Shown here in pieces: positions 1 through 64,000 of a DNA stretch of 64,000 nt. The notes below the pieces were generated by a model. That model had not been told where the DNA came from, ran no database searches, and was given only the letters and a program-made list of their open reading frames with translations. Source of the DNA: an uncultured Saprospiraceae bacterium (lineage in GTDB: Bacteria > Bacteroidota > Bacteroidia > Chitinophagales > Saprospiraceae); assembly GCA_937927575.1 (NCBI GenBank), contig CALBEE010000001.1, forward strand, positions 1 to 64,000. Direction: 5' to 3'. The stretch's first letter is position 1. Each line of letters starts with the position of its first letter. A program made the translations under genes and the position numbers.

Positions 1-188
1 ATATCATGGATCCAATGCGCAATCGTAGTCTCATCACTAGGCGTTTCGATTGCAGGTGGCCTATGATCGATTAAGCTATGTGCAAACTTGTAGAGTTGGA
101 TATCATTGACTTGAGCAGTTGTTCTTTCATGCAGGAATAAAAATAAAATAGTAGTCGAAAAAATTACAATATAATTTTCTGTTTTCAT
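1..188 (-). CDS. Secreted protein, N-terminal part only (cut by window edge)
   Basis: The minus strand is open from an ATG at 188-186 to the left edge, giving the first 62 residues of a longer protein. Residues 1-26 look like a signal peptide: a short polar start, a hydrophobic run rich in I, F and L, and a cleavage context of TAQ. The mature start reads VNDIQLYKFAHSLIDHRPPA and then has many acidic and Thr residues, which suggests a secreted enzyme or repeat protein. No catalytic motif lies in the visible part, so function cannot be assigned. The start is supported by the signal peptide beginning directly at the ATG. Confidence 0.6.
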   Translation of the reverse strand, partial: MKTENYIVIFSTTILFLFLHERTTAQVNDIQLYKFAHSLIDHRPPAIETPSDETTIAHWIHD

Positions 189-244
189 ACTTCTCATTTT
201 GAATAGTGGTGGCTTAATTATTAATATTAATTATTGTACTAGTT

Positions 245-721
245 CTAATTAATCTTAATATTACAAGAGGAGAATGCTGTGAGTATGTCAGAGTATTCCT
301 GTGGAGATTTTATAGCAATTAATTTTATTGAATTTTCTTTTTTAGTAACTAGGCTAATTTTATAATAAGTTGGAAATATAAAACTTTCGAATTGCATAGC
401 TTCTATTTTTTTAATTGAATTAAATTTTAATCGCTTGCCATTCCTTAAGATCTCTTCAGACTGAAAATCTATTGTGACAGTATTACTCCAACCTTGAGGG
501 TCGTTTTTCCAAAATACATATATCGGCAATACAAATAAGAAGATAATAATGAATGGTATTGCACTTGGTTTAAGTATGATTATAAAGCCTGCTGTAAAGT
601 TTAAGATAACTGCTACTCCAAACAATGTTCCTATTACCTTAGAGATAGCTATAGGTAATAACTTTATTCCTTTATAATCTTTCTCAAAGTTGTAAATCAT
701 TTTCTCGATATTAGACGACAT
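245..721 (-). CDS. Small membrane protein with C-terminal PH-like domain, unknown function
   Basis: This is a 158-residue protein with two hydrophobic segments (about residues 24-50 and 54-70) separated by a short KPSAIP turn. A soluble tail of about 85 residues follows, predicted mainly as beta strands (for example TVTIDFQSEEILRNGKRLKF). Two N-terminal membrane helices followed by a small beta-rich domain resemble the bacterial PH-like (YcxB-type) membrane proteins, but no diagnostic motif is present. It sits between a truncated secreted protein and a beta-barrel gene on the same strand. The function is unknown and the family resemblance is an inference from architecture. Confidence 0.6.
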   Translation of the reverse strand: MSSNIEKMIYNFEKDYKGIKLLPIAISKVIGTLFGVAVILNFTAGFIIILKPSAIPFIIIFLFVLPIYVFWKNDPQGWSNTVTIDFQSEEILRNGKRLKFNSIKKIEAMQFESFIFPTYYKISLVTKKENSIKLIAIKSPQEYSDILTAFSSCNIKIN

Positions 722-758
722 TCCATATACTAAATATAGCTAAACATAAGGATTATAA

Positions 759-794
759 TAAAAAAGCCACAGCGAATCATTTCACTGTGGCTTT
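759..794 (-). terminator. Intrinsic terminator of the beta-barrel gene at 815-1447
   Basis: On the minus strand a 10-bp perfect stem (AAAGCCACAG / CTGTGGCTTT; plus-strand arms 763-772 and 785-794) with a 12-nt loop runs into a T-rich tract. It lies 20 bases past the stop codon of the upstream minus-strand gene. Confidence 0.8.
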
Positions 795-814
795 ATATTT
801 CATTTTTTATTTCA

Positions 815-1447
815 CTAAAATCGTACACCCAAGGTGAGTACCACTCGATCTGCTCCATCGTCGAAAGCGAATTCTTCTCCATCGATTTCTATATGCTCTC
901 CGAATTTCGAAAGATTAGTTTCGTACAAGGCATCCAATCTAAATCTCCAAAAATCTACACCCACTCCAATCTGTCCACCATAAGTAGCCGATTTAAAATT
1001 ATGTTTGTATCCATTGATAGAAAATAAATCAGAGGTACTATCCAAATAGAAATGTGCAACTGGCCCTGCTTGTAATCGGAAGAATCCTAATTTGGTACCG
1101 ACTAATAATGGAATATCTACATTTCTATAAGTCTCAGATTTTAAAGTATTAAATGGCCCATCTTCTGATAATACTTCGAGATCAAAATTTACAGTATTCG
1201 AATTGAATAGCACAGCTGGTTCTACATATATACCTAAAAAACTTATTCTTGAGTATACTCCGAAGTGTACACCATATTCCGCATTGCTGAAGTTGAGTTT
1301 ATAGTCACTATTCCCATCTTTAAAGATGATGCCTTCACTAGCTAAATCAAACGAACTGACACCAGCTTTGACTCCCAGTTCAAATTGACCATATCCAGAT
1401 GTCAAAAGACAAAGGCAGGTAAGGGTAGATAAGATGAATTTTTTCAT
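815..1447 (-). CDS. Outer-membrane beta-barrel protein (porin-like family)
   Basis: A 210-residue protein with a signal peptide of about 20 residues ending in SGYGQ. The rest is alternating amphipathic strands typical of the small Bacteroidota 8-stranded barrels (ELGVKAGVSSFD at the mature start, GAKV/GVDFWRFRLDALYETNLSK near the end) and it finishes in VVLTLGVRF, with the C-terminal Phe expected for BAM-assembled barrels. It would sit in the outer membrane; no substrate or partner is evident. It resembles the protein at 18890-19531, which has a similar length, start (QFKLGVNA) and end (NFTVGLFL), so the two may be paralogues. Confidence 0.75.
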   Translation of the reverse strand: MKKFILSTLTCLCLLTSGYGQFELGVKAGVSSFDLASEGIIFKDGNSDYKLNFSNAEYGVHFGVYSRISFLGIYVEPAVLFNSNTVNFDLEVLSEDGPFNTLKSETYRNVDIPLLVGTKLGFFRLQAGPVAHFYLDSTSDLFSINGYKHNFKSATYGGQIGVGVDFWRFRLDALYETNLSKFGEHIEIDGEEFAFDDGADRVVLTLGVRF

Positions 1448-1733
1448 AATTCAATATTTTGTGGTCAAGAGAAAATGGGAAAGACTATCGATACTTACTA
1501 TACGATAAAGATAGCTCTTTATTTCACGCACTAAGCAGTTTTTTGGTTCTAAGTGGCTTCACCCAATTATTATCAATTGAATGGGAAACGATTCTCTCAT
1601 TATATATGTATCTAATAGGTATTTAATTAACGCTTAGTTAACTTTGATTCCGATAGTAATACACGAATTACCATCCAATCAATTTTACATATTAGAATTA
1701 CTTCACATATAATTCAAAAAGAGTGCCTAAATT

Positions 1734-2342
1734 ATGGTAATACACGAAGCTGCATTTGCTGGATCATTTGATAGAGAAAGTATCTGTCCCAAGCCCATGG
1801 TACCTGAGTTTGCATTTATAGGAAGGTCGAATGTTGGTAAGTCATCGCTTATTAATATGCTTTGCGGTCGTAAGGACATCGCAAAAGTCTCCAAAACGCC
1901 TGGTAAAACACAGCTGATCAATTACTTTAGAATCAATAATGAATGGAATCTTGTCGACCTTCCAGGCTATGGATTTGCTAAAATATCAAAGAAAAAAGTA
2001 GCGGCGTGGGAGAAGATGATCGAGAAATACCTTCTAGTAAGACAGCAGTTGCAATGTGCATTTGTCCTTATCGATATTCGACACCCTCTTCAAAGCATAG
2101 ATAGTGAGTTTATTGATTGGATGGGAGAACGACAAATACCCTTCTCGATTATATACACAAAAGCGGATAAGCTGAATGCAAGCGACATCAAGCTGCATAC
2201 AGATAGGATCAATAATGAGTTGCTCAAGACTTGGAACGAATTACCGCCATATTTTGTCACTAGCTCTGAAAAGCATATGGGTAGGGAAGAAGTACTGAAT
2301 TATATCGATCAGATTAATCAGAGTACTTGGGAAGAATTGTAA
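1734..2342 (+). CDS. engB: Ribosome biogenesis GTP-binding protein EngB/YsxC
   Basis: A 202-residue TRAFAC-class GTPase involved in assembly of the large ribosomal subunit. The G1 P-loop is GRSNVGKSS (residues 30-38), switch I contains the TPGKTQ threonine (55-60), G3 is DLPGYG (75-80), G4 is TKADK and G5 is the TSSEKHMG region. The N-terminal PKPMVPEFAFIGRSNVGKSS context and a length of about 200 residues match YsxC/YihA. The ATG start leaves the usual short N-terminal strand. It stands alone on the plus strand, divergent from the beta-barrel gene on its left. Confidence 0.95.
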   Translation: MVIHEAAFAGSFDRESICPKPMVPEFAFIGRSNVGKSSLINMLCGRKDIAKVSKTPGKTQLINYFRINNEWNLVDLPGYGFAKISKKKVAAWEKMIEKYLLVRQQLQCAFVLIDIRHPLQSIDSEFIDWMGERQIPFSIIYTKADKLNASDIKLHTDRINNELLKTWNELPPYFVTSSEKHMGREEVLNYIDQINQSTWEEL

Positions 2343-2499
2343 GCCATCATACCCGACTTCTCTATTAGAATAAGTAAATTTAGATGGTTGACCCAGTCTA
2401 TGTATATTTGTAGCTTGACTTGAATTGATGAATGGCACCAATGTGGGTGTGAAGTCGGATAATATTTTGTAATTGCCAAATGACTCTATAAGATAAGAA

Positions 2500-4179
2500 G
2501 TGAAAGAAACTGTAGCTCATATAATGCCTAATATGGAAGATTGGCCGATCTCTCAATTTGGAGATAAGCGCTCTGAATTTGTAGCCGAGCTCAATAATTT
2601 CGTTCTTAAAGAGGTATTGGACAATCATGGAGATAATCTAGAAAGTCTCCTATCTAAGACCATTTATCTAGAGAAAAGGAGGTCCAAAAACAATAAATGG
2701 AAAGTCGATCCGGAAGATGAACTTAAATATTGGTCTTCGCTTGGTATTGAATTGAATAAGATAACTTCTGAAGGGGCTGATCAAGAAGCTTATCTAGAGC
2801 TTCTGAAGCGAATCATCAATCGATACGATGAAGAAATAGTCGGTACTTTTAAGCCCAAAACATTTAGATTCGCCTCGAAATTCCTCAATATATTTTTCAA
2901 ACGATTGTTGAATACAGCGGCTGGACGCAATCATCGTAGGCTTTGGGGTAATAAGCATCAGTTAGTTGAAAAAATTAAAGTATACGGAGAAGTAGACAAA
3001 ATCAAATCGCTATTTGGCAAAGGTACTATAGTGATGGTTCCTACACATTTTTCCAATTTGGACTCTATGGTCATAGGGTATGCTATGCAATCAGCAGTTG
3101 GTTTTCCTGCATTTTCTTTTGGTGCAGGACTCAATCTCTTTGATAATGAGATAGTGGGCTATTTTATCAATAGATTAGGCGCCTACAGAGTAGATCGCAG
3201 AAAGAAAAATCCAATTTACCTCGAATGCTTAACTTCTATGGCGGCATACTCTATTCAGAAGGGTGTCAATAATCTGTTTTTTCCAGGAGGGACAAGGTCG
3301 AGAGAAGGAGGAATGGAAGATAGACTCAAATTAGGATTATTAGGGTCTTCGATAGAAGCACAGCGGAATTTAGTGCTAGATGGTAAAAAAGAAAAAGTAT
3401 TCATTGTTCCTATGATATTAGGATACAATTTCGTCCTGGAAGCTAAGTTTTTAATTGAGCAACATCTCGCCAAGACAGGTAAAGAAAAATATGTAAAGTC
3501 CAAGGATGCTTTTAAGAGCTATCGTAAAATCACTAAGTTTATTTGGTCCTTGTTTTCTGAAAAATCGGAAATATCTGTTTCATTTGGAGAGCCCATGGAT
3601 ATAATGGGTAATGTAGTGGATGATCTGGGAAATAGTATAGATACTAATGGCGAACAAATAGATCTTAAGGACTATTTCTCTTTGGACGGTGAAGTCAAAG
3701 CAAATCCTCAAAGAGAAAATGTATACACCAAGATATTGGGCGAAAGGATTCTCGAAAGCTATAAACGAAATAACGTGATGCTTTCTAGTCATCTCTTAGC
3801 CTATGCTGCTTTTAAAATCCTAGAGAAAGGCTACGTAGGAGACGTATATTCCTTAGTAAACCTTCCTAAAGAGAGATCTCAAATCGATTATAATCACTTA
3901 GAATCTATCATAGGCAAATTGCAGCAAGTATTATTGGAGTGGGAAAATGAAGGGAAAATAAAGCTTTCGAGAGAGGTGAAATGGGAGCCTGGAAGGATAA
4001 TTGAGGATGGAATTAAAAATCTTGGAATCTATCACGCTCAAAAACCGTTAACTATCAAGAAAGGCCAAGTTTGGTCTGATAGTTTGAAGCTATTGTACTA
4101 TTACCATAATAGAATAAAAATCTACGAGTTAGATAAATATATAGAGTGGACAGAGAAAACGCTAGAAACTCAAGCATAA
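2500..4179 (+). CDS. PlsB-like glycerol-3-phosphate / lysophosphatidate acyltransferase
   Basis: A 559-residue protein of the PlsC/PlsB acyltransferase superfamily, expected to transfer acyl groups in membrane phospholipid synthesis. The catalytic H-x4-D motif is HFSNLD (residues 183-188), block II is GAYRVDRR (about 228-234), and the phosphate-binding block III is FPGGTRS (261-267). Block IV is near IVPMILGYNF. The long N-terminal and C-terminal helical extensions fit the PlsB-type rather than the 250-residue PlsC type. The predicted start is GTG at 2500 after a purine-rich AGATAAGAAG; an in-frame ATG eight codons later (2524) is an alternative. It is likely a peripheral inner-membrane enzyme. 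Confidence 0.8.
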   Translation: MKETVAHIMPNMEDWPISQFGDKRSEFVAELNNFVLKEVLDNHGDNLESLLSKTIYLEKRRSKNNKWKVDPEDELKYWSSLGIELNKITSEGADQEAYLELLKRIINRYDEEIVGTFKPKTFRFASKFLNIFFKRLLNTAAGRNHRRLWGNKHQLVEKIKVYGEVDKIKSLFGKGTIVMVPTHFSNLDSMVIGYAMQSAVGFPAFSFGAGLNLFDNEIVGYFINRLGAYRVDRRKKNPIYLECLTSMAAYSIQKGVNNLFFPGGTRSREGGMEDRLKLGLLGSSIEAQRNLVLDGKKEKVFIVPMILGYNFVLEAKFLIEQHLAKTGKEKYVKSKDAFKSYRKITKFIWSLFSEKSEISVSFGEPMDIMGNVVDDLGNSIDTNGEQIDLKDYFSLDGEVKANPQRENVYTKILGERILESYKRNNVMLSSHLLAYAAFKILEKGYVGDVYSLVNLPKERSQIDYNHLESIIGKLQQVLLEWENEGKIKLSREVKWEPGRIIEDGIKNLGIYHAQKPLTIKKGQVWSDSLKLLYYYHNRIKIYELDKYIEWTEKTLETQA

Positions 4180-4267
4180 TGTATGATATAATTGACGTTA
4201 CAATCGATCAATTTTATCTATGTGTGTTATAAGAGAGCAACTTAGGTTGTTTGCAAATTAGAGGAAT

Positions 4268-4807
4268 TTGAATTATATAGTTTACGATTTAGAAGCAACG
4301 TGTTGGATGGGACGTCCTCCAAAAGGACATAACGAAATTATTGAGATAGGAGCTGTAAAGCTTAATCAACTGGGAGAAGTATTAGGTACATTCAGCAAGT
4401 TTGTCAAACCTACTATCAATCCTCGCTTATCAAGTTTTTGTAAAAAGTTGACATCCATCAAACAAGAGGATGTTAATAGAGCGCACACATTTCCCAGGGT
4501 GATCGAAGAGTTTAAAGATTGGGTAGATATATATGAAGATTATAGTCTTTGCAGCTGGGGAGCTTACGATAAGACCTTCTTTATGAATGATTGTAAACTA
4601 CATAGATTGGAAACAGAATGGTTAGATCGAGCTATCAACATCAAAGGGCAATACGCCAGAATGATAGGAGATGAAAAACATAATGGGCTCAAAAATACAC
4701 TTAAAAGAGAAGGCTTCGAATTCACTGGAATTCCGCATCGTGCCATCTCAGACGCTGAAAACACGGCCAAAATATTCATTAAATACATTGACGAGTGGGT
4801 CGTCTAA
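4268..4807 (+). CDS. DEDDh 3'-5' exonuclease (ERI-1/KapD-like)
   Basis: A 179-residue single-domain RNase T/DnaQ-fold exonuclease. ExoI is YDLEAT near the N-terminus (Asp and Glu metal ligands), followed by IIEIGAVKLN. ExoII is the SWGAYDKTFF segment and ExoIII is HRAISDAENTAKIF, with the His and Asp of the DEDDh class. The FSKFVKP and LTSIKQEDV elements are typical of the ERI-1-like subfamily, whose members trim RNA 3' ends. The start is TTG at 4268, six bases after AGAGG; no ATG lies nearby. The acyltransferase gene ends 88 bases upstream, so co-transcription is possible. Confidence 0.85.
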   Translation: MNYIVYDLEATCWMGRPPKGHNEIIEIGAVKLNQLGEVLGTFSKFVKPTINPRLSSFCKKLTSIKQEDVNRAHTFPRVIEEFKDWVDIYEDYSLCSWGAYDKTFFMNDCKLHRLETEWLDRAINIKGQYARMIGDEKHNGLKNTLKREGFEFTGIPHRAISDAENTAKIFIKYIDEWVV

Positions 4808-4810
4808 ATT

Positions 4811-4841
4811 AAAAAGGACAGAACCTGCAAAGATTCCGTCC
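4811..4841 (-). terminator. Intrinsic terminator of the gene at 4868-6649
   Basis: On the minus strand GGACGGAA pairs with TTCTGTCC (one wobble; plus-strand arms 4816-4823 and 4834-4841) and is followed by TTTTT (4815-4811). It lies just past the stop codon of the minus-strand gene and just after the plus-strand exonuclease. Confidence 0.65.
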
Positions 4842-4867
4842 AGTTATTAAGATTTATTCGTTTTCTT

Positions 4868-6649
4868 CTACAGCCGCTTTCTCTTCGGATAATACTTAGT
4901 CAACTTACTACTATACCCAGAGCCACTAAAGAAACCTCCTTTCTTTTTCATCGTTTTAAGCGTAGACTTTTGATCTACTAACTTTTTTAGTTCTTTATCG
5001 CCATCCTCTACCTTGGCTATAGCCAGGTATTTGTTCAATACCTCTTTGACTTTGATTTCTCCATCTTTTTTCTTTTTCTTGCCTTTCTTCTTTTTACTAC
5101 GCTTACCTTTTCTTTTGCCCTTTACAGACTTTGTTTTACCAGCAAAAACCTCAAATTTTTCACCTCCATTTAAAGGTACATTACTCAATACCACTACCTT
5201 TTTCAATTTATCTTTATCCGTTTCATAAGTGCCAAGAATTTCTACCTTATTATCTATTACCGCATTACTTACGTCTTCAATATCTAATTGTTTGTTATAG
5301 AATTTGAGTCCTACAGGCATATTATAGGCTTCTAACTGTTGTGAGTTTTCATATTTTTTTGAATCGATAGTAACACTAGTAGTTAGTGTTAAGTATCTTT
5401 CGTTAGGATCTCGTTCTTTACCTCCGTTAAACATCTTACTTTTAAATGCTTTTGGAGCAGGAATCGCTTTAGCTACCTCTACAGTAATTGATTTAGTAGA
5501 TTTTATATCTTCAGCTTTTAATTCTTCTCTTTCTTGTTTTTCTTCAAAGATAGATCTCGTAGTAGAAGCATTTATTGACATAGTAAGAGGATCATATGCG
5601 ATCACTCTTATGTTTCTATAATTTAAAAATTGTGATTGATATAGAAACTCTATATACCTTTTATCCGATTCAGTATAAGTATGTAATGGATCGTAGAAAA
5701 AATTAAAAGTCAAATCAATGGTCTTCTCCGCTTTGTCTTTTGAGAGAACAAAAGATTGCATGGCATACTCTTTCCCAACATATAAGGTGTCGCCTTTAGA
5801 TAATAAAGGAAGCATTTCTTTTTTGCCATCAGAAACACCCAGTATACCTTCTTTATCCTTTAAGGCAACAGTTCCTTCTTTGAAGTAGGCATCATATCCT
5901 TCTACTTTACTTTTTGAGTACACTCCGTAATAGAAATTGCCGTATTGCTTAAAATCTTGTTCTAAGCATTTTTCGTACTTCACTTCTTTTACTTTGTCTC
6001 CATCTTTTTTTGCGATCCCAGTCAAGATAGTAGGGGGTAAAAGGTTGTCAGCGATACTCACTTCTATGGCGCTAAATACAGTATTGCCAATGTCGTTTTT
6101 TATAGTAATAATTTCTTTGTCTAATTCATCACCGTAAGCCACCACCCATTTGGGAGGTAGTTTTCTAGAAGTACCTAAACTTAATTCTTTTCTGGCCTGC
6201 TTGTCTTCGGTCTCTCTATCGATATGTCCTTGAATAATAAATTGATCGATAATCGCAGTTGACTCTCTTTCGGTAAACCGACAAAAAACATCTAAATTTC
6301 CTCTAGCACGAACTCCAGTGGCGTTATAGCTCTTTTCGGTAGTGCCTTTATCGGCTTTCACTTTTTTGGTTCGAGTTTCATGAAAAATCTGTTTCGTTAC
6401 AAATTCTTTAGATTCCCAAATTTCTAGAATAAATGGACTGCTTCCTTCAGTTCGATTCGCAACTAAATTATAATTGATGCATCCATTCTTTGCATTTAAT
6501 TTTTCAATTTTATCTTTTGCATATGTATCTATTCCAATAGTGGTGTTTTCTTCATTCGGGTAAAGCACTACATCAATAGTAAGATCTTGTGCTTGAACTG
6601 AAAACATAGTAAAAAAGACAAAAATTAAAAGTAGGTGGGTTGGTTTCAT
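4868..6649 (-). CDS. Large secreted protein with lysine-rich tract, unknown function
   Basis: A 593-residue protein with a clear signal peptide (MKPTHLLLIFVFFTMFSVQAQD). The body is charged and beta-rich with no recognisable catalytic motif. Around residues 510-540 there is an extremely basic stretch (GKRKGKRSKKKK followed by GKKKKKDG) that would make a polybasic linker. The C-terminus is again basic (KYYPKRKRL) and shows no T9SS sorting domain. It would act in the periplasm or on the outer-membrane face. It has its own terminator and no operon partner. I do not recognise the family. Confidence 0.7.
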   Translation of the reverse strand: MKPTHLLLIFVFFTMFSVQAQDLTIDVVLYPNEENTTIGIDTYAKDKIEKLNAKNGCINYNLVANRTEGSSPFILEIWESKEFVTKQIFHETRTKKVKADKGTTEKSYNATGVRARGNLDVFCRFTERESTAIIDQFIIQGHIDRETEDKQARKELSLGTSRKLPPKWVVAYGDELDKEIITIKNDIGNTVFSAIEVSIADNLLPPTILTGIAKKDGDKVKEVKYEKCLEQDFKQYGNFYYGVYSKSKVEGYDAYFKEGTVALKDKEGILGVSDGKKEMLPLLSKGDTLYVGKEYAMQSFVLSKDKAEKTIDLTFNFFYDPLHTYTESDKRYIEFLYQSQFLNYRNIRVIAYDPLTMSINASTTRSIFEEKQEREELKAEDIKSTKSITVEVAKAIPAPKAFKSKMFNGGKERDPNERYLTLTTSVTIDSKKYENSQQLEAYNMPVGLKFYNKQLDIEDVSNAVIDNKVEILGTYETDKDKLKKVVVLSNVPLNGGEKFEVFAGKTKSVKGKRKGKRSKKKKGKKKKKDGEIKVKEVLNKYLAIAKVEDGDKELKKLVDQKSTLKTMKKKGGFFSGSGYSSKLTKYYPKRKRL

Positions 6650-6936
6650 TCTATATTATTGTGTTAGTAAAAGAAACAATATAGATATTTTATTTTAGAG
6701 GACCGTGTTCTATTTGAGGGTGAAGAATAATAGGAATCTTAAAGCCTGGTTGATTTCGTTTGGATGCAGATAGTTATAAAAGCTTTTACCACTTTTGATT
6801 TTGGTCTAAGTGTAAGATTTACAATAAGTTACGTTTATTTTCTTTTGTCTAAAAGAGTAAACATATTTAAAAAAATATCATCTTTGCGGCCTAAACGATC
6901 ATTACTCATTACTACATCATCAAACTTGATATCATA

Positions 6937-8373
6937 ATGTCTAACCAAGACTTACTCGTAAGACACCAACAAGAAAAAATGGCCCTTAATCTTGTACATA
7001 CTGTAGGAGAATTAAGATTCGACAAAGGAGTAGAATTAATCATGTTTCGTAAAGCGATCTATGACGCTAAGCCAAGCGAAATTATTAGAAATCATAATCT
7101 TTCTACTGCATTTATAGATCAAGCCATTCCTCTAGAATTGACTGTTGCTATTACTAATGTTATTGCACAGATGGATGGTATGGTACCAGCACGAATTGAC
7201 ATCGGTACTATGGCTGTCGAATGGTTAAGTACTAAAAAACCACAGGGACAATTAGAGCGCTTCATTGAAGAAAAATTGGGTTCTTTCGCTTCTGATGATT
7301 TTCAGTCATCACCTAGAGACGTAGTCTTATACGGATTCGGTAGAATAGGTAGATTATTAGCTCGTATTATTATAGATACTACAGGTAGAGGTGATCAATT
7401 AAGATTAAGAGCTATAGTATTGAGATCTAAGCTTAAGGATAGAAAAGCAGAGATCGAAAAAAGGCTTGCGTTATTAGAGGATGATTCAGTTCATGGTCAG
7501 TTTTTAGGTAGATACGAGATAGCTGAAGATCTGACTAGTGTAGTGATCAATGGATCCAGAGTAGCGATGATTTTTGCAGGCAGCCCAGCGGATATTGATT
7601 ATACAGAGTATGGTATTAGTAATGCTCTGCTGATAGATAATACAGGAATTTTTAGAGATAAAGAAGGACTTTCTAATCACCTTAGACCTGGCATAGAAAA
7701 GGTACTGCTTACCGCTCCAGGTGATGGTGTTCCTAATATTGTGTATGGTGTAAATCACGAAGGTGTAGAAGATGAACAAATAGTTTCTGCAGCATCATGT
7801 ACTACTAATGCCATTGTACCTCCTATTAAAATTATAGATCAGAATTTCGGCATCGAGAAAGGACATTTAGAAACGATTCATTCGTATACGAGTGATCAAA
7901 ATCTTTTGGATAATTTTCATAAAAAGCCAAGAAGAGGAAGAGGCGCCGCAGTTAATATGGTATTAACCAGTACTGGGGCGGCTAAAGCGGTTTCTAAAGT
8001 ATTTCCGCATCTTAAAGGTATCCTTACAGGAAATGCGGTACGTGTCCCAACTCCCAATGTTTCTATTGCAATTTTAGTACTTCACCTAAAGAAAAAAACT
8101 TCTGTAGAGGAGATTAACACATTGATCCGACAAGCCGCACTTTCTGGTGATTTGGCAGAGCAATTACATTATTCAATTTCTGAAGAGTTTGTGAGTAGTC
8201 AAGTGGTGGGACATAACGCCACTTCCATTGTAGACGCTCCATCTACTTTAGTCTCAGAAGATGGCAAATTGGCTACGGTCTACGCTTGGTATGATAATGA
8301 ATATGGTTATTCTCACCAAGTGGTAAGACTAGCCAAACATATGGGCAAAGTAAGAAGAAAAGTATTGTATTGA
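6937..8373 (+). CDS. gap: Glyceraldehyde-3-phosphate dehydrogenase, long form
   Basis: A 478-residue GAPDH that interconverts glyceraldehyde-3-phosphate and 1,3-bisphosphoglycerate. The Rossmann motif GFGRIGR is at residues 133-139, the catalytic Cys is C288 in SAASCTTN, and the catalytic His is H315 in HSYTSDQN. The C-terminal WYDNEYGYSHQVVRLAKHM is typical of the family. Canonical GAPDH is about 335 residues; here roughly 130 residues precede the NAD domain, as in the long GAPDH group found in Bacteroidota and some Proteobacteria. The role of that extension is not known to me. A fructose-1,6-bisphosphatase at 44154-45161 would fit gluconeogenic flux through this enzyme. Confidence 0.93.
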   Translation: MSNQDLLVRHQQEKMALNLVHTVGELRFDKGVELIMFRKAIYDAKPSEIIRNHNLSTAFIDQAIPLELTVAITNVIAQMDGMVPARIDIGTMAVEWLSTKKPQGQLERFIEEKLGSFASDDFQSSPRDVVLYGFGRIGRLLARIIIDTTGRGDQLRLRAIVLRSKLKDRKAEIEKRLALLEDDSVHGQFLGRYEIAEDLTSVVINGSRVAMIFAGSPADIDYTEYGISNALLIDNTGIFRDKEGLSNHLRPGIEKVLLTAPGDGVPNIVYGVNHEGVEDEQIVSAASCTTNAIVPPIKIIDQNFGIEKGHLETIHSYTSDQNLLDNFHKKPRRGRGAAVNMVLTSTGAAKAVSKVFPHLKGILTGNAVRVPTPNVSIAILVLHLKKKTSVEEINTLIRQAALSGDLAEQLHYSISEEFVSSQVVGHNATSIVDAPSTLVSEDGKLATVYAWYDNEYGYSHQVVRLAKHMGKVRRKVLY

Positions 8374-8424
8374 CAAGCGTGGCTTGCGCAGCAAACGCGC
8401 AAGTCGTGTTATGAGGCAGCGTTT
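8372..8424 (+). repeat. 53-bp structured direct repeat, copy 1
   Basis: Identical over 53 bases to 8517-8569. Inside it CTTGCGC and GCGCAAG form a 7-bp perfect stem with loop AGCAAAC. The right end continues into a second hairpin: GTGTTATGA (8406-8414) pairs with TCATAACAC (8438-8446), and CGTTTC (8420-8425) pairs with GAAACG (8429-8434) inside it. The copy begins inside the stop codon of the GAPDH gene. Confidence 0.85.
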
Positions 8425-8516
8425 CGTAGAAACGAGTTCATAACACCACCCAAAAAGCAAACTTATGAAGAATGTTATGCATTGATTAAAACGACCTTCT
8501 GACTTCCAGTTTATCA

Positions 8517-8569
8517 GACAAGCGTGGCTTGCGCAGCAAACGCGCAAGTCGTGTTATGAGGCAGCGTTT
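8517..8569 (+). repeat. 53-bp structured direct repeat, copy 2
   Basis: Exact second copy of 8372-8424, 145 bases downstream. The CTTGCGC/GCGCAAG stem is kept. The right-hand hairpin here is GCGTTT (8564-8569) with AAACGC (8577-8582), so the inner stem survives while the long outer stem of copy 1 is lost. The gap between the GAPDH stop and the next gene (8374-8769) holds these repeats, the hairpin at 8657-8694 and no convincing coding sequence. Confidence 0.85.
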
Positions 8570-8656
8570 TCCAAAGAAACGCGTTGACAACTCCACAAGA
8601 AGCGAAACACGTTAATAAGGCTATAACGTACCAAGCGTTAATAGCGCCACTCCTTC

Positions 8657-8694
8657 CGTTAAGAGGCCAAAGCCCTTTAACGAAAGCAGTTTTT
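8657..8694 (+). terminator. Possible intrinsic terminator downstream of GAPDH and repeats
   Basis: CGTTAAGAGGC (8657-8667) and GCCCTTTAACG (8672-8682) form an imperfect 11-bp stem with a CAAA loop. A TTTTT tract follows 7 bases later. The stem has one mismatch and one wobble, so this is only moderately supported. Confidence 0.4.
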
Positions 8695-8769
8695 GTTAGA
8701 TACCTAAGTGTAAGTAAGTCTATATTAAAAATATACCTAAGACACTAGTGCTGTAATGCAAGATGTGTT

Positions 8770-9816
8770 CTACACTTTCTTTATCAAATAGATGAAACTG
8801 GGGAAGTGATCCGAATATCCACCTTGGTATTTATCAAATGAGAACGTTCGCATAGGATACCCTTTATATTGACCTGATCTTTGGATGAGAAATTTCTTAT
8901 TGAACACTTGTCCCTTGTGGAAGTAATATCCAGTATCACTTTCTTTGGCAAGACTCTCGGTCATAATTACTTGATCAAACAAACTCCATGCATCTCTGTA
9001 GGCATTAGAGCCTAAGCCTCTGCGGTAAATATCTTCGTAAGGATTAAATAAGAATCTGTTTTTTCTAAGATCTTTTTTGTTGGATACCGCTTTGAGATGA
9101 GATCTGACGGATTCACTCGTGGGGTCATCGTTGAGATCGCCCATTACTATTACTTTTGCTCCAGGACTGGCTAACTCTAGAGAGTCGATTACAGCACGAC
9201 ACATTTTGGCGGCCTTATTTCGCTTCCAAGCAGATTTTTTTTCACCTCCTCTTCGGCTAGGCCAGTGATTGACTAATATATGTAGTGGCTCTCCATCGAA
9301 TAAGCCTTCTACATGTAATATATCTCTGGTGGTACGCTTGAGGTCTCCTACTGATATATCTACAGCAATAGGTGTGCTTTTAGTGACTTCATAATGCTTT
9401 GGATTATATATCAAACCTACATCGATTCCTCTAAAATCAGGAGAATCATAATGGACGATTTCATAACCACGTTTAGCGAGCAGTGGCTCTTTAATCAGAT
9501 CTTCCACTACTTTTCTGTTTTCTATTTCAGATACACCTAGAATCGAAACTCCATTAGGCGTCAAATCAGTACCCATTTGAGAGATTACATAAGCCATATT
9601 AGTGAGCTTTTCCGAGTACTTATCTTCCGTCCAAGCTTTACTGCCATCAGGTGTAAATTCTTCATCCTTGATATCAGGATCATCTTCCGTATCGAATAGG
9701 TTTTCCAAGTTGTAAAAGCCAATGGCAGCTACCTTAACTTCTTGTTTTTGAGCATTAAGGGAATGCATTCCTACAATGAAGAGGATTAGAGCCGAAAATA
9801 GAGGGTTTAATTTCAT
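8770..9816 (-). CDS. Secreted endonuclease/exonuclease/phosphatase family protein
   Basis: A 348-residue protein with a signal peptide of about 22 residues (ending LNAQ) and an EEP (DNase I/exonuclease III-like) fold. Visible family motifs are GFYNLENLFD at the mature N-terminus, SILGVSEIENR with the metal-binding Glu, HILVNHWPSRRGGEKKS with the catalytic His, VIVMGDLNDDPTS with the Asp/Asn pair, and the terminal SDHFPSF His. Such enzymes cut phosphodiester or phosphate-ester bonds in nucleic acids, lipids or inositides. It is exported and sits head to head with a TonB receptor and a DUF5689 lipoprotein, which suggests nutrient scavenging rather than repair. Confidence 0.85.
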   Translation of the reverse strand: MKLNPLFSALILFIVGMHSLNAQKQEVKVAAIGFYNLENLFDTEDDPDIKDEEFTPDGSKAWTEDKYSEKLTNMAYVISQMGTDLTPNGVSILGVSEIENRKVVEDLIKEPLLAKRGYEIVHYDSPDFRGIDVGLIYNPKHYEVTKSTPIAVDISVGDLKRTTRDILHVEGLFDGEPLHILVNHWPSRRGGEKKSAWKRNKAAKMCRAVIDSLELASPGAKVIVMGDLNDDPTSESVRSHLKAVSNKKDLRKNRFLFNPYEDIYRRGLGSNAYRDAWSLFDQVIMTESLAKESDTGYYFHKGQVFNKKFLIQRSGQYKGYPMRTFSFDKYQGGYSDHFPSFIYLIKKV

Positions 9817-9892
9817 GATGGTCCTTAGTTATATTAGGGTAAAGGTTATATTAATTTATTAAATATGAGACATTTAACTATGAATATAATTT

Positions 9893-9900
9893 TACCTTTG
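9893..9900 (+). promoter_or_regulatory. Candidate Bacteroidota -7 box of the TonB receptor gene
   Basis: TACCTTTG matches the Bacteroidota primary-sigma -7 consensus TAnnTTTG and lies 57 bases before the receptor ATG. No clear TTG -33 element is seen at the usual distance, so only the downstream box is supported. Confidence 0.4.
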
Positions 9901-9956
9901 TGGCATTAAATGATGGAGTATCTAAAACGCTCCATTAATACCAACCCATATAAAGG

Positions 9957-12701
9957 ATGAAACAGTTCTATCTCATACTCGTAGGAGTCTTATTTAATGT
10001 ATATTTAACAGAGGCGCAAACCGTTAAAGGTGTTGTAGTTAGCAGTGACACAGAATTACCTGTGATTGGTGCTGATATTATTTTGGAAGGCACCGATTTA
10101 GGAGCTTCATCTAATGCCTCAGGACGATTTTCTATTTTTGACGTTACTGCTGGTGAATATCAAATGGTAATCACGCTCGAGGACATAGAGTTGTACAGAC
10201 AGCCTTTTACCGCCACGGGTGAAGATATGTTTCTCGGTGATCTTAAAGTAGCCAAAGCAGCAAAATCAGAAACCTCATCTGAAATCACAGTCTTAGAACT
10301 TGCAGATATTACCCAAGAGACTAATGAAGATGATGCAGATTATGGTACTATACTTTCCTCTGGTAGAGATGATTTTTTATCTACTGCAGCATTTACCTTC
10401 GGTTCTTTGCGTTTTAATCTAAGAGGCTTAACATCAGATTTTGGTAGTATGTACATGAATGGTGTACCTATGAACGAGCTTGAAAACGGAGCACTATACT
10501 TTGGTCAATGGGGTGGTCTCAATGATGTATTGAGAAATGTACATAGAAATCATGGACTCGTAGCTTCGGATTACGGTATCGGTGGTTTTTTAGGTAATAC
10601 AGATATTAATGTGAGAGCTTCTGATCAAAGAAAACAAACAAGAGTTCAATATGCTCTAAGTAATAGATCTTATACGAATAGACTGATGTTGACGCATTCC
10701 AGTGGATTAAATAAAAATGGATTCGCTTATACCGCTTCGATATCTAGAAGATGGGCACAAGAAGGATATATTCCAGGATCATTTTACGATGCCTATTCCT
10801 ACTTTTTAGGACTAGAGAAGCAATTTGGTGGAGCCAATTCATTGCACCTGACCATTTTAGGTGCTCCAAGTAAAAGAGGAAAGGCAGGAGCCACTTTACC
10901 AGAAATAGCTGAGATAACAGGTGATAAATATTATAATCCACATTGGGGATATCAAGCTGGCGAAGTTAGAAACAGCAGAGTAGGACAGTCAAATCAGCCC
11001 ATCGCTATATTAGGATATGATTGGAATATAAGCCGAAAAACTTCCCTCAAAACTGCCGTATCTTTTCAGTCAGGAAGAAATGGAGGCACCGCTCTCCAAT
11101 GGGTAAATGGTACTAATCCAGCTGGAGATTATCACGCAGATCTACCTTCTCGAATCGAAGATGAAACACAAAGGGCCAATTATATAGCCAATTTGCCTGA
11201 TGATTATTTTCAAGTACAATGGGATCAGTTTTATGCTGCTAATGCAGGAAATATCCAGACAATAAATGATGCCTACGTATATGGTCTAACTGGTGATATT
11301 ACTGGTAAAAGAGCTAACTATATCATAGAGGATAGAAGATATGATGCAACAGAGATGAATTTCAATACCACATTAAATCATGACCTTACCGACCATGTTA
11401 CATTGAACGCAGGAGCTAATTATAGATCTTATGATGGTCATAACTTTACAGAAGTGAATGATCTTCTCGGTGCAGATTTTTTCTTAGATATAGATAGATT
11501 TGCAGATACTTATACAAGACCTGGATCAGAGCAAAGTGATCTCAATCGTCCCAATAGATTAGTAAGAGAAGGTGATATTTTTGGCTATGATTACAATAGT
11601 AATATTACCAAAACTGCAGGATGGGCACAACTACAATATCGTAAGGGAGCCATCGAATTATTTACAGGAGGAGAATTAAGTTCTTCTAGCCTCCAGAGAA
11701 TTGGAAATATGAAAAATGGATTCTTCCCAGATGATAGTTTTGGAGAATCAGAGAAAAGAACATACAGCAATTATACCGCTAAAGCGGGAGCTACTTACAA
11801 ATTATCTGGTAGGCAGTACTTTGCTGCCAATGCTATGATAGGCACCAGAGCCCCTTACTTTAGAGATGCATTTGTCAATCCTCAGATCAATCACCAATAC
11901 GTGCCTGACCTTGAGAATGTAGATCAAAAGTCAGCAGAACTAACCTATAGCTATAGATCACCAGGATTTAGCTTTAAGACAACGGCATATTACGCTGATA
12001 TTAATAATGATACAGAAGTATATTTCTTCTTTTCTGAGAGAGCCAGTGCAGCGGATAATAACGGAACATTTGGATCTTTCAATAATACTAATATCGATAG
12101 AAGACACGTAGGTATTGAGTCTGCGTTGAGCTACAAAATTAATAGCTCATTCTCAACTAAAGTCGTAGCTGCGATTGGACAGCATGTATACGATAGCAGA
12201 TGGATCCAATATGCTCAAGCGGAAGTTCAACCAGGTTTTTTTAGAGATGGAATTACAGTTTACAGTGATGGTTTCTTCGTTGAATCTTCTCCGCAGACAG
12301 CAGCAAGTTTTGAATTGAAATACGATTCACCTAACTTTTGGTTTGCTACAATGAATGTTAATTATATCGGCAATAGATATCTCGACTTTTCTCCAGATCG
12401 TAGACTAGATTTTACATTTCCTAATCTAGACAATGGTTCACAAGAAATTATAGATGCTACTCGTCAGACCAAGGTAGACGATGCGATTACTGTAGATCTA
12501 TTTGCTTATAAATCTTATAAGATAGGTGACTACTTTTTAATCTTTACTGCAAGTGTAAGTAATCTATTTAGCACGGACATCATCACTGGTGGTTATGAAC
12601 AATTGAGATTTAGTGCAGAAGAAGGACCTGACTTTTTTGAGAATAAAATATTTCAAGGATTTGAGCGTAACTTTTTCTTAGGTGTAGCGGTGCGTATGTA
12701 A
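9957..12701 (+). CDS. TonB-dependent receptor with carboxypeptidase-regulatory-like N-terminal domain
   Basis: A 914-residue outer-membrane receptor. A signal peptide (ending TEAQ) is followed by an Ig-like carboxypeptidase-regulatory domain at about residues 22-95 (TVKGVVVSSDTELPVIGADI), a plug at about 110-240 (including RGLTSDFGSMYMNGVPMNE) and a barrel to the C-terminus (ERNFFLGVAVRM). Receptors of this type import large or scarce substrates using TonB energy. No SusD partner follows; instead a DUF5689 lipoprotein begins about 75 bases downstream, and a secreted EEP nuclease/phosphatase is divergent upstream. The substrate is therefore inferred to be a product or ligand of those proteins, perhaps a phosphorylated compound. 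Confidence 0.9.
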   Translation: MKQFYLILVGVLFNVYLTEAQTVKGVVVSSDTELPVIGADIILEGTDLGASSNASGRFSIFDVTAGEYQMVITLEDIELYRQPFTATGEDMFLGDLKVAKAAKSETSSEITVLELADITQETNEDDADYGTILSSGRDDFLSTAAFTFGSLRFNLRGLTSDFGSMYMNGVPMNELENGALYFGQWGGLNDVLRNVHRNHGLVASDYGIGGFLGNTDINVRASDQRKQTRVQYALSNRSYTNRLMLTHSSGLNKNGFAYTASISRRWAQEGYIPGSFYDAYSYFLGLEKQFGGANSLHLTILGAPSKRGKAGATLPEIAEITGDKYYNPHWGYQAGEVRNSRVGQSNQPIAILGYDWNISRKTSLKTAVSFQSGRNGGTALQWVNGTNPAGDYHADLPSRIEDETQRANYIANLPDDYFQVQWDQFYAANAGNIQTINDAYVYGLTGDITGKRANYIIEDRRYDATEMNFNTTLNHDLTDHVTLNAGANYRSYDGHNFTEVNDLLGADFFLDIDRFADTYTRPGSEQSDLNRPNRLVREGDIFGYDYNSNITKTAGWAQLQYRKGAIELFTGGELSSSSLQRIGNMKNGFFPDDSFGESEKRTYSNYTAKAGATYKLSGRQYFAANAMIGTRAPYFRDAFVNPQINHQYVPDLENVDQKSAELTYSYRSPGFSFKTTAYYADINNDTEVYFFFSERASAADNNGTFGSFNNTNIDRRHVGIESALSYKINSSFSTKVVAAIGQHVYDSRWIQYAQAEVQPGFFRDGITVYSDGFFVESSPQTAASFELKYDSPNFWFATMNVNYIGNRYLDFSPDRRLDFTFPNLDNGSQEIIDATRQTKVDDAITVDLFAYKSYKIGDYFLIFTASVSNLFSTDIITGGYEQLRFSAEEGPDFFENKIFQGFERNFFLGVAVRM

Positions 12702-12776
12702 TACTAGGCTTAAGAATAAGCTGAGTATCATAAATTATTGAATACAAAGAATTATAATATTATAAAAACAAAAATC

Positions 12777-14804
12777 ATGATTCGATTTATTAAATTTTGC
12801 TTTTTAGGATTATTACTTGTCCAAATGACTGCCTGTGTAGATCAGGAATTTGATATTCCACCGGGCAAAGAAGTACAAGAAGAGGATATATCTAATACTA
12901 CGATTGCCGCTTTGAAAGCTACTCATTCCATCGGTGATGATGGATCACCTATAGCTCAAGGTACGATCATAAAAGGAACGGTAATATCAGATGATAATGC
13001 TGGAAGTTTCTTTAAAGAATTAATCATTCAAGACGCATCAGGTGGAGTATTAATCAGAGTCAATAGAGCTGATCTTAGTACAATTTATAGAAAAGGAAAG
13101 CAGGTATTTGTCAATTGTGATGGATTAAATATTGGAGACTTTAATGGAATTGTTCAAATAGGATATCCTGCCGCAGGAACTGACATTGATAGGATTCCTG
13201 ATACTGAGGTAGAAACACATATTATTGAAGGTGCCTTTCTAGGAGAAGTGACTCCAATGCAGATTGAGTTATCTGATATCAATACTTCTATTTTGAGTAC
13301 ACTTGTTGAAATTCAAAATGTTGAGTTTGAAGATGACCTAATCGGATCTACTTTAGCCATACCCAATGGAGGAGGAACACAAAACAGATCTATCGAAGAT
13401 TGTGATGGTGGAGAATTAACGCTAAGAGCAAGTGATTTTGCTGATTTTGCTGGAGCGCCTATACCAAGTGGAAATGGAACTATTACTGGAGTACTATCTG
13501 TATTTGGAACTACTAACCAATTGACAATTAGAGATGTAGATGATATCGCTATGGAAGGTCCTAGATGTGATGGTTCTGGTGGCGGTGGAGGAATGGTCGA
13601 TGGAGAACGCGTCGATATTGCCGAATTAAAAGCCCTTTTTGCTGCTGGGACGACTACAGGTCCTGAAGGATTTATTGAAGGTATAGTGATTTCTGATGTA
13701 CAAGCCGAAAATACACCCATAAGGAATATGGTGATTCAAGATGAGACAGGAGGAATCATAGTAAGATTTTCAGCGGCCCATTCTTTCCCAATGGGACAAA
13801 AATTGAAGGTGGCTACTAACGGAGTAGAGCTTTCAGAATTTAATGGAGGATTACAACTTAATACCAATACTGGAGGAGTAGAAGACCTTGGAGCTAGTAC
13901 ACTTCCTGCCGCAAGAGTGACTACGGTAGAGGAATTGCAAGATAATTTCGAAGCATGGGAATCTACTTTAGTAACGATAGAAATGGCAGAGATTACTGGA
14001 GGCGCTAATTTTGTGGATGCTAATACCATATCTGATGCGACTGGCGATATCGCAACATTCGTTTTCAGTAGTGCTACTTTTTCAGGAGATGAATTGCCTA
14101 CTGGTTCGGTAAATGTAACGGGAATTGTTTCAGAATTTAATGTACAGCAGATCATTATCAGAAATAGAAATGATGTTGTTGGTGGAACTACCGGCGGTGG
14201 CGGCGGTGGAGGTGGCAATGGAGATCAAATCTCGATTGCTGATTTGCGAACTGCTTTTGCAGGAGGAGCAGGAACGGCACCAGACGGGTTTATCGAGGGA
14301 GTAGTGATTTCAGATTATACTACACAAAGTGTTACAGGTCGTAACCTGCATATTCAAGACGGCGACCGAGGTATTGTCATCAGATTTACAGAGAATCATA
14401 CCATTCCATTAGGAGCTAAACTAAAAGTGAATGTAAACGGAACTGAATTATCTGAATTCAATGGCCTATTACAGCTTAATAATGTAGAGATGTCCCAGAT
14501 TGAATCTAACACTGCAGGTACCTTACCTACACCAGTTGTAGTGACTGTAGCCGAAATTCTAGGTAATATCGAGGCATATGAATCTACATTAGTCATGATT
14601 AATAATGCGATGATCTCAGGAGGGTCTACCTTCGCAGGAGCATTAGATGTATCAGACGGTACAGGCACAATCGGCATGTTTACAAGAAATGATGCAACAT
14701 TCTCAGGTGCAGCAGTTCCTACAGAAACAGTATCGATTACTGCTATCGGTTCAGAATTTAATGATCCTCAGATTACCTTACGATCAGCTAATGACGTAAA
14801 CTAG
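12777..14804 (+). CDS. Lipoprotein with three DUF5689 (OB-fold-like) repeats
   Basis: About 675 residues. I place the start at the ATG at 12777, because it gives a short lipoprotein signal (MIRFIKFCFLGLLLVQMTAC) with the Cys directly after; a TTG at 12738 would add 13 unlikely residues. Three homologous domains follow. Each begins with an IA(E/D)L-type helix and carries EG.VISD, (I/V)QD..GGI.(V/I)RF and LSEFNG-LQLN elements; the second and third are the most similar pair. They are separated by poly-Gly linkers (GSGGGGGM and GGTTGGGGGGGG). DUF5689 domains are OB-like and occur with secreted nucleases or TonB receptors. A surface ligand-binding partner for the upstream receptor is the best inference. 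Confidence 0.8.
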   Translation: MIRFIKFCFLGLLLVQMTACVDQEFDIPPGKEVQEEDISNTTIAALKATHSIGDDGSPIAQGTIIKGTVISDDNAGSFFKELIIQDASGGVLIRVNRADLSTIYRKGKQVFVNCDGLNIGDFNGIVQIGYPAAGTDIDRIPDTEVETHIIEGAFLGEVTPMQIELSDINTSILSTLVEIQNVEFEDDLIGSTLAIPNGGGTQNRSIEDCDGGELTLRASDFADFAGAPIPSGNGTITGVLSVFGTTNQLTIRDVDDIAMEGPRCDGSGGGGGMVDGERVDIAELKALFAAGTTTGPEGFIEGIVISDVQAENTPIRNMVIQDETGGIIVRFSAAHSFPMGQKLKVATNGVELSEFNGGLQLNTNTGGVEDLGASTLPAARVTTVEELQDNFEAWESTLVTIEMAEITGGANFVDANTISDATGDIATFVFSSATFSGDELPTGSVNVTGIVSEFNVQQIIIRNRNDVVGGTTGGGGGGGGNGDQISIADLRTAFAGGAGTAPDGFIEGVVISDYTTQSVTGRNLHIQDGDRGIVIRFTENHTIPLGAKLKVNVNGTELSEFNGLLQLNNVEMSQIESNTAGTLPTPVVVTVAEILGNIEAYESTLVMINNAMISGGSTFAGALDVSDGTGTIGMFTRNDATFSGAAVPTETVSITAIGSEFNDPQITLRSANDVN

Positions 14805-14830
14805 TACTAGCACTAATAATGAAATAATAA

Positions 14831-14868
14831 TGGTCTAATCACTAAGAAGTGATTGGGCCATTTTTTTT
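14831..14868 (+). terminator. Intrinsic terminator of the receptor/DUF5689 operon
   Basis: TGGTCTAATCACT (14831-14843) pairs with AGTGATTGGGCCA (14848-14860), with wobble pairs and a 4-nt loop, followed by eight T residues. It lies 26 bases past the DUF5689 stop codon. Confidence 0.9.
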
Positions 14869-15160
14869 CATATAAAGAACAAAAGTGTCAGACACAACAG
14901 TTGTTGCGAAAAATATTATAAAAACCATCGTTTTGATCCAAACTATCTACAGATATTAGTGTTCACCTTTCATTAGATCGAGATATTAGAGTTTTTCGAA
15001 CTTATATAAGCAGATAACCCCAATTTGCCAATATAGTAGGTTACTATTTAAATTTTGAGCATATCTATTGGAATGCTCTTCTAAGTTTGCGACACCTTTA
15101 TTGGTCTATTCTTAGAAACAGAATTAGAAATTGAACAAAGATAAAAGAGAACAGCAGGAT
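14869..15160 (+). promoter_or_regulatory. Upstream region of the MarR gene
   Basis: About 290 non-coding bases between the terminator and the MarR gene. The only promoter-like signal I see is TAAGTTTG at 15082-15089, matching the -7 consensus TAnnTTTG; a TTG lies 24 bases upstream of it, slightly too far for a typical -33 element. No clear MarR operator palindrome was found. Confidence 0.3.
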
Positions 15161-15616
15161 ATGAATTTTGAAGATCAGATACAGCAGACTTCGTTTCGCA
15201 ATAATTTTATTAAGGCAATTCTTAACCTTAAATACACGGCGAGCTGGTATAATGCTATGGAGGTCGAGGTGTTTAAAAAACATGGCATATTAGCGCAGCA
15301 TTTTAACGTATTAAGAATAGTCAAAGGTGCATCTCCTGATCCAGTTTCTCCAGGCAAAATATTGGAAGTTATGCTAGATTCTGGCAGGGATCTTACTCGG
15401 TTGGTAGATAAGCTCGTAAAGCTGGGTTTATTATCTCGAAGTACTTGCCCCTCTAATCGGAGAAAAGTGGATATTAACATTACAGAAGAAGGCGTCAAAC
15501 TTACAGATGCAGTGAGTGCAGAAATAAATGATTTCGTAGACGGAATCGCCTCATTGAACGATGAAGAATCTAAGCAATTAAGTGCTTTGTTAGATAAGTT
15601 GAGAAATGGTAATTGA
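15161..15616 (+). CDS. MarR-family transcriptional regulator
   Basis: About 151 residues. The winged helix-turn-helix is centred on LAQHFNVLRIVKGASPDPVS and RDLTRLVDKLVKLGLLSRS, followed by the wing RRKVDINITEEG, as in MarR proteins. The N- and C-terminal helices form the dimer interface. The ATG at 15161, preceded by AGCAGGAT, is preferred; a TTG at 15131 would add ten polar residues. The gene ends three bases before the ATG of the hydratase-like enzyme, so the two are probably one transcript and the regulator may control it. The effector is unknown. Confidence 0.85.
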   Translation: MNFEDQIQQTSFRNNFIKAILNLKYTASWYNAMEVEVFKKHGILAQHFNVLRIVKGASPDPVSPGKILEVMLDSGRDLTRLVDKLVKLGLLSRSTCPSNRRKVDINITEEGVKLTDAVSAEINDFVDGIASLNDEESKQLSALLDKLRNGN

Positions 15617-15619
15617 TTG

Positions 15620-16402
15620 ATGAAGAATAGCTATCTTGGAGCTATGAATATAGATATCGCAAGACAGTTAGATGAAGCCGCTAAATATGCGGTATCAGTG
15701 CCACAAGTAGCGGCCACTCATGGTATAAATTTGGAAGATGCATATAAGATTCAAAGATTATCTATGGATCGTAGGTATCATCGTGGTGAAACATCTATCG
15801 GAATCAAACTAGGATTTACAAGTAGAGCAAAGATGAAACAAATGGGTGTCTCTGATATGATTTGGGGATGGCTAACAGATAATATGCTTTATCAAGATGG
15901 AGATCATTTAGCCTTGAATAAATTCATCCACCCTAGAGCAGAACCTGAGATCTGTTTTATCGCGAGTAAAGAAATTAATAGAGAGTTATCTCTCGAAGAA
16001 GCTAAAGATCATATTGGTGGATTAGCAGTAGCAATAGAAATTATCGATTCACGTTTCCAAAATTTCAAGTTTTCTCTCGAAGATGTAATTGCGGATAATT
16101 GTTCCTCTTCAGCATTGGTTGTGGGTGAGACTTTAGCTGTGGATACTAGTTTGACTGACGTAAATATGCAGCTGGTAATTAATGGATCCAAAAGACAAGA
16201 GGGGAGTACTGACGCTATATTAGGAGATCCATGGCAATCTGTAGTGGCTGCCTCCAGATTAGTAAGTGAAGTGGGGATGTCCCTACCGGCTGGATCATTG
16301 ATTATGGCTGGAGCGGCAACGGCAGCTGAGTACTTAAAGCCTGGTGATAAAGTGGAAGCAATTTTGGGAAATAACCACCAAGTGAGCCTTAAGGTTCAAT
16401 AA
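15620..16402 (+). CDS. 2-keto-4-pentenoate hydratase-like enzyme (FAH superfamily)
   Basis: A 260-residue protein of the fumarylacetoacetate-hydrolase fold, hydratase/decarboxylase branch (MhpD/DmpE/DmpH type). Visible features are the N-terminal ARQLDEA helix, SIGIKLGFTSRAKMKQMGVS, the metal-ligand segment HPRAEPEICF (acidic residues), VAIEIIDSRFQNF, DNCSSSALVVG and a C-terminal AGAATAAEYLKPGD. Relatives hydrate 2-hydroxypenta-2,4-dienoate or decarboxylate 4-oxalocrotonate in meta-cleavage of aromatics. No ring-cleavage gene is nearby, so the substrate here is uncertain. It follows a MarR regulator by three bases. The start is ATG at 15620, immediately after a less likely TTG. Confidence 0.75.
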   Translation: MKNSYLGAMNIDIARQLDEAAKYAVSVPQVAATHGINLEDAYKIQRLSMDRRYHRGETSIGIKLGFTSRAKMKQMGVSDMIWGWLTDNMLYQDGDHLALNKFIHPRAEPEICFIASKEINRELSLEEAKDHIGGLAVAIEIIDSRFQNFKFSLEDVIADNCSSSALVVGETLAVDTSLTDVNMQLVINGSKRQEGSTDAILGDPWQSVVAASRLVSEVGMSLPAGSLIMAGAATAAEYLKPGDKVEAILGNNHQVSLKVQ

Positions 16403-16414
16403 GATGATTTGAGC

Positions 16415-16630
16415 ATGATCAAATATTTAATCATAGGCTCAGCCTTGTACGGCCTTATTAAAATTTTTAGTGAGATACTACAAAATCGAAAACATCTTTC
16501 GGATGATGAAATATCAGAATATAAATATAGAAGACGATCTCTATCCGAAACAAATCAAAGAAGAATAACGAATCATATTGGAACCTGTGAATCTTGTAGA
16601 GAAAGATTTACAGAGAAGATGAATCAATGA
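16415..16630 (+). CDS. Small membrane-anchored zinc-finger-like protein
   Basis: A 71-residue protein with one N-terminal hydrophobic helix (MIKYLIIGSALYGLIKIF) and a basic cytoplasmic tail that ends in HIGTCESCRERF. The H-x3-C-x2-C spacing matches the zinc-binding module of anti-sigma (zf-HC2-like) proteins. It begins 12 bases after the hydratase gene and may share its transcript. No sigma factor gene is adjacent, so an anti-sigma role is not supported. Its function is unknown. Confidence 0.55.
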   Translation: MIKYLIIGSALYGLIKIFSEILQNRKHLSDDEISEYKYRRRSLSETNQRRITNHIGTCESCRERFTEKMNQ

Positions 16631-16715
16631 TTTTTTGCGTTGTGTAGCTGTTGATATTCTTACAACTTATATTGAAAAACAGTAAATCATAAATACATTG
16701 GTTGATCTAACCAGT

Positions 16716-17444
16716 TTAATTTTTAACGCTGCCCTTCAGTAGTTTATTTAACTGTTTCATTTCTTGGTAAGTCAAATGTCTCCAATCACCTGTAGCTAGT
16801 CGATCTAGTTTGATATTCATTATTCGCAGTCGCTTGAGCGTAAGTACTTGATAACCCAAATATTCACACATTCTACGTATCTGTCTATTCAGTCCTTGAG
16901 TAAGTATGATCTTAAATTTGAATTTCCCTACTTTTTCGACCGTACACTTTTTGGTAATTGTATCTAATATTGGAAGACCGCCGGCCATTTTTATTAAGAA
17001 ATCTTTCGAAATAGGTTTGTTGACCTCTACGATATATTCTTTCTCATGATTATTCGTCGCGCGAAGAATTTTATTGACAATATTTCCATCATTGGTTAGT
17101 AATATAAGCCCCTCCGAAGGTTTGTCAAGCCTACCGATCGGAAATATTCTCTCATGATAGTCCATGTAATCGATGATATTTCCTTTGACGCGCTTATCTG
17201 TAGTACAGGTAATACCGATAGGCTTATTAAGCGCTATGTATACTTCTCGAGGCTTAGCGCCAATTTCTTTTCCATCCAGAAGTACGGAATCACCATCAGC
17301 TACTCTATTTCCAGAGCTGGCGACCACCCCATTTATACTTACTCGACCTGCTTTTATAATGACATCCGCTTCACGACGTGAGCAGAATCCAGAGTCACTT
17401 ATATATTTATTGAGACTTGTGCTATTTTCGTTAGATACACTCAT
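16716..17444 (-). CDS. rluF: 23S rRNA pseudouridine synthase RluF
   Basis: A 242-residue protein with an N-terminal S4 RNA-binding domain (LNKYISDSGFCSRREADVII, residues 11-30) and a RsuA/RluB/RluF-type catalytic domain. The catalytic Asp is D107 in FPIGRLDKPSEGLILLTNDG. The downstream KILRATNNHEKEY, PILDTITKKC and GLNRQIRRMCEYLGY segments fit RluF best among the RsuA group. RluF modifies U2604 of 23S rRNA in Escherichia coli. Its start codon overlaps the stop of queD by one base (TAATG), so the two are translationally coupled. Confidence 0.88.
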   Translation of the reverse strand: MSVSNENSTSLNKYISDSGFCSRREADVIIKAGRVSINGVVASSGNRVADGDSVLLDGKEIGAKPREVYIALNKPIGITCTTDKRVKGNIIDYMDYHERIFPIGRLDKPSEGLILLTNDGNIVNKILRATNNHEKEYIVEVNKPISKDFLIKMAGGLPILDTITKKCTVEKVGKFKFKIILTQGLNRQIRRMCEYLGYQVLTLKRLRIMNIKLDRLATGDWRHLTYQEMKQLNKLLKGSVKN

Positions 17445-17881
17445 TATTCATTATCTGAAGCATGCCATTCTGCATAGCTGGTACGAGTTTCTCGCAACGA
17501 TACTTTGGATAGTTCTACATCGCTACTTATGTGTTTTTGCATAATATTGACAATTTCTATCAGCATATTTTCACAAGTAGGTTGGTAATCTACATATCTA
17601 ACTCTCTCATTACTTGATTCTATTCCTTTGAATCTACTATCTTTTCTTAGTATTAGTCTGTGATCGAAGGCTTCTAGGATATGTACTTTTACAAGTTGTT
17701 TGATTTCTCCAAAGTCTATTACCATACCGCAATCTGAAATGCCAGTATCCGCTTTTGGTTCACCTATGACTGTCACCGTTAGATGATAGGAATGTCCATG
17801 GATATCTTTACATTTTCCAGAGTATCCATCCAGCGCATGTGCCGCTTCGAAGTCAAATTCTTTAGTAAGTCTTATTTTCAT
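17444..17881 (-). CDS. queD: 6-carboxytetrahydropterin synthase (QueD / PTPS family)
   Basis: A 145-residue PTPS-fold enzyme, which in the QueD group makes 6-carboxy-5,6,7,8-tetrahydropterin for queuosine synthesis. The zinc His ligands are H15 (FEAAH), H28 and H30 (in CKDIHGHSYHL), and the catalytic Cys is C24. The MVIDFGEIKQLVK, DHRLIL and PTCENMLIEI segments with the conserved Glu are also present. I use the ATG at 17881, which gives the standard MKIRLTKEFDFEAAH start; a longer frame upstream lacks family similarity. It is coupled to rluF, giving an RNA-modification pair. QueC and QueE are not in this window. Confidence 0.88.
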   Translation of the reverse strand: MKIRLTKEFDFEAAHALDGYSGKCKDIHGHSYHLTVTVIGEPKADTGISDCGMVIDFGEIKQLVKVHILEAFDHRLILRKDSRFKGIESSNERVRYVDYQPTCENMLIEIVNIMQKHISSDVELSKVSLRETRTSYAEWHASDNE

Positions 17882-18000
17882 CTCTAAGATTATATCTGTG
17901 CAAAAGATATGTCTTTCGCTTATGCACACAAAAATGCTATTTATACTTTACAAGTTTCGTATAAGTAAGATAATATTAATCAAGATGAATAAGGATAGCT

Positions 18001-18603
18001 TTATTTATTCCAGATGGCAGCAATAGGCTTACCTGCTTTGATTAAGGGAATGATCTTTTCTAACCGACTAATTTTTGTTGAATCCCTTTTAGCTGAATCT
18101 ATATATTCTGCGTAATCATGTTGCTGAATGGCAGTTAGACTACGAAACATCTCTCTCAATAAAGGATCTGTCTCCATTGCTTCATCTAATTCGTTAGGTA
18201 ACACTAATTTTCCACGCTTTATATTTCGTGGCTTGGCAGTAGCAATCTTCTTATTGTCTTTTGAATGCTCGATCGCCTCAGCGATGTAGCCAGATAAAAT
18301 TTTAAGATCTATGGTTTGATCTTTTTTGATTTGAATACTTCTCATTGCTTTAGTTTTACCTTTTTGCGCATTGATAAGAAGATTGTGCGGATCTGATAAT
18401 AATGCTCCTTGATGAAACCAGATACCGATATGATTTTTAAAAGCCCCTATGCCGATGACATTTTGACCATTGCAGCCATAGGAAGGCATTCCCCATTTTA
18501 CAGTCTCGTCTAACTCTGTTTTTAAGAGAAGATTTCGAATTTCTTTTAGTTCGTGCTGCCAAACATTATGCTTTTTAATAAATAATTCAATCTTTTCTTC
18601 CAT
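18001..18603 (-). CDS. YdeI/OmpD-associated family protein (DUF1801 plus YdeI C-terminal domain)
   Basis: A 200-residue cytoplasmic protein. Residues 10-110 have the DUF1801 features (ETVKWGMPSYG, NVIGIGAFKNHIGIWFHQGA), and the C-terminal part (LPNELDEAMETDPLLREMF, SAKRDSTKISRLEKIIPLI) matches the YdeI-like domain, which often carries a terminal K(R/P)-rich helix. The biochemical role of the family is not established. It stands alone on the minus strand and is separated from the divergent beta-barrel gene by about 285 bases in which I see no further gene. Confidence 0.75.
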   Translation of the reverse strand: MEEKIELFIKKHNVWQHELKEIRNLLLKTELDETVKWGMPSYGCNGQNVIGIGAFKNHIGIWFHQGALLSDPHNLLINAQKGKTKAMRSIQIKKDQTIDLKILSGYIAEAIEHSKDNKKIATAKPRNIKRGKLVLPNELDEAMETDPLLREMFRSLTAIQQHDYAEYIDSAKRDSTKISRLEKIIPLIKAGKPIAAIWNK

Positions 18604-18889
18604 ATTATATTTGGTGTTTGGTGTGGCGTAGAAGCTCTTAACTTGCTTAAAATGTCATGTAAGTTATTGTCTGTCAGTTAATTAAGTGTAAGATTCTTCA
18701 AAATCTTATTTGCCTGCTTAATATGACGCCAATCCGTCAATTCTTCCAATACTAAGATATTGGACTAAGGGCAAGACGAATTACGGTGTCTAAGGTATGA
18801 CAAGTGACTTTTCAGATTCCCGGAAGTCCAACATTAGGATAAAGGGAACTAACAATTTACGGTATAATATTAAAAAACATTTTGCATTA

Positions 18890-19531
18890 ATGAGAAATCA
18901 ATTTTTATTACTGATCGCAATGATGATGATTACAGCTTCATCTTTCGGACAGTTCAAATTAGGTGTTAACGCTACATACAGTAGTGTATTTGGGGCACCA
19001 CAAAGTGAATCTCTGGTAGACAGTAGAGGATACGAAATCTATGACCTTACTTATTTAGGACAGGATAATTTCTATTCTATCGGACTTACAGGATACGCTG
19101 AACAAGGCAACCTCTTCTTTATGCCTGCTGTAAATTTTAGATCTACAACACACAGTTTTCAGATCATGGATTACAGTGAAAGTGGTGCTGAAGTAATTAC
19201 TTCTAAGATGGAAACACAGAGTATTCACATTCCAATTACTGCAGGTCTTAAGTATAAGAAGCTTAGACTAGGAGTAGGACCGGATTTTAATATGATACTG
19301 GATAGCAAGGAGGATTTGTCTTCTTACAATGGAGTTTCATATAACGAAAGATCACTCAAGACTGGATTTCATTTCACTTTAGGATATGATCCAATACCGA
19401 ATGTGAGACTAGGATTAAACTACGAGTTTGCCTTTTACAATATTACTAACGATTATAAGTTTGGTGGTAAAGCTTTACCACTTAACGCTACCCCTAAAAT
19501 GCTGAATTTTACTGTTGGATTATTTCTATAG
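18890..19531 (+). CDS. Outer-membrane beta-barrel protein
   Basis: A 213-residue protein starting at the ATG at 18890, which gives a clean signal peptide (MRNQFLLLIAMMMITASSFG) followed by QFKLGVNATYSS. A frame extending 31 codons upstream is polar and unlikely. The body alternates hydrophobic and polar residues, as in small Bacteroidota barrels, and ends NFTVGLFL with a hydrophobic C-terminus. Similar in plan to the barrel at 815-1447. No ligand can be predicted. A strong terminator follows at 19623. Confidence 0.75.
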   Translation: MRNQFLLLIAMMMITASSFGQFKLGVNATYSSVFGAPQSESLVDSRGYEIYDLTYLGQDNFYSIGLTGYAEQGNLFFMPAVNFRSTTHSFQIMDYSESGAEVITSKMETQSIHIPITAGLKYKKLRLGVGPDFNMILDSKEDLSSYNGVSYNERSLKTGFHFTLGYDPIPNVRLGLNYEFAFYNITNDYKFGGKALPLNATPKMLNFTVGLFL

Positions 19532-19622
19532 TAAATCAATGATTCAGTATAGATGTATTCCTAGATAACCGATTGGTTGGTCATTACAAATTGACCAATT
19601 TTGATCCAGGGATTATGAAAAG

Positions 19623-19656
19623 AAAGCTCAATACCAGAAATGGTATTGAGCTTTTT
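19623..19656 (+). terminator. Strong intrinsic terminator
   Basis: AAAGCTCAATACC (19623-19635) and GGTATTGAGCTTT (19642-19654) form a perfect 13-bp stem with loop AGAAAT, followed by T residues. It lies 91 bases past the beta-barrel stop codon and rules out the short reading frame that spans it. Confidence 0.9.
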
Positions 19657-19802
19657 GAATTTCACCCAATGGAGATTGAAAAAAGGTTGTCTTCGTCAAA
19701 ACAAATATTGTCATTATTACCTTATACTTTTACAGCGGTTATGTATTCGATATCCGATGTATAACCACAATTCAATCATTAAACAATTAACATAACACAA
19801 CG

Positions 19803-20657
19803 ATGAAAAAGTTTTATTCAATTATGGTGCTTTGCCTAGCGATGGTAACGACATTATCAGCTCAAGTGAAAGCACCACAACCAAGTCCATTTACTAAAGT
19901 TGAACAAAAAGTAGGTCTTACAGATGTTACTTTAGAATATTCAAGACCTGGAGTAAAAGGAAGAACAATTTTCGGTGATCTCGTTCCTTTAGATAAAATG
20001 TGGAGAACTGGAGCAAATAAAAATTCAATCGTTTCATTTTCTGAAAATGTAATGGTTTCTGGTAATGAAATAAAAGCAGGATCTTACGCTATTTTTGCAA
20101 AGCCTGGTAAGCAAGCTTGGGAAATCAATTTTTATTCTGACACAGAAAATTGGGGAACACCAGGAGAGTGGGACGCATCGAAAGTGGCTGCAACGGTTTC
20201 TGCAAAAACTATGAAACTCAATAATAAAGTAGAAAGTTTTACAATCGCGATTGAAAATTTAACTGATGGCGGAGCGGACCTTTCTATCGCTTGGGCTAAT
20301 ACTAAAGTGGTTGTTCCATTTACTGTTCCTACAGATAAGATGGTTATGGCAAGCATAGAAAAGACTATGGCTGGACCTTCATCTAACGATTATTATACAG
20401 CTGGTAGATATTATAAAGATTCTGGAAAGGATTATAATAAAGCGCTTGAGATGATTAATAAGTCAATAGAAATGAGAGGTGAAGAAAAATTCTGGATGGT
20501 TCGTCAAAAAGCATTAGCATTAGCTAAGTTAGGAAGAACTAAAGAAGCGATCGAGGCAGCAACTAAATCCATGGAATTGGCTAAGGTAGCTGGTAATGAT
20601 GATTACGTTAGAAATAATGAAAAGTCTATTGCTGAATGGTCTAAGATGAATAAGTAA
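19803..20657 (+). CDS. Secreted DUF2911 protein with C-terminal TPR-like helices
   Basis: A 284-residue protein with a signal peptide of 20 residues ending LSAQ. The DUF2911 domain (about residues 30-180) shows the typical VTLEYSRPGVKGRTIFG, PLDKMWRTGANKNSIVSFSE and IKAGSYAIFAKPG segments. The C-terminal third is helical with TPR-like pattern (YNKALEMINKSIEMR, AIEAATKSMELAKV). DUF2911 proteins are common in Bacteroidota and their function is not established; the location is presumably periplasmic. It is flanked by terminators at 19623 and 20687, so it is a single-gene transcript. Confidence 0.85.
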   Translation: MKKFYSIMVLCLAMVTTLSAQVKAPQPSPFTKVEQKVGLTDVTLEYSRPGVKGRTIFGDLVPLDKMWRTGANKNSIVSFSENVMVSGNEIKAGSYAIFAKPGKQAWEINFYSDTENWGTPGEWDASKVAATVSAKTMKLNNKVESFTIAIENLTDGGADLSIAWANTKVVVPFTVPTDKMVMASIEKTMAGPSSNDYYTAGRYYKDSGKDYNKALEMINKSIEMRGEEKFWMVRQKALALAKLGRTKEAIEAATKSMELAKVAGNDDYVRNNEKSIAEWSKMNK

Positions 20658-20686
20658 AATTTAAATATTCAATAATACATACATTG

Positions 20687-20720
20687 AGAGCCTGTAGACT
20701 TTAGTTCACAGGCTCTTTTT
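20687..20720 (+). terminator. Intrinsic terminator of the DUF2911 gene
   Basis: AGAGCCTGT (20687-20695) pairs perfectly with ACAGGCTCT (20708-20716) across a 12-nt loop and is followed by a T tract to 20720. It lies 30 bases past the stop codon. Confidence 0.9.
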
Positions 20721-20878
20721 ATTTAGAGATATTTTAAAAAAAAAATCCATATAATGAATGCCAACAGATAGATAAATCCACGTAATAATATAATGCCCTT
20801 CTGTATTTCATCCTCAAAAGAAAATAATAATTATAATCTTAGTTAATCAGTAAAGTCTAGTATGTAAGGAGACTTTCT

Positions 20879-21922
20879 TTACAATTCTATATCAGGATAA
20901 AATGCACCAAAACTAAACCAATACCCAATTAGTGATTCTGTCTTCTCTAAAGCTTCACCGGTAGACACAATACCATCTATAGATAATGTTCTACCTACTT
21001 GATCTATTGCTATTAGAGGTAAATTATCTGGGTAGAATTCCCATTCAAATATCTCATTATTCTCGAAGGCGACTATATAGTTATCAGACTTAGAACCGAT
21101 TATTAGATACTCTTTACTTCCAATGCTATCTGTGATTATTTTTGCTTCTTCAAAGTCATTAATGCTGTAAGCTTTTTGGCCTTCTTCTGATAGTATTCCA
21201 AGTACACGTTCCTTTGATGGTAGACGATTGTCCGTAGGACTTACTGGAAATATCAACCTGCTGTTATTAGTACGGTAATCTCCATAAGGATAGTCTCCAT
21301 AGTCTCTGCTAAAGCCAGTATTAGTTGTCATGATTTGACTTTGTGGGTACATTTTTTTCCAAGTGTTCCATGAAGTTTCGATGACAGGTATCGTTGAAAT
21401 TTGATCATTTATCAGATCGCCGCTAATTCCTTTTAAAGCAATTTGAGACCAATAACTATCCGTCTCTCGATCATAAGGTATGAGATTGGAATTGTACAAT
21501 AAACCACTCACACCAAAGGTAGTTTCTGTATTGTCTATGACTCGATTCCATGCTGTGGCTGTACCAGTTAATGGACAATATGTTACCGCAAATTTACTAC
21601 CCGCTAATTCATCATTAACTATTTCGTGCCAATCAAGGATGACATGAGGATAGGCTTTTGCTTCACCATTGATTACGATTCCTACTACAAGATCATCCTC
21701 ATCGAGATAATCGGTTTGACTTATATTGGTGAATTCTGGCTTGTCCACCGAGGGAATACCATCTTTGCCAGGTCCACCATCAAAAATTTCATTGGTAGGT
21801 ATTGACCATTCGCGGTCAGAAATGATGTCATTTGTGGTTGCATCGTTTTTGCCACAGGAATACATTGAAGCGATTACAAACAAAATGAAAATTGTGCTAA
21901 AGAGATTCTTAGGTAAATTCAT
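20879..21922 (-). CDS. DUF3179 domain lipoprotein
   Basis: A 347-residue protein with a lipoprotein signal (ending ASMYSC, lipid Cys at residue 23). The DUF3179 core is recognisable: YPHVILDWHEIVND, KFAVTYCPLTGTATAWNR and FGVSGLLYNSNLIPYDRET, including the conserved Cys and His. DUF3179 proteins are exported and of unknown function; the conserved Cys/His suggests redox or metal chemistry. It starts 12 bases after the stop of a beta-barrel gene (21935-22864) and is co-transcribed with it, so the pair may act together at the outer membrane. Confidence 0.85.
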   Translation of the reverse strand: MNLPKNLFSTIFILFVIASMYSCGKNDATTNDIISDREWSIPTNEIFDGGPGKDGIPSVDKPEFTNISQTDYLDEDDLVVGIVINGEAKAYPHVILDWHEIVNDELAGSKFAVTYCPLTGTATAWNRVIDNTETTFGVSGLLYNSNLIPYDRETDSYWSQIALKGISGDLINDQISTIPVIETSWNTWKKMYPQSQIMTTNTGFSRDYGDYPYGDYRTNNSRLIFPVSPTDNRLPSKERVLGILSEEGQKAYSINDFEEAKIITDSIGSKEYLIIGSKSDNYIVAFENNEIFEWEFYPDNLPLIAIDQVGRTLSIDGIVSTGEALEKTESLIGYWFSFGAFYPDIEL

Positions 21923-21934
21923 AATTAGTTAGAG

Positions 21935-22864
21935 TTATAACAAATAGGTAATTGAAAAACCAAATGAAAATTTGGTAGTAATTTGCAATCCATTTAATTT
22001 TTGAATTATTGGAAGCATGGCTTTTGCGCCAAAAATAAATTTTTCTTCAGGTTGAAATTGAATGCCCAATGGTAGATTAATCCAGTGACCGCCACTGTTA
22101 GAAGCATCAGTTCCTTGTTCCTTATTCCTTGTATTATAGTTGTAGTTTAGTCCAATATTTGGAATGACAAACCAATCTCCTAGAAGCAGTAAATAGCTCC
22201 AATTTATTTTACTACTATATTCATCTCCGAATTTAAATTGACGACCCAAAACTCCTTGAGGATCTCCAAAATTATTGTTCGTACCATTATATTTTGCTGC
22301 AAAAGAAAAATTTTGTTGAAGATTAGGAATCAAAAAATGATTTTCGGTCCATTGAATTGTAGCAATAAAATCCCACGTTCCACTTCCACTTTGCATGTCT
22401 GGAGAAGAAATTAGTCCACTGCTGTTGGTGCCTTTTGTGTTTCCAGATGGTAATTGTATACCCGCACCAAAGCTCAATTTTTGAGGTATGATTTCGTACT
22501 GTCCTAGAATCGAAATATCACCTATCCCATGATTTGATTCTGATTGCGAAAAAGTATTTCTTGATTGGCTAATATATGGTATTATACTACTTATTGACCA
22601 ACGATCTGAAATACTGTAACCTGCCTTTAGAAGTATATATTGACCGGATCTGTTTCGAGGATCGTTTTGGAGTATTTCACTATCACTTACTAGTCTGTTT
22701 ACATTGACAAAAGTATAATCCAAATTCAAGATCAATTGATTATTGCCATTATTAATAATACCAAATGCAGCATTAATAGGAGCACCTGCACTACAGCAAG
22801 TTTGTCCATAGGCTAGAGTGTTGTATAGGGCAATTAATATTATGCACAATAAACGATTCATCAT
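21935..22864 (-). CDS. Outer-membrane transporter-like beta-barrel protein
   Basis: A 309-residue protein with a signal peptide (ending LAYGQ) and a mature N-terminus TCCSAGAPINAAFG carrying two adjacent Cys. The rest has repeated amphipathic strands (LILNLDYTFVNVNRL, ISSIIPYISQSR, LSFGAGIQLPSGNTKG) like the meta-pathway or phenol-degradation type barrels. It precedes the DUF3179 lipoprotein by 12 bases in one transcript. The adjacent N-terminal cysteines could bind a metal or form a disulfide; that is inference only. Confidence 0.65.
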   Translation of the reverse strand: MMNRLLCIILIALYNTLAYGQTCCSAGAPINAAFGIINNGNNQLILNLDYTFVNVNRLVSDSEILQNDPRNRSGQYILLKAGYSISDRWSISSIIPYISQSRNTFSQSESNHGIGDISILGQYEIIPQKLSFGAGIQLPSGNTKGTNSSGLISSPDMQSGSGTWDFIATIQWTENHFLIPNLQQNFSFAAKYNGTNNNFGDPQGVLGRQFKFGDEYSSKINWSYLLLLGDWFVIPNIGLNYNYNTRNKEQGTDASNSGGHWINLPLGIQFQPEEKFIFGAKAMLPIIQKLNGLQITTKFSFGFSITYLL

Positions 22865-23071
22865 TAAGGCAAGTATAAAACCTACCTAAATTCAAAACTG
22901 TCAATCGTAAAACACTTTGATTACTATAAGATGAAATTTCTTTACTAAGCTTTGATCAAGACATATTTATTTTCTACAGGTGTATTTTGATTCTTTTGAT
23001 AACCGAAAGGTGATAGGCTGTGATATTAAATGTTATCTTAGATATTATAAGAATCAAAATATACGCTTAGG

Positions 23072-24943
23072 ATGAAAAATGTAGTTGGAATTATAATATT
23101 GACTTGCTTGTCATTCTTAGCCGCGGGTCAATCTGAATCTCATAGGAAGCAAATCTTATCTGAAACCAATAGTAATGCACTCCAAGAAATAATTGATAAG
23201 CAGGAAACACTCCAAACGCTAGCAGCTGCAAAGCGATCAGAATTTCCTAAAGAAATTACCATCAGAGGAAAGAAGGCTTTCTTGGCTAATATTGATCAGC
23301 AAGGTAATCCAAGATATGTAACACCTGATAATTTGGATGCCGCAATCAGTATAAGGGTAAATGAACTTTGGTCGGGTGGAGATTCTGGATATGATCTTGA
23401 TGGATCTGGAGTAGTAGTAGGAGTTTGGGAAGCGGGTGGTGTAACATTAGAAGATCATAATGAAATGATCGGAAAAATCGAGATTATAGATGATATGGCC
23501 TCGATAACTTATCATGCGACTCACGTGACAGGTACTATCATAAGTGAAGGTAATAATCCAAATGCGATTGGAATGGCTCCCGGTGCAGTAGTAAAAAGTA
23601 GCGATAGTAATAATGATATCAGTGAATTAGCCGCATACGCTATGGATGGTGGCTTACTGACTAATCACTCCTACGGCACTATACTTTTTCAAGGTAATGT
23701 CCATAGACTTGGTATGTATACAAGTGCTGCCGCACAATGGGACGAACTGTTGTTTAATTCTCCTTACTTGCTTTCTTGTAAATCTGCAGGCAATACTAGA
23801 GGAGATGGGTATAATATACTTGACAATGGTTATGATCAGTTATTAAATGCTTCTTGCGCAAAAAATAATCTTGTCGTGGGAGCAATCGGAGATGTTGATG
23901 GTCTTTCATCACCGACAGATTTTGTTGAATCTAGCTTCAGCTCTTGGGGACCTACTGATGATTGGAGAATTAAACCTGATATTACGGCTAATGGTGTAGG
24001 AGTTTTTTCTTGTAGTAATCAAGGTGTAAATGCCTATGATTTCAGTAGTGGTACATCTATGTCTGTAGCTACAGTAACTGGTGCTATAGCCTTGCTGCAG
24101 GAATACTATGAAAGCTTAAATGGTATGTATATGAAATCTGCTACTGCTAAAGCTTTAATCTTAGGAACGGCAGATGAATTGGGTCCTCACGAGGGTCCTG
24201 ATTTTAGAGAAGGCTGGGGACTTATGAATGCAAGGAAGGCCGCGGATGCCATTTTTAATAATGGTAGTGAATCCATTATTAGAGAAACTACTTTGGATAA
24301 TCAAACTACAGAAACCATTAGTATCCAAGTTGGTGATGATTCTGAAGTAGCAATAATGATTGCTTGGACAGATCCTCAAAGTTCAAATGTTGGTCAAGGA
24401 GAAAATCTCTCACCCAGTTTGGTTAATGATCTAGACGTAAGGCTTATTGGTCCTGACGGTACATTACTTCCTTGGATGATGGATCCACAGCTATTTGGAA
24501 TAGAATTCGGCAATGCTGCAGTGAAGGGTGATAATATTAGAGACAATGTTGAACGAATCAATGCTACAATTGTGCAAGGAGGAGTTTATGATATCGTTAT
24601 TACGCATAAAGGAGAATTAGAGAACGGTAATCAAGATTTCTCTTTAGTCGTGACAGGCATTCAAGGTGAGACTACTAATGTCACTGATGTTTTAGCCGAA
24701 AGAATTCAAGTTTATCCTAATCCTATTGATAATGGGGTATTGAATATAGATCTAAATGCCTTGAGTGATATTGGTACTTATAGCTTGTCCCTTACAGACC
24801 TGAACGGTAAATTAGTAATGGATGATAAGGTGATTTCTTCTAACACATTATCTGTCGATGTGTCTTCTTTTTTGAACGGAGTATATGTACTACGTTTGAA
24901 AACAGATAGAGGAACCCTCACTAAGAGAATTGTCATTCAATAA
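23072..24943 (+). CDS. Subtilase-family (S8) protein with T9SS type A sorting domain
   Basis: A 623-residue secreted protein with a signal peptide ending AAGQ. The S8 domain spans about residues 95-395: the His box is HATHVTGT (H148), the oxyanion Asn is in KSAGNTRG (N241) and the nucleophile box is GTSMSVATVTG (S329). The Asp box reads VVVGVWEAGG, so Glu120 stands where the catalytic Asp is expected. A P-domain-like beta region follows (400-545), then a C-terminal domain with VYPNPIDNG and GVYVLRLKTD that matches the type IX secretion sorting signal. The protein is expected on the cell surface or outside. Whether it is an active protease depends on the Glu substitution. Confidence 0.88.
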   Translation: MKNVVGIIILTCLSFLAAGQSESHRKQILSETNSNALQEIIDKQETLQTLAAAKRSEFPKEITIRGKKAFLANIDQQGNPRYVTPDNLDAAISIRVNELWSGGDSGYDLDGSGVVVGVWEAGGVTLEDHNEMIGKIEIIDDMASITYHATHVTGTIISEGNNPNAIGMAPGAVVKSSDSNNDISELAAYAMDGGLLTNHSYGTILFQGNVHRLGMYTSAAAQWDELLFNSPYLLSCKSAGNTRGDGYNILDNGYDQLLNASCAKNNLVVGAIGDVDGLSSPTDFVESSFSSWGPTDDWRIKPDITANGVGVFSCSNQGVNAYDFSSGTSMSVATVTGAIALLQEYYESLNGMYMKSATAKALILGTADELGPHEGPDFREGWGLMNARKAADAIFNNGSESIIRETTLDNQTTETISIQVGDDSEVAIMIAWTDPQSSNVGQGENLSPSLVNDLDVRLIGPDGTLLPWMMDPQLFGIEFGNAAVKGDNIRDNVERINATIVQGGVYDIVITHKGELENGNQDFSLVVTGIQGETTNVTDVLAERIQVYPNPIDNGVLNIDLNALSDIGTYSLSLTDLNGKLVMDDKVISSNTLSVDVSSFLNGVYVLRLKTDRGTLTKRIVIQ

Positions 24944-24966
24944 TTAATCAATATCATATTTGTTGA

Positions 24967-26664
24967 TTACGTAATTTCTCTTTTTGCAAACAATGTGGAT
25001 TGCAGTAAAGTAGCGATGATAACTACTAGAAAACAGCCTACAAGATTGAGCCATAAATAGGGTATGATATCTAAGTAATAAATGAAAATTACTATCACCT
25101 CAGAAATTAACGCCGAAATAAAAACAGCGTTTCCTTTGATCCATTTAAGGTAGAATGCTACAATGAAAACACCAAGGATCGTTCCGTAGAATAATGATCC
25201 AATTATGTTTACAAGTTGAATGAGGTTTTCGAATAAGGTACCCCAAGTCGCAAATGCTATTGCGATAAGTCCCCATAATAAGGTTAACCATTTTGATGCT
25301 TTGACATAATGCGCTTCATCTTTTCCAGGTGCTAAGCTTCTTTTATAAATGTCCACCGAGGTGGTGCTACCTAATGCATTCAGTTCTGATGCACAAGACG
25401 ACATAGCAGCTGACAATATTACTGCAAGCAATAGGCCTATTAGTCCTCTAGGTAATTGTGTTAAAATAAAATGAATGAAGACATAATCTTTATCATTAGT
25501 TTCAATTTTACTGTCTGCTTTTGAAATGAGGTCTTTACTCGAATTACGCAATTCTAGTTCTTCGGAATGAAGTTTTTTAATCGCTCCACCAAGTTTTTCT
25601 GCTTCAGAAATATTTTCATTATTGATAGCATCGGCATATGCTAGTTGGAGTTTTGACTTTTCTTGATAATTTAGATTATATGCGGTTTGGATTTTTTCAA
25701 AGTCTTCTTTGTATTCGGACTGCATGACTTTTTCTACTCCCACTTCATTAAAGAATATTGGAGCTTGGTTAAACTGGTAAAAAACAAATACCATCACGCC
25801 GACTAATAAAATGAAAAATTGCATCGGAACTTTTACTAAGCCATTAAAGATTAAGCCTAATCTACTTTCGCGAATAGATTTGCCAGATAGGTATCGAGCC
25901 ACTTGTGATTGATCTGTACCAAAGTAGGAAAGCATCAAAAATACACCACCTGTCAATCCTGTCCAGACGGTATATTTATTTTCTAGATCAAAACTAAAAT
26001 CAAGGATATCTAGCTTGTCGCCAGCACCGGCAATCTGTAATGCATTACTAAAAGAAATATTTTGAGGTAATAAATTAAGTATCGTAAAAAATGCAATAAA
26101 CATACCGATCATAATGATCGTCATTTGCTGTTTTTGAGTCACATTTACTGCTCTTGTACCGCCCAGCACAGTATATATAATTACTAATAATCCTATGACC
26201 AATATGGTAGCATTAAGATTCCATTTTAAGATAGTTGATAGAATAATAGCGGGAGCGAATATAGTAATGCCGGCTCCTAGTCCACGCTGCACTAAAAATA
26301 GAATTGCGGTGAGAGAACGTGTTTTTAAATCAAATCGACCTTCTAAAAATTCATATGCGGTATATACTTTTAGCTTATGATAAATTGGAATAAAACTTAC
26401 GCAAATGATAACCATGGCAATGGGCAAGCCAAAGTAAAATTGAACAAAGCCCATACCACTATGATATGCTTGACCAGGAGTGGAAAGGAAAGTAATAGCA
26501 CTAGCTTGTGTTGCCATTACTGATAAGCCCACAGTCCACCATTTGGCCTGTTGGTTGCCAAGCAGATATCCATCCATATTTTTAGCGCCATAGGTTTTAT
26601 AGACGCCATAAATGACAATCGCTGCTAGTGTTCCTATTAGTATTGACCAATCTATTGGACTCAT
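24967..26664 (-). CDS. Sodium:solute symporter (SSS family) with cytoplasmic or periplasmic insert
   Basis: A 565-residue multispanning membrane protein. Family features include MDGYLLGNQQAKWWTVGLS, GQAYHSGMGFVQFYFGLP, YTAYEFLEGRFDLKTRSLTA and the SCASELNALGSTTSVDIYKR segment. About 13 membrane helices are predicted by eye. A charged, coiled-coil-like insertion of roughly 90 residues (around 290-385, with repeated Glu/Lys) interrupts the hydrophobic pattern. The gene follows a PIG-L deacetylase and a 30-residue membrane peptide whose stop codon abuts this ATG. In that setting the substrate is likely a deacetylated sugar or similar compound; that is inference. Confidence 0.85.
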   Translation of the reverse strand: MSPIDWSILIGTLAAIVIYGVYKTYGAKNMDGYLLGNQQAKWWTVGLSVMATQASAITFLSTPGQAYHSGMGFVQFYFGLPIAMVIICVSFIPIYHKLKVYTAYEFLEGRFDLKTRSLTAILFLVQRGLGAGITIFAPAIILSTILKWNLNATILVIGLLVIIYTVLGGTRAVNVTQKQQMTIIMIGMFIAFFTILNLLPQNISFSNALQIAGAGDKLDILDFSFDLENKYTVWTGLTGGVFLMLSYFGTDQSQVARYLSGKSIRESRLGLIFNGLVKVPMQFFILLVGVMVFVFYQFNQAPIFFNEVGVEKVMQSEYKEDFEKIQTAYNLNYQEKSKLQLAYADAINNENISEAEKLGGAIKKLHSEELELRNSSKDLISKADSKIETNDKDYVFIHFILTQLPRGLIGLLLAVILSAAMSSCASELNALGSTTSVDIYKRSLAPGKDEAHYVKASKWLTLLWGLIAIAFATWGTLFENLIQLVNIIGSLFYGTILGVFIVAFYLKWIKGNAVFISALISEVIVIFIYYLDIIPYLWLNLVGCFLVVIIATLLQSTLFAKREIT

Positions 26665-26757
26665 CTAGTTAAAGGTTTTCATGATCCAATAAAACACCAA
26701 TATATATATGGCGTTCATAATGATTAATGCCCAATATGCCTTCTTCCAATTTTTCAC
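26665..26757 (-). CDS. 30-residue single-helix membrane peptide between PIG-L and symporter genes
   Basis: A short frame starting GTG (26757-26755) and ending TAG directly before the symporter ATG (TAGATG). It encodes VKNWKKAYWALIIMNAIYIL followed by VFYWIMKTFN: a basic, Trp-containing start, one hydrophobic helix of about 20 residues and a short tail, the usual layout of small inner-membrane subunits. The frame is closed upstream by a stop two codons before the GTG, which coincides with the end of the PIG-L gene, so the start is well constrained. Position between a deacetylase and an SSS symporter, with abutting codons, suggests a small symporter subunit, as seen with other SSS transporters that have short accessory proteins. 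Confidence 0.6.
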   Translation of the reverse strand: MKNWKKAYWALIIMNAIYILVFYWIMKTFN

Positions 26758-26760
26758 AGA

Positions 26761-29280
26761 TTATGGCTTTATGTTTTGATTGAGCGACACCATATTAGCA
26801 AAGATTCGATATGCTCCAGGAACACCTGCAGGTAGTTGACGGAACCAACTATATCCTGTGTAAATAAAATGGCCATCACCATGTGGCGCTATAAGTAATC
26901 CTCCTTTACGAGCAGGCTCTCCTGGATCATTACTTGATAAAATAGCCTTATACTCTTCACTCCATTCGTTGGCAAAGTATAGGCCTCGCTCTTGTACCCA
27001 TCCTTCAAAATCTTTCTGAGTAATTTTGTTTGGGTAATTCATTACAGGATGATTAGGCTCTAGAATCTCTATAGGTGCTTCCTCGACGGTTACACGATCT
27101 CTACTTAGCTTAATTGGATAAGGTCCAATATTGTCCACTTTTAATCTTCTATTCGTATTGTATTGGACGATCATATTGCCACCATCTTTCACAAAATCTA
27201 AAAGGATTTGCTGCTTGAATCTAATATCTTCTAATTTATTATACGCTCTGATTCCCATGACTAAGGCTCCATACCCTTTTAATCTTTCTCTAGAAATTTC
27301 AGCTAAAGGTATTACATCTACTGTGTATCCAATTTGTTCAAGACTTTTGGGAATGGCATCACCAGAGCCTTCTATGTATGCAATTCGACCACCCGAAGTT
27401 TTAATATCTAATTTCACCATATTCGATTCTGCCGGCATCATCACTGATTGATAAGGAATGTGATCATAATCAATTTGGATAAGCTCTTTTCTATACTCTT
27501 TTCCATTGGCTACTACTACAGGTTTCATAGTGAATTGGCTTGGTCCAGCTGGTGGAGTTAATTCAAATTCTACGTTTTGATCTGCTCCTTTAAAATCTAT
27601 AGAAAATTCATGAAATGCCGGTGTAACTTTCCATCCTTTGGGTACGGGTAAGGTTACTTTTCCGCTTTGATTCGCGGACAAAGCTTTGATAGTTACATTG
27701 ACCTTTCTTGGTCTTTCATTTCTAAGTATGTATACTTTTTCTTGTAGTTTCAATGAGATCGCAGGTACTATTTCTAATGGCCTATATACAGGTCCAGATT
27801 CAGGATCATTGTATCGATAGACGATGTCTTTGGTAATTTCTACCTCAGCTCCATTTATTTCTATGTAGTACGTTGCGGATAATTCTCTTTCTGTTCTGGG
27901 TGTACCTATGAGTTTTTGATCATCTACTCGATACATACCCAGACTTCCTTTTTCTTTTAACCAATACGGAGAAGTCATTCCAGCCGACGTCGGTACGGTC
28001 AGATCATGATCCCATCTCAAACTTATATTATTCGCTAGTGCAGCATTGAGGATCGTATCTTTATTCATATCATGAAATCTGACTTTTAATACTTTAGCTT
28101 CCACATCAGACCTATTCGTTATTTCTGATCTAACATTGATGCTTTCATTTGGTGTATATGTATGTTGGTCAGAGATAGCTTCAATATACATTCCTGTAAC
28201 ATCTACTAATAAGGATTCTGCATCCGCTAGTTTGATATCTCTCCAATGTGAAGAAGGTAGTTTTTTGATGCTTTTTACGATATCAGCTACATCTTTTGCG
28301 GATTTGGAGGGATTGGCAAAATTGAAATTGGCAATGACATTATCGATCATGTGTTCAATATGTTCAGCATCTATCCTCGACCAAGTAGTATTGATTCCTT
28401 CGAATATATCATTTGGATCATTGGGCATATCTCCTTTAAGAAGTTGCATATACTCTTCACGCGAACCTCGACTCGCCGTATTTCCCATGCCTTGACAAAC
28501 GTGTTGACTTCTAGATTCTGCTGCTATTTCTGAATTCGATTTTCCTTTGATAGGGTAGTACGTACCGATATCAATAGTTACCATATCTGATTTATCCGCT
28601 TCGGCAAATTTCTCTCTGCTTCCATAAAACCACCAGGAAGTATTGAAAAATAGTCGCTGAGCACTCCAAGGCTCTACATACTTTAGCTGATTCGCAAATT
28701 GTTCTTTATCACCACTTAAGTCAAATGCTTCATAACTCAAAATGGCTGAAGCGGTATGATGTCCATGCGTCCTCCCACTGCTTTTATGATCAAATCTATT
28801 GATGATAACATCTGGACGATATTTTCTAATGGCCCAAACTACATCAGACATAACCTTTTCTTCTTCCCATATTTCTCTGGTCTCTTCAGCATTCTTACTA
28901 AATCCAAAGTCGTTGGCTCTACTAAACATTTGCTCGCCCCCATCTATTCTTCTAGCCGCCATTAACTCTTCGGTACGCATTAATCCAAGTAATTCCTTAA
29001 TTTCTGGACCAATTAAGTTCTGCCCTCCATCTCCTCTTGTCAAGGATAAATAGGCAGTTCTTGCTTTCACTTCATTAGCATAATATGATATTAATCGAGT
29101 ATTCTCATCATCTGGATGTGCTGCTACGTACAGTACCGATCCCAAGACCTTTAATTTTTCTAGGTCTTCATATATATCACCACTGGATTTGACCATAGGT
29201 GCTTGTGCGGACAAGCTTACGATTGAAATAGAGCAAATGATAATGTGTAAGTATCTGATTTTCAGAATAAAATTTATCAT
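26761..29280 (-). CDS. PIG-L family deacetylase with C-terminal glutamine-amidotransferase-like domain
   Basis: An 839-residue secreted protein (signal peptide ending LSAQ). The N-terminal PIG-L/LmbE domain carries the zinc motif HPDDE (residues 55-59) and a second ligand in GRTHGHHTASA. A beta-sandwich region (about 360-590) precedes a C-terminal ThuA/GATase-like domain (ALVMGIRAYNKLED, GGNMIVQYNTNRRL). PIG-L enzymes remove N-acetyl groups from sugars or similar amides. Homologues of this three-part type are common in Bacteroidota next to symporters. It is the first gene of the operon with the small peptide and the SSS symporter, so the deacetylated product may be imported. Confidence 0.88.
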   Translation of the reverse strand: MINFILKIRYLHIIICSISIVSLSAQAPMVKSSGDIYEDLEKLKVLGSVLYVAAHPDDENTRLISYYANEVKARTAYLSLTRGDGGQNLIGPEIKELLGLMRTEELMAARRIDGGEQMFSRANDFGFSKNAEETREIWEEEKVMSDVVWAIRKYRPDVIINRFDHKSSGRTHGHHTASAILSYEAFDLSGDKEQFANQLKYVEPWSAQRLFFNTSWWFYGSREKFAEADKSDMVTIDIGTYYPIKGKSNSEIAAESRSQHVCQGMGNTASRGSREEYMQLLKGDMPNDPNDIFEGINTTWSRIDAEHIEHMIDNVIANFNFANPSKSAKDVADIVKSIKKLPSSHWRDIKLADAESLLVDVTGMYIEAISDQHTYTPNESINVRSEITNRSDVEAKVLKVRFHDMNKDTILNAALANNISLRWDHDLTVPTSAGMTSPYWLKEKGSLGMYRVDDQKLIGTPRTERELSATYYIEINGAEVEITKDIVYRYNDPESGPVYRPLEIVPAISLKLQEKVYILRNERPRKVNVTIKALSANQSGKVTLPVPKGWKVTPAFHEFSIDFKGADQNVEFELTPPAGPSQFTMKPVVVANGKEYRKELIQIDYDHIPYQSVMMPAESNMVKLDIKTSGGRIAYIEGSGDAIPKSLEQIGYTVDVIPLAEISRERLKGYGALVMGIRAYNKLEDIRFKQQILLDFVKDGGNMIVQYNTNRRLKVDNIGPYPIKLSRDRVTVEEAPIEILEPNHPVMNYPNKITQKDFEGWVQERGLYFANEWSEEYKAILSSNDPGEPARKGGLLIAPHGDGHFIYTGYSWFRQLPAGVPGAYRIFANMVSLNQNIKP

Positions 29281-29477
29281 ATATGAAATATTATTATATC
29301 TTTGAAATTATAGTAATATACAATCCCATTTTACTAAGAGACTTTTTAACTCACTTTATATTGTAAATGGTTTATATGTGTAAAAAATAAATGTAAAAAA
29401 TAAACTCTAAGGATAATATCTATTATTACATTTTGATGCACTTTTAGGACATATTACTAGGAAACAAGCAACAACTA

Positions 29478-29558
29478 ATGTTAATCATTACCGTATCACT
29501 TACACTCATATTAGGCAGTGCCCTTGCTGCTTTGGGAGCTAGACTGATTGAGAAATAA
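29478..29558 (+). CDS. Possible 26-residue membrane peptide
   Basis: An ATG-started frame encoding MLIITVSLTLILGSALAALG followed by ARLIEK, which is a single hydrophobic helix with a charged C-terminal tail. Its stop codon ends one base before the stop of the convergent NqrM-like gene. A TATCTTTG box (29297-29304) lies upstream on the same strand. Composition and position are suggestive, but the frame is very short and no ribosome binding site is well placed, so the call is weak. Confidence 0.25.
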   Translation: MLIITVSLTLILGSALAALGARLIEK

Positions 29559-29774
29559 CTAGCTTGCAGCTTCGATTTCAGGAAGTTGACAAGCCTCATC
29601 ACCTTTTTTACCACAAAGACTACATTCGCCAAGTTCATCTTTGAGCATTGGATTGTTGGACGAGCAGGTACCTCTAAATTCATTACCTGTGACAATATGA
29701 CGAATATTAATTAGAATGAATGATATTCCAAATACTCCAAAAATTATCCCAGCTGTGATTAAGAATTCTCGCAT
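29559..29774 (-). CDS. NqrM-like small membrane protein (DUF539-type)
   Basis: A 71-residue protein with one N-terminal membrane helix (FLITAGIIFGVFGISFILIN) and a Cys motif region: FRGTCSSNN, then ECSLCGKKGDEAC. The membrane helix followed by a GxC and a CxxC with Gly matches NqrM, a maturation factor that helps insert iron into Na+-translocating NADH:quinone reductase. Family members are 60-80 residues. No nqr genes lie in this window, though an ApbE flavin transferase that serves NqrC-type subunits is at 42484-43533. The identification rests on the Cys pattern and size only. Confidence 0.6.
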   Translation of the reverse strand: MREFLITAGIIFGVFGISFILINIRHIVTGNEFRGTCSSNNPMLKDELGECSLCGKKGDEACQLPEIEAAS

Positions 29775-29925
29775 ATCTTCGAGTTTATTTTAGTAATGTT
29801 ACAAGTACGCTATACTGCAAATATAAGCCTTTATTAATCTTGTGGACTTAATCTCTATGACTATTGACTAAGTTCTGCGACAAAAAGTACTTATTGTTTT
29901 CAATACCTATTATAATAAAATAATG

Positions 29926-29937
29926 TGCAATATTGCA
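29926..29937. promoter_or_regulatory. Perfect 12-bp palindrome upstream of mazG
   Basis: TGCAATATTGCA is a perfect palindrome 36 bases before the mazG ATG. It could be an operator for a dimeric regulator, but a 12-bp AT-rich palindrome can also arise by chance. Confidence 0.2.
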
Positions 29938-29973
29938 GTATTATAATCCTAACACTATTTATACTTTTTAGTT

Positions 29974-30729
29974 ATGCAGATGCAAGAAAAACTTGATGCT
30001 TTTGAGAGACTTTTGATCATTATGGATGAGCTACGTGAGCAATGTCCGTGGGATCAGAAACAGACGTTAGAATCACTGCGAAACTTGACGATCGAAGAGA
30101 CTTATGAACTAGCAGATGCTATATTGAATAAGGATATGCAAGAGATCAAAGAAGAGATTGGTGATATTATGCTGCATATGGTATTTTACAGTAAAATAGC
30201 TTCTGAAACTGGAGATTTCAACATAGCAGATTCGCTTAATGCTGTATGTGATAAGTTGATAAAGCGTCATCCACATATCTATGGTGATGTCAAGGTTACA
30301 GATGAAGAGGATGTAAAGAAAAATTGGGAGCAACTAAAATTGAAAGAAGGTAAGAAATCTGTGCTGTCTGGAGTGCCAGTTTCATTGCCAGCCATGGTGA
30401 AGGCATATAGAATGCAAGATAAGACGGCGCAAGTAGGTTTTGAATGGGAAAATGCTGAGCAAGTTTGGGAGAAAGTAGAAGAAGAAATACAGGAGTTTAA
30501 AGAAGTCGTTGATAAGCATCAAGATAAGATGGAGGATGAATTTGGGGATATCATGTTTTCTTTGATAAACTACGCAAGATTTAAAGGTATAGATCCAGAA
30601 ACTGCATTAGAAAAAGTCAATCGAAAATTCAAAGCACGTTTTGAGTACATCGAAGCCCAGGCTACAAAATCTTTAACAGAAATGAGTCTGGAGGAAATGG
30701 ACAGTCTCTGGGAAGAAGCAAAAAAATAG
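29974..30729 (+). CDS. mazG: Nucleoside triphosphate pyrophosphohydrolase MazG
   Basis: A 251-residue house-cleaning enzyme that hydrolyses nucleoside triphosphates to monophosphates and pyrophosphate. It has tandem MazG domains: the first carries CPWDQKQTLESLRNLTIEE, EETYELADAI and EEIGDIMLHMVFYSKIA; the second carries EKVEEEIQEFKEVV and DEFGDIMFSLINYARF. The KRHPHIYGD signature lies between them. The ATG at 29974 is the first start before the conserved region. It is a single gene convergent with the minus-strand beta-barrel gene, with a shared hairpin at 30727-30757. Confidence 0.93.
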   Translation: MQMQEKLDAFERLLIIMDELREQCPWDQKQTLESLRNLTIEETYELADAILNKDMQEIKEEIGDIMLHMVFYSKIASETGDFNIADSLNAVCDKLIKRHPHIYGDVKVTDEEDVKKNWEQLKLKEGKKSVLSGVPVSLPAMVKAYRMQDKTAQVGFEWENAEQVWEKVEEEIQEFKEVVDKHQDKMEDEFGDIMFSLINYARFKGIDPETALEKVNRKFKARFEYIEAQATKSLTEMSLEEMDSLWEEAKK

Positions 30730-30757
30730 CATCGTCAAAAAGTAAATGACGATGCTA
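30721..30757 (-). terminator. Shared terminator between mazG and the beta-barrel gene
   Basis: TAGCATCGTC (30727-30736) pairs perfectly with GACGATGCTA (30748-30757). On the minus strand the stem is followed by six T residues (30726-30721), so it best ends the minus-strand gene. It also overlaps the mazG stop codon. Confidence 0.75.
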
Positions 30758-30784
30758 AAATTATATTTCTAATAATTAGTAGAC

Positions 30785-31372
30785 TTATAAATCATAAGTT
30801 ACATATAAAGCAAAATATTGATTTTTAGCAGTGATATCTCCTAGATCGATAATTCCTCCTAGGCCGTCATCTGATTCTGTTTCTGATATATTACTAAGTC
30901 CTCTTGAAATATTTAATCCTATTCCAAATTGTCCGAGATCAATTTCAGCTCCTAAATTGACTCCCAAGTCGAGAGACTTTAGGGCTTCGGTTGCACCCTC
31001 AGTTCCATGTAATAAGAAATCAAGATATGGACCGAAGTGTAAGTTTAGAGTATGGTCACCTACAGGGACTCCATAGACTGCATCTAATGGTACTCCTACA
31101 TATCCTAGTGTAGTACCTTCGCCTTCACTACTCGCACCTTTCATAGTATATAATAGGCCAGGTCTAAAATTGAAATTATCGTTGATCATTTTAGTGTAAG
31201 TTACACCTAATTGTGCCCCTAGTTGACTATCTGCAGAGACGGATAAACCTCCGAAAGATACCGTTTGATTGGCAAATACTAATCCCGCTTTAGCCGCAAG
31301 TTGCGCATTGGATTGATTAGAAAGGGTCATCACTAGTAAAAGGGTGAAAACTGAAGTAATTAGTTTTTTCAT
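30785..31372 (-). CDS. Outer-membrane beta-barrel protein
   Basis: A 195-residue protein with a signal peptide ending SNAQ and a mature start LAAKAGLVFANQTVSFGG. Alternating strands follow (AQLGVTYTKMINDNFNFRPG, GVNLGAEIDLGQFGIGLNIS) and the C-terminus is NQYFALYVTYDL. This is the porin-like small-barrel plan. It follows the barrel gene at 31481-32023 on the same strand, but a terminator at 31421-31453 separates them, so they are likely independent transcripts. Confidence 0.75.
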   Translation of the reverse strand: MKKLITSVFTLLLVMTLSNQSNAQLAAKAGLVFANQTVSFGGLSVSADSQLGAQLGVTYTKMINDNFNFRPGLLYTMKGASSEGEGTTLGYVGVPLDAVYGVPVGDHTLNLHFGPYLDFLLHGTEGATEALKSLDLGVNLGAEIDLGQFGIGLNISRGLSNISETESDDGLGGIIDLGDITAKNQYFALYVTYDL

Positions 31373-31420
31373 ATTGGTTTGATTTTCGTAAAAGGAAATT
31401 AATTATTTCAGTTGAATATA

Positions 31421-31453
31421 AGAAAAGAGGGCGAAAAATTACCTTCGCCCTCT
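31421..31453 (-). terminator. Intrinsic terminator of the beta-barrel gene at 31481-32023
   Basis: On the minus strand AGAGGGCGAA pairs perfectly with TTCGCCCTCT (plus-strand arms 31444-31453 and 31426-31435) across an 8-nt loop and runs into TTTTCT. It lies 27 bases past the stop codon. Confidence 0.85.
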
Positions 31454-31480
31454 AATTATTTTATGGATTTTCTTATTTAT

Positions 31481-32023
31481 CTACCTTCTACCGCCGATCG
31501 TAAACGCTAAGTGGATTCCGATATAGTTAGATGAATTTTCTGCAAATAATAAGTTATACTCACCAGTCAATCTTAAAAATCCTAGCTCATAACCTACTCT
31601 TGGTATAACTCCGATACTTCCATCTCCAGAGATTTCAGTTTCGTCACCAGAAGCATCCGTTACAGTTACTGACGCACCACCAAAGGTACCAATTCCAAAA
31701 CCTGCAAAAGCTCTAGTGTTAGATTCAGTTTGGAAATAGTAATCACCTATTAAAGAGTACGAACCTACAGCTCCTACATCTACTCCGTCTCCTTCGAGCT
31801 CAGAACCAAATATTGCAAATTCAGCCCTTAAACCAGCTGATATATTATTGTTTACGTTGTATCTTACTTCAGTACCTAATGCAATTCCACCTGTAGCGCC
31901 ATCTCCAGAAGGGATAACATACCCAAATCTAACGATGTCCCACTCAATTGGACCATAATCTTGTGCTTGTAGGGAAAATGATAATGTTAATAACGTAACT
32001 ACAGAAAGTAATAATTTTTTCAT
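31481..32023 (-). CDS. Outer-membrane beta-barrel protein, Gly-rich
   Basis: A 180-residue protein with a signal peptide ending LQAQ. The mature protein has Gly-rich strands (YGPIEWDIVRFGYVIPSGDG, GGIALGTEVRYNVNNNISAG, RAFAGFGIGTFGG) and ends GIHLAFTIGGRR. It fits the general outer-membrane-barrel plan with short turns. No substrate is suggested. It has its own terminator at 31421-31453. Confidence 0.7.
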   Translation of the reverse strand: MKKLLLSVVTLLTLSFSLQAQDYGPIEWDIVRFGYVIPSGDGATGGIALGTEVRYNVNNNISAGLRAEFAIFGSELEGDGVDVGAVGSYSLIGDYYFQTESNTRAFAGFGIGTFGGASVTVTDASGDETEISGDGSIGVIPRVGYELGFLRLTGEYNLLFAENSSNYIGIHLAFTIGGRR

Positions 32024-32187
32024 TTTAATTGGTTTTAATTTTGAATTATGCCAAGAAGCCGTATTCCAGTACCCGAAAAATAAAATGAAAACACTAGGAT
32101 ACCTTCTAACTACCTAAACTTCTTAATTATCACTTCAAATATATGAAAAAGTTTAATGCGGCCTAAATATGTGATTGAAATTTGCAA

Positions 32188-32976
32188 TTATTTTCTTAAC
32201 CACTTTCTAGGTGCCTTTCTTAATGACTTTTCAGTGAAAACATCATCTGGGATTCCTAAGTCGTAGGCCACTGTTTTATATGATGTTATGGTTTTATTCC
32301 CAGAAACCATATCCGTCATTGAGAATTTTTTATAGGTCCAGTAGTCTTGGATTTTCTCGGATTCTATTAATTTATAAACTCTAAGTTCTTGAGATTTACT
32401 ATTGTAAAATACTCTCTTATTGATTAAATGGTTTTTCTGATCTATATGACTGATATAATGATCAAACTCTACATCACCAGCATCCTTAGGACTACTTTTT
32501 ATAATATAATTTCCGTCTGCTTCACCTTCGTAATTATGGATATCTTCTGATGGATACCTTCCTGTAATATCTTCATAAAAAAATTGAGAGCCTGCAAAGC
32601 TGCTGCGCTTATCACTACTGGCTAACCGTTTTACTAAGTCCATAGCAGGTAAAAAGAGCCATCTATCATCGTCTTTATCTTGATTTTTCCAAACCATAAA
32701 AACCATTTTACGTATATCCGCCGGTTTTTTAAAATAGGCATACCATTTTTGATTTTCGGATCCACTTACGTTTTTCCTAAGCACATAAAGCTCACGCTCC
32801 ATAGTAGTTTTTCCATTCTTATCTTGAATGTTCATATGAGCCAGTATCTTTTGATCTTCACCTTGGCTTCGAGCTACATGGTATGCTTTTTCCATTATTG
32901 TAGTGGCATCTTGACCCAAAACATTATTCGTGCTCAATACAGTACAAGTAAGAATTAAGAATTGTAAGAATTTCAT
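32188..32976 (-). CDS. LolA-like outer-membrane lipoprotein-sorting family protein
   Basis: A 262-residue exported protein (signal peptide ending NNVLGQ). The core fits the LolA-like group that accompanies MMPL transporters: IMEKAYHVARSQGEDQKILA, WYAYFKKPADIRKMVFMVWK, DDRWLFLPAMDLVKRLASSD, GSQFFYEDITGRYP. These proteins have an open hydrophobic half-barrel that can carry lipid. It follows the MMPL gene by four bases, so the two are co-transcribed. I infer a periplasmic carrier that passes a lipid or hydrophobic molecule between the exporter and the outer membrane. Confidence 0.8.
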   Translation of the reverse strand: MKFLQFLILTCTVLSTNNVLGQDATTIMEKAYHVARSQGEDQKILAHMNIQDKNGKTTMERELYVLRKNVSGSENQKWYAYFKKPADIRKMVFMVWKNQDKDDDRWLFLPAMDLVKRLASSDKRSSFAGSQFFYEDITGRYPSEDIHNYEGEADGNYIIKSSPKDAGDVEFDHYISHIDQKNHLINKRVFYNSKSQELRVYKLIESEKIQDYWTYKKFSMTDMVSGNKTITSYKTVAYDLGIPDDVFTEKSLRKAPRKWLRK

Positions 32977-32980
32977 CTTA

Positions 32981-35530
32981 TTATTTTTTTAGTTTAAATA
33001 TCTGAATCAATGCAGGCAATAAAAGCAATGTAGTAATACCTGATAAAATAAGTATGCTTGCAAGCAGTGCACCTACTGTCTTATATGGAATAAGATTGGA
33101 AAATAACAAGGGTAAAAATCCAACAGCAATTACTATAACATTACGTGTAATGGCTCTTGATGGTTCGCCAAACATGTAATTTGAACTGGCCTCCCAAGTT
33201 ATATTTTTCTTAAGACTAGCACGTGCCCTTACCAGAAAATGAATCGCAAAATCGATGGCAAGTCCTAAAGCAAGAGAAGAAAGTACAGCTACTGGCATGT
33301 CATAGTCTTTTCCAATCCATCCAATGATACCATAAATGGCTATTATAGTTAGTGTTAGTGGCAACATGCAAAGTAAAGCCCATTTGATCGATCTAAAGAG
33401 TAATGCCATCATTAAAAAGACAACCAAAAAACTGCCAAGGAAAGCATCAAGCATGCCTGCCACCATTTTTTGTTGCCATATTACATTTATATAAGTTAGG
33501 CCTGACCAATTGTATTTTAATTTTATAGGAGATGGATTAGCAGCAATATAATTGTCAAGAGCAGCAATCGTTTTTTCCATTTCTTTATTGTCTCCACTTT
33601 TGAGTTGTAACCACATATTGACACCATCATACTCAGGGGTAGTAAAGTGCTTTAATCTTTCAGGATAATGACTATTCTGAAAGGACAAAATGCTTTGAGC
33701 GACTCCTGAAAAAGTGCCTGGGATCTTAAAGTAATTTTCTGATCCCTCATTTAGTTCTTTATAAATCTTTTTGACGATTAAGGGTAGCGAACTTATTTTA
33801 CCTACTCCTCCATTCTCTAGTAGATGATTTTCTAATCCTTCTAGATATCGAAGTGTTTTGGGGTTTTTAAATACTTGATTGTATTCTAGTTGCATTAATT
33901 CAACTTTACTCGCACAATCTTCCCAAATTTCCGCGTCTTCATCGCTTTCAGCTTCGTCTGCCATATCGAGCATTTTTTCTGAGATAGTATTGAGAGCATT
34001 TGGATCTGATTCGGTATCTGTGATTATTTTCATAGCAGGATCAATTAGATCGATGCCATTATCAAAATTATTGAGAAAAGTATATATGCCTTTTTGCAAA
34101 ATATTCAAATCGAAAGGTTGTTTTTCGCCTTCTGACTCAATGCTCAAGTAAGCCATATAAGTTCCTCCAAAATGTTCGTTTAAAGCTTTGTCAGCTACTC
34201 TAATGGGATGACTTTTAGTAAACCAATTTACTGGATTATCGTTGATTTGAATTTTTGTAATTCCGTAGCCTGTAATTATTAATATACCTAAAGCAGCAAT
34301 CGCAATTTTACCCGCATGATTTCTCACTAGTCGATGGCAAACGTCTAGAAATTTTGTCATCCAATTTTCCCTTTGCGTCTCAGAAGTATGTCCAAAGTCG
34401 GCTAAGGTTTCTTCTTTCATAAGCATGATATACGCAGGAATAAAAGTCATCGTAAGTAACCAAGCCAGTAAGATTCCAAAAGCAACAAATATTCCGAATA
34501 CTTTAACAGGTGGAATAGGTGTCAAGGCTAACGAAGCAAATCCAGCTGCTGAAGTCAAAGATGTAAACAGCATGGGTTTGTAAAGCTCTTTAATTACATG
34601 TCGTATCGTTTTTTCTCGATCTTTATTCTCTTGGTATCTGTCGAAAAATTCCGATAATATATGCACAGAATCCAATACCGCTATGGGCATGATAAAGATG
34701 GCAATCATAGAACTCATGATATGCACAGTATTTCCTGTTGCAATAAGTAGTCCCATGGTACATAAGACTGAAACCATAGCGACGATCATTGGAGACCAAA
34801 TTAATTTTAGCTTTCTAAAAAAAACAAGAAGCAGAATGAAAATACAAATCATAGCCGCAGGAGCAGAAATTCCCATTTGAATAAACATCTCAACTCCAAA
34901 TGTATCTTCCGCAACTGGTAGGCCAGTAATGTGAAACTCTTCATCACCCGTATAGGTATTTACTTTTTCTTGAATCGCATTCGAAATATTGTAAGAAATA
35001 TCTTTACTACTAATAGGAATGTAGAGTGCAATTGCTTTTCCATCTTCTGACACCACGGTGTTAAAGTACATCTCATTATCCATGAGTTTGTTCTTAATTA
35101 ATAATGCCTCTTCTTCTGATTTGGGTGCAGAATTCATTAGATAGTCAAATTGTATAGTCCCAGGTGTTGACGGCGCAATATGATCTACTGTCGACGGTGT
35201 CATAAGATCTTCTAAGATGACTCCACCATCTTTATCTTTCAGATCTATGGCTTGTATATATTTAGTGATTTCATAGACTTTACTTAGTGACTCTTTATTA
35301 AATACACCTTCCGAGTGTTTATCATTGACTATACCCAAGACAATCATGTCGTACATGTTGTACTTCTCTTTCATCTCATGATGTTTGATCCTTACTTCTT
35401 CATTTTCAGAAAGCATATTTTCAGGGTCGGTATCAATCTTGATATTTGGAATAAATGCTAACAATACTACTGTAAATGCCAGCATCATATAGATGACTTT
35501 CTTTGGGTTTTTTATGGCGTAATCGATCAT
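32981..35530 (-). CDS. MMPL/RND-superfamily exporter
   Basis: An 849-residue transporter with the RND plan: a first membrane helix near the N-terminus, a large periplasmic domain with acidic and Asn-rich segments (about 30-215), six helices including the sterol-sensing-type block (LDSVHILSEFFDRYQENKDR), then the same arrangement repeated (a second periplasmic domain at about 440-690 and helices to the end, with LALGLAIDFAIHFLVRARAS). RND/MMPL proteins export lipids or hydrophobic compounds using the proton gradient. It is located between a beta-barrel (35567-36838) and a LolA-like carrier, which points to lipid transport to the outer membrane. Confidence 0.85.
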   Translation of the reverse strand: MIDYAIKNPKKVIYMMLAFTVVLLAFIPNIKIDTDPENMLSENEEVRIKHHEMKEKYNMYDMIVLGIVNDKHSEGVFNKESLSKVYEITKYIQAIDLKDKDGGVILEDLMTPSTVDHIAPSTPGTIQFDYLMNSAPKSEEEALLIKNKLMDNEMYFNTVVSEDGKAIALYIPISSKDISYNISNAIQEKVNTYTGDEEFHITGLPVAEDTFGVEMFIQMGISAPAAMICIFILLLVFFRKLKLIWSPMIVAMVSVLCTMGLLIATGNTVHIMSSMIAIFIMPIAVLDSVHILSEFFDRYQENKDREKTIRHVIKELYKPMLFTSLTSAAGFASLALTPIPPVKVFGIFVAFGILLAWLLTMTFIPAYIMLMKEETLADFGHTSETQRENWMTKFLDVCHRLVRNHAGKIAIAALGILIITGYGITKIQINDNPVNWFTKSHPIRVADKALNEHFGGTYMAYLSIESEGEKQPFDLNILQKGIYTFLNNFDNGIDLIDPAMKIITDTESDPNALNTISEKMLDMADEAESDEDAEIWEDCASKVELMQLEYNQVFKNPKTLRYLEGLENHLLENGGVGKISSLPLIVKKIYKELNEGSENYFKIPGTFSGVAQSILSFQNSHYPERLKHFTTPEYDGVNMWLQLKSGDNKEMEKTIAALDNYIAANPSPIKLKYNWSGLTYINVIWQQKMVAGMLDAFLGSFLVVFLMMALLFRSIKWALLCMLPLTLTIIAIYGIIGWIGKDYDMPVAVLSSLALGLAIDFAIHFLVRARASLKKNITWEASSNYMFGEPSRAITRNVIVIAVGFLPLLFSNLIPYKTVGALLASILILSGITTLLLLPALIQIFKLKK

Positions 35531-35566
35531 TATGAAAAATATTGTTTTCCTAAGAAATTGCTTGGG

Positions 35567-36838
35567 CTAGTAACTCCATTTAATACCTAAGTATATGTTG
35601 TTGTTGTGACTAAATTGGTTCCAAAATGTAGTTGCTTCTGTACCGGTAAATATATTGGCGCCAATGTCCAGTTTCCATGCATCGGTAAGTTTATAAGATA
35701 ACCTCGGCCTGAGGTATACATCTTTCGAAGAGGCATTAAAGAAACCAAATATACTGGCACGCCATTTTTGTTGTTGTAGCATTTTTTCTGCACGTAATGT
35801 AAAGGTATGTTGGTTTCTCAATGGAAGCCCAATTAGTGTCGGAGAAGACGCTTTTAAATCATCATATTGAGTAATCGTTTCAAGATAGTATTGCAATGAA
35901 AATTTCCAATCATTTTTGAAATCTCTTGCATATCCAACTAAGGTTCTAAATTGACTATTATTGAGAAATGGATCAGTACCGGCACTATCTTCCGAAAAGT
36001 ACGAGCCTATTTCTAGAGATGTAATTCCTCCGAATATTGCACCTTCAGCGCTAAAGCCGATACTACTCAATGTAGGAAATATATAATTGTTCTGATTCCT
36101 ATCAAAACCTGCTGGACTTTTCCAATAGCCATGATAACCATATAATGCGATATCAAATCCTTTTACGTTTCGCTGCAATCTGAAAGCAATTTCATCTTCA
36201 GAAAACCAATCGTCTGGCTGAGCAAAAGGCAAAGGATTGTTCTCACCTCTAAATCCAACGCTTGAGTCATAAAATGAAAGCCGTTCTGCAGTAGGAAAAA
36301 TATCTGGGTCAAACTGCGGCGTATAAATAAAATTGAATTGAAATCCCTTAAAATAGAGGTTAGTTTTAATCGCATCTGAAGGCGCTTTGAGATATTCTAA
36401 TTCTCTACCAATAAAGAATGATTGGAAATCTTTAGGAAATAAATCATTGATAAATAATAAATCGCCTTTCCCCCAAGTCAATATTTGTCGACCGATTTTG
36501 AAGTCTAACCAGTTAGCAGCAGTAAGTGTTACGTTAGCTTCTCTAAGATCGAGTCTTACTTTTCCTAAGTAAGGATCTAGGACTAAGTCGGATTTCCATT
36601 TCCATTGTGTGGCATCTCTATAGTAATCTCCATCGAGTTGAAATCTAGCTTCACTAAGATTGTAAGGTTTACTATGAAAAGGATCATCAACAATAATTGC
36701 ATTTTGTCTCATTGAGAAAAACCCTTGATATTCTACGCCTATTTCCTCAAGTCTCTCTCTTAGAGGTAGTTTGTCATTTTCTTGTGCAAATACGAATGCA
36801 TTTGTAAAGAGTAGTAGGGTGGTTATTATCTTTCTCAC
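35567..36838 (-). CDS. DUF1302-like outer-membrane protein, MMPL partner
   Basis: A 423-residue protein with a signal peptide (ending VFAQE) and a beta-barrel body. Segments typical of the DUF1302 group, which are often encoded beside RND exporters, are WKWKSDLVLDPYLGKVRLDL, LDFKIGRQILTWGKGD and LFINDLFPKDFQSFFIGRE. The C-terminus NNIYLGIKWSY fits a barrel. It is the first gene of the operon, 36 bases before the MMPL gene. The start is GTG at 36838. It may receive or hold the substrate delivered by the MMPL/LolA-like pair at the outer membrane. Confidence 0.75.
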   Translation of the reverse strand: MRKIITTLLLFTNAFVFAQENDKLPLRERLEEIGVEYQGFFSMRQNAIIVDDPFHSKPYNLSEARFQLDGDYYRDATQWKWKSDLVLDPYLGKVRLDLREANVTLTAANWLDFKIGRQILTWGKGDLLFINDLFPKDFQSFFIGRELEYLKAPSDAIKTNLYFKGFQFNFIYTPQFDPDIFPTAERLSFYDSSVGFRGENNPLPFAQPDDWFSEDEIAFRLQRNVKGFDIALYGYHGYWKSPAGFDRNQNNYIFPTLSSIGFSAEGAIFGGITSLEIGSYFSEDSAGTDPFLNNSQFRTLVGYARDFKNDWKFSLQYYLETITQYDDLKASSPTLIGLPLRNQHTFTLRAEKMLQQQKWRASIFGFFNASSKDVYLRPRLSYKLTDAWKLDIGANIFTGTEATTFWNQFSHNNNIYLGIKWSY

Positions 36839-36857
36839 TGGTCGTCTGTTGATGGTA

Positions 36858-36865
36858 CAAATGTA
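36858..36865 (-). promoter_or_regulatory. Candidate -7 box of the DUF1302/MMPL operon
   Basis: On the minus strand TACATTTG matches TAnnTTTG, 19 bases before the GTG start of the DUF1302-like gene. A -33 TTG is not obvious. If used, the 5' leader would be very short and would exclude the RNA units further upstream. Confidence 0.35.
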
Positions 36866-36953
36866 ATAACATGATGTAGAATTGAGGCTATGAGTCAGTA
36901 ATTAGATATGGACTCTTTCATGGATAACATGGATCATAATTTCAAGGCAGGAC

Positions 36954-36981
36954 AAAAAAATGGCCGCTCCCCAGCGGCCAT
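36954..36981 (-). terminator. Intrinsic terminator of RNA unit A
   Basis: On the minus strand TGGCCGCT GGGG AGCGGCCA (plus positions 36980-36961), closed by one more A-T pair, is followed by seven T residues (36960-36954). It ends a transcript 116 bases before the DUF1302-like gene starts. Confidence 0.9.
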
Positions 36982-37060
36982 ATTGCAAATTATAATCCCA
37001 TGAACATATCCATAATAAAATGTCGATATTTTTGAAAGCCTCGACTAGGCCATAACTAAA
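36954..37060 (-). ncRNA. Small-RNA-like unit A (tandem copy with shared core and its own terminator)
   Basis: On the minus strand this unit has a hairpin GTCGA/TCGAC (plus arms 37022-37026 and 37041-37045), nine bases, then a 22-base core (36991-37012, beginning TGGATATGTTC and ending GGGATTATA) identical to the core of unit B, a 10-base linker and a strong terminator: TGGCCGCT/AGCGGCCA with a GGGG loop (36961-36980), plus a T7 tract. The upstream end is uncertain; no promoter is clear. It could be processed from a longer RNA that also contains unit B. No protein-coding content longer than a few residues is convincing. Confidence 0.55.
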
Positions 37061-37099
37061 CTCGTGCTAATTTTTAAAATCGGTACATTTCTCTGAGTT

Positions 37100-37145
37100 A
37101 AAAACTGTTATCGAATGTCAGCCTCCCCAGACGGACACTCGATAA
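37100..37145 (-). terminator. Intrinsic terminator of RNA unit B
   Basis: On the minus strand TTATCGAGTGTC pairs with GACATTCGATAA (one G-T wobble) across a 14-nt loop containing CTGGGGAG, followed by ACAG and TTTTT (37104-37100). Unit A's terminator also has CTGGGGAG at its apex. Confidence 0.7.
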
Positions 37146-37235
37146 CAAGTATATAATCCCATGAACATATCCAATTTTGAATGCCGATCTTTTTCGGCCG
37201 GATAACTAGTATTTAAGTGTTTAACTACTAATTAT
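37100..37235 (-). ncRNA. Small-RNA-like unit B (with promoter, shared core and terminator)
   Basis: On the minus strand a promoter (TTG at 37270-37268, 20 bases, TATATTTG at 37247-37240) predicts a start near 37235. The transcript then has a hairpin GCCGA/TCGGC (37198-37194 with 37187-37183), nine bases, the 22-base core (37173-37152) identical to unit A, a 6-base linker and a terminator with a 12-bp stem (37145-37134 with 37119-37108) and T5. The predicted RNA is about 135 nt. The hairpin pairs differ from unit A by a compensatory C-G for T-A change at the same position, which supports a conserved RNA structure. Confidence 0.6.
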
Positions 37236-37239
37236 GACT

Positions 37240-37270
37240 CAAATATAAGAGCGTAATACACCCTCGACAA
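37240..37270 (-). promoter_or_regulatory. Bacteroidota-type promoter of RNA unit B
   Basis: On the minus strand TTG (37270-37268) is followed after 20 bases by TATATTTG (37247-37240), an exact match to the TAnnTTTG box at usual spacing. No start codon with a plausible gene follows within the ~135 bases to the terminator, so it is read as an RNA promoter. The rest of 37271-37617 is AT-rich with no gene that I can support. Confidence 0.55.
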
Positions 37271-37617
37271 GTACAAAAAACGCATATTGTAATATATAAA
37301 ATATTATAATATGTATTGACTGTAAATTACAATTACCTGTAAATCAATTGTTTGTATAAATTTTAATTGATTTCGTACAGCTATGTATTCGAATTTTTAA
37401 GATAATTGGACTAAAAATTTGAGTCTATTTTATCTTTTGTGTTGCTAATTAATTGATTTCTACTGGTAGAATGCCTACCATTATGAGAGTGCATGAGCCA
37501 CCAGTCATACGGACAGGAGTATATTTGACCTGAGTCAGTCAGAATTTAGAAAATACTTAAAGTATGAAGCGAAATAATGCTCAGAAAGATGATTACCTCT
37601 GAATTAGAAATAAATGC

Positions 37618-37643
37618 GCTCAATTATACGATAATGATTGAGC
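37618..37643 (-). terminator. Hairpin after the di-haem peroxidase gene
   Basis: GCTCAAT (37618-37624) pairs with ATTGAGC (37637-37643), directly after the peroxidase stop codon on the minus strand. The following sequence is only moderately T-rich, so termination may be incomplete. Confidence 0.45.
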
Positions 37644-37645
37644 TC

Positions 37646-38746
37646 TTATTCGAATGGACTTAGGACTTCTGGAATATTCAGGTATGAGGTATCAGTGAGC
37701 GTTTTCATAAATGCTACTATTGCAGTTTGCTCATCTACAGAAAGATTGAGATTGGATACTAAAGGGTCTTTATTTCTGCCAGGTTGTATGCCGTGATTAT
37801 AATGATCCATGACTTCTTCCAATGATGAGAACCTTCCATCATGCATGAAGGGTGCGGTTAGTTCAATATTACGCAAAGTAGGGGATCTAAATCTACCCGT
37901 ATCATTCACCATACCATTGATGCCAAGTCCGATGTCTCTAAACAAGCTATAATCATTGCCCACGCTGTCTAAGCCATTATTATGATATGTATTAGCGGTG
38001 AATAATGGCAAGCTGTGACAATGACTACATTCCGCATCTTTTAAACCATCGTCAAAATCAAAAAACATACTATGGCCTAAATCTTCATCATCATCTAATA
38101 TTATTTCGCCTCTTGCGAATTGGTCATACCGACTATTACCTGATACAATGATCCGCTCCCATTGCGCTAGCGCTTTCCCAATGAGAACTCGATTGATTTC
38201 GCTTCGATCTTCGATGCCAAAGGCTTTTCTAAATTGAGGTGCATAATAAGGGTGTGCCCTAAGCTTATCTATTAAAGCATCTAGATCATTGCCCTGTTCG
38301 ACTGGATCTTCGATAGGATGTAAAGATTGTTCTTCTAAAGTCTGTACACGTCCATCCCAGAATAATCCACTGTAATAAAAGCCAACATTGACCAAACTCA
38401 TAGATGAGCGTCTTCCCTCTAGTCCATTAATACCTGCGCTTATTCTAAGTCCATCTGTAAATGCCAACTCAGGAATATGGCATAAAGCACATGCCACCGT
38501 ACTATCAGCAGATAGGATAGGATCGTAAAATAGATGACGACCCAATTCTACACCATCTTTCGTCATTGGATTATCTGAAGGTACTTCTAGCATCGGAAAC
38601 TCTTCCGGTACCTCGACTACATAAGGCGTGGGCTGGTAAGGAATATCAATCAAGTCTTTTGATACCATGATGCTATCATCTTCACAGCTGAAGATCAATG
38701 AGGCGGTTAATACAAGAAAGAATAAAAATTTGATATTCCTAATCAT
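37646..38746 (-). CDS. Di-haem cytochrome c peroxidase family lipoprotein (MbnH/MauG-like)
   Basis: A 366-residue lipoprotein (lipid Cys21 after LTASLIFS). Two c-type haem sites are visible: CALCH (residues 86-90) and CSHCH (240-244). Flanking segments such as GVELGRHLFYDPILS, FTDGLRISAGINGLEGRRS, LFWDGRVQTLEEQ and TLRNIELTAPFMHDGRFSSL are typical of the bacterial di-haem peroxidase/MauG family. It is located 122 bases downstream of an MbnP-like gene on the same strand; MbnH-type enzymes oxidise a tryptophan of their MbnP partner. I therefore favour MbnH-like over a plain H2O2-scavenging peroxidase. It is expected in the periplasm, membrane-anchored. Confidence 0.85.
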   Translation of the reverse strand: MIRNIKFLFFLVLTASLIFSCEDDSIMVSKDLIDIPYQPTPYVVEVPEEFPMLEVPSDNPMTKDGVELGRHLFYDPILSADSTVACALCHIPELAFTDGLRISAGINGLEGRRSSMSLVNVGFYYSGLFWDGRVQTLEEQSLHPIEDPVEQGNDLDALIDKLRAHPYYAPQFRKAFGIEDRSEINRVLIGKALAQWERIIVSGNSRYDQFARGEIILDDDEDLGHSMFFDFDDGLKDAECSHCHSLPLFTANTYHNNGLDSVGNDYSLFRDIGLGINGMVNDTGRFRSPTLRNIELTAPFMHDGRFSSLEEVMDHYNHGIQPGRNKDPLVSNLNLSVDEQTAIVAFMKTLTDTSYLNIPEVLSPFE

Positions 38747-38868
38747 TTTAAATATTTAGCTTATTCACCTATAACACCAAAGTTAGAGGCTTGTTTTAAC
38801 TCTTACAGTGACAATTGATAACAGATGCTTTTTATATACTCGAATATGACATAATCTATATAGAGCTA

Positions 38869-39693
38869 CTAGTAATTGGGCTCTACTGCGAGTTTCAGAT
38901 TATTGCCAATTTGCTCGATCACCTGCGATTTATCCATTGTATTGTAGTCGATATCATTGATAAGTTTGAAATAATCAAATCTGACATTTAGGTCTAATGA
39001 TGAGCCACGTTCTTGATTGATGTCTAAGTTTTCAAATACGTAATCAAATCTGGGCATATCAATTTGGAGTGTATCTGCTACGTCATGTACGCCGATCTGT
39101 CTAAGTACAATCCAACTTTTGACAAATTGATTTTGGTCTACGATATATAGACTATCACCTGCAATGGCCAGCGGATGATCTGCACTGAGCTCGATGGACT
39201 GAGCATCATCAATTTCTTCAGGAACGCCTAGCGAGAGCAAGAAGCTATTGAAATCATTAGCTTCAATGAAAGTACCTAATGGATAGCGAATCGCTGTAGG
39301 TTTTACCAATACTACGTCATCAATAATTTCTTGTTCTTCACCGCTATTGTCGACATAATTTAAAGTCTCGGTAATTCGAAAGTTTTCACTACCATCACTT
39401 ACCGAAATATCACTGAAATACATCTGAATATCCTCAATGATGAAGAATATTTCGTTATTGTTGGGTATAGAATCAATTCGATTATAGGCACTATCACCTT
39501 TGAAAAAACCTACTGTTAATGATAAGGTAGGGTAGGTACAACAATCTTCGCAAGCATTATCAGCCGTAACATCATAATTAGAAGAATTAGGGTCTAAGCA
39601 GCCCTCAACATTTTGATAGCAGGATGCAAAGAAAATCATGCATATAACCGCTACAATAAAACTAACCCTTTTGTTGCTTCTGTTTATCTGCAT
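38869..39693 (-). CDS. MbnP-like lipoprotein, partner of the di-haem enzyme
   Basis: A 274-residue lipoprotein (lipid Cys25 after MIFFAS). After the Cys comes a short GCLDPNSSNYD ... NACEDCCTYP module often seen on Bacteroidota surface proteins. The MbnP core follows with SLTVGFFKGDSAYNRID, EIFFIIEDIQMYFSDISV and ELSADHPLAIAGDSLY. MbnP proteins bind copper, using a kynurenine made by MbnH from a Trp. The canonical Trp-x-Trp pair after the HPL segment is not visible; the single Trp of the whole protein is W194. The 5' end overlaps the exonuclease gene by 32 bases, so the two are probably co-transcribed. Confidence 0.75.
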   Translation of the reverse strand: MQINRSNKRVSFIVAVICMIFFASCYQNVEGCLDPNSSNYDVTADNACEDCCTYPTLSLTVGFFKGDSAYNRIDSIPNNNEIFFIIEDIQMYFSDISVSDGSENFRITETLNYVDNSGEEQEIIDDVVLVKPTAIRYPLGTFIEANDFNSFLLSLGVPEEIDDAQSIELSADHPLAIAGDSLYIVDQNQFVKSWIVLRQIGVHDVADTLQIDMPRFDYVFENLDINQERGSSLDLNVRFDYFKLINDIDYNTMDKSQVIEQIGNNLKLAVEPNY

Positions 39694-40501
39694 ATTCTTT
39701 GACGATTTTCTTTACTATTTTTTTTACCTGAGTAGAAAAGTCTTTCTCTAGTATCCAGTTGAGATATTGCCTGTCTTTGTATAGTAATTCGGCCGCCGGT
39801 TTGCCCACATATTTGCCGAAGTTAAAAACGATCTCACCTTGATGATTATATTTAAAACGTTGAGTAGCGTCTACCGTCCTCGTATCACCTATAAATTTTG
39901 CTATTGCACCCATATCATTTTTGATAGGACGCTCAGTTGTATACCCATCTCCATCCACATAATCGGTCTCTTTATATCTAATGAGCTGGCCTTTGAGTAC
40001 ATCGACTGTCGCTCTTACATCAGCTAACGCATCATGAGCATCATCTAGTGTCTTTCCGCAGTAATGCTTTAATGCTGCTACTAAAGTACGTGGCTCCATT
40101 TTATAGAAAATCTTTTGTACATCAATCGTTCTTCGGTGGTCCACATCAAAATCGATTCCTGCCCTTGCCATTTCTTCCATGAGCATCGGAATATCAAACC
40201 TATCGGAATTGTACCCACTTAGGTCCGCATCTCCAATAAAATCATTGATCTCATGTGCTACTTGTATGAATGTAGGTTTATTAGCTACTTTATCAGGAGT
40301 AATACCATGGATGGCCATTGATTCCTCAGAAATCGGCATCCCAGGATTGATCAACATCTCTTTCTCTATCGGATCGCTCCCGTCTTTTTTGTATTTGATT
40401 AAAGCGATTTGTACGATTCGATCTTTCATTACATTAAGTCCTGTAGACTCAATATCAAAAAATACTATATCTCTATCTAGGTTGAATTTTATGTCTTGCA
40501 T
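39662..40501 (-). CDS. DnaQ-type DEDDh 3'-5' exonuclease with C-terminal accessory domain
   Basis: A 279-residue protein. The exonuclease domain (residues 1-175) has ExoI VFFDIESTGL, the IVQIALIKYK strand, ExoII SGYNSDRFDIPML and ExoIII HDALADVRATVDVL. The C-terminal 75 residues contain FNFGKYVGKPAAELL and YLNWILEKDFS, as in the DUF3820-like extension of some epsilon-subunit relatives in Bacteroidota. It likely proofreads or trims DNA 3' ends. The tail is basic (KKIVKKIVKEYADKQKQQKG). It overlaps the start of the MbnP gene, but the functions look unrelated. Confidence 0.85.
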   Translation of the reverse strand: MQDIKFNLDRDIVFFDIESTGLNVMKDRIVQIALIKYKKDGSDPIEKEMLINPGMPISEESMAIHGITPDKVANKPTFIQVAHEINDFIGDADLSGYNSDRFDIPMLMEEMARAGIDFDVDHRRTIDVQKIFYKMEPRTLVAALKHYCGKTLDDAHDALADVRATVDVLKGQLIRYKETDYVDGDGYTTERPIKNDMGAIAKFIGDTRTVDATQRFKYNHQGEIVFNFGKYVGKPAAELLYKDRQYLNWILEKDFSTQVKKIVKKIVKEYADKQKQQKG

Positions 40502-40670
40502 GTAGGTTGTTGTTCTGTCGGTTTTATATATGTAAATATAATAATATGATGATGATTATTAGAAAATCACCATATTCCTAAAATAGGATATCAGCATGTG
40601 TGATTTACCTGTTTGAGGATATGTATGTCCAGTAGTTTTGAGGTATCAATTATCAAAAAAAACTATAATC

Positions 40671-41783
40671 ATGAAACTCATAATTTCTATTTTAATAATC
40701 GTATTAGGTCATACGAGCCTATCTGCTCAAGATCTTGAAACTAGACTTCAGAAAAACAGTAAAGTGGACTGTAGCGTGTATGCAGAAAACTCAAGTGAAT
40801 TGATAGGCTCTTATGATATAGAGCAATTAGATTCAGTAACAGCAGTACTAGATATTTGGGAAAGAGAATGTGGATTGTCAGAACCTATTATGAGAATGCG
40901 AATTTTACATGATATTTATTTCAATCGGTTTAGGAGTGAACATTATACCGATTACTACCAACTCTATATCCGAAAATACATATATCGAGTAGAAGCTTCT
41001 CAAAGAAGAACCTATCATTCCAATTACGAATCAAGTAAAAATTATTATGATCACACACGGATTGGCCAAGGTTTTGACCACCACACCTTTGAACTGGCAA
41101 AATCTTTATTAGGTAGACAAAATAAAGAAAGCGATGCTTATTTGCTGTGTTTACTTTTTTCAGATGATTTGAAAATGTTCGAGGAAGAATCATATAAGCG
41201 CAGTGCCTCCAAAACTCCCTTAATTAAAGCACTATTTGATTCTCGAAGAGGCATTTTTACAAATTTCAGAATTTCTGGAACCTTGGGTATCTGGTTGCCT
41301 CTTGGAAGTAATCAAAATGTGTTCAAACCTAGTCCAATGATAACATTAGGTTTTCATCAACTATTTTGGGATAGCTGGAGGTTTGATGGAACAATTGCCT
41401 TAGTACCCTTTGTCAATAATGAACCTCTTGATTTTAGATTTGAGGGTAGAAATCAATCGACCAGTTCGCTTGTATCAATTAATTTGGGTTTAGGTGTGAC
41501 TCGCCAAAATCAACTATCAAAGAATTGGTTTTTAGATACTGGGTTTTCTTTAGGTATCGATGTTTTGGGTACTGATATCGAAAGCTCAAAAGAGGATGCA
41601 GATGATCACGCAGTTGCGGCCTTAGATATAGGAGCCAATATAGCTTTGAGGTATAAATTAAAAAATGGAAGATCAATTGCTTTACGCTCAAGTATTCACC
41701 ATGCTTCTTATGATTGGGCACGTAGTCTTAAGAGTGATGTAGGCAATAGTTTTGCGACTGTTGGTTTGGCATACGGATTTTAA
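40671..41783 (+). CDS. Secreted protein with C-terminal beta-barrel-like region, unknown
   Basis: A 370-residue protein, using the ATG at 40671, which opens a signal peptide (MKLIISILIIVLGHTSLSAQ); an upstream TTG would add 11 unlikely residues. The N-terminal half is helical and charged with paired-Cys features (CSVYAENSSELIGSY, WERECGLSEPIM); the C-terminal half has alternating strands (GTLGIWLPLGSNQNVFKPSP, VSINLGLGVTRQNQLSKNWF) and ends VGLAYGF with the terminal aromatic of outer-membrane barrels. It precedes another barrel protein by 36 bases. Function unknown. Confidence 0.7.
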   Translation: MKLIISILIIVLGHTSLSAQDLETRLQKNSKVDCSVYAENSSELIGSYDIEQLDSVTAVLDIWERECGLSEPIMRMRILHDIYFNRFRSEHYTDYYQLYIRKYIYRVEASQRRTYHSNYESSKNYYDHTRIGQGFDHHTFELAKSLLGRQNKESDAYLLCLLFSDDLKMFEEESYKRSASKTPLIKALFDSRRGIFTNFRISGTLGIWLPLGSNQNVFKPSPMITLGFHQLFWDSWRFDGTIALVPFVNNEPLDFRFEGRNQSTSSLVSINLGLGVTRQNQLSKNWFLDTGFSLGIDVLGTDIESSKEDADDHAVAALDIGANIALRYKLKNGRSIALRSSIHHASYDWARSLKSDVGNSFATVGLAYGF

Positions 41784-41819
41784 AATCTCTAGGTAGTTTA
41801 ACTAAATAAATTGCATATT

Positions 41820-42467
41820 ATGAAAAATATATTAACCATTGCATTTTGCTTTTTGACAATGAGTCTATTTTCTCAAGTTGATTTTCAACGTCATACAATT
41901 AATTCGAATTTACTTTCGCTTTCGAATCCTTACTATACTAGTTATACTATTGGATATGAATATAGACCAGTTGAAAAATTTGGAATTGAATTTACCTATG
42001 GAATAATTAATACCGACGAATTGTCATTGGGTTGTGATAATTATTATATGGATAATGGAAGAGGAAATGTATATAGAATAGAGCCTAAATATTATTTCAA
42101 AACTATTGAGGATAGAGATACGGTATTTAGTTATTTTGCTTCAGTTAAATTTTACAAAGCAACAAATTCATATGAATCGAAACGTTACTTTAAAGATGAT
42201 TATGAAGAAACGATAAGGTTAAAGGTGGGACAAGAAATTTTTGGAGTAATACCAACATTGGGAGTCAACTACATTTTTAATGATCATTTTTTTGTAGAAA
42301 CTTCGATAGGGCTAGGACTAAGACAAATAACATCAACTAACCACTTCGATGACTATAAGAATTTAGCAGAATCTTGCTATTACGGACATTTTTCTGACCT
42401 GGAGGAAAATGGAACCATAACTAAAATAAGATTAAATCTAAATCTCAAGGTAGGTGTTGCGTTTTAA
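41820..42467 (+). CDS. Outer-membrane beta-barrel protein, unknown
   Basis: A 215-residue protein starting at the ATG at 41820 (signal peptide MKNILTIAFCFLTMSLFSQ). The mature protein has a barrel pattern (NLLSLSNPYYTSYTIGYEYR, GVIPTLGVNYIFNDHFFVET) with Tyr and Phe on the strands and ends RLNLNLKVGVAF. It follows the gene at 40671-41783 by 36 bases on the same strand and is likely co-expressed. No family was recognised beyond the barrel plan. Confidence 0.65.
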   Translation: MKNILTIAFCFLTMSLFSQVDFQRHTINSNLLSLSNPYYTSYTIGYEYRPVEKFGIEFTYGIINTDELSLGCDNYYMDNGRGNVYRIEPKYYFKTIEDRDTVFSYFASVKFYKATNSYESKRYFKDDYEETIRLKVGQEIFGVIPTLGVNYIFNDHFFVETSIGLGLRQITSTNHFDDYKNLAESCYYGHFSDLEENGTITKIRLNLNLKVGVAF

Positions 42468-42483
42468 ATTTGTAGACGAATCA

Positions 42484-43533
42484 TCAATTTGACTTTACCC
42501 ATTTATCAAAGCCTGTACTCATTGTCATTTCCAAAGTTCCATCTTGATCTTCGTCATGAATCCAACAAGCTTCAATGCCTTCCATTTTTGAAATGAGCGT
42601 TTGACTTTTTTCAAGGCCCATGACCATACAAGCCGTTGCGTATGCATCAGCTAGCATACAATTGTCCGCGATTATAGATACACTTAAAAGAGTACTGATC
42701 TCAGGAAGAGCTGTTTTAGGGTTTATGGTATGCGCATATTTTATATCTCCGGCCGTGTAAAAATTTCGATAGTTGCCAGATGTTGCCAGGCCTTTATTAG
42801 TGACAGTAATAACTAAGGCAAAATCATTCAAGGCACTATTTTCTAATGGTTTATTGATGCCTATGGACCAATCGAGATTAGAAGGGTTGACTCCTTGAGC
42901 TAGTCCGTCTCCACCTATATCTACTAGATGGTTTTCACAGCCTTTGGCGCTAAGAAGTTTGCTTATTTGGTCTACTGCATAACCTTTGGCTATTGACGAA
43001 AAGTCAACCTGTAAATTGGGATCATTTTTGGATATGTAACAACTGTCATTTTTGATTTCTAATTGTATTTTGGTCAAGCCTACTAATGCTTTAAGACTGT
43101 CTAATGTCACAGGTGAAATATTTTCTCGTAATACTCTTCTATCCTTTCCGAAGCCATAGTAATTTGTCATGGCTCCTATGGTCGGATCATATAGTCCATC
43201 TGTTTGATGATGAATTTTTATCGCTTCATAATAATTTGTATTAAAATGAGAATCTATAGGCATCGAGATATTCTCGTCTTTATTAGCATTCAATTTTGAG
43301 ATATATGAGTCTGGAATATAGGTGGAAAGCGATTGGTTGATCGCTACTAAAAGACTATCTATGGAGGGTTTAAGATTTCTGCCTTTTCTATCCGAATACT
43401 TGATGTTATAATAAGTACCCATAGTCTCTCCTTGGATAGAGTAATATTCTAATATTGGTTGTGCTTGCTTACAGGCTATCAGTAAGGTCAAGGAGCAGAG
43501 AAAAAGCAAAATATATTTCCGGGAATTTTTCAT
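42484..43533 (-). CDS. apbE: FAD:protein FMN transferase (ApbE), lipoprotein
   Basis: A 349-residue protein with a lipoprotein signal (ending TLLIAC). ApbE transfers FMN from FAD to a threonine of periplasmic-side proteins such as NqrB/C or RnfG/D. Visible family elements are GETMGTYYNIKY, VDFSSIAKGYAVDQIS, NHLVDIGGDGLAQG, SIGINKPLE, YAHTINPKTALPE and VSIIADNCMLADAYATACMV. The ATG at 43533 is chosen because it directly opens the signal peptide; a longer frame to 43560 would add nine polar residues. The NqrM-like protein at 29559-29774 would be in the same maturation pathway. Confidence 0.92.
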   Translation of the reverse strand: MKNSRKYILLFLCSLTLLIACKQAQPILEYYSIQGETMGTYYNIKYSDRKGRNLKPSIDSLLVAINQSLSTYIPDSYISKLNANKDENISMPIDSHFNTNYYEAIKIHHQTDGLYDPTIGAMTNYYGFGKDRRVLRENISPVTLDSLKALVGLTKIQLEIKNDSCYISKNDPNLQVDFSSIAKGYAVDQISKLLSAKGCENHLVDIGGDGLAQGVNPSNLDWSIGINKPLENSALNDFALVITVTNKGLATSGNYRNFYTAGDIKYAHTINPKTALPEISTLLSVSIIADNCMLADAYATACMVMGLEKSQTLISKMEGIEACWIHDEDQDGTLEMTMSTGFDKWVKSN

Positions 43534-43674
43534 GATTTTAATTTGATCGCCAAGATACACAATGCCTTTGTTCTGAACAGATTTTGGCTTCTATTTAAAA
43601 AATGAAATCAACAAGATTATGCTTTGCATTGGTACGTGTTTTGATATAGTTAATGTATCTAACAACAACCTACT

Positions 43675-44157
43675 ATGATTATCGTAACTCTACTTTACCT
43701 CCTACTTAATTTTTCATCGACAACAGAGGTAGAATCATTGACCTGTAATCAACTTATCGAGGTAGTGGCTGATCATGACACAGCTACTAAGACATTCATC
43801 AATAAATATAAAATTCCTGTAGTAGATAAGAATGGAAAGATGATGTTTCATGTAGATATGCAACGTAGAGGTAATACGCATAAGATGATATTGAATCCAG
43901 TGAGAAACTGTAGATTCGAAGCTCATGCAGAAATTACACTTACTTATAGTAATCTGTCTCAAAGGGTTTTGACATCAACGCATAGTACTTCATCTTCTAA
44001 TTTGGAAGTGATATTAGATGAAGAAACTCAATTAGAATTAAGAAATCACAAAGTATTTACTATTGCATTTCAAGGCAGGAAGTATAATTACGAAGTAGTG
44101 CTAAAACCTAATCAAGGTAGAGTGGTTCAAGATGTTCTTACTTGCATCCAATATTAA
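43675..44157 (+). CDS. Exported small protein, unknown function
   Basis: A 160-residue protein with a hydrophobic N-terminus (MIIVTLLYLLLNFSS) that could be a signal peptide. The mature part has Cys residues at the start, middle and end (SLTCNQLIEV, PVRNCRFEAH, DVLTCIQY) and beta-strand-like segments. No known family was recognised. Its last four bases overlap the end of the convergent fructose-1,6-bisphosphatase gene. Confidence 0.6.
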   Translation: MIIVTLLYLLLNFSSTTEVESLTCNQLIEVVADHDTATKTFINKYKIPVVDKNGKMMFHVDMQRRGNTHKMILNPVRNCRFEAHAEITLTYSNLSQRVLTSTHSTSSSNLEVILDEETQLELRNHKVFTIAFQGRKYNYEVVLKPNQGRVVQDVLTCIQY

Positions 44158-45161
44158 GCATTTACTGCACTATATCTCTCAACGAATTTTTGCATTTCAT
44201 CTACCATGTCTGGAGAACCAATAGCTATAGTCGCTTTTTGATGAATTTTTGTGACTGGAATTGCTAGGATTCTCTCTAATCCGCAAGTGATAGCTTTTCC
44301 TCCGGCTTGCTCAACTATCATAGCCATCGGATTACATTCGTAGAGTAATCTTAATTTACCATGCGGATACTTACGAGTATTAGGATATAGGAAAATACCA
44401 CCTTGGAAAAGTATTCTATGAATATCTGAAACCATACTACCGATATATCTTAGACGAAGGTTTAAATCAGAACAGTGATCTATATACCTACGCATTTCTA
44501 AATCAAATTTGAGGTAGTAACCTTGATTTACAGAGTAATAATTACCAGCGGCAGGAATTTTCATATCAGAGTGTGACAGACAAAATTCACCTATCGAAGG
44601 ATCTAAGGTAAAGCCGTTTACACCATCTCCTGTGGTATATACCAAAATGGTAGAAGTGCCATATAATACATAGCCAGAAGCGACTAAATCTAATCCGGTC
44701 TGCGTGCAGTCTTCTATTTCGATATCACCTCCATCATCAGATTTACGTTTATAGATTCCGAATATGGTCCCTACTGAAACATTGACATCGATATTTGATG
44801 ATCCATCTAGCGGATCCATTACCAAAACGTACTGCGCTTTCTTTCCATTGACTCTTGGTAGCTTAATAATTCCTTCGTTTTCTTCAGACACGATTGCAGC
44901 ACATTCACCACTCATGCTTAGGCATTCAATTATTTTTTCATTAGCGAAAATATCCAGCTTTTGGACAGAATCACCTGTAGAGTTTTCAGAACCTTCTACA
45001 CCTAAAATATTTACAAGTCCAGCTTTATTAACCTCGCGATTAATTATTTTTGAAGCGATACCAATATCTCTCAATATTCTTGAAAGTGAACCAGTAGCAT
45101 CATCATGTCCCTTTTGGCTTTTGATGATAAATTCGTCTAGAGTAACTATTTTCTTATTCAT
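44154..45161 (-). CDS. fbp: Fructose-1,6-bisphosphatase, class I
   Basis: A 335-residue gluconeogenic enzyme that removes the C1 phosphate of fructose-1,6-bisphosphate. The metal site is MDPLDGSSNIDVNVSVGTIF; other family elements are GECAAIVSEENEG, LRYIGSMVSDIHRILFQGG and FLYPNTRKYPHGKLRLLYEC followed by NPMAMIVEQAGG. I use the ATG at 45161 (MNKKIVTLDEFI), which gives the standard length; a 32-residue upstream extension has no family match. It stands alone. With the long GAPDH at 6937-8373 it supports gluconeogenesis. Confidence 0.94.
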   Translation of the reverse strand: MNKKIVTLDEFIIKSQKGHDDATGSLSRILRDIGIASKIINREVNKAGLVNILGVEGSENSTGDSVQKLDIFANEKIIECLSMSGECAAIVSEENEGIIKLPRVNGKKAQYVLVMDPLDGSSNIDVNVSVGTIFGIYKRKSDDGGDIEIEDCTQTGLDLVASGYVLYGTSTILVYTTGDGVNGFTLDPSIGEFCLSHSDMKIPAAGNYYSVNQGYYLKFDLEMRRYIDHCSDLNLRLRYIGSMVSDIHRILFQGGIFLYPNTRKYPHGKLRLLYECNPMAMIVEQAGGKAITCGLERILAIPVTKIHQKATIAIGSPDMVDEMQKFVERYSAVNA

Positions 45162-45618
45162 ATAATCAGTAGAATAATTGTAAAATGGAGTTGGTAATCT
45201 AGGGCAAATATAGGAGTGAGACCCCAATATTAGCTGATTTTTAGAGACTATTGACAATATAATTCTCTAGCTCAATAGCTACGTACATAGTGTAAATACA
45301 ACACCATTATTGATTTTATGCCTTCTTAAGTCTAATCAGAACTTTTGACTTCTAAATATTTCAAATTGAAAGTAAGTTTATTGAAAATCTCTCCTTTGAG
45401 GGCTCAGAATGCGCGATGTTGAAATTCTAACACATTAAAAATATTCGTAATGTGTTTTATGCCTTTTTCAGCGGATTTATGATGATGATTCGTTTTTTAT
45501 GGTTTTTAGTCACATTTAATCACGTTCTATGGGCGATTGTTGGTGTTTTATGTCAGTAGATCGCAGATTATTGTTATTTTAATCGTTCTATTTATTCATT
45601 TAAACCAACTAACTGCTT
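45162..45618. other. Long AT-rich intergenic region without a supported gene
   Basis: This 457-base stretch between the divergent fbp and OmpA genes is AT-rich. It holds one hairpin (AACACATT 45429-45436 with AATGTGTT 45449-45456) followed by a TTATG run, and several TTTTTAT-type tracts. No tRNA, open frame with coding character or clear TAnnTTTG box was found. It presumably carries the promoters of both flanking genes. Confidence 0.4.
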
Positions 45619-46449
45619 ATGAGAGCCTTACTAATTGCAATAATTATTGCAGTACAGTGCTTTTTAGGATGGCGTTATTGGACTGATTCGAAAGCCTGCT
45701 GTGGAGATTCTACAGAGACAAGTGCAGTATCGGAAGTTACTAAGAAAGTCGCTCCAGCGGCTGCAGTGGTACCTGCCGTAAAGAAGGTCACAGGACCTTT
45801 ACTGTTTAACTGGTCAAATGGCGAGACGATTACAGACGATACATGGCCTGCTAGAAAGAAGTCTATTCTCGATGGACTTAAAGACGGACAAAAATTGGAG
45901 ATTACAGGTCTCTATAGATCCGATGAAAAAAATACATCAGAGTTTGAAAATCTGGGTATTGCCAGAGCTAATGAAACCAGAAAGCTATTTTCTGAATTGA
46001 AAGATGATCGAGTGATATTGCTAGGTAAACTTGTTAATGACGAGGTAGATCAGTCTGGTCCTTTTGCCAGTGCAAGATTTGCTAATCGTACGGTCAACAA
46101 GTCTATTACCGAAACCGCAAATTCTACACAAATTTATTTCCCTTACAACAGTACTAATAAACTGAATGATAGCACTGTCGAGAAATATCTTGATGAGGTA
46201 GCCAATCGTGTCAAAGCCTCAGGTGAAAAAATCACTCTCACGGGTCATACAGATGATCGCGGAGACGATAATTCTAATAAGAGACTTGGACAAATGAGAG
46301 CAGATATAGTGAAGAGATATTTGGTAAGTAAAGGAGTACCGGCTAATAAAATAGTAGCGACATCAGATGGAGAGAAATCACCTATCGCTACGAATGCTAC
46401 AAAAGCTGGAAGAGCTAAGAATAGACGTACTGAGCTCAAAATCAATTAA
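45619..46449 (+). CDS. OmpA-family protein with tandem OmpA-like domains, the first degenerate
   Basis: A 276-residue protein with an N-terminal hydrophobic segment (LLIAIIIAVQCFLGWRYW) that is probably a membrane anchor, a Ala/Val/Lys linker, then two OmpA-like regions. The second (about residues 170-276) is canonical: ITLTGHTDDRGDDNSNKRLG with the peptidoglycan-contact Asp and the final Arg of RRTELKIN. The first (about 58-130; LLFNWSNGETITDD, LKITGLY-like, ARANETRKLF) has the same fold order but lacks TGHTD. It forms a two-gene operon with the helix-hairpin-helix protein 21 bases downstream. It likely tethers an envelope complex to peptidoglycan. Confidence 0.8.
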   Translation: MRALLIAIIIAVQCFLGWRYWTDSKACCGDSTETSAVSEVTKKVAPAAAVVPAVKKVTGPLLFNWSNGETITDDTWPARKKSILDGLKDGQKLEITGLYRSDEKNTSEFENLGIARANETRKLFSELKDDRVILLGKLVNDEVDQSGPFASARFANRTVNKSITETANSTQIYFPYNSTNKLNDSTVEKYLDEVANRVKASGEKITLTGHTDDRGDDNSNKRLGQMRADIVKRYLVSKGVPANKIVATSDGEKSPIATNATKAGRAKNRRTELKIN

Positions 46450-46470
46450 TCAATTAAAAGAAAAATTACT

Positions 46471-47562
46471 ATGTTATTATTTATAGATTTTTGTGAATTA
46501 TGGTGGTTGGCTTGGCTACTACCTTTTCTCCTTGGTTTATTACTAGGGTGGTTATTATGGTCTAGGTTTAAAAGTATGCTAGCAGCGAGTGAAGCCAAAG
46601 TGTCTTCATTAACTAGTGCTAATGGTAAACTTGAGGCGGACCTAACTTCTACGAGAAATATGAAGGCAGATCTCGAAGGAGATGTGGCTTTGATGAAAGG
46701 AAGAGTAAGAGAGATGGAAGCTGAAGTAGCAGATTATAAAAACAGATTAAGTGCCGGTGGAAATGGCGGTGCTGTAGATACAAGCGAGCTGGATAGTCTC
46801 CGCGCTAAATTAGCAGAGTGTGAAGCTAATGGTAAGCTATTGATGGCTGAAAAAGCTTCTTGGCAAGCTAAAGATAGTGGCTCGGCCAATGATGCTGTGT
46901 CTGCATTGAGCGCTTCTGGTGCTGCGTCAATGTCAGGTGGAAGTACCTCTGGAGGAGGTTCGAAGCCCAATCCATATGCAAAATTGAAATCAGACAATCT
47001 TCAGATAGTAGAAGGAATAGGTCCTAAGATGGAATCTGTTCTTCATGAAAATGGAGTAAAGACTTGGTCTGATTTATCAGGAAAAAGCGAAGCTGAATTA
47101 AGAGCTATATTGGACAAGTATGGCGATAAATACAGAATTATCGATCCTGCTTCTTGGTCGGCTCAAGCTTCGAAAGCAGCAGCAGCGGATTGGACCGGAC
47201 TCATCGCCTTACAGAAGTCCTTAGATGGCGGCAAAGGAGATACTGGAAATAATCAAACAGACTCTAAGCTCGAAAAGCTGATGGTCAAGATGGGACTACT
47301 AAGAAGATATAAGCAAGACGATCTGAAAGCGGTGGAAGGAGTAGGACCTAAAATCGCCGAATTATTAAATAATGGAGGGATCACTACTTGGAGACAATTA
47401 GCTAATACAGATGTAGCTACTATACAAGGCATTTTAGATGCTGCCGGTAGTAGATATAAATTAGCGGATCCTGGTACTTGGCCAAAGCAAGCTGAATTAG
47501 CTGCTGACGGTAAGTGGGATGAACTCACAGAATACCAAGATTTCCTTCAAGGGGGAAAGTAA
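46471..47562 (+). CDS. Membrane-anchored protein with two helix-hairpin-helix domains
   Basis: A 363-residue protein. Residues 1-32 are a strong membrane helix (WWLAWLLPFLLGLLLGWLLW). Then comes a coiled coil (about 35-125, heptad Leu/Ala and repeated Glu/Lys), a Gly/Ser linker, and two homologous HhH modules: LQIVEGIGPKMESVLHENGV and LKAVEGVGPKIAELLNNGGI, each with a matching C-terminal helix (SWSAQASKAAAADWTGL; TWPKQAELAADGKWDEL). HhH modules of this GIGPK form are found in envelope proteins as well as DNA-binding proteins. The operon with an OmpA-like protein favours an envelope scaffold over a DNA role. Confidence 0.75.
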   Translation: MLLFIDFCELWWLAWLLPFLLGLLLGWLLWSRFKSMLAASEAKVSSLTSANGKLEADLTSTRNMKADLEGDVALMKGRVREMEAEVADYKNRLSAGGNGGAVDTSELDSLRAKLAECEANGKLLMAEKASWQAKDSGSANDAVSALSASGAASMSGGSTSGGGSKPNPYAKLKSDNLQIVEGIGPKMESVLHENGVKTWSDLSGKSEAELRAILDKYGDKYRIIDPASWSAQASKAAAADWTGLIALQKSLDGGKGDTGNNQTDSKLEKLMVKMGLLRRYKQDDLKAVEGVGPKIAELLNNGGITTWRQLANTDVATIQGILDAAGSRYKLADPGTWPKQAELAADGKWDELTEYQDFLQGGK

Positions 47563-47603
47563 ATAAGTTGAATCGATATACTTAGATTCATTTTTAAAAA
47601 ACT

Positions 47604-47633
47604 AGAGGCCTCAACATTATTGTTGAGGCCTCT
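47604..47633. terminator. Bidirectional hairpin between the HhH gene and a minus-strand barrel gene
   Basis: AGAGGCCTCAACA (47604-47616) pairs perfectly with TGTTGAGGCCTCT (47621-47633), a 13-bp stem with a TTAT loop. On the minus strand it runs into TAGTTTTTT, so it ends the gene at 47680-48540 well; on the plus strand the trailing tract is weak. Confidence 0.8.
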
Positions 47634-47679
47634 TCTGTATTAAATTTCTGTAAGTATTATTGAAATTATCACAGGGTAA

Positions 47680-48540
47680 TTATTTTCTTCTTTTCACTTT
47701 GTCTTTTTGATTTCCATATTGGCCAAATACTAATCCGATTTTTAATCCTAAGGAAACTGCTATATTTTTAGCGCCAAAAAAGTCACCTGCTGATATCGTG
47801 TTGTATTCATATACTTCGTCGAAAATTCCATTCACAGATCTTTTTTGTGAACCACCAAAGAAATGAAAGCCAGCGTAATAATCTATTAATAATTGATTTT
47901 GGACTACTCTTTGTTTTCCAAAATTAAAACCTAGATTGAAAATGTTAGACTCATTTTGTCTATAGTCATTTTCATTTTTAATGGAATTAAAACCTAAAAC
48001 TGGCATGATGTAACTTCCTGCTAATAGATGATCAGGTCTATATTGCCATTTCTTTTTCTTTAATCCGCCAAACTTAAGACGATAGCCTAATTCAAATCCA
48101 AATCCAGAAACATCTTCAGAATTATTAGAGCCTGGGCCAAATCCAATTCCAAAAATTTTCGCAGAAATTTGATATCCACTTGAGGGATTAATGGCTTTGT
48201 CAAAAGAAACAATTGCCGAATTCCACCAAAGCCCAGACATACTTAATTTGATGCCCATATTAGCATCTTCTGTAAAATATTCATCGGTCATTAATGGCTC
48301 CTCTTCTTTGTATTTTTTACCATAAGAGAAATTTATATCTGTTACCATCATTCTATCCAATGTAAATAATACTTGATTGGGATCATCAAAATGATAGTAT
48401 TTGATTTGAGTATCATTAATTTCCTTGACGACGACTTTGAGGACCTCGCCATTCTTCTTTTTGATAGTATCTTGAGCGTAGAAATTTGAGGCACTTATGA
48501 TAAAGCTAATTAGCAGAAGCAGTTTAATTATGTTTTTCAT
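47680..48540 (-). CDS. Outer-membrane protein with N-terminal cell-surface module, unknown
   Basis: A 286-residue protein with a signal peptide ending NFYAQD. The first 60 residues (DTIKKKNGEVLKVVVKEIND and IKYYHFDDPNQVLFTLDR) form a small beta module common at the mature start of Bacteroidota outer-membrane proteins. The remainder is barrel-like (GFGFELGYRLKFGGLKKKKW, YAGFHFFGGSQKRSVN) and ends in a basic tail (GNQKDKVKRRK). Its function is unknown. Confidence 0.7.
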   Translation of the reverse strand: MKNIIKLLLLISFIISASNFYAQDTIKKKNGEVLKVVVKEINDTQIKYYHFDDPNQVLFTLDRMMVTDINFSYGKKYKEEEPLMTDEYFTEDANMGIKLSMSGLWWNSAIVSFDKAINPSSGYQISAKIFGIGFGPGSNNSEDVSGFGFELGYRLKFGGLKKKKWQYRPDHLLAGSYIMPVLGFNSIKNENDYRQNESNIFNLGFNFGKQRVVQNQLLIDYYAGFHFFGGSQKRSVNGIFDEVYEYNTISAGDFFGAKNIAVSLGLKIGLVFGQYGNQKDKVKRRK

Positions 48541-48822
48541 TCGATTTGATTTTAAATAATACAGCAGGTATTAACAGTTGTATTAATTGATAGCAAAGTT
48601 TTACTTAAGAATAATGCATTCCGATCAGAATAATTTCTGGCTTAGAATAAATTAGCCTTGAGAAAACTAATTACTGACGAATTGGATTTACCCAGTGGTA
48701 ACATCTGAGCCAAGGCGGTGAGTAGTATCTTTAGTTTCATCTTAATTATTTTTGTTGATGATACAAACATAGCTACTGGACCAGGTCCAATTCAGGAATA
48801 TATTTATATGCTGTCTCCTATT

Positions 48823-49284
48823 TTAGGAATTGGACGTATTGGTATGTGGAGTCCACGTATAATGGAGGTATTCGTCATCTTTTTTCCAGCCAAGTCGTTC
48901 GTATAGATGTTGTGCAGGATTGTCAATGGCAGTTTCTAAGATGAGAGATTTACCATTATGGTCGAGGGTATATTGCTTACCAGCTTTAAGTAGAAGTTCG
49001 CCAATACCTTTTCCTCTAAATTTCGGATCTACGTACAAATCGTTAAGTATAAATAGAGATTGCATACTCACAGAGGAGAACATAGGATAGATCTGGGTAA
49101 AGCCTACAGCTTTATCATCTTGGTAGGCTATAAAGATGGTAGATTGATTGTTGGACAGGCGATCTGTAAGAAATTTCTTAGCTGAGCTGATATCGGATAC
49201 CGATTTATAAAACACTCTATAAGCATCAAATAATGGTGCTACATCATTTACTTCTTTTGCGGTGGCGTTGACAATTTTTATCAT
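48823..49284 (-). CDS. GNAT-family N-acetyltransferase
   Basis: A 153-residue acetyltransferase-fold protein, taking the ATG at 49284 (MIKIVNATAKEVNDVAPLFD). GNAT elements are visible: FIAYQDDKAVGFTQIYPMFS, the acetyl-CoA loop LYVDPKFRGKGIGELLLKAG (R/Q-x-x-G-x-G/A form RGKGIG) and the C-terminal ERLGWKKDDEYLHYTW. It begins five bases after the stop of the kinase-GH13 gene, so it is in the same transcript as the sugar genes. Its acceptor is unknown; the carbohydrate context does not identify it. Confidence 0.85.
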   Translation of the reverse strand: MIKIVNATAKEVNDVAPLFDAYRVFYKSVSDISSAKKFLTDRLSNNQSTIFIAYQDDKAVGFTQIYPMFSSVSMQSLFILNDLYVDPKFRGKGIGELLLKAGKQYTLDHNGKSLILETAIDNPAQHLYERLGWKKDDEYLHYTWTPHTNTSNS

Positions 49285-49289
49285 TGGTC

Positions 49290-51584
49290 CTACAAATTCG
49301 CTGATAATTGATAGATGCTTCCTTCCCAAGGTTGGATTAGGTCTTTGTCATTGTTTGATACATTACTTATCAATAGTTCATAATCATCCAGATTGATATG
49401 ATTAGGCAGTGAAGTAGATTCACTGCTAAAATTTAGAACTGAGATTAAGGTATCTGATTTCCTATTTCTCAAAATGCAATAGAGCGACTCATGATTAGGC
49501 GTTAAGGATTTATAATCTCCATTTACTAGAGTTTTGTTCGATTTTTTGAGTGCGATGACTTTCCGATAATAATGTAAAATACTATCTGGATCTGATTCTG
49601 CGGCTTCAATATTTATATCGATGTAATTAGGATTGACTCTGATCCAAGGATCTACTTTGCTGAATCCACCGTGAGCCTTATCATTCCACTGCATCGGTGT
49701 GCGTACATTATCTCGCCCTTGTATATGCATATTTTTTAAGGCATCATCCAGTGTAAGGTTTTTATCATCGACCAAAGCAAAATAATTTACTGCTTCTACA
49801 TCTTTATAATCTTGAGGATTGTCAAAGGCCACATTGGTCATTCCAATTTCACTACCTTGATAGATGCAAGGAGTGCCACGCATACTCATCAGCATCGTTA
49901 TTAGCATTTTAGCGGATCTGACTCGATATACACCATCATCTCCGAATCGACTTACCATACGAGGAAAATCGTGATTGTCAAGAAATACATTATTCCATCC
50001 ACCATTGGCAACAGCTGCATCCCAATCGTCTAATATGCTTTTCATTTTGACAACGGACATAGGTTGGATATCGAATTTGCCACCTTCGCCATGATCTCCA
50101 AACATCAAATCAAGTTGGAAAATCATATTGAGTTCTTTACGATCTTTTCCAATGTAATCTAATGCCAACTTTTTAGTAATTCCTGGCCCTTCACCAACCG
50201 TTACTATATCGTACTTACTCAATACTTCTTTATTCATCTCTTGTAGATACTCGTGGATCTTTGGTCCATTAGCATAATAATGTTCAGCGAGATAAGTAAT
50301 GTTTTCCGATGGTGAAGCTGGTAAACCAGGACGCTTACTTAATAATGAAATCACGTCCATTCTAAATCCATCGACACCTTTATCTAACCAGTATCGCATA
50401 TTAGCATACACTTCTTCTCTTACTTTGGGATTTTCCCAATTGAAGTCTGGTTGATAGGGTGTAAATAATGCTAGGTACCATGCATCCGTATGTGCATCAT
50501 AATTCCAAGCAGAACCACCAAACCACGCTTGATAATTATTAGGTGGATTGCCATCTATATTGTCTCTCCATATATAGTAATCTCTATAAGGATTGTCTTT
50601 TGATTTTCTACTTTCTTGAAAAAAATGGTGTTGATCTGAACTATGATTGACTACAAGATCCATGATTAACTTCATATCTCTATGATGTACTTCATCCAAA
50701 AGTTGATCAAAATCTTGTAATGTGCCGTATCTCGGATCGATGCCATAATAATCACTTATATCGTATCCATAATCTTTGTCTGGAGTAGGGTACACAGGAC
50801 TCAACCAAATGATATCTGTACCTAAAGATTTTACATGATCTAGTCGACTAATAATGCCAGGAATATCACCAAATCCATCATCGTTAGAATCTTGAAAACT
50901 ACGTGGATAGATTTGATACATGATACTTTTTTTCCACCACTCATTATTGATCTTATTTAGTGACACTGAATATTCTTTATCTACAATAATATCCGCATCT
51001 AGTCGATCTGGTGAGATCAAAGTATGTTCATGACTAAGTACTTTTTCAATAAATTCGGTGCCTTGATCTCTCCCTCTTTGCATTCTAGCTTCATAGCTAT
51101 CAATATAGTTACGAGTCATAAATATTTTATAGTCGATATCCGCAAGTGTGGACACATAAGTCCCTTCCACGATCAGTATGGATGGATCTACTATATTCAA
51201 TATTTCTGATCTAATTTCATTTTCCCTGAAATGAATCAATGGTTTTGAAATTACTTTTTCTTCATTTTTGTAAAGTAGAATATGTTTGTGCAGAAGTTCC
51301 AGATTGACTTCTTGTTTGCCTACATTATCGAAATTTTCCAATCTTCTATTATGCGTGTCTGTGGGAGCACGATGGAAGTAGTCATCCATATGCAGTACAT
51401 AAACTTTTAGATTTAGTTTTTCTATTTCTTCTTTCAAAGCGATTGACAATGTTGATTTGCCACAACCTGATTCTCCAGCTATGCTTATTACTGATCTGTT
51501 AGACAGGTTTTCTTTTATAAGTTGCAGAATTTTTTTTGCGGGTACTCTGTGTCTTTCTGCTAAGATGATGTTATCCCCAATCAT
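49290..51584 (-). CDS. Fusion of a uridine-kinase-like P-loop domain and a GH13 alpha-glucosidase
   Basis: A 764-residue cytoplasmic protein (ATG at 51584; GTG two codons upstream also possible). Residues 1-203 are a P-loop kinase related to uridine kinase/PRK: Walker A GESGCGKST (37-45), then YVLHMDDYFHRAPTDTH, LENFDN and a lid region with ILIVEGTYVS. Residues about 215-764 are GH13: MYQIYPRSFQDSNDDGFGDI, DLVVNHSSDQH, GFRMDVIS (nucleophile D410), VTVGEGPG (acid E465) and FLDNHDFPR (D539). The GH13 part fits oligo-1,6-glucosidase, sucrose or trehalose-6-phosphate hydrolase-type subfamilies. No signal peptide is present. I am not aware of this fusion as a described enzyme. Confidence 0.85.
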   Translation of the reverse strand: MIGDNIILAERHRVPAKKILQLIKENLSNRSVISIAGESGCGKSTLSIALKEEIEKLNLKVYVLHMDDYFHRAPTDTHNRRLENFDNVGKQEVNLELLHKHILLYKNEEKVISKPLIHFRENEIRSEILNIVDPSILIVEGTYVSTLADIDYKIFMTRNYIDSYEARMQRGRDQGTEFIEKVLSHEHTLISPDRLDADIIVDKEYSVSLNKINNEWWKKSIMYQIYPRSFQDSNDDGFGDIPGIISRLDHVKSLGTDIIWLSPVYPTPDKDYGYDISDYYGIDPRYGTLQDFDQLLDEVHHRDMKLIMDLVVNHSSDQHHFFQESRKSKDNPYRDYYIWRDNIDGNPPNNYQAWFGGSAWNYDAHTDAWYLALFTPYQPDFNWENPKVREEVYANMRYWLDKGVDGFRMDVISLLSKRPGLPASPSENITYLAEHYYANGPKIHEYLQEMNKEVLSKYDIVTVGEGPGITKKLALDYIGKDRKELNMIFQLDLMFGDHGEGGKFDIQPMSVVKMKSILDDWDAAVANGGWNNVFLDNHDFPRMVSRFGDDGVYRVRSAKMLITMLMSMRGTPCIYQGSEIGMTNVAFDNPQDYKDVEAVNYFALVDDKNLTLDDALKNMHIQGRDNVRTPMQWNDKAHGGFSKVDPWIRVNPNYIDINIEAAESDPDSILHYYRKVIALKKSNKTLVNGDYKSLTPNHESLYCILRNRKSDTLISVLNFSSESTSLPNHINLDDYELLISNVSNNDKDLIQPWEGSIYQLSANL

Positions 51585-51620
51585 ATGCACTTCTTTTCTT
51601 TAGTCGTTCACTAAGGTTAA

Positions 51621-52772
51621 TTAGAGTATTCTTTGTAGTTCTTCTTTGGTGGCATTCATTAAGATAGCTCCACTAGCGCTGAAGCACATTTTAGATTTTC
51701 CTCCTGCTTTGAAAGTATCGCTTGAAATATATTCAGAGAAAATATAATTTTCAGCTTTAGCGAATGCATTATACTGAGACTGTATTCTAAATGCAAGATT
51801 TTCCTTTCCTACGATTTTTAAGCCTACGTTAAGCCAACCCATCATGATTGGCCAAATACCGCCATTATGGAAATGATGCGGATGATTTTTAAAGTCGTAG
51901 GAATAATTTTCTTGTATGCTACTCCATAAAGAATCTCCTTCCTTTATGGGCGGCCAAAATGCCGGAACATAATCTGCTTGTAACGTATTGAATAATGACT
52001 CAATGTGTTGACAAATAGATTCGATTTGGTTTTCATCCGCTAAGCCCAACATGAGCGCTAATCCATTGCCAGCGGCATCAAACATTCTGTAATACCTTGA
52101 AGGATCAAATCCAGCTTCGAAAAACTGACTTTTACTTTTGGCCAATGTTCTTTGATATAAATTGGAGTTGTATCTCTTTTCTTTTTTCGAATCTAACCAA
52201 AGATTACTTTTTATGGTGTAGCTAACGGCATCCGCTTTTTCTCCGGTCTCAAACAATTCGCTCCATAAACGTAGTCCCCATAATCTTAAACAATTGTCAT
52301 AGAGCGTATAGCCTTGAATAGGATACTCATCTGCCCAATTGCCGCTTGTAGGCGTATATACTAAATGACGACCATTAAATTCCCAAGCTTCGATTACCGA
52401 AAAAGCTTTAACTATGGATTGGATATGGTTTTGTAAGAATTCTTGATCTTGAGTAGTACGAACATAAATTTGAACGGCGATAATATACCATAATGTTGCG
52501 TCTACTCGTCCAGCTATCGAACCATAACTTACATCTTCACCTACGTTGGATGGGATGATGCCAATGGAATGCTGATGATCTCTCAGCGTATCAATGCTGT
52601 CAGCAAATGCGGAGATAACTTTAATATCACCATGGAGACAACCTGCAATGCCAGTCATCGTAGCATCACGAGACCAAACTCTCTTATAATTATCAGTGTC
52701 TATGCTTGTCGCCGTAAGCCCTTGCTCAGAGATAGCGTCATGGATAGTTGCTATTGCTTTGTCTATTATCAC
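51621..52772 (-). CDS. (alpha/alpha)6-barrel glycosidase, GH100 (neutral invertase)-like
   Basis: A 383-residue protein without a signal peptide, so cytoplasmic. Elements that fit GH100 and related (alpha/alpha)6 glycosidases are YKRVWSRDATMTGIAG near the N-terminus (the Asp-box region), SIAGRVDATLWYIIAV, PTSGNWADEYPIQGYTLYDN and HFHNGGIWPIMMGWL. GH100 enzymes split sucrose to glucose and fructose. It is shorter than plant or cyanobacterial invertases (about 450-480). An amylo-alpha-1,6-glucosidase-like role is the main alternative. It lies between a sugar symporter and the kinase-GH13 fusion in one transcript. Confidence 0.55.
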   Translation of the reverse strand: MIIDKAIATIHDAISEQGLTATSIDTDNYKRVWSRDATMTGIAGCLHGDIKVISAFADSIDTLRDHQHSIGIIPSNVGEDVSYGSIAGRVDATLWYIIAVQIYVRTTQDQEFLQNHIQSIVKAFSVIEAWEFNGRHLVYTPTSGNWADEYPIQGYTLYDNCLRLWGLRLWSELFETGEKADAVSYTIKSNLWLDSKKEKRYNSNLYQRTLAKSKSQFFEAGFDPSRYYRMFDAAGNGLALMLGLADENQIESICQHIESLFNTLQADYVPAFWPPIKEGDSLWSSIQENYSYDFKNHPHHFHNGGIWPIMMGWLNVGLKIVGKENLAFRIQSQYNAFAKAENYIFSEYISSDTFKAGGKSKMCFSASGAILMNATKEELQRIL

Positions 52773-52784
52773 TTGTTGTTTTTA

Positions 52785-54419
52785 TTAAGCAAACCAAAGT
52801 AAAATAATGATTACAACAATAGTAAGCGCTATACCTTGAATACGATAATTATAATACCAAGGTAAATCTTTAAGTGTAGCGGATTCGGCAGTATAACTTG
52901 CCACTGTCCAGATTCGATTATTCGTTTGCTCTTCTGAAGGCGGTGGTGTTAGGAGACTTACTATAATTAATGCAAGTGATGAAAGTCCAAAATGAATACC
53001 AGCCGTATACAAGAAGTTAGGCATGTCTATTTCTAATTCGAAATAAAGATTGCAAATAATAAATATGGTAGCTAGTACACCTACAATAATACAAGCAATA
53101 GCACCTTGTGTATTCATTCTTTTCCAGAATATTCCGAAAACAAATAAAGCCACTACAGGAGGTGAAAACCAGGCCAATGTTTGTTGTAGATAGGTCCACA
53201 GCTGAGGTGCTTTTCCAATTTGCGGAGCCCAAAGTACAGCTAGTACCATGACGACTGCAGTGATAATTCTACCGACTTTCATTAGTTTTTCTGGTGAGGC
53301 ATCTGGCTTGGCTTTTTTATAAAAATCCATTGTCAAAAGGGTAGAAACTGAATTTAAACCAGAATCTAAACTTGACATCATCGCAGCTACCAATCCCGCC
53401 AAGACAATTCCGATAATTCCTTGAGGGAGAAAGTCGAATAGAAGGGAAGGATAGATGGCATCCATTTTCATAATGGTTCCATCAAGAGCCGTGGCTAATG
53501 CTTGGCCTTCTTCATTCATTCCTGCAGAAGGATATAAGACTCTTGCAAATGCTCCAGGAAATATCATTACGAATAGAATAGAAAGTTTGAGGAAACCAGC
53601 AAACATGGCACCCCATTGTCCTTGTTTTATATCTTTTGCTGCTAAAGTACGTTGAGTGATATATTGGTTAGTACCCCAGAAATAAAAACCAATAATCAGG
53701 ACACCAGTAAATATGGTTGGGAAGGGCATAACTTTATCATCAATAGGTTTAATGATGTTAAAGTGTTCTGGATCAGTAATCGCATGTACAGGTGCCCAAC
53801 CTCCAGCGGCTTGCCATGCAAAGTAAGTAATTAAAGCAGAGCCAAAGATTAAAATTACAGCTTGGACAGCATCAGTATAAACCACCGCTGCCAGTCCTCC
53901 AGAGATCGTGTATATGCCTGCAATGATGGCCAATCCAATAATAATTGTGGGTAAGCCTAGTTCTGGAAAAATCATATTGATCACAACACCACCAGCATAT
54001 AATGTTGCCGCAATATCCACAAGAATATTTAGTATGACAGCGATGCCAGATGCATAGGCACGTACGGCATAATTGTATCTTCCTTCTAGATATTCGGGTA
54101 TAGTAAATATTTTATTTTTTAGGTAAAATGGTAGAAAGAAAACAGCAAATATGATTAGGATTAGAACTGCCATCCATTCGTATGTATATACATTAAAACC
54201 ATCATTATATCCAGCACCAGCTAAGCCTACGAGACTATTGCTGGACATATTACTCGCAAATAATGAAAAACCAATTAATGGCCAAGTGAGACTTCTTCCA
54301 GCTAAAAAATAATCTTCTGCATCTTCATGTTTTTTACCGAAATAAAAGCCCAAGGCTACTACGAAGAGGAGATAGATTACTATAATACTCAAATCTAGTG
54401 TGGAGAGGTCAAAGGACAT
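52785..54419 (-). CDS. Sodium/sugar symporter (SSS family, SGLT-like)
   Basis: A 544-residue inner-membrane transporter with about 14 membrane helices. Typical SGLT-like elements are EDYFLAGRSLTWPLIGFSLF, NMSSNSLVGLAGAGYNDG, IPEYLEGRYN and SSLDSGLNSVSTLLTMDFYK. It starts the minus-strand sugar operon (symporter, GH100-like glycosidase, kinase-GH13, GNAT), with 12 bases to the next gene, and it is divergent from an MFS sugar porter across 158 bases. It presumably imports sucrose or another disaccharide for the cytoplasmic enzymes; the substrate is inferred from context. Confidence 0.85.
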   Translation of the reverse strand: MSFDLSTLDLSIIVIYLLFVVALGFYFGKKHEDAEDYFLAGRSLTWPLIGFSLFASNMSSNSLVGLAGAGYNDGFNVYTYEWMAVLILIIFAVFFLPFYLKNKIFTIPEYLEGRYNYAVRAYASGIAVILNILVDIAATLYAGGVVINMIFPELGLPTIIIGLAIIAGIYTISGGLAAVVYTDAVQAVILIFGSALITYFAWQAAGGWAPVHAITDPEHFNIIKPIDDKVMPFPTIFTGVLIIGFYFWGTNQYITQRTLAAKDIKQGQWGAMFAGFLKLSILFVMIFPGAFARVLYPSAGMNEEGQALATALDGTIMKMDAIYPSLLFDFLPQGIIGIVLAGLVAAMMSSLDSGLNSVSTLLTMDFYKKAKPDASPEKLMKVGRIITAVVMVLAVLWAPQIGKAPQLWTYLQQTLAWFSPPVVALFVFGIFWKRMNTQGAIACIIVGVLATIFIICNLYFELEIDMPNFLYTAGIHFGLSSLALIIVSLLTPPPSEEQTNNRIWTVASYTAESATLKDLPWYYNYRIQGIALTIVVIIILLWFA

Positions 54420-54577
54420 ATCGCAGTTGGTTTTGTTTCAACAAGTAAAGTAGGGAAAAATGAATCAATATTGTGTTTCAATGGGCTATAAAAATGAATT
54501 GAAAGTGAAGTTAGTTTGATGACTGAACTAAGGTATAATTGCTTATTTTAGCTAACAGACAAAACGACTTTTATACC

Positions 54578-55918
54578 ATGGCGAAGAACAATACTTCTTA
54601 TTGGACTTTAACAGTAGCCCTAGCCGGATTTTTATTTGGATTTGATACTGTAGTGATTTCAGGAGCTAATCTCCCAATAAAGGAATTATGGAATACTTCA
54701 CCCGCATTTCATGGGTGGTTTATCATGTCTATGGCACTTTGGGGTACAGTGGCAGGATCTTTATTGGGAGGTATACCTACTAATAAATTTGGTCGTAAAA
54801 AGACATTGTTTTGGATAGGTGTTTTATATGCGGTTTCTGCAATTGGTTCTGCACTTGCTCCAGATCCATATTCATTTTCATTTTTTAGGTTTATTGGAGG
54901 GCTAGGTGTTGGAGCGTCTAGCGTTACGGTGCCTACCTATTTGTCAGAAATCGCAAGTAAAGAAAAGAGAGGTGGCATTGTCGCGCGATATCAATTTATG
55001 ATTGTCTTTGGAATCTTTATCGCTTTTTTTAGCAACTATCTTCTTAAGGGAGTAGGTGGAGATATGGATTGGCGTTATATGTTGGGAATAGAAGCGGTAC
55101 CAGCAATTATATATTGTATCATGGTATTAGGTGTGCCTAATAGTCCAAGATGGTTATTACTTAACAAGAATGATGAAGAAGCGGCACGGTCGGTATTGAA
55201 ATTATTAGAGACTAAAAATATTGATCAATCTATATCAGAAATAAGAGCATCCGTGAGTGATAATTCTGCTTCTTCTAAAAGTCTATTTGGAGGTAAATAC
55301 TCTAAACCCCTTGGCTTGGCTTTTTTACTGGCTTTCTTTAATCAATTATCAGGAATCAACTTTGTGCTGTACTATGCACCAGAAATATTAGAGAAAGCTG
55401 GACTCGCTGGAAAGGAATCATTGGGTAGTTCTATTTCAATTGGCGCAGTAAATCTTGTGTTTACCATGTTGGGCATGTACTTGATAGATCGATTAGGTAG
55501 AAAGACATTAATGCTTTGGGGGTCTATCGGATATATACTTAGTCTGAGTATGGTAGCTTATGCGTTCTACGCAGGAGCAAGTAGTGGATTCTTATTATTC
55601 TTTATTTGTCTCTTTATTGCTTCGCATGCGGTGGGTCAAGGTGCTGTGATTTGGGTATTTATTTCTGAAATATTCCCTACAAAGGTTAGGGCATTCGGAC
55701 AATCTTTTGGTTCGGGTACACACTGGGTATTTGCAGCTTTAATTACAGCTGTTACTCCATTTTTTTTAGATAGTGATGATGGTGTATTTAAAGATAATCC
55801 GTGGCCGATATTTGCATTCTTTGCCGGATTTATGATCTTGCAATTGCTCTGGGTGCTCTTCAAAATGCCAGAAACAAAAGGTAAATCTTTGGAAGCATTA
55901 CAAGAAGAATTAACTTAA
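54578..55918 (+). CDS. MFS sugar porter
   Basis: A 446-residue transporter with 12 helices; the ATG at 54578 is used, since the upstream TTG adds only a polar leader. Sugar-porter marks are GFDTVVISGANLPI, FGRKKTLFWIG, VPTYLSEIASKEKRGGIV, NSPRWLL, DRLGRKTLML and PETKGKSLEALQEELT (the PETKG signature at the C-terminus). It begins the plus-strand operon with fructokinase and GH32, 25 bases apart. It probably imports fructose or glucose released by the GH32 enzyme outside the inner membrane. Confidence 0.9.
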   Translation: MAKNNTSYWTLTVALAGFLFGFDTVVISGANLPIKELWNTSPAFHGWFIMSMALWGTVAGSLLGGIPTNKFGRKKTLFWIGVLYAVSAIGSALAPDPYSFSFFRFIGGLGVGASSVTVPTYLSEIASKEKRGGIVARYQFMIVFGIFIAFFSNYLLKGVGGDMDWRYMLGIEAVPAIIYCIMVLGVPNSPRWLLLNKNDEEAARSVLKLLETKNIDQSISEIRASVSDNSASSKSLFGGKYSKPLGLAFLLAFFNQLSGINFVLYYAPEILEKAGLAGKESLGSSISIGAVNLVFTMLGMYLIDRLGRKTLMLWGSIGYILSLSMVAYAFYAGASSGFLLFFICLFIASHAVGQGAVIWVFISEIFPTKVRAFGQSFGSGTHWVFAALITAVTPFFLDSDDGVFKDNPWPIFAFFAGFMILQLLWVLFKMPETKGKSLEALQEELT

Positions 55919-55943
55919 GACTTATCAAATTGAATTTAGTAAA

Positions 55944-56810
55944 TTGAAAGACTCGAAAAACAGTATAGTATGTTTTGGTGAAGTACTTTGGGATGTATAT
56001 CTTGATACTAGAAAATTAGGTGGCGCTCCTTTTAATGTCGCTGCACATTTATCACAATTAGGTAGCCAAGCGAATATCATTACAAGAGTGGGAGCTGATT
56101 CATTGGGAGATGAAATTATTAAAGCATTTGATCAATATGGTATAGATAATACGTATTGTCAGATCGATAAGTCGGTGCAGACTGGAGTAGTCAATGTCAC
56201 TTTGGATAAAGATGGTAAACCTACCTATGATATAAAACAACCTTCATCTTGGGATTTTATAGAAAGCACAAACGAAAACAGTTGCTTAGTCCGAAAAAGT
56301 GATGCGCTGCTATTCGGATCTTTAGCTTGTCGAACGAGGGCAAATTTTGATACACTCAAGACTTTAAGTAAAGTGGCAGATTTGAATATTTGTGATCTTA
56401 ATATCAGATTAGATTATTATACGCTAGAATTAGTAGATTCACTTTTACAAATTTGTGATATACTGAAAATAAATGATGAAGAAGCGGAGCTACTTTGTGA
56501 TTTTTACCAATTGGAAATTCCAGAGTTATATACTTTTTTGTCTAGTAAATTTTCAATTCAACTTATAATACAAACCTTGGGTGCAAAAGGTGCGGAAGCA
56601 TATGAGAATGGCATCCTATACGCATCGAAAGGATTTTCTGTAGAAGCTGTGGATACAGTGGGTAGTGGTGATGCATTTCTTGCTAGTTTTCTACATCATT
56701 ACTTAGGCGGAAAAGGCGCGCATCAATCTTTAGTTGAAGGTTGTAAATTGGGTGCTTATGTTGCCACTCAGAAAGGAGCAATTCCATCTCACAATAATTT
56801 TTTGATATAG
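55944..56810 (+). CDS. PfkB-family fructokinase
   Basis: A 288-residue ribokinase-fold sugar kinase. The N-terminal GEVLWDVYLDTRKLGGAPFN and VAAHLSQLG fit fructokinases, with the Gly-Gly hinge. The C-terminal ATP and anion-hole motif is DTVGSGDAFLASFLHHYLGG with the catalytic Asp. The start is TTG at 55944; no ATG lies before the conserved region. It sits between an MFS sugar porter and a GH32 fructosidase in one operon (6 bases to GH32), so fructose 6-phosphate would be its product. Confidence 0.88.
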   Translation: MKDSKNSIVCFGEVLWDVYLDTRKLGGAPFNVAAHLSQLGSQANIITRVGADSLGDEIIKAFDQYGIDNTYCQIDKSVQTGVVNVTLDKDGKPTYDIKQPSSWDFIESTNENSCLVRKSDALLFGSLACRTRANFDTLKTLSKVADLNICDLNIRLDYYTLELVDSLLQICDILKINDEEAELLCDFYQLEIPELYTFLSSKFSIQLIIQTLGAKGAEAYENGILYASKGFSVEAVDTVGSGDAFLASFLHHYLGGKGAHQSLVEGCKLGAYVATQKGAIPSHNNFLI

Positions 56811-56816
56811 ATTAAT

Positions 56817-58799
56817 ATGAAAAATATCACTATAAATTTATTCTCGTTGGTACTACTATTTTCTATTTATAGTTGCCAATCTGATAAGGACACAAAAGAG
56901 GTTGGTAATTCTAAATACTATACTGAAAAGCATCGACCACAGTTTCATTTTTCTCCTGAGGAGAATTGGATGAATGATCCGAACGGAATGGTATATTATG
57001 AAGATGAATATCATTTGTTTTATCAATATTACCCGGATTCAACAGTTTGGGGTCCTATGCATTGGGGACATGCAATCAGTAAAGATTTAGTGCATTGGGA
57101 ACATTTGCCTATTGCTTTATATCCAGATGAACATGGATTGATCTTTAGTGGTAGTGCTGTAGTAGATTGGAATAATACTTCTGGTTTTGGCGTCGATGGT
57201 AAACCCCCTTTAGTGGCTATCTATAGTTACCATAGTATGGAAATAGATAAGGCTGGTGGCGATGAATTTCAGACACAAGGCATAGCATATAGTAATGATA
57301 AGGGTAGAACTTGGAAAAAGTATGAAGCTAATCCTGTAATTGCCAATCCAGGTATTCGAGATTTTAGAGATCCTAAGGTGATCTGGTATGAAGATACGCA
57401 AGAATGGATCATGGCATTAGCTGCTTTAGATCATTTGATGATATATGGTTCTAAGGATTTGAAGACTTGGAAATTGCATAGTAGGTTTGGAAAAGATATT
57501 GGAAACCATGATGGTGTTTGGGAATGTCCAGATTTATTTCCGTTGCGATCAGATACAGGAAAGGAGTATTGGGTCTTGATTCAAAATATGGGAATTGGTA
57601 ATCCGAATGGTGGATCAGGAACGCAGTATTTTATTGGGCAGTTTGATGGTAAGGAATATACCGTAGATGAAAAATTTATGGAGTTACTTAAAAGGCAAGA
57701 AGCTATTGTGCCTAAAGGTAAAGTGTATCAGTCATTTGATAAGGGCTATAGCGATTGGTCGGTTGAAGGGACTGCATTTGGTGATGCATCTAGTACAGTG
57801 AATGGTATGCAAGTCGCCAAATCTGATGTAAACGGAAATGAAGCCATAGGTACTCTCACTTCTCCGGTATTTACAATCGATGACAAAGCGATCAATTTTA
57901 AAATAGGTGGCGGTAATCATAGAGGAAAGACTTATATGAGTCTTGTGGTAGATGGTAATACGATTAGACAAGCAGAAGGCGAAAGCTCGGATGAAATGAA
58001 ATGGTCAGGCTGGGACGTATCGCCCTATATTGGAAAGGAGGCACAAATTGTAATCACAGATAATTATACTAGAGAGTGGGGATATATTTCTGTAGACGAA
58101 ATCACTTTTGCTGAAGAAGTAGCACGATCGGAGCAATCAGGATCTGTATGGTTAGATGCAGGTAGAGATAATTATGCGGGTGTTACTTGGTCAGATGTAC
58201 CTAGTTCTGATGGACGACGAATATTTATGGGCTGGATGAGCAATTGGGATTATGCGCAAAAAGTACCTACTGAAAAATGGAGAAGTGCGATGACTATTCC
58301 ATGGTCATTGAGTCTGAAGCATGTGGATGGAATACCGAGATTAGTCGGTAATCCAGTACAGGAGTTGGACAAACTTGCAAATGGAAAATGGACCGTTTTC
58401 GATGAGCAAACTAAAGTGCCAGAAAATGGATTATATGAATTGGATCTGGATGTACAAGATGTGAAATCAGAAGGTTTCGAAATTACGCTTAGTAATGATA
58501 TGAAAGAGCATATTATTTTTCAATATGCAGATGGCGTATTATCATTGGATCGGACGCAAAGCGGTGATCTATCATTTTCTCCTGAATTTACAGGCGTGCA
58601 TAAAGTCAATCGAATATCTAATGAAGAAAATTTGAAAGTCAGAGCTTTCGTTGATCACTCTTCAATAGAAATATTTATCGATGATGGATTGAATGTATTT
58701 ACAGATATCTTTTTTCCTTCTACACCTTACACGGATATAGAGATTAAAGGAAAAGGAACTTTTAAAATGAGGGAACTGAAAGGGATTTGGAGAAAGTGA
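56817..58799 (+). CDS. GH32 fructosidase (invertase/levanase) lipoprotein with inserted beta-sandwich
   Basis: A 660-residue lipoprotein (lipid Cys20 after LFSIYS). GH32 catalytic motifs are intact: WMNDPNG (nucleophile D54), RDP (184-186) and ECPDLF (acid E236). Between about 300 and 440 there is an inserted beta-rich module (VYQSFDKGYSDWSVEGTAFG, LTSPVFTIDDKAINFKIGGG, WDVSPYIGKEAQIVITDN) before the barrel resumes at AGVTWSDVPSSDGRRIFMGW; the C-terminal beta-sandwich ends near FVDHSSIEIFIDDG. The enzyme releases fructose from sucrose or fructans outside the inner membrane. It ends the plus-strand sugar operon. Confidence 0.92.
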   Translation: MKNITINLFSLVLLFSIYSCQSDKDTKEVGNSKYYTEKHRPQFHFSPEENWMNDPNGMVYYEDEYHLFYQYYPDSTVWGPMHWGHAISKDLVHWEHLPIALYPDEHGLIFSGSAVVDWNNTSGFGVDGKPPLVAIYSYHSMEIDKAGGDEFQTQGIAYSNDKGRTWKKYEANPVIANPGIRDFRDPKVIWYEDTQEWIMALAALDHLMIYGSKDLKTWKLHSRFGKDIGNHDGVWECPDLFPLRSDTGKEYWVLIQNMGIGNPNGGSGTQYFIGQFDGKEYTVDEKFMELLKRQEAIVPKGKVYQSFDKGYSDWSVEGTAFGDASSTVNGMQVAKSDVNGNEAIGTLTSPVFTIDDKAINFKIGGGNHRGKTYMSLVVDGNTIRQAEGESSDEMKWSGWDVSPYIGKEAQIVITDNYTREWGYISVDEITFAEEVARSEQSGSVWLDAGRDNYAGVTWSDVPSSDGRRIFMGWMSNWDYAQKVPTEKWRSAMTIPWSLSLKHVDGIPRLVGNPVQELDKLANGKWTVFDEQTKVPENGLYELDLDVQDVKSEGFEITLSNDMKEHIIFQYADGVLSLDRTQSGDLSFSPEFTGVHKVNRISNEENLKVRAFVDHSSIEIFIDDGLNVFTDIFFPSTPYTDIEIKGKGTFKMRELKGIWRK

Positions 58800-58819
58800 T
58801 TTTTTGGATTGTTGTGAAT

Positions 58820-60271
58820 TTATTGATTTAGATATTTTTTCATCGCTAAATACACTCCATTGGTCCAACCGAATCCATCTTGTACTGGATATTCACCGCC
58901 ACCAGCATCGAGAGAGAGATCCTCGACATTGTATTTCTCCATTAATTTTCCAGTACGTTGGTATACATTTTCTATTAATCTTGTCCATCGATCGGCTATT
59001 TCATACGCTAGTTTATGATGACCATATTTTTGTAGCCCTGCAAAGGCAATCCATTGTAAAGGTGACCATCCATTAGGAGCATCCCATTGCTGTCCACTAT
59101 GTTGTAATGTGGTGATGAGTCCTCCTTCTTTTAGGAATTTTGATTGAATAATTGCGGCGGTTTGATCTGCAATATCTTGAGAAGCCATACCAATGAAAAG
59201 AGGGTAGAGCATCGCAAGAGACCAACGATCGGATGTACAATTTTCATTCAGTAGATAATCAGTGTATACTCCTTGCTCACTTAATAATGTTTCTTGAATG
59301 GCTTTTTTTCTGTTCTGCGCGAATTGGGTATAAGTACCTTCATTGCCAATATCTCCAAGATAATGGTAAGTTTTTGCGATGGTCAATTCTAGATGATAAA
59401 GTAGACAGTTGAGATCTATGGGAACTATGTCTGAAGTTTCTATTGTATGAAGATCCATTGGGTCTTTTTGCCATCGACTACTAAAATCCCAACCGGACTC
59501 TGCACCCGAACGTATATGCCTATTGATAGTAGGGTCACCGCCAGATAATTCTTCGTCTTCTACGTAGCTTTCTTGCCTTGGAATATCCAGTGCATCGTAG
59601 TAGATATTTAAAGTATGCCCTTGAATATTTTTTTGACGATTTGCATTTTGCGTCCAATAATTATATTCTTTAATAAGAGCATTTAAGTTTTTTTCGTAAA
59701 CATGATTTCCTTTTTCTTCAGCTAATAAAGAAACCATATGTGAAAAGAATGGTGGTTGCGATCTGCTTAAATAATAACTTCTATTGCCGTTAGGAATATG
59801 TCCATATTGCATTATGAGATAAGCAAAGTTGTCAACCATTGCTTCTATTAGATCTACTCGTCCATCTACCTTGAGACCTAGCATGGTAAAGTAACTATCC
59901 CAATAATATATTTCTCTGAATCTTCCTCCTGGGACGATATATTTATTCGGTAATGGAAGTAAACTTGATCCTGCTATGACTTGATCTGATTGTCTACTTA
60001 AATGATCCCATAGATGAGTGATATGTTCTGAAGTCGTTTTGTTCATATCACTATTGAAATCTTTAGAACCTTGATCAGGGTAACTAAAATAGTCTTCAAC
60101 GAAAGTGAGCAAATCAAATTCAGTATTTCCTTTATTTAGATGGTAAGCTTCCAAGATGTTACTTGGAGTAACCTTTGGTATCATGTCTACGAAAGTCTTA
60201 CTATCAGGAAATATTTGTGATAGTTGGATTGCCTCAAAAAGTTCTGGGTATAGTTGATCTGGCGTTTTCAC
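58820..60271 (-). CDS. treF: Cytoplasmic trehalase (GH37)
   Basis: A 483-residue enzyme that splits trehalose to two glucose. Both trehalase signatures are present: PGGRFREIYYWDSYFTMLGL and QWDAPNGWSPLQWIAF. The SGAESGWDFSSRW segment carries the catalytic Asp, and the C-terminal MEKYNV and GGGEYPVQDGFGWTNGVYL close the fold. No signal peptide, so it resembles TreF. The start is GTG, overlapping the MFS stop codon by one base (TAGTG), so it is coupled to the transporter. It is convergent with the GH32 gene, 20 bases away. Confidence 0.92.
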   Translation of the reverse strand: MKTPDQLYPELFEAIQLSQIFPDSKTFVDMIPKVTPSNILEAYHLNKGNTEFDLLTFVEDYFSYPDQGSKDFNSDMNKTTSEHITHLWDHLSRQSDQVIAGSSLLPLPNKYIVPGGRFREIYYWDSYFTMLGLKVDGRVDLIEAMVDNFAYLIMQYGHIPNGNRSYYLSRSQPPFFSHMVSLLAEEKGNHVYEKNLNALIKEYNYWTQNANRQKNIQGHTLNIYYDALDIPRQESYVEDEELSGGDPTINRHIRSGAESGWDFSSRWQKDPMDLHTIETSDIVPIDLNCLLYHLELTIAKTYHYLGDIGNEGTYTQFAQNRKKAIQETLLSEQGVYTDYLLNENCTSDRWSLAMLYPLFIGMASQDIADQTAAIIQSKFLKEGGLITTLQHSGQQWDAPNGWSPLQWIAFAGLQKYGHHKLAYEIADRWTRLIENVYQRTGKLMEKYNVEDLSLDAGGGEYPVQDGFGWTNGVYLAMKKYLNQ

Positions 60272-61512
60272 TAAGTAATATCGTATTTCGAATTTTTAAG
60301 AAATTTATTGAGGAAAATCAAAGATAGAGCTAATAATGCCATTGGAATTAGTGACATCGTGAAAGCCGTAAACCCATCAAAACTTTGAAAGATATTACCC
60401 GTAATCATGGATCCTAAAGTTCCTCCTAATGCTGAGAAGACCACTATAAGTCCTGACATGGAAGCGTGTAAATGTTTTGGAATACTAGTTAATATCACAG
60501 AATTGATAGTAGGGTAGATGGGTGCTAAGAATAAACCCATCAGAGGAAATACATATACTATTAATGGTGCATTAGTCCAGCTTACATCTGAATTAATGGT
60601 AGAAGAACCCGCTAATGATACATTGATTAAAACGCAGGCAGCTAACACAGCTAGACAACTTAAAACAAATGGTAACCAGGACATTTTTTTTAAAACAAAA
60701 CCTGCGGCTATTCTTCCTATTGCGAATGCGCCTGCAAGAATAGATCCGGCTTGAATACTCATGGCTGCTGGAACATGAAGCATGTCGCTATAAAATGTAG
60801 GCATCCAAGTTTGGAAACTTTGCTCTATCAAGACAAAAAGAAAAGCGCAAATCACAAATACTGCGATAAGTGGTTTCCATGCTAATCGTAGCATGTCAAA
60901 GAAATCCTCTTTTAAATTTGATTTTTCGTTAACGGCTTCTGATTCATCTAATGGTGATATCATTAAAAACAGAGCAGCCATGATGGATAATGCTCCAAGC
61001 ATATAATAGACGTTGAGCCATGTCGTACTTTTATCATCATTGTCATCAATAAACCAACTGATTACTAGATTTCCAGCCAATACTCCTATCATAAAAAAGC
61101 CTTCGATCCAGCTCATCAAGCTTCGGTGTTCTTTATCATTTTCACTTACTAATCCTATGATAGAGAATACTCCAATTTTAATAATGGCGAATGCTACACC
61201 AACAGTAGCGAAGAGTAATTTATAATGCCAAAAATCGTCTGCTATAAATGGCATTGCAAAGCACATGAATCCTACGGCTATTAATCCGAACATCATTCCT
61301 TTTTTGATTCCAATTTTGGGTAAAAAGGAGGCAACTAGAAACGAAGCAATGGCGATGGGCAAATCTTTAAATGCTTCCAAAACTGATACGTCGGCCTTAG
61401 ATATATCCAAGTTTCTTTGTAATTGTAAAATCACGGCACCTACGCTATTCAATAATATTGCAAAAACAAAGTAATTGATAAAAAGCGAAACTTTAATAAG
61501 TAGGTTTTTCAT
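60271..61512 (-). CDS. MFS transporter, trehalose or sugar uptake candidate
   Basis: A 413-residue, 12-helix MFS protein of the FucP/NarK-like kind (AVILQLQRNLDISKADVSVL, LIGLVSENDKEHRSLMSWIE, LFLAPIYPTINSVILTSIPK). Acidic loops separate the two halves (DEDDKSTTWLN-like and ESEAVNEKSN). It is translationally coupled to the trehalase gene by a one-base overlap and follows the GH65 gene by 36 bases, so it most likely imports trehalose or a related disaccharide. The substrate is inferred. Confidence 0.75.
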   Translation of the reverse strand: MKNLLIKVSLFINYFVFAILLNSVGAVILQLQRNLDISKADVSVLEAFKDLPIAIASFLVASFLPKIGIKKGMMFGLIAVGFMCFAMPFIADDFWHYKLLFATVGVAFAIIKIGVFSIIGLVSENDKEHRSLMSWIEGFFMIGVLAGNLVISWFIDDNDDKSTTWLNVYYMLGALSIMAALFLMISPLDESEAVNEKSNLKEDFFDMLRLAWKPLIAVFVICAFLFVLIEQSFQTWMPTFYSDMLHVPAAMSIQAGSILAGAFAIGRIAAGFVLKKMSWLPFVLSCLAVLAACVLINVSLAGSSTINSDVSWTNAPLIVYVFPLMGLFLAPIYPTINSVILTSIPKHLHASMSGLIVVFSALGGTLGSMITGNIFQSFDGFTAFTMSLIPMALLALSLIFLNKFLKNSKYDIT

Positions 61513-61548
61513 GTTTTGTATTTTTGGAATTGACGTCTGAGTTATCTG

Positions 61549-63588
61549 TTAATTCTTGGAAGTAAATGTTGAGTTGTCTTTACCTACTCCATCGATTACT
61601 ACTTTTTTCCATCCCTTAGGTATTTTAACAGTGTTTTGTATGATTCCCTTATCTGTAATTTCGAGTCCTCCAAAACCAGATAGTACTGCTTGTAACATAC
61701 CGCCAGCACCTGTGGCGAAGTATGGATTAGTACCGCCAGCCGTTTCGGAAATTACACCGAAAGGAGGAACCTCATTATTCTTGTAGCTTGATAAGAAAAT
61801 GTCTTCAGCTAATTGGTATTTGCCTAATTTATTATAAAGTATGGAAAGTATAGCCGAGCCCATTGCTGGTCCATTAGGAGATAGTCTTGGTGTGTAATAA
61901 TCAAGATCTTTGAGAATTTGTTTTTCGTCATCTATAATGTCAAGTGGGTAGGCTAGCAGGTTGACATCAGCTTGTTTTATCTCTACACCCGTATAGGTTT
62001 TATTTTCTTTAGTAGTGCCATCTGGAAATTTTAGAATCGGAATATTATCCGCTACATGTTGCCAATCAGGATCAGGAGTAATACCCAGTTCTTTAGCGGC
62101 CGAAATCGCATTGTGCAAACTAGTAATGGCCATACCATTAGTGAAAGCATTATTATCAATATTTTCTTCCCATTCATTGGCACCGATTATATTATCGATA
62201 TTATATTGATTGGGTCCAACTCGGTCGACTCTACTCGTCCAAAATTTAGCCACTTCTTTAAGCACAGGCCAACCGCGAGTTTCGAGCCATTCTCGATCTT
62301 GAGTCACTTGAAAATATTTCCAATGTGCCCAACCTATGCAACCCGTGATATGATGTTGGAATGGTCCAGTAAGTGCCCAAACAGGAGTATCTTCTGAACC
62401 ATCATTAGCAGATTCCCAAGGGAACATGGCGCCATCATATCCATGTGCAAAAGCGTTTTGTTTGGCAGCCTCTAATCTTTCAAATCTATATTCCAGAAGA
62501 GATCTAGCCATTTCGGGTTGCAACATTAGTAAAGGTGGGTACATCCATAATTCCGTATCCCAAAATACATGTCCATTATAACCCAATCCAGATAATCCCA
62601 TGGGAGATAATGAGTAGGAAGTCCCTTCTCTAGCGAATGAATAAAGATGATAAAGTGCGAAGCGTATGTCTCTTGTAATATCAGAATTTCCCTCTACAGT
62701 AATATTACCCTCATCCCATAGCTTTGACCAGGCTTGGTTATGTTTTTTCTGAAGTCTTTCTTTTCCTTCCATCATGGCAAAAATACTGAGTCGCTCTGCT
62801 TCATTGTGAGGGTCTTCGTATTGTTCGGAAGAGACTGTGCTTGATACGATGCTAAATTCATAAGTTTCACCGGCTTTCAATGAGTTATGGAACTTAGCGA
62901 GGTGCATATTATAATCCCAGTCTTCATGTATTAAGTTCGGTTCTTCTCCATGCTTTTCACCAAAAACAAAACTGTTACTTGCCGCTACTTTTAATCTACC
63001 AGAGGGACTTAAACCTACAGATGTTAGTAAAGGTATTTTAACATGAGGTCTATCTATTTCGGAGTAATAGTTGCGTACATCTTGTAGATGATTTGGCGCT
63101 TCGATTACAGACATCGGAGTGATTACAATATCTTTTTTTGCCTTGATAGTGATAGTAGTAAGTGCTGTATACGGTAGATGTCTCAATGACATCATTTCAC
63201 TTCTGATCTCTGCTTTATCTTGAACATCGAATGTGGTAACTAAGGAAGCAGATTTCATGTTGAGTGTCTGTTCGTAATTTGATATGTTTTCGCCACTTAT
63301 TCTATGACCATCGATATCTAAATTCATATTCACATGATTGAAGGTCTTGAGAATATTAGACACTCTACCGCGCTGATAATAATCATATGCACCATTAAGT
63401 ACTACGTCTTTTACTTTAAGCGGTTCTGCGGAAGATACTATTCCTACTACACCGTTAGCTATGGTTACACCGTAATAATTATTAGGATCAATTTTTTTTG
63501 CAGCTACGGACCAATCGTCTTGTGCATTAAGTATCACATAAGTACAGAGTGATAACAATAAAGTCAATGAGGATATGCGAAGAATCAT
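61549..63588 (-). CDS. Periplasmic GH65-family hydrolase
   Basis: A 679-residue exported enzyme (signal peptide ending LNAQ). The GH65 (alpha/alpha)6 domain starts around residue 300 and carries GYNGHVFWDTELWMYPPLL and the catalytic region IIGANEWEENIDNNAFTNG, where E472 matches the general acid. The N-terminal beta-sandwich (25-270) is also typical. GH65 contains phosphorylases and hydrolases of trehalose, maltose, kojibiose and related alpha-glucosides; a periplasmic site without Pi supply suggests hydrolysis, for example acid-trehalase-like. It precedes the MFS and trehalase genes in the operon. Confidence 0.85.
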   Translation of the reverse strand: MILRISSLTLLLSLCTYVILNAQDDWSVAAKKIDPNNYYGVTIANGVVGIVSSAEPLKVKDVVLNGAYDYYQRGRVSNILKTFNHVNMNLDIDGHRISGENISNYEQTLNMKSASLVTTFDVQDKAEIRSEMMSLRHLPYTALTTITIKAKKDIVITPMSVIEAPNHLQDVRNYYSEIDRPHVKIPLLTSVGLSPSGRLKVAASNSFVFGEKHGEEPNLIHEDWDYNMHLAKFHNSLKAGETYEFSIVSSTVSSEQYEDPHNEAERLSIFAMMEGKERLQKKHNQAWSKLWDEGNITVEGNSDITRDIRFALYHLYSFAREGTSYSLSPMGLSGLGYNGHVFWDTELWMYPPLLMLQPEMARSLLEYRFERLEAAKQNAFAHGYDGAMFPWESANDGSEDTPVWALTGPFQHHITGCIGWAHWKYFQVTQDREWLETRGWPVLKEVAKFWTSRVDRVGPNQYNIDNIIGANEWEENIDNNAFTNGMAITSLHNAISAAKELGITPDPDWQHVADNIPILKFPDGTTKENKTYTGVEIKQADVNLLAYPLDIIDDEKQILKDLDYYTPRLSPNGPAMGSAILSILYNKLGKYQLAEDIFLSSYKNNEVPPFGVISETAGGTNPYFATGAGGMLQAVLSGFGGLEITDKGIIQNTVKIPKGWKKVVIDGVGKDNSTFTSKN

Positions 63589-63619
63589 AATAGATATATT
63601 TACTTATGTAAGCCAATGA

Positions 63620-64000
63620 TCATTCTACAAGATAATGAAAATCATTGTTGCATACGATTAATAATTTATTATTCAGGCTTACTATTTTTCTTCCATCGAT
63701 TCCATTAGGAATTGGAAGTTTTTCAATTTTCTGAAATGTATTTGAGTCTGAATTATATTCACTAAGTCTCCTTCCAGAGTTAGCTAGTGAAGGACCTAAT
63801 GCTGCTACTGTATGAGAATTATTTCCAACGTAATACACTATTTCATTCTCAGAATATATATCATTGATTGGGCTCATCTGGTCTTCTTGACTCATAGGGT
63901 AGGCCTTGTATTTTCCACCTTCGTTGATAAAGATCGTTGAGGCTAATGTACTTACGATTTTAGTTTCGATGGTTTTTTGATCTGCGTCACTGATGAGATC
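63620..64000 (-). CDS. C-terminal part of a VCBS/FG-GAP-like repeat protein (cut by window edge)
   Basis: The minus strand stays open from the right edge to the stop at 63620, giving the last 126 residues (DLISDADQKTIETKIVSTLA at the edge). The pattern of INEGGKYKAYP, NEIVYYVGNNSHTVAALGPS, LPIPNGIDGRKIVSLNNKL and LLIVCNND matches the final blades of secreted beta-propeller proteins with FG-GAP or ASPIC/UnbV-type repeats. The start lies outside the window. It ends 31 bases before the GH65 gene and belongs to the same operon. Confidence 0.7.
   Translation of the reverse strand, partial: DLISDADQKTIETKIVSTLASTIFINEGGKYKAYPMSQEDQMSPINDIYSENEIVYYVGNNSHTVAALGPSLANSGRRLSEYNSDSNTFQKIEKLPIPNGIDGRKIVSLNNKLLIVCNNDFHYLVE

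Follow-up and report, generated by a model that had tools for sequence, protein, structure and literature searches.

What is encoded by the two similar units that follow each other on the minus strand between positions 37270 and 36954 of the window, that is, the stretch of 64,000 nucleotides of Saprospiraceae DNA analyzed here? The initial annotation considered them to be a duplicated family of small RNAs or, alternatively, tandem regulatory leaders belonging to a DUF1302/MMPL operon. We compared the locus with its counterparts in other genomes and weighed these readings against several others.

Anatomy of the two units

Both units contain an identical core of 22 bases, TGGATATGTTCATGGGATTATA, located at 37173-37152 in unit B, which is read first, and at 37012-36991 in unit A, which is read last; the identity claimed for the two copies holds base by base. 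For core B sequence, relatives and folding all contribute to the assignment and the core is predicted to be unpaired, and for core A we rely on the sequence and the family alignment. Each core is preceded by a hairpin of the pattern GYCGA/TCGRC which ends 9 bases 5′ of it, exactly as had been described. In unit B (37198-37183, minus strand) the arms GCCGA (37198-37194) and TCGGC (37187-37183) enclose the loop AAAAGA, and this hairpin fits a family feature. Before core A (37045-37022, minus strand) the arms GTCGA (37045-37041) and TCGAC (37026-37022) enclose a loop of 14 bases, so that the compensatory pair which had been noticed between the copies is indeed present.

The promoter that had been recognized for unit B could also be located. 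A TTG resembling a −33 element (37270-37268, minus strand) stands 20 bases 5′ of the −7 box TATATTTG (37247-37240, minus strand), which from its sequence and the family pattern belongs to a Bacteroidota promoter of the sigma-A type. This TTG-N20-TATATTTG arrangement precedes only unit B in the window, and the transcription start is predicted at about 37235. For Flavobacterium psychrophilum the motif TAnnTTTG has been reported at −12 to −5 (PMC9723704).

Core B is followed by a stem–loop (GTTATC.../...GATAAC; 37146-37100, minus strand), then AG and five T, which judging from sequence, folding and U-runs is probably a partial terminator or an internal hairpin. Downstream of core A we find the terminal intrinsic terminator of the array (36981-36954, minus strand; sequence, alignment and U-runs agree), in which TGGCCGC and GCGGCCA pair around TGGGGA and seven T abut the stem directly. 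Separate terminators with a common apex had been proposed for the two units. The apex CTGGGGAG is found in both stem–loops, whereas a terminator is secure only for unit A, because the U-run of unit B comprises five bases and starts 2 bases past the stem. The apex is a local feature, limited to the window's genus and a small number of close relatives, and lies outside the family consensus.

Conservation and distribution

A DNA search of 60 relatives hit 30 of 61 genomes, every one a member of the window's own family. Nearly all of these matches are centred on the core, usually with at least two copies on the same strand 90-450 bases apart. The core word across the family alignment is AUGUUCAUGGGAUUAUAA, and its exact 15-mer ATGTTCATGGGATTA occurs in 166 of the 199 Saprospiraceae genomes (83%) and in 96 of 112 genera, and a single genome may have as many as nine copies; the reversed pattern used as a control hardly occurs in these 199 genomes. 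Many of the genomes hold only one or two exact cores, and several genera, g4 and g6 among them, seem truly to be without an exact core. As the genomes are mostly metagenome assemblies, gaps may explain some of the absences.

The initial annotation had suggested a search with a covariance model. Built on core and terminator, such a model was run on 296 genomes from across the phylum and gave significant matches in the Saprospiraceae alone; in the window's own genome it detected a single locus with two cores. Of the remaining hits, three borderline ones in other families proved to be plain terminators. When the whole window was compared with Rfam 15 no family reached its gathering score and a relaxed search returned sub-threshold matches only, in keeping with the earlier remark that the units belong to no known Rfam family. 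In the literature we found no paper mentioning the core sequence and nothing relevant on small or noncoding RNA in Saprospiraceae.

Genome and phage loci together yielded 145 distinct arrays. Usually there are two to four cores per RNA, with a range from 2 to 6. In an alignment of 40 last units the core columns are invariant, and 7 of the 13 predicted pairs of the terminator stem stay paired although both partners change. The segment 3′ of the core is strongly folded (z −5.3 in first units, z −4.2 in last units) and the core itself is less prone to folding than its shuffled versions (mean z +0.6). The folding program does propose six pairs within the core; changes on both sides never occur in them, and they are therefore unsupported. 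By this comparison, the core is unpaired and almost invariant. A hairpin with an A-rich loop of the AAAAG type precedes the first core in 58% of first units compared with 7% of shuffles, and as there are 64 different stems among 72, this 5′ stem is maintained by compensation. Before the last core a hairpin shows no more than a slight enrichment (22% versus 11% in shuffles), and hence the second hairpin of the window, which is conserved in the genus but not clearly so in the family, is best seen as a feature of its genus.

Taken together, the core in the relatives, the covarying stem behind it and the enrichment of the 5′ hairpin place the array far beyond chance, and at the level of sequence comparison it is a real conserved element. 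The selection on RNA structure and core that had been postulated from the two copies is thus seen across the family, with an invariant core and covarying stems. In G002, another species of the window's genus, the first core has decayed (ATATATTCATGAGATTATAA) and the last one is intact, which suggests redundancy of the cores (the second half of our alignment A3 is without the G002 sequence).

We also considered whether the core is read in another way. A mini-ORF in the core (ATG TTC ATG GGA TTA, M-F-M-G-L-stop) was rejected, since synonymous variation is absent and the stop codon is not retained; the core is therefore not peptide-coding. A DNA site is unlikely, as the orientation and the hairpin 3′ of the core are always retained.

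Some arrays contain a third, middle core within a longer structured region. In four of them (L031, L042, L043 and L060) the middle core reads AGGTC-ATGTTCATGGGATTA with small variations and further 3′ stands GAGATTACAATTTGTT, which almost repeats the core's second half, so that the middle core looks as if it were split by an insert. Several large genomes carry upstream of the main array a divergent paralogue with the core ATATTCGTGGAATTATAATCATTG and a strong terminator of its own. It sits 250-700 bases before the main array (L028, L030, L041), is absent from the window and may represent a second sub-family with a changed word.

Transcript organization and genomic context

In 82 of 100 arrays a promoter-like box, typically ATATTTGTATCGTGA, stands 50-115 bases 5′ of the first core. 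This figure is descriptive because the list of promoter patterns was drawn up after inspection of the alignments; a stricter count agrees with it. The same distance range before the last core holds such a box in only 2 of the 100 arrays. The U-runs behave inversely, with a median of 4 after the first hairpin versus 8 after the last (Wilcoxon p = 7e-17). Since the promoter-like box stands only at the first unit and the long U-tract only at the last throughout the family, the two units appear to be modules of one RNA rather than independent sRNAs. For the window we predict an RNA of about 280 nt reaching from 37235 to 36954, with partial termination near 37100 being possible. Sibling sRNAs such as PrrF1/PrrF2 and AbcR1/AbcR2 are separate transcription units, and the array shares with them the adjacent duplicated modules with an identical core. 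Two independent tandem sRNAs of this kind, each with its own promoter and terminator, would agree with the hairpin, core and stem–loop being present in both units and with the five T after unit B, which make a short transcript possible. We nevertheless regard this arrangement as unlikely, given that 98 of the 100 arrays are without a promoter-like box before the last unit, that the U-runs after the first hairpin are short, that in the window no TAnnTTTG is found between 37100 and 37045 and that the family as a whole shows a single promoter and a single strong terminator. The earlier idea of a duplicated sRNA family is therefore retained as far as a family under selection is concerned, and its independent tandem sRNAs are not supported.

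The genes around the arrays bear on two further readings. In 77 arrays the nearest upstream gene is encoded on the strand of the array, in 17 on the other one. The commonest conserved neighbour is a CCP_MauG di-haem peroxidase (MbnH-like; 37649-38746 in the window, minus strand), which is found upstream in 21 arrays including that of the window and is often preceded by an MbnP-type gene. In the window the second upstream gene (38872-39693, minus strand) encodes a secreted protein that has no Pfam match and is MbnP-like in position and size; in L027 its place is occupied by a PF20243 MbnP protein. Arrays lie 3′ of such an MbnP-like/MbnH-like gene pair (37649-39693, minus strand, in the window) in many genera, and this neighbourhood is a hint of a connection with copper or haem supply. 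Subtilases and secreted proteins carrying sorting domains also recur among the upstream genes. The array could be part of the 3′ UTR of the co-transcribed MbnH-like and other secreted protein genes or an element in the processing of their RNA, which would suit the excess of same-strand upstream genes from recurring families and the position of some phage copies just past gene ends. However, most arrays have their own promoter-like box 5′ of the first core and the upstream families are several and unrelated, and we find such a role quite improbable. Still more doubtful, to the point that we give it very little credence, is a cis-acting leader or attenuator of the downstream DUF1302/MMPL genes as put forward in the initial annotation. 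A same-strand ORF does begin about 115 bases downstream of the array, but elsewhere in the genus (three genomes) other genes follow the array and the DUF1302/MMPL genes are not beside it, and the reading fails for this reason. Moreover, a strong terminator closes the array, and the conserved same-strand gene directly downstream that a leader or riboswitch should have is not found: the downstream gene is on the opposite strand in 51 arrays and on the same strand in 35, and its identity is not conserved. The ORF of 423 amino acids itself gave no Pfam match, and a search of viral sequences with the DUF1302-like protein returned nothing.

Copies of the core are also present in phage. Five viral contigs (L179, L180, L181, L182 and L183) each carry a single, 20-base exact core followed by a hairpin. 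At least one of them, L183, is a genuine tailed phage with the core inside its tail cluster (genes for tail sheath, tape measure and baseplate), and L179 encodes a DnaB-like helicase and a primase. That these contigs carry core and hairpin alone fits an action without local genes.

Comparison with known RNAs

In its architecture, and in this respect only, the array resembles Yfr1. In this RNA two variable stem–loops flank an unpaired stretch of 16-20 nt with a perfectly conserved word, the 3′ stem–loop is the terminator, and the RNA is 54-69 nt long with one core and nearly universal in cyanobacteria (PMC2190773). Both RNAs thus combine a stem–loop, an unpaired ultraconserved word and a terminator stem–loop, and both are near-universal in one bacterial group. 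The word of Yfr1, ACUCCUCACAC, is absent here, where the core is a different word of 15-22 bases that occurs two or more times per RNA instead of once.

A second relative in design comes from the same phylum. The paralogous FopS/GibS sRNAs of Bacteroides (RF04319) consist of a conserved seed, which is unpaired, and a terminator 3′ of it, and have promoters of the sigma-A type; the single seed of FopS is at the 5′ end, pairs with translation starts and is encoded in 12-15 separate genes, and copies of FopS have been reported in phage (PMC11697453). The last unit of our arrays has the same succession of unpaired conserved seed and intrinsic terminator, and the Saprospiraceae RNA shares the sigma-A-type promoter and the phage copies, but FopS is made of separate single-seed genes whereas here tandem modules are joined in one RNA. 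Both the FopS seed and the Saprospiraceae core contain UUCAUGG-N-AUUA, a similarity that is not significant as 8.7% of shuffled cores align to the FopS seed as well or better (0.087). The FopS model (RF04319) scored 19.6 bits on the window against a gathering cut-off of 56 and gave nothing above the cut-off in 37 genomes, and we therefore rejected membership in this family. The genome does encode a protein of 98 amino acids with an RRM_1 domain, the class to which the FopS-associated RbpB belongs.

Mode of action

Conservation, covarying stems, the unpaired core and the order with the promoter first and the terminator last emerge directly from the comparison of the sequences. With a probability of about one half we interpret the array as a Saprospiraceae-specific, trans-acting multi-seed sRNA that is made from one promoter and has the unpaired core as its working part. 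The promoter before unit B would give rise to a noncoding RNA of about 280 nt composed of two modules, each of hairpin, unpaired core and hairpin, and ended by the terminator of unit A, and some transcripts may stop after unit B at about 135 nt. The near-invariant core would be displayed at least twice per molecule and may act as a seed in base pairing with mRNAs. The sequence complementary to the core, UUAUAAUCCC-AUG-AAC-AU, resembles a translation start region, and pairing could thus take place at translation starts, as with the FopS seed. Several cores in one molecule would provide a higher dose or serve several partners.

The best individual candidate for such a target is clpC, the start of which (AATACC-ATG-AACAG) ranks first as a core partner among 481 sampled gene starts. 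In each of the four genomes of the genus this start can pair with the core, with energies of −17.7 to −21.6 kcal/mol. This start region is retained within the genus (L187/L229, L230, L303 and L304) though the DNA further upstream has diverged. Among clpC orthologues outside the genus the pairing is not kept, and clpC may at best be a target within the genus, a proposal that we make only weakly. Pairing tests with about 0.7 Mb of gene starts showed that well-pairing starts barely exceed those obtained with shuffled cores (fractions 0.07-0.33), and for other loci a match-count test yielded 0.07-0.12. The family pattern search placed 5 loci at gene starts among 30 examined of a longer list. No family-wide target came out of the near-complements in the own genome, the family pattern search or the clpC orthologues.

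This lack of a conserved mRNA target in the own-genome, family pattern and gene-start searches would agree with the RNA being a sponge, in which the repeated unpaired core binds one conserved RNA-binding protein, as CsrB and RsmZ do for CsrA, and the number of cores sets the amount of protein held. In both systems a single RNA repeats a word to which protein or RNA can bind. The repetition of the word 2-6 times per RNA and its invariance over 15-22 bases, more than a seed needs, point in the same direction; phage copies in an mRNA context could compete for the protein, and the genome encodes the RRM_1 protein mentioned above. On the other hand the binding protein is purely hypothetical, and the many genomes with one or two exact cores would have a weak sponge. 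RRM domains and CsrA bind short motifs and not a fixed word of 15-22 bases, and Csr sites consist of repeated GGA within hairpin loops, a pattern that the array does not show, its fixed word being unpaired. Protein titration seems to us rather unlikely, yet it is the main rival, and target pairing by a multi-seed sRNA is the most likely, still putative, mechanism.

Meaning of the array

What is new about the array is that it represents a family absent from the catalogues, which repeats its core within a single transcript and is near-universal in the Saprospiraceae. To our knowledge a multi-seed layout in a single transcript has not been described in Bacteroidota. Post-transcriptional control in this phylum is known from a few RNAs of Bacteroides and Flavobacterium. 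Tentatively, we propose a family-wide multi-seed RNA whose word is repeated 2-6 times and has also been copied to phage genomes, and which would serve either as an anti-start-codon seed or as a counted protein-binding array. In this large environmental family the array is a strong candidate for a regulator of genes throughout the group, and as one 15-mer locates the RNA in 83% of the sampled genomes of the family it offers a defined handle. The RNA would allow testing whether the repetition of seeds serves to raise the dose or to bring targets together, and for what reason the word is also found in phages.
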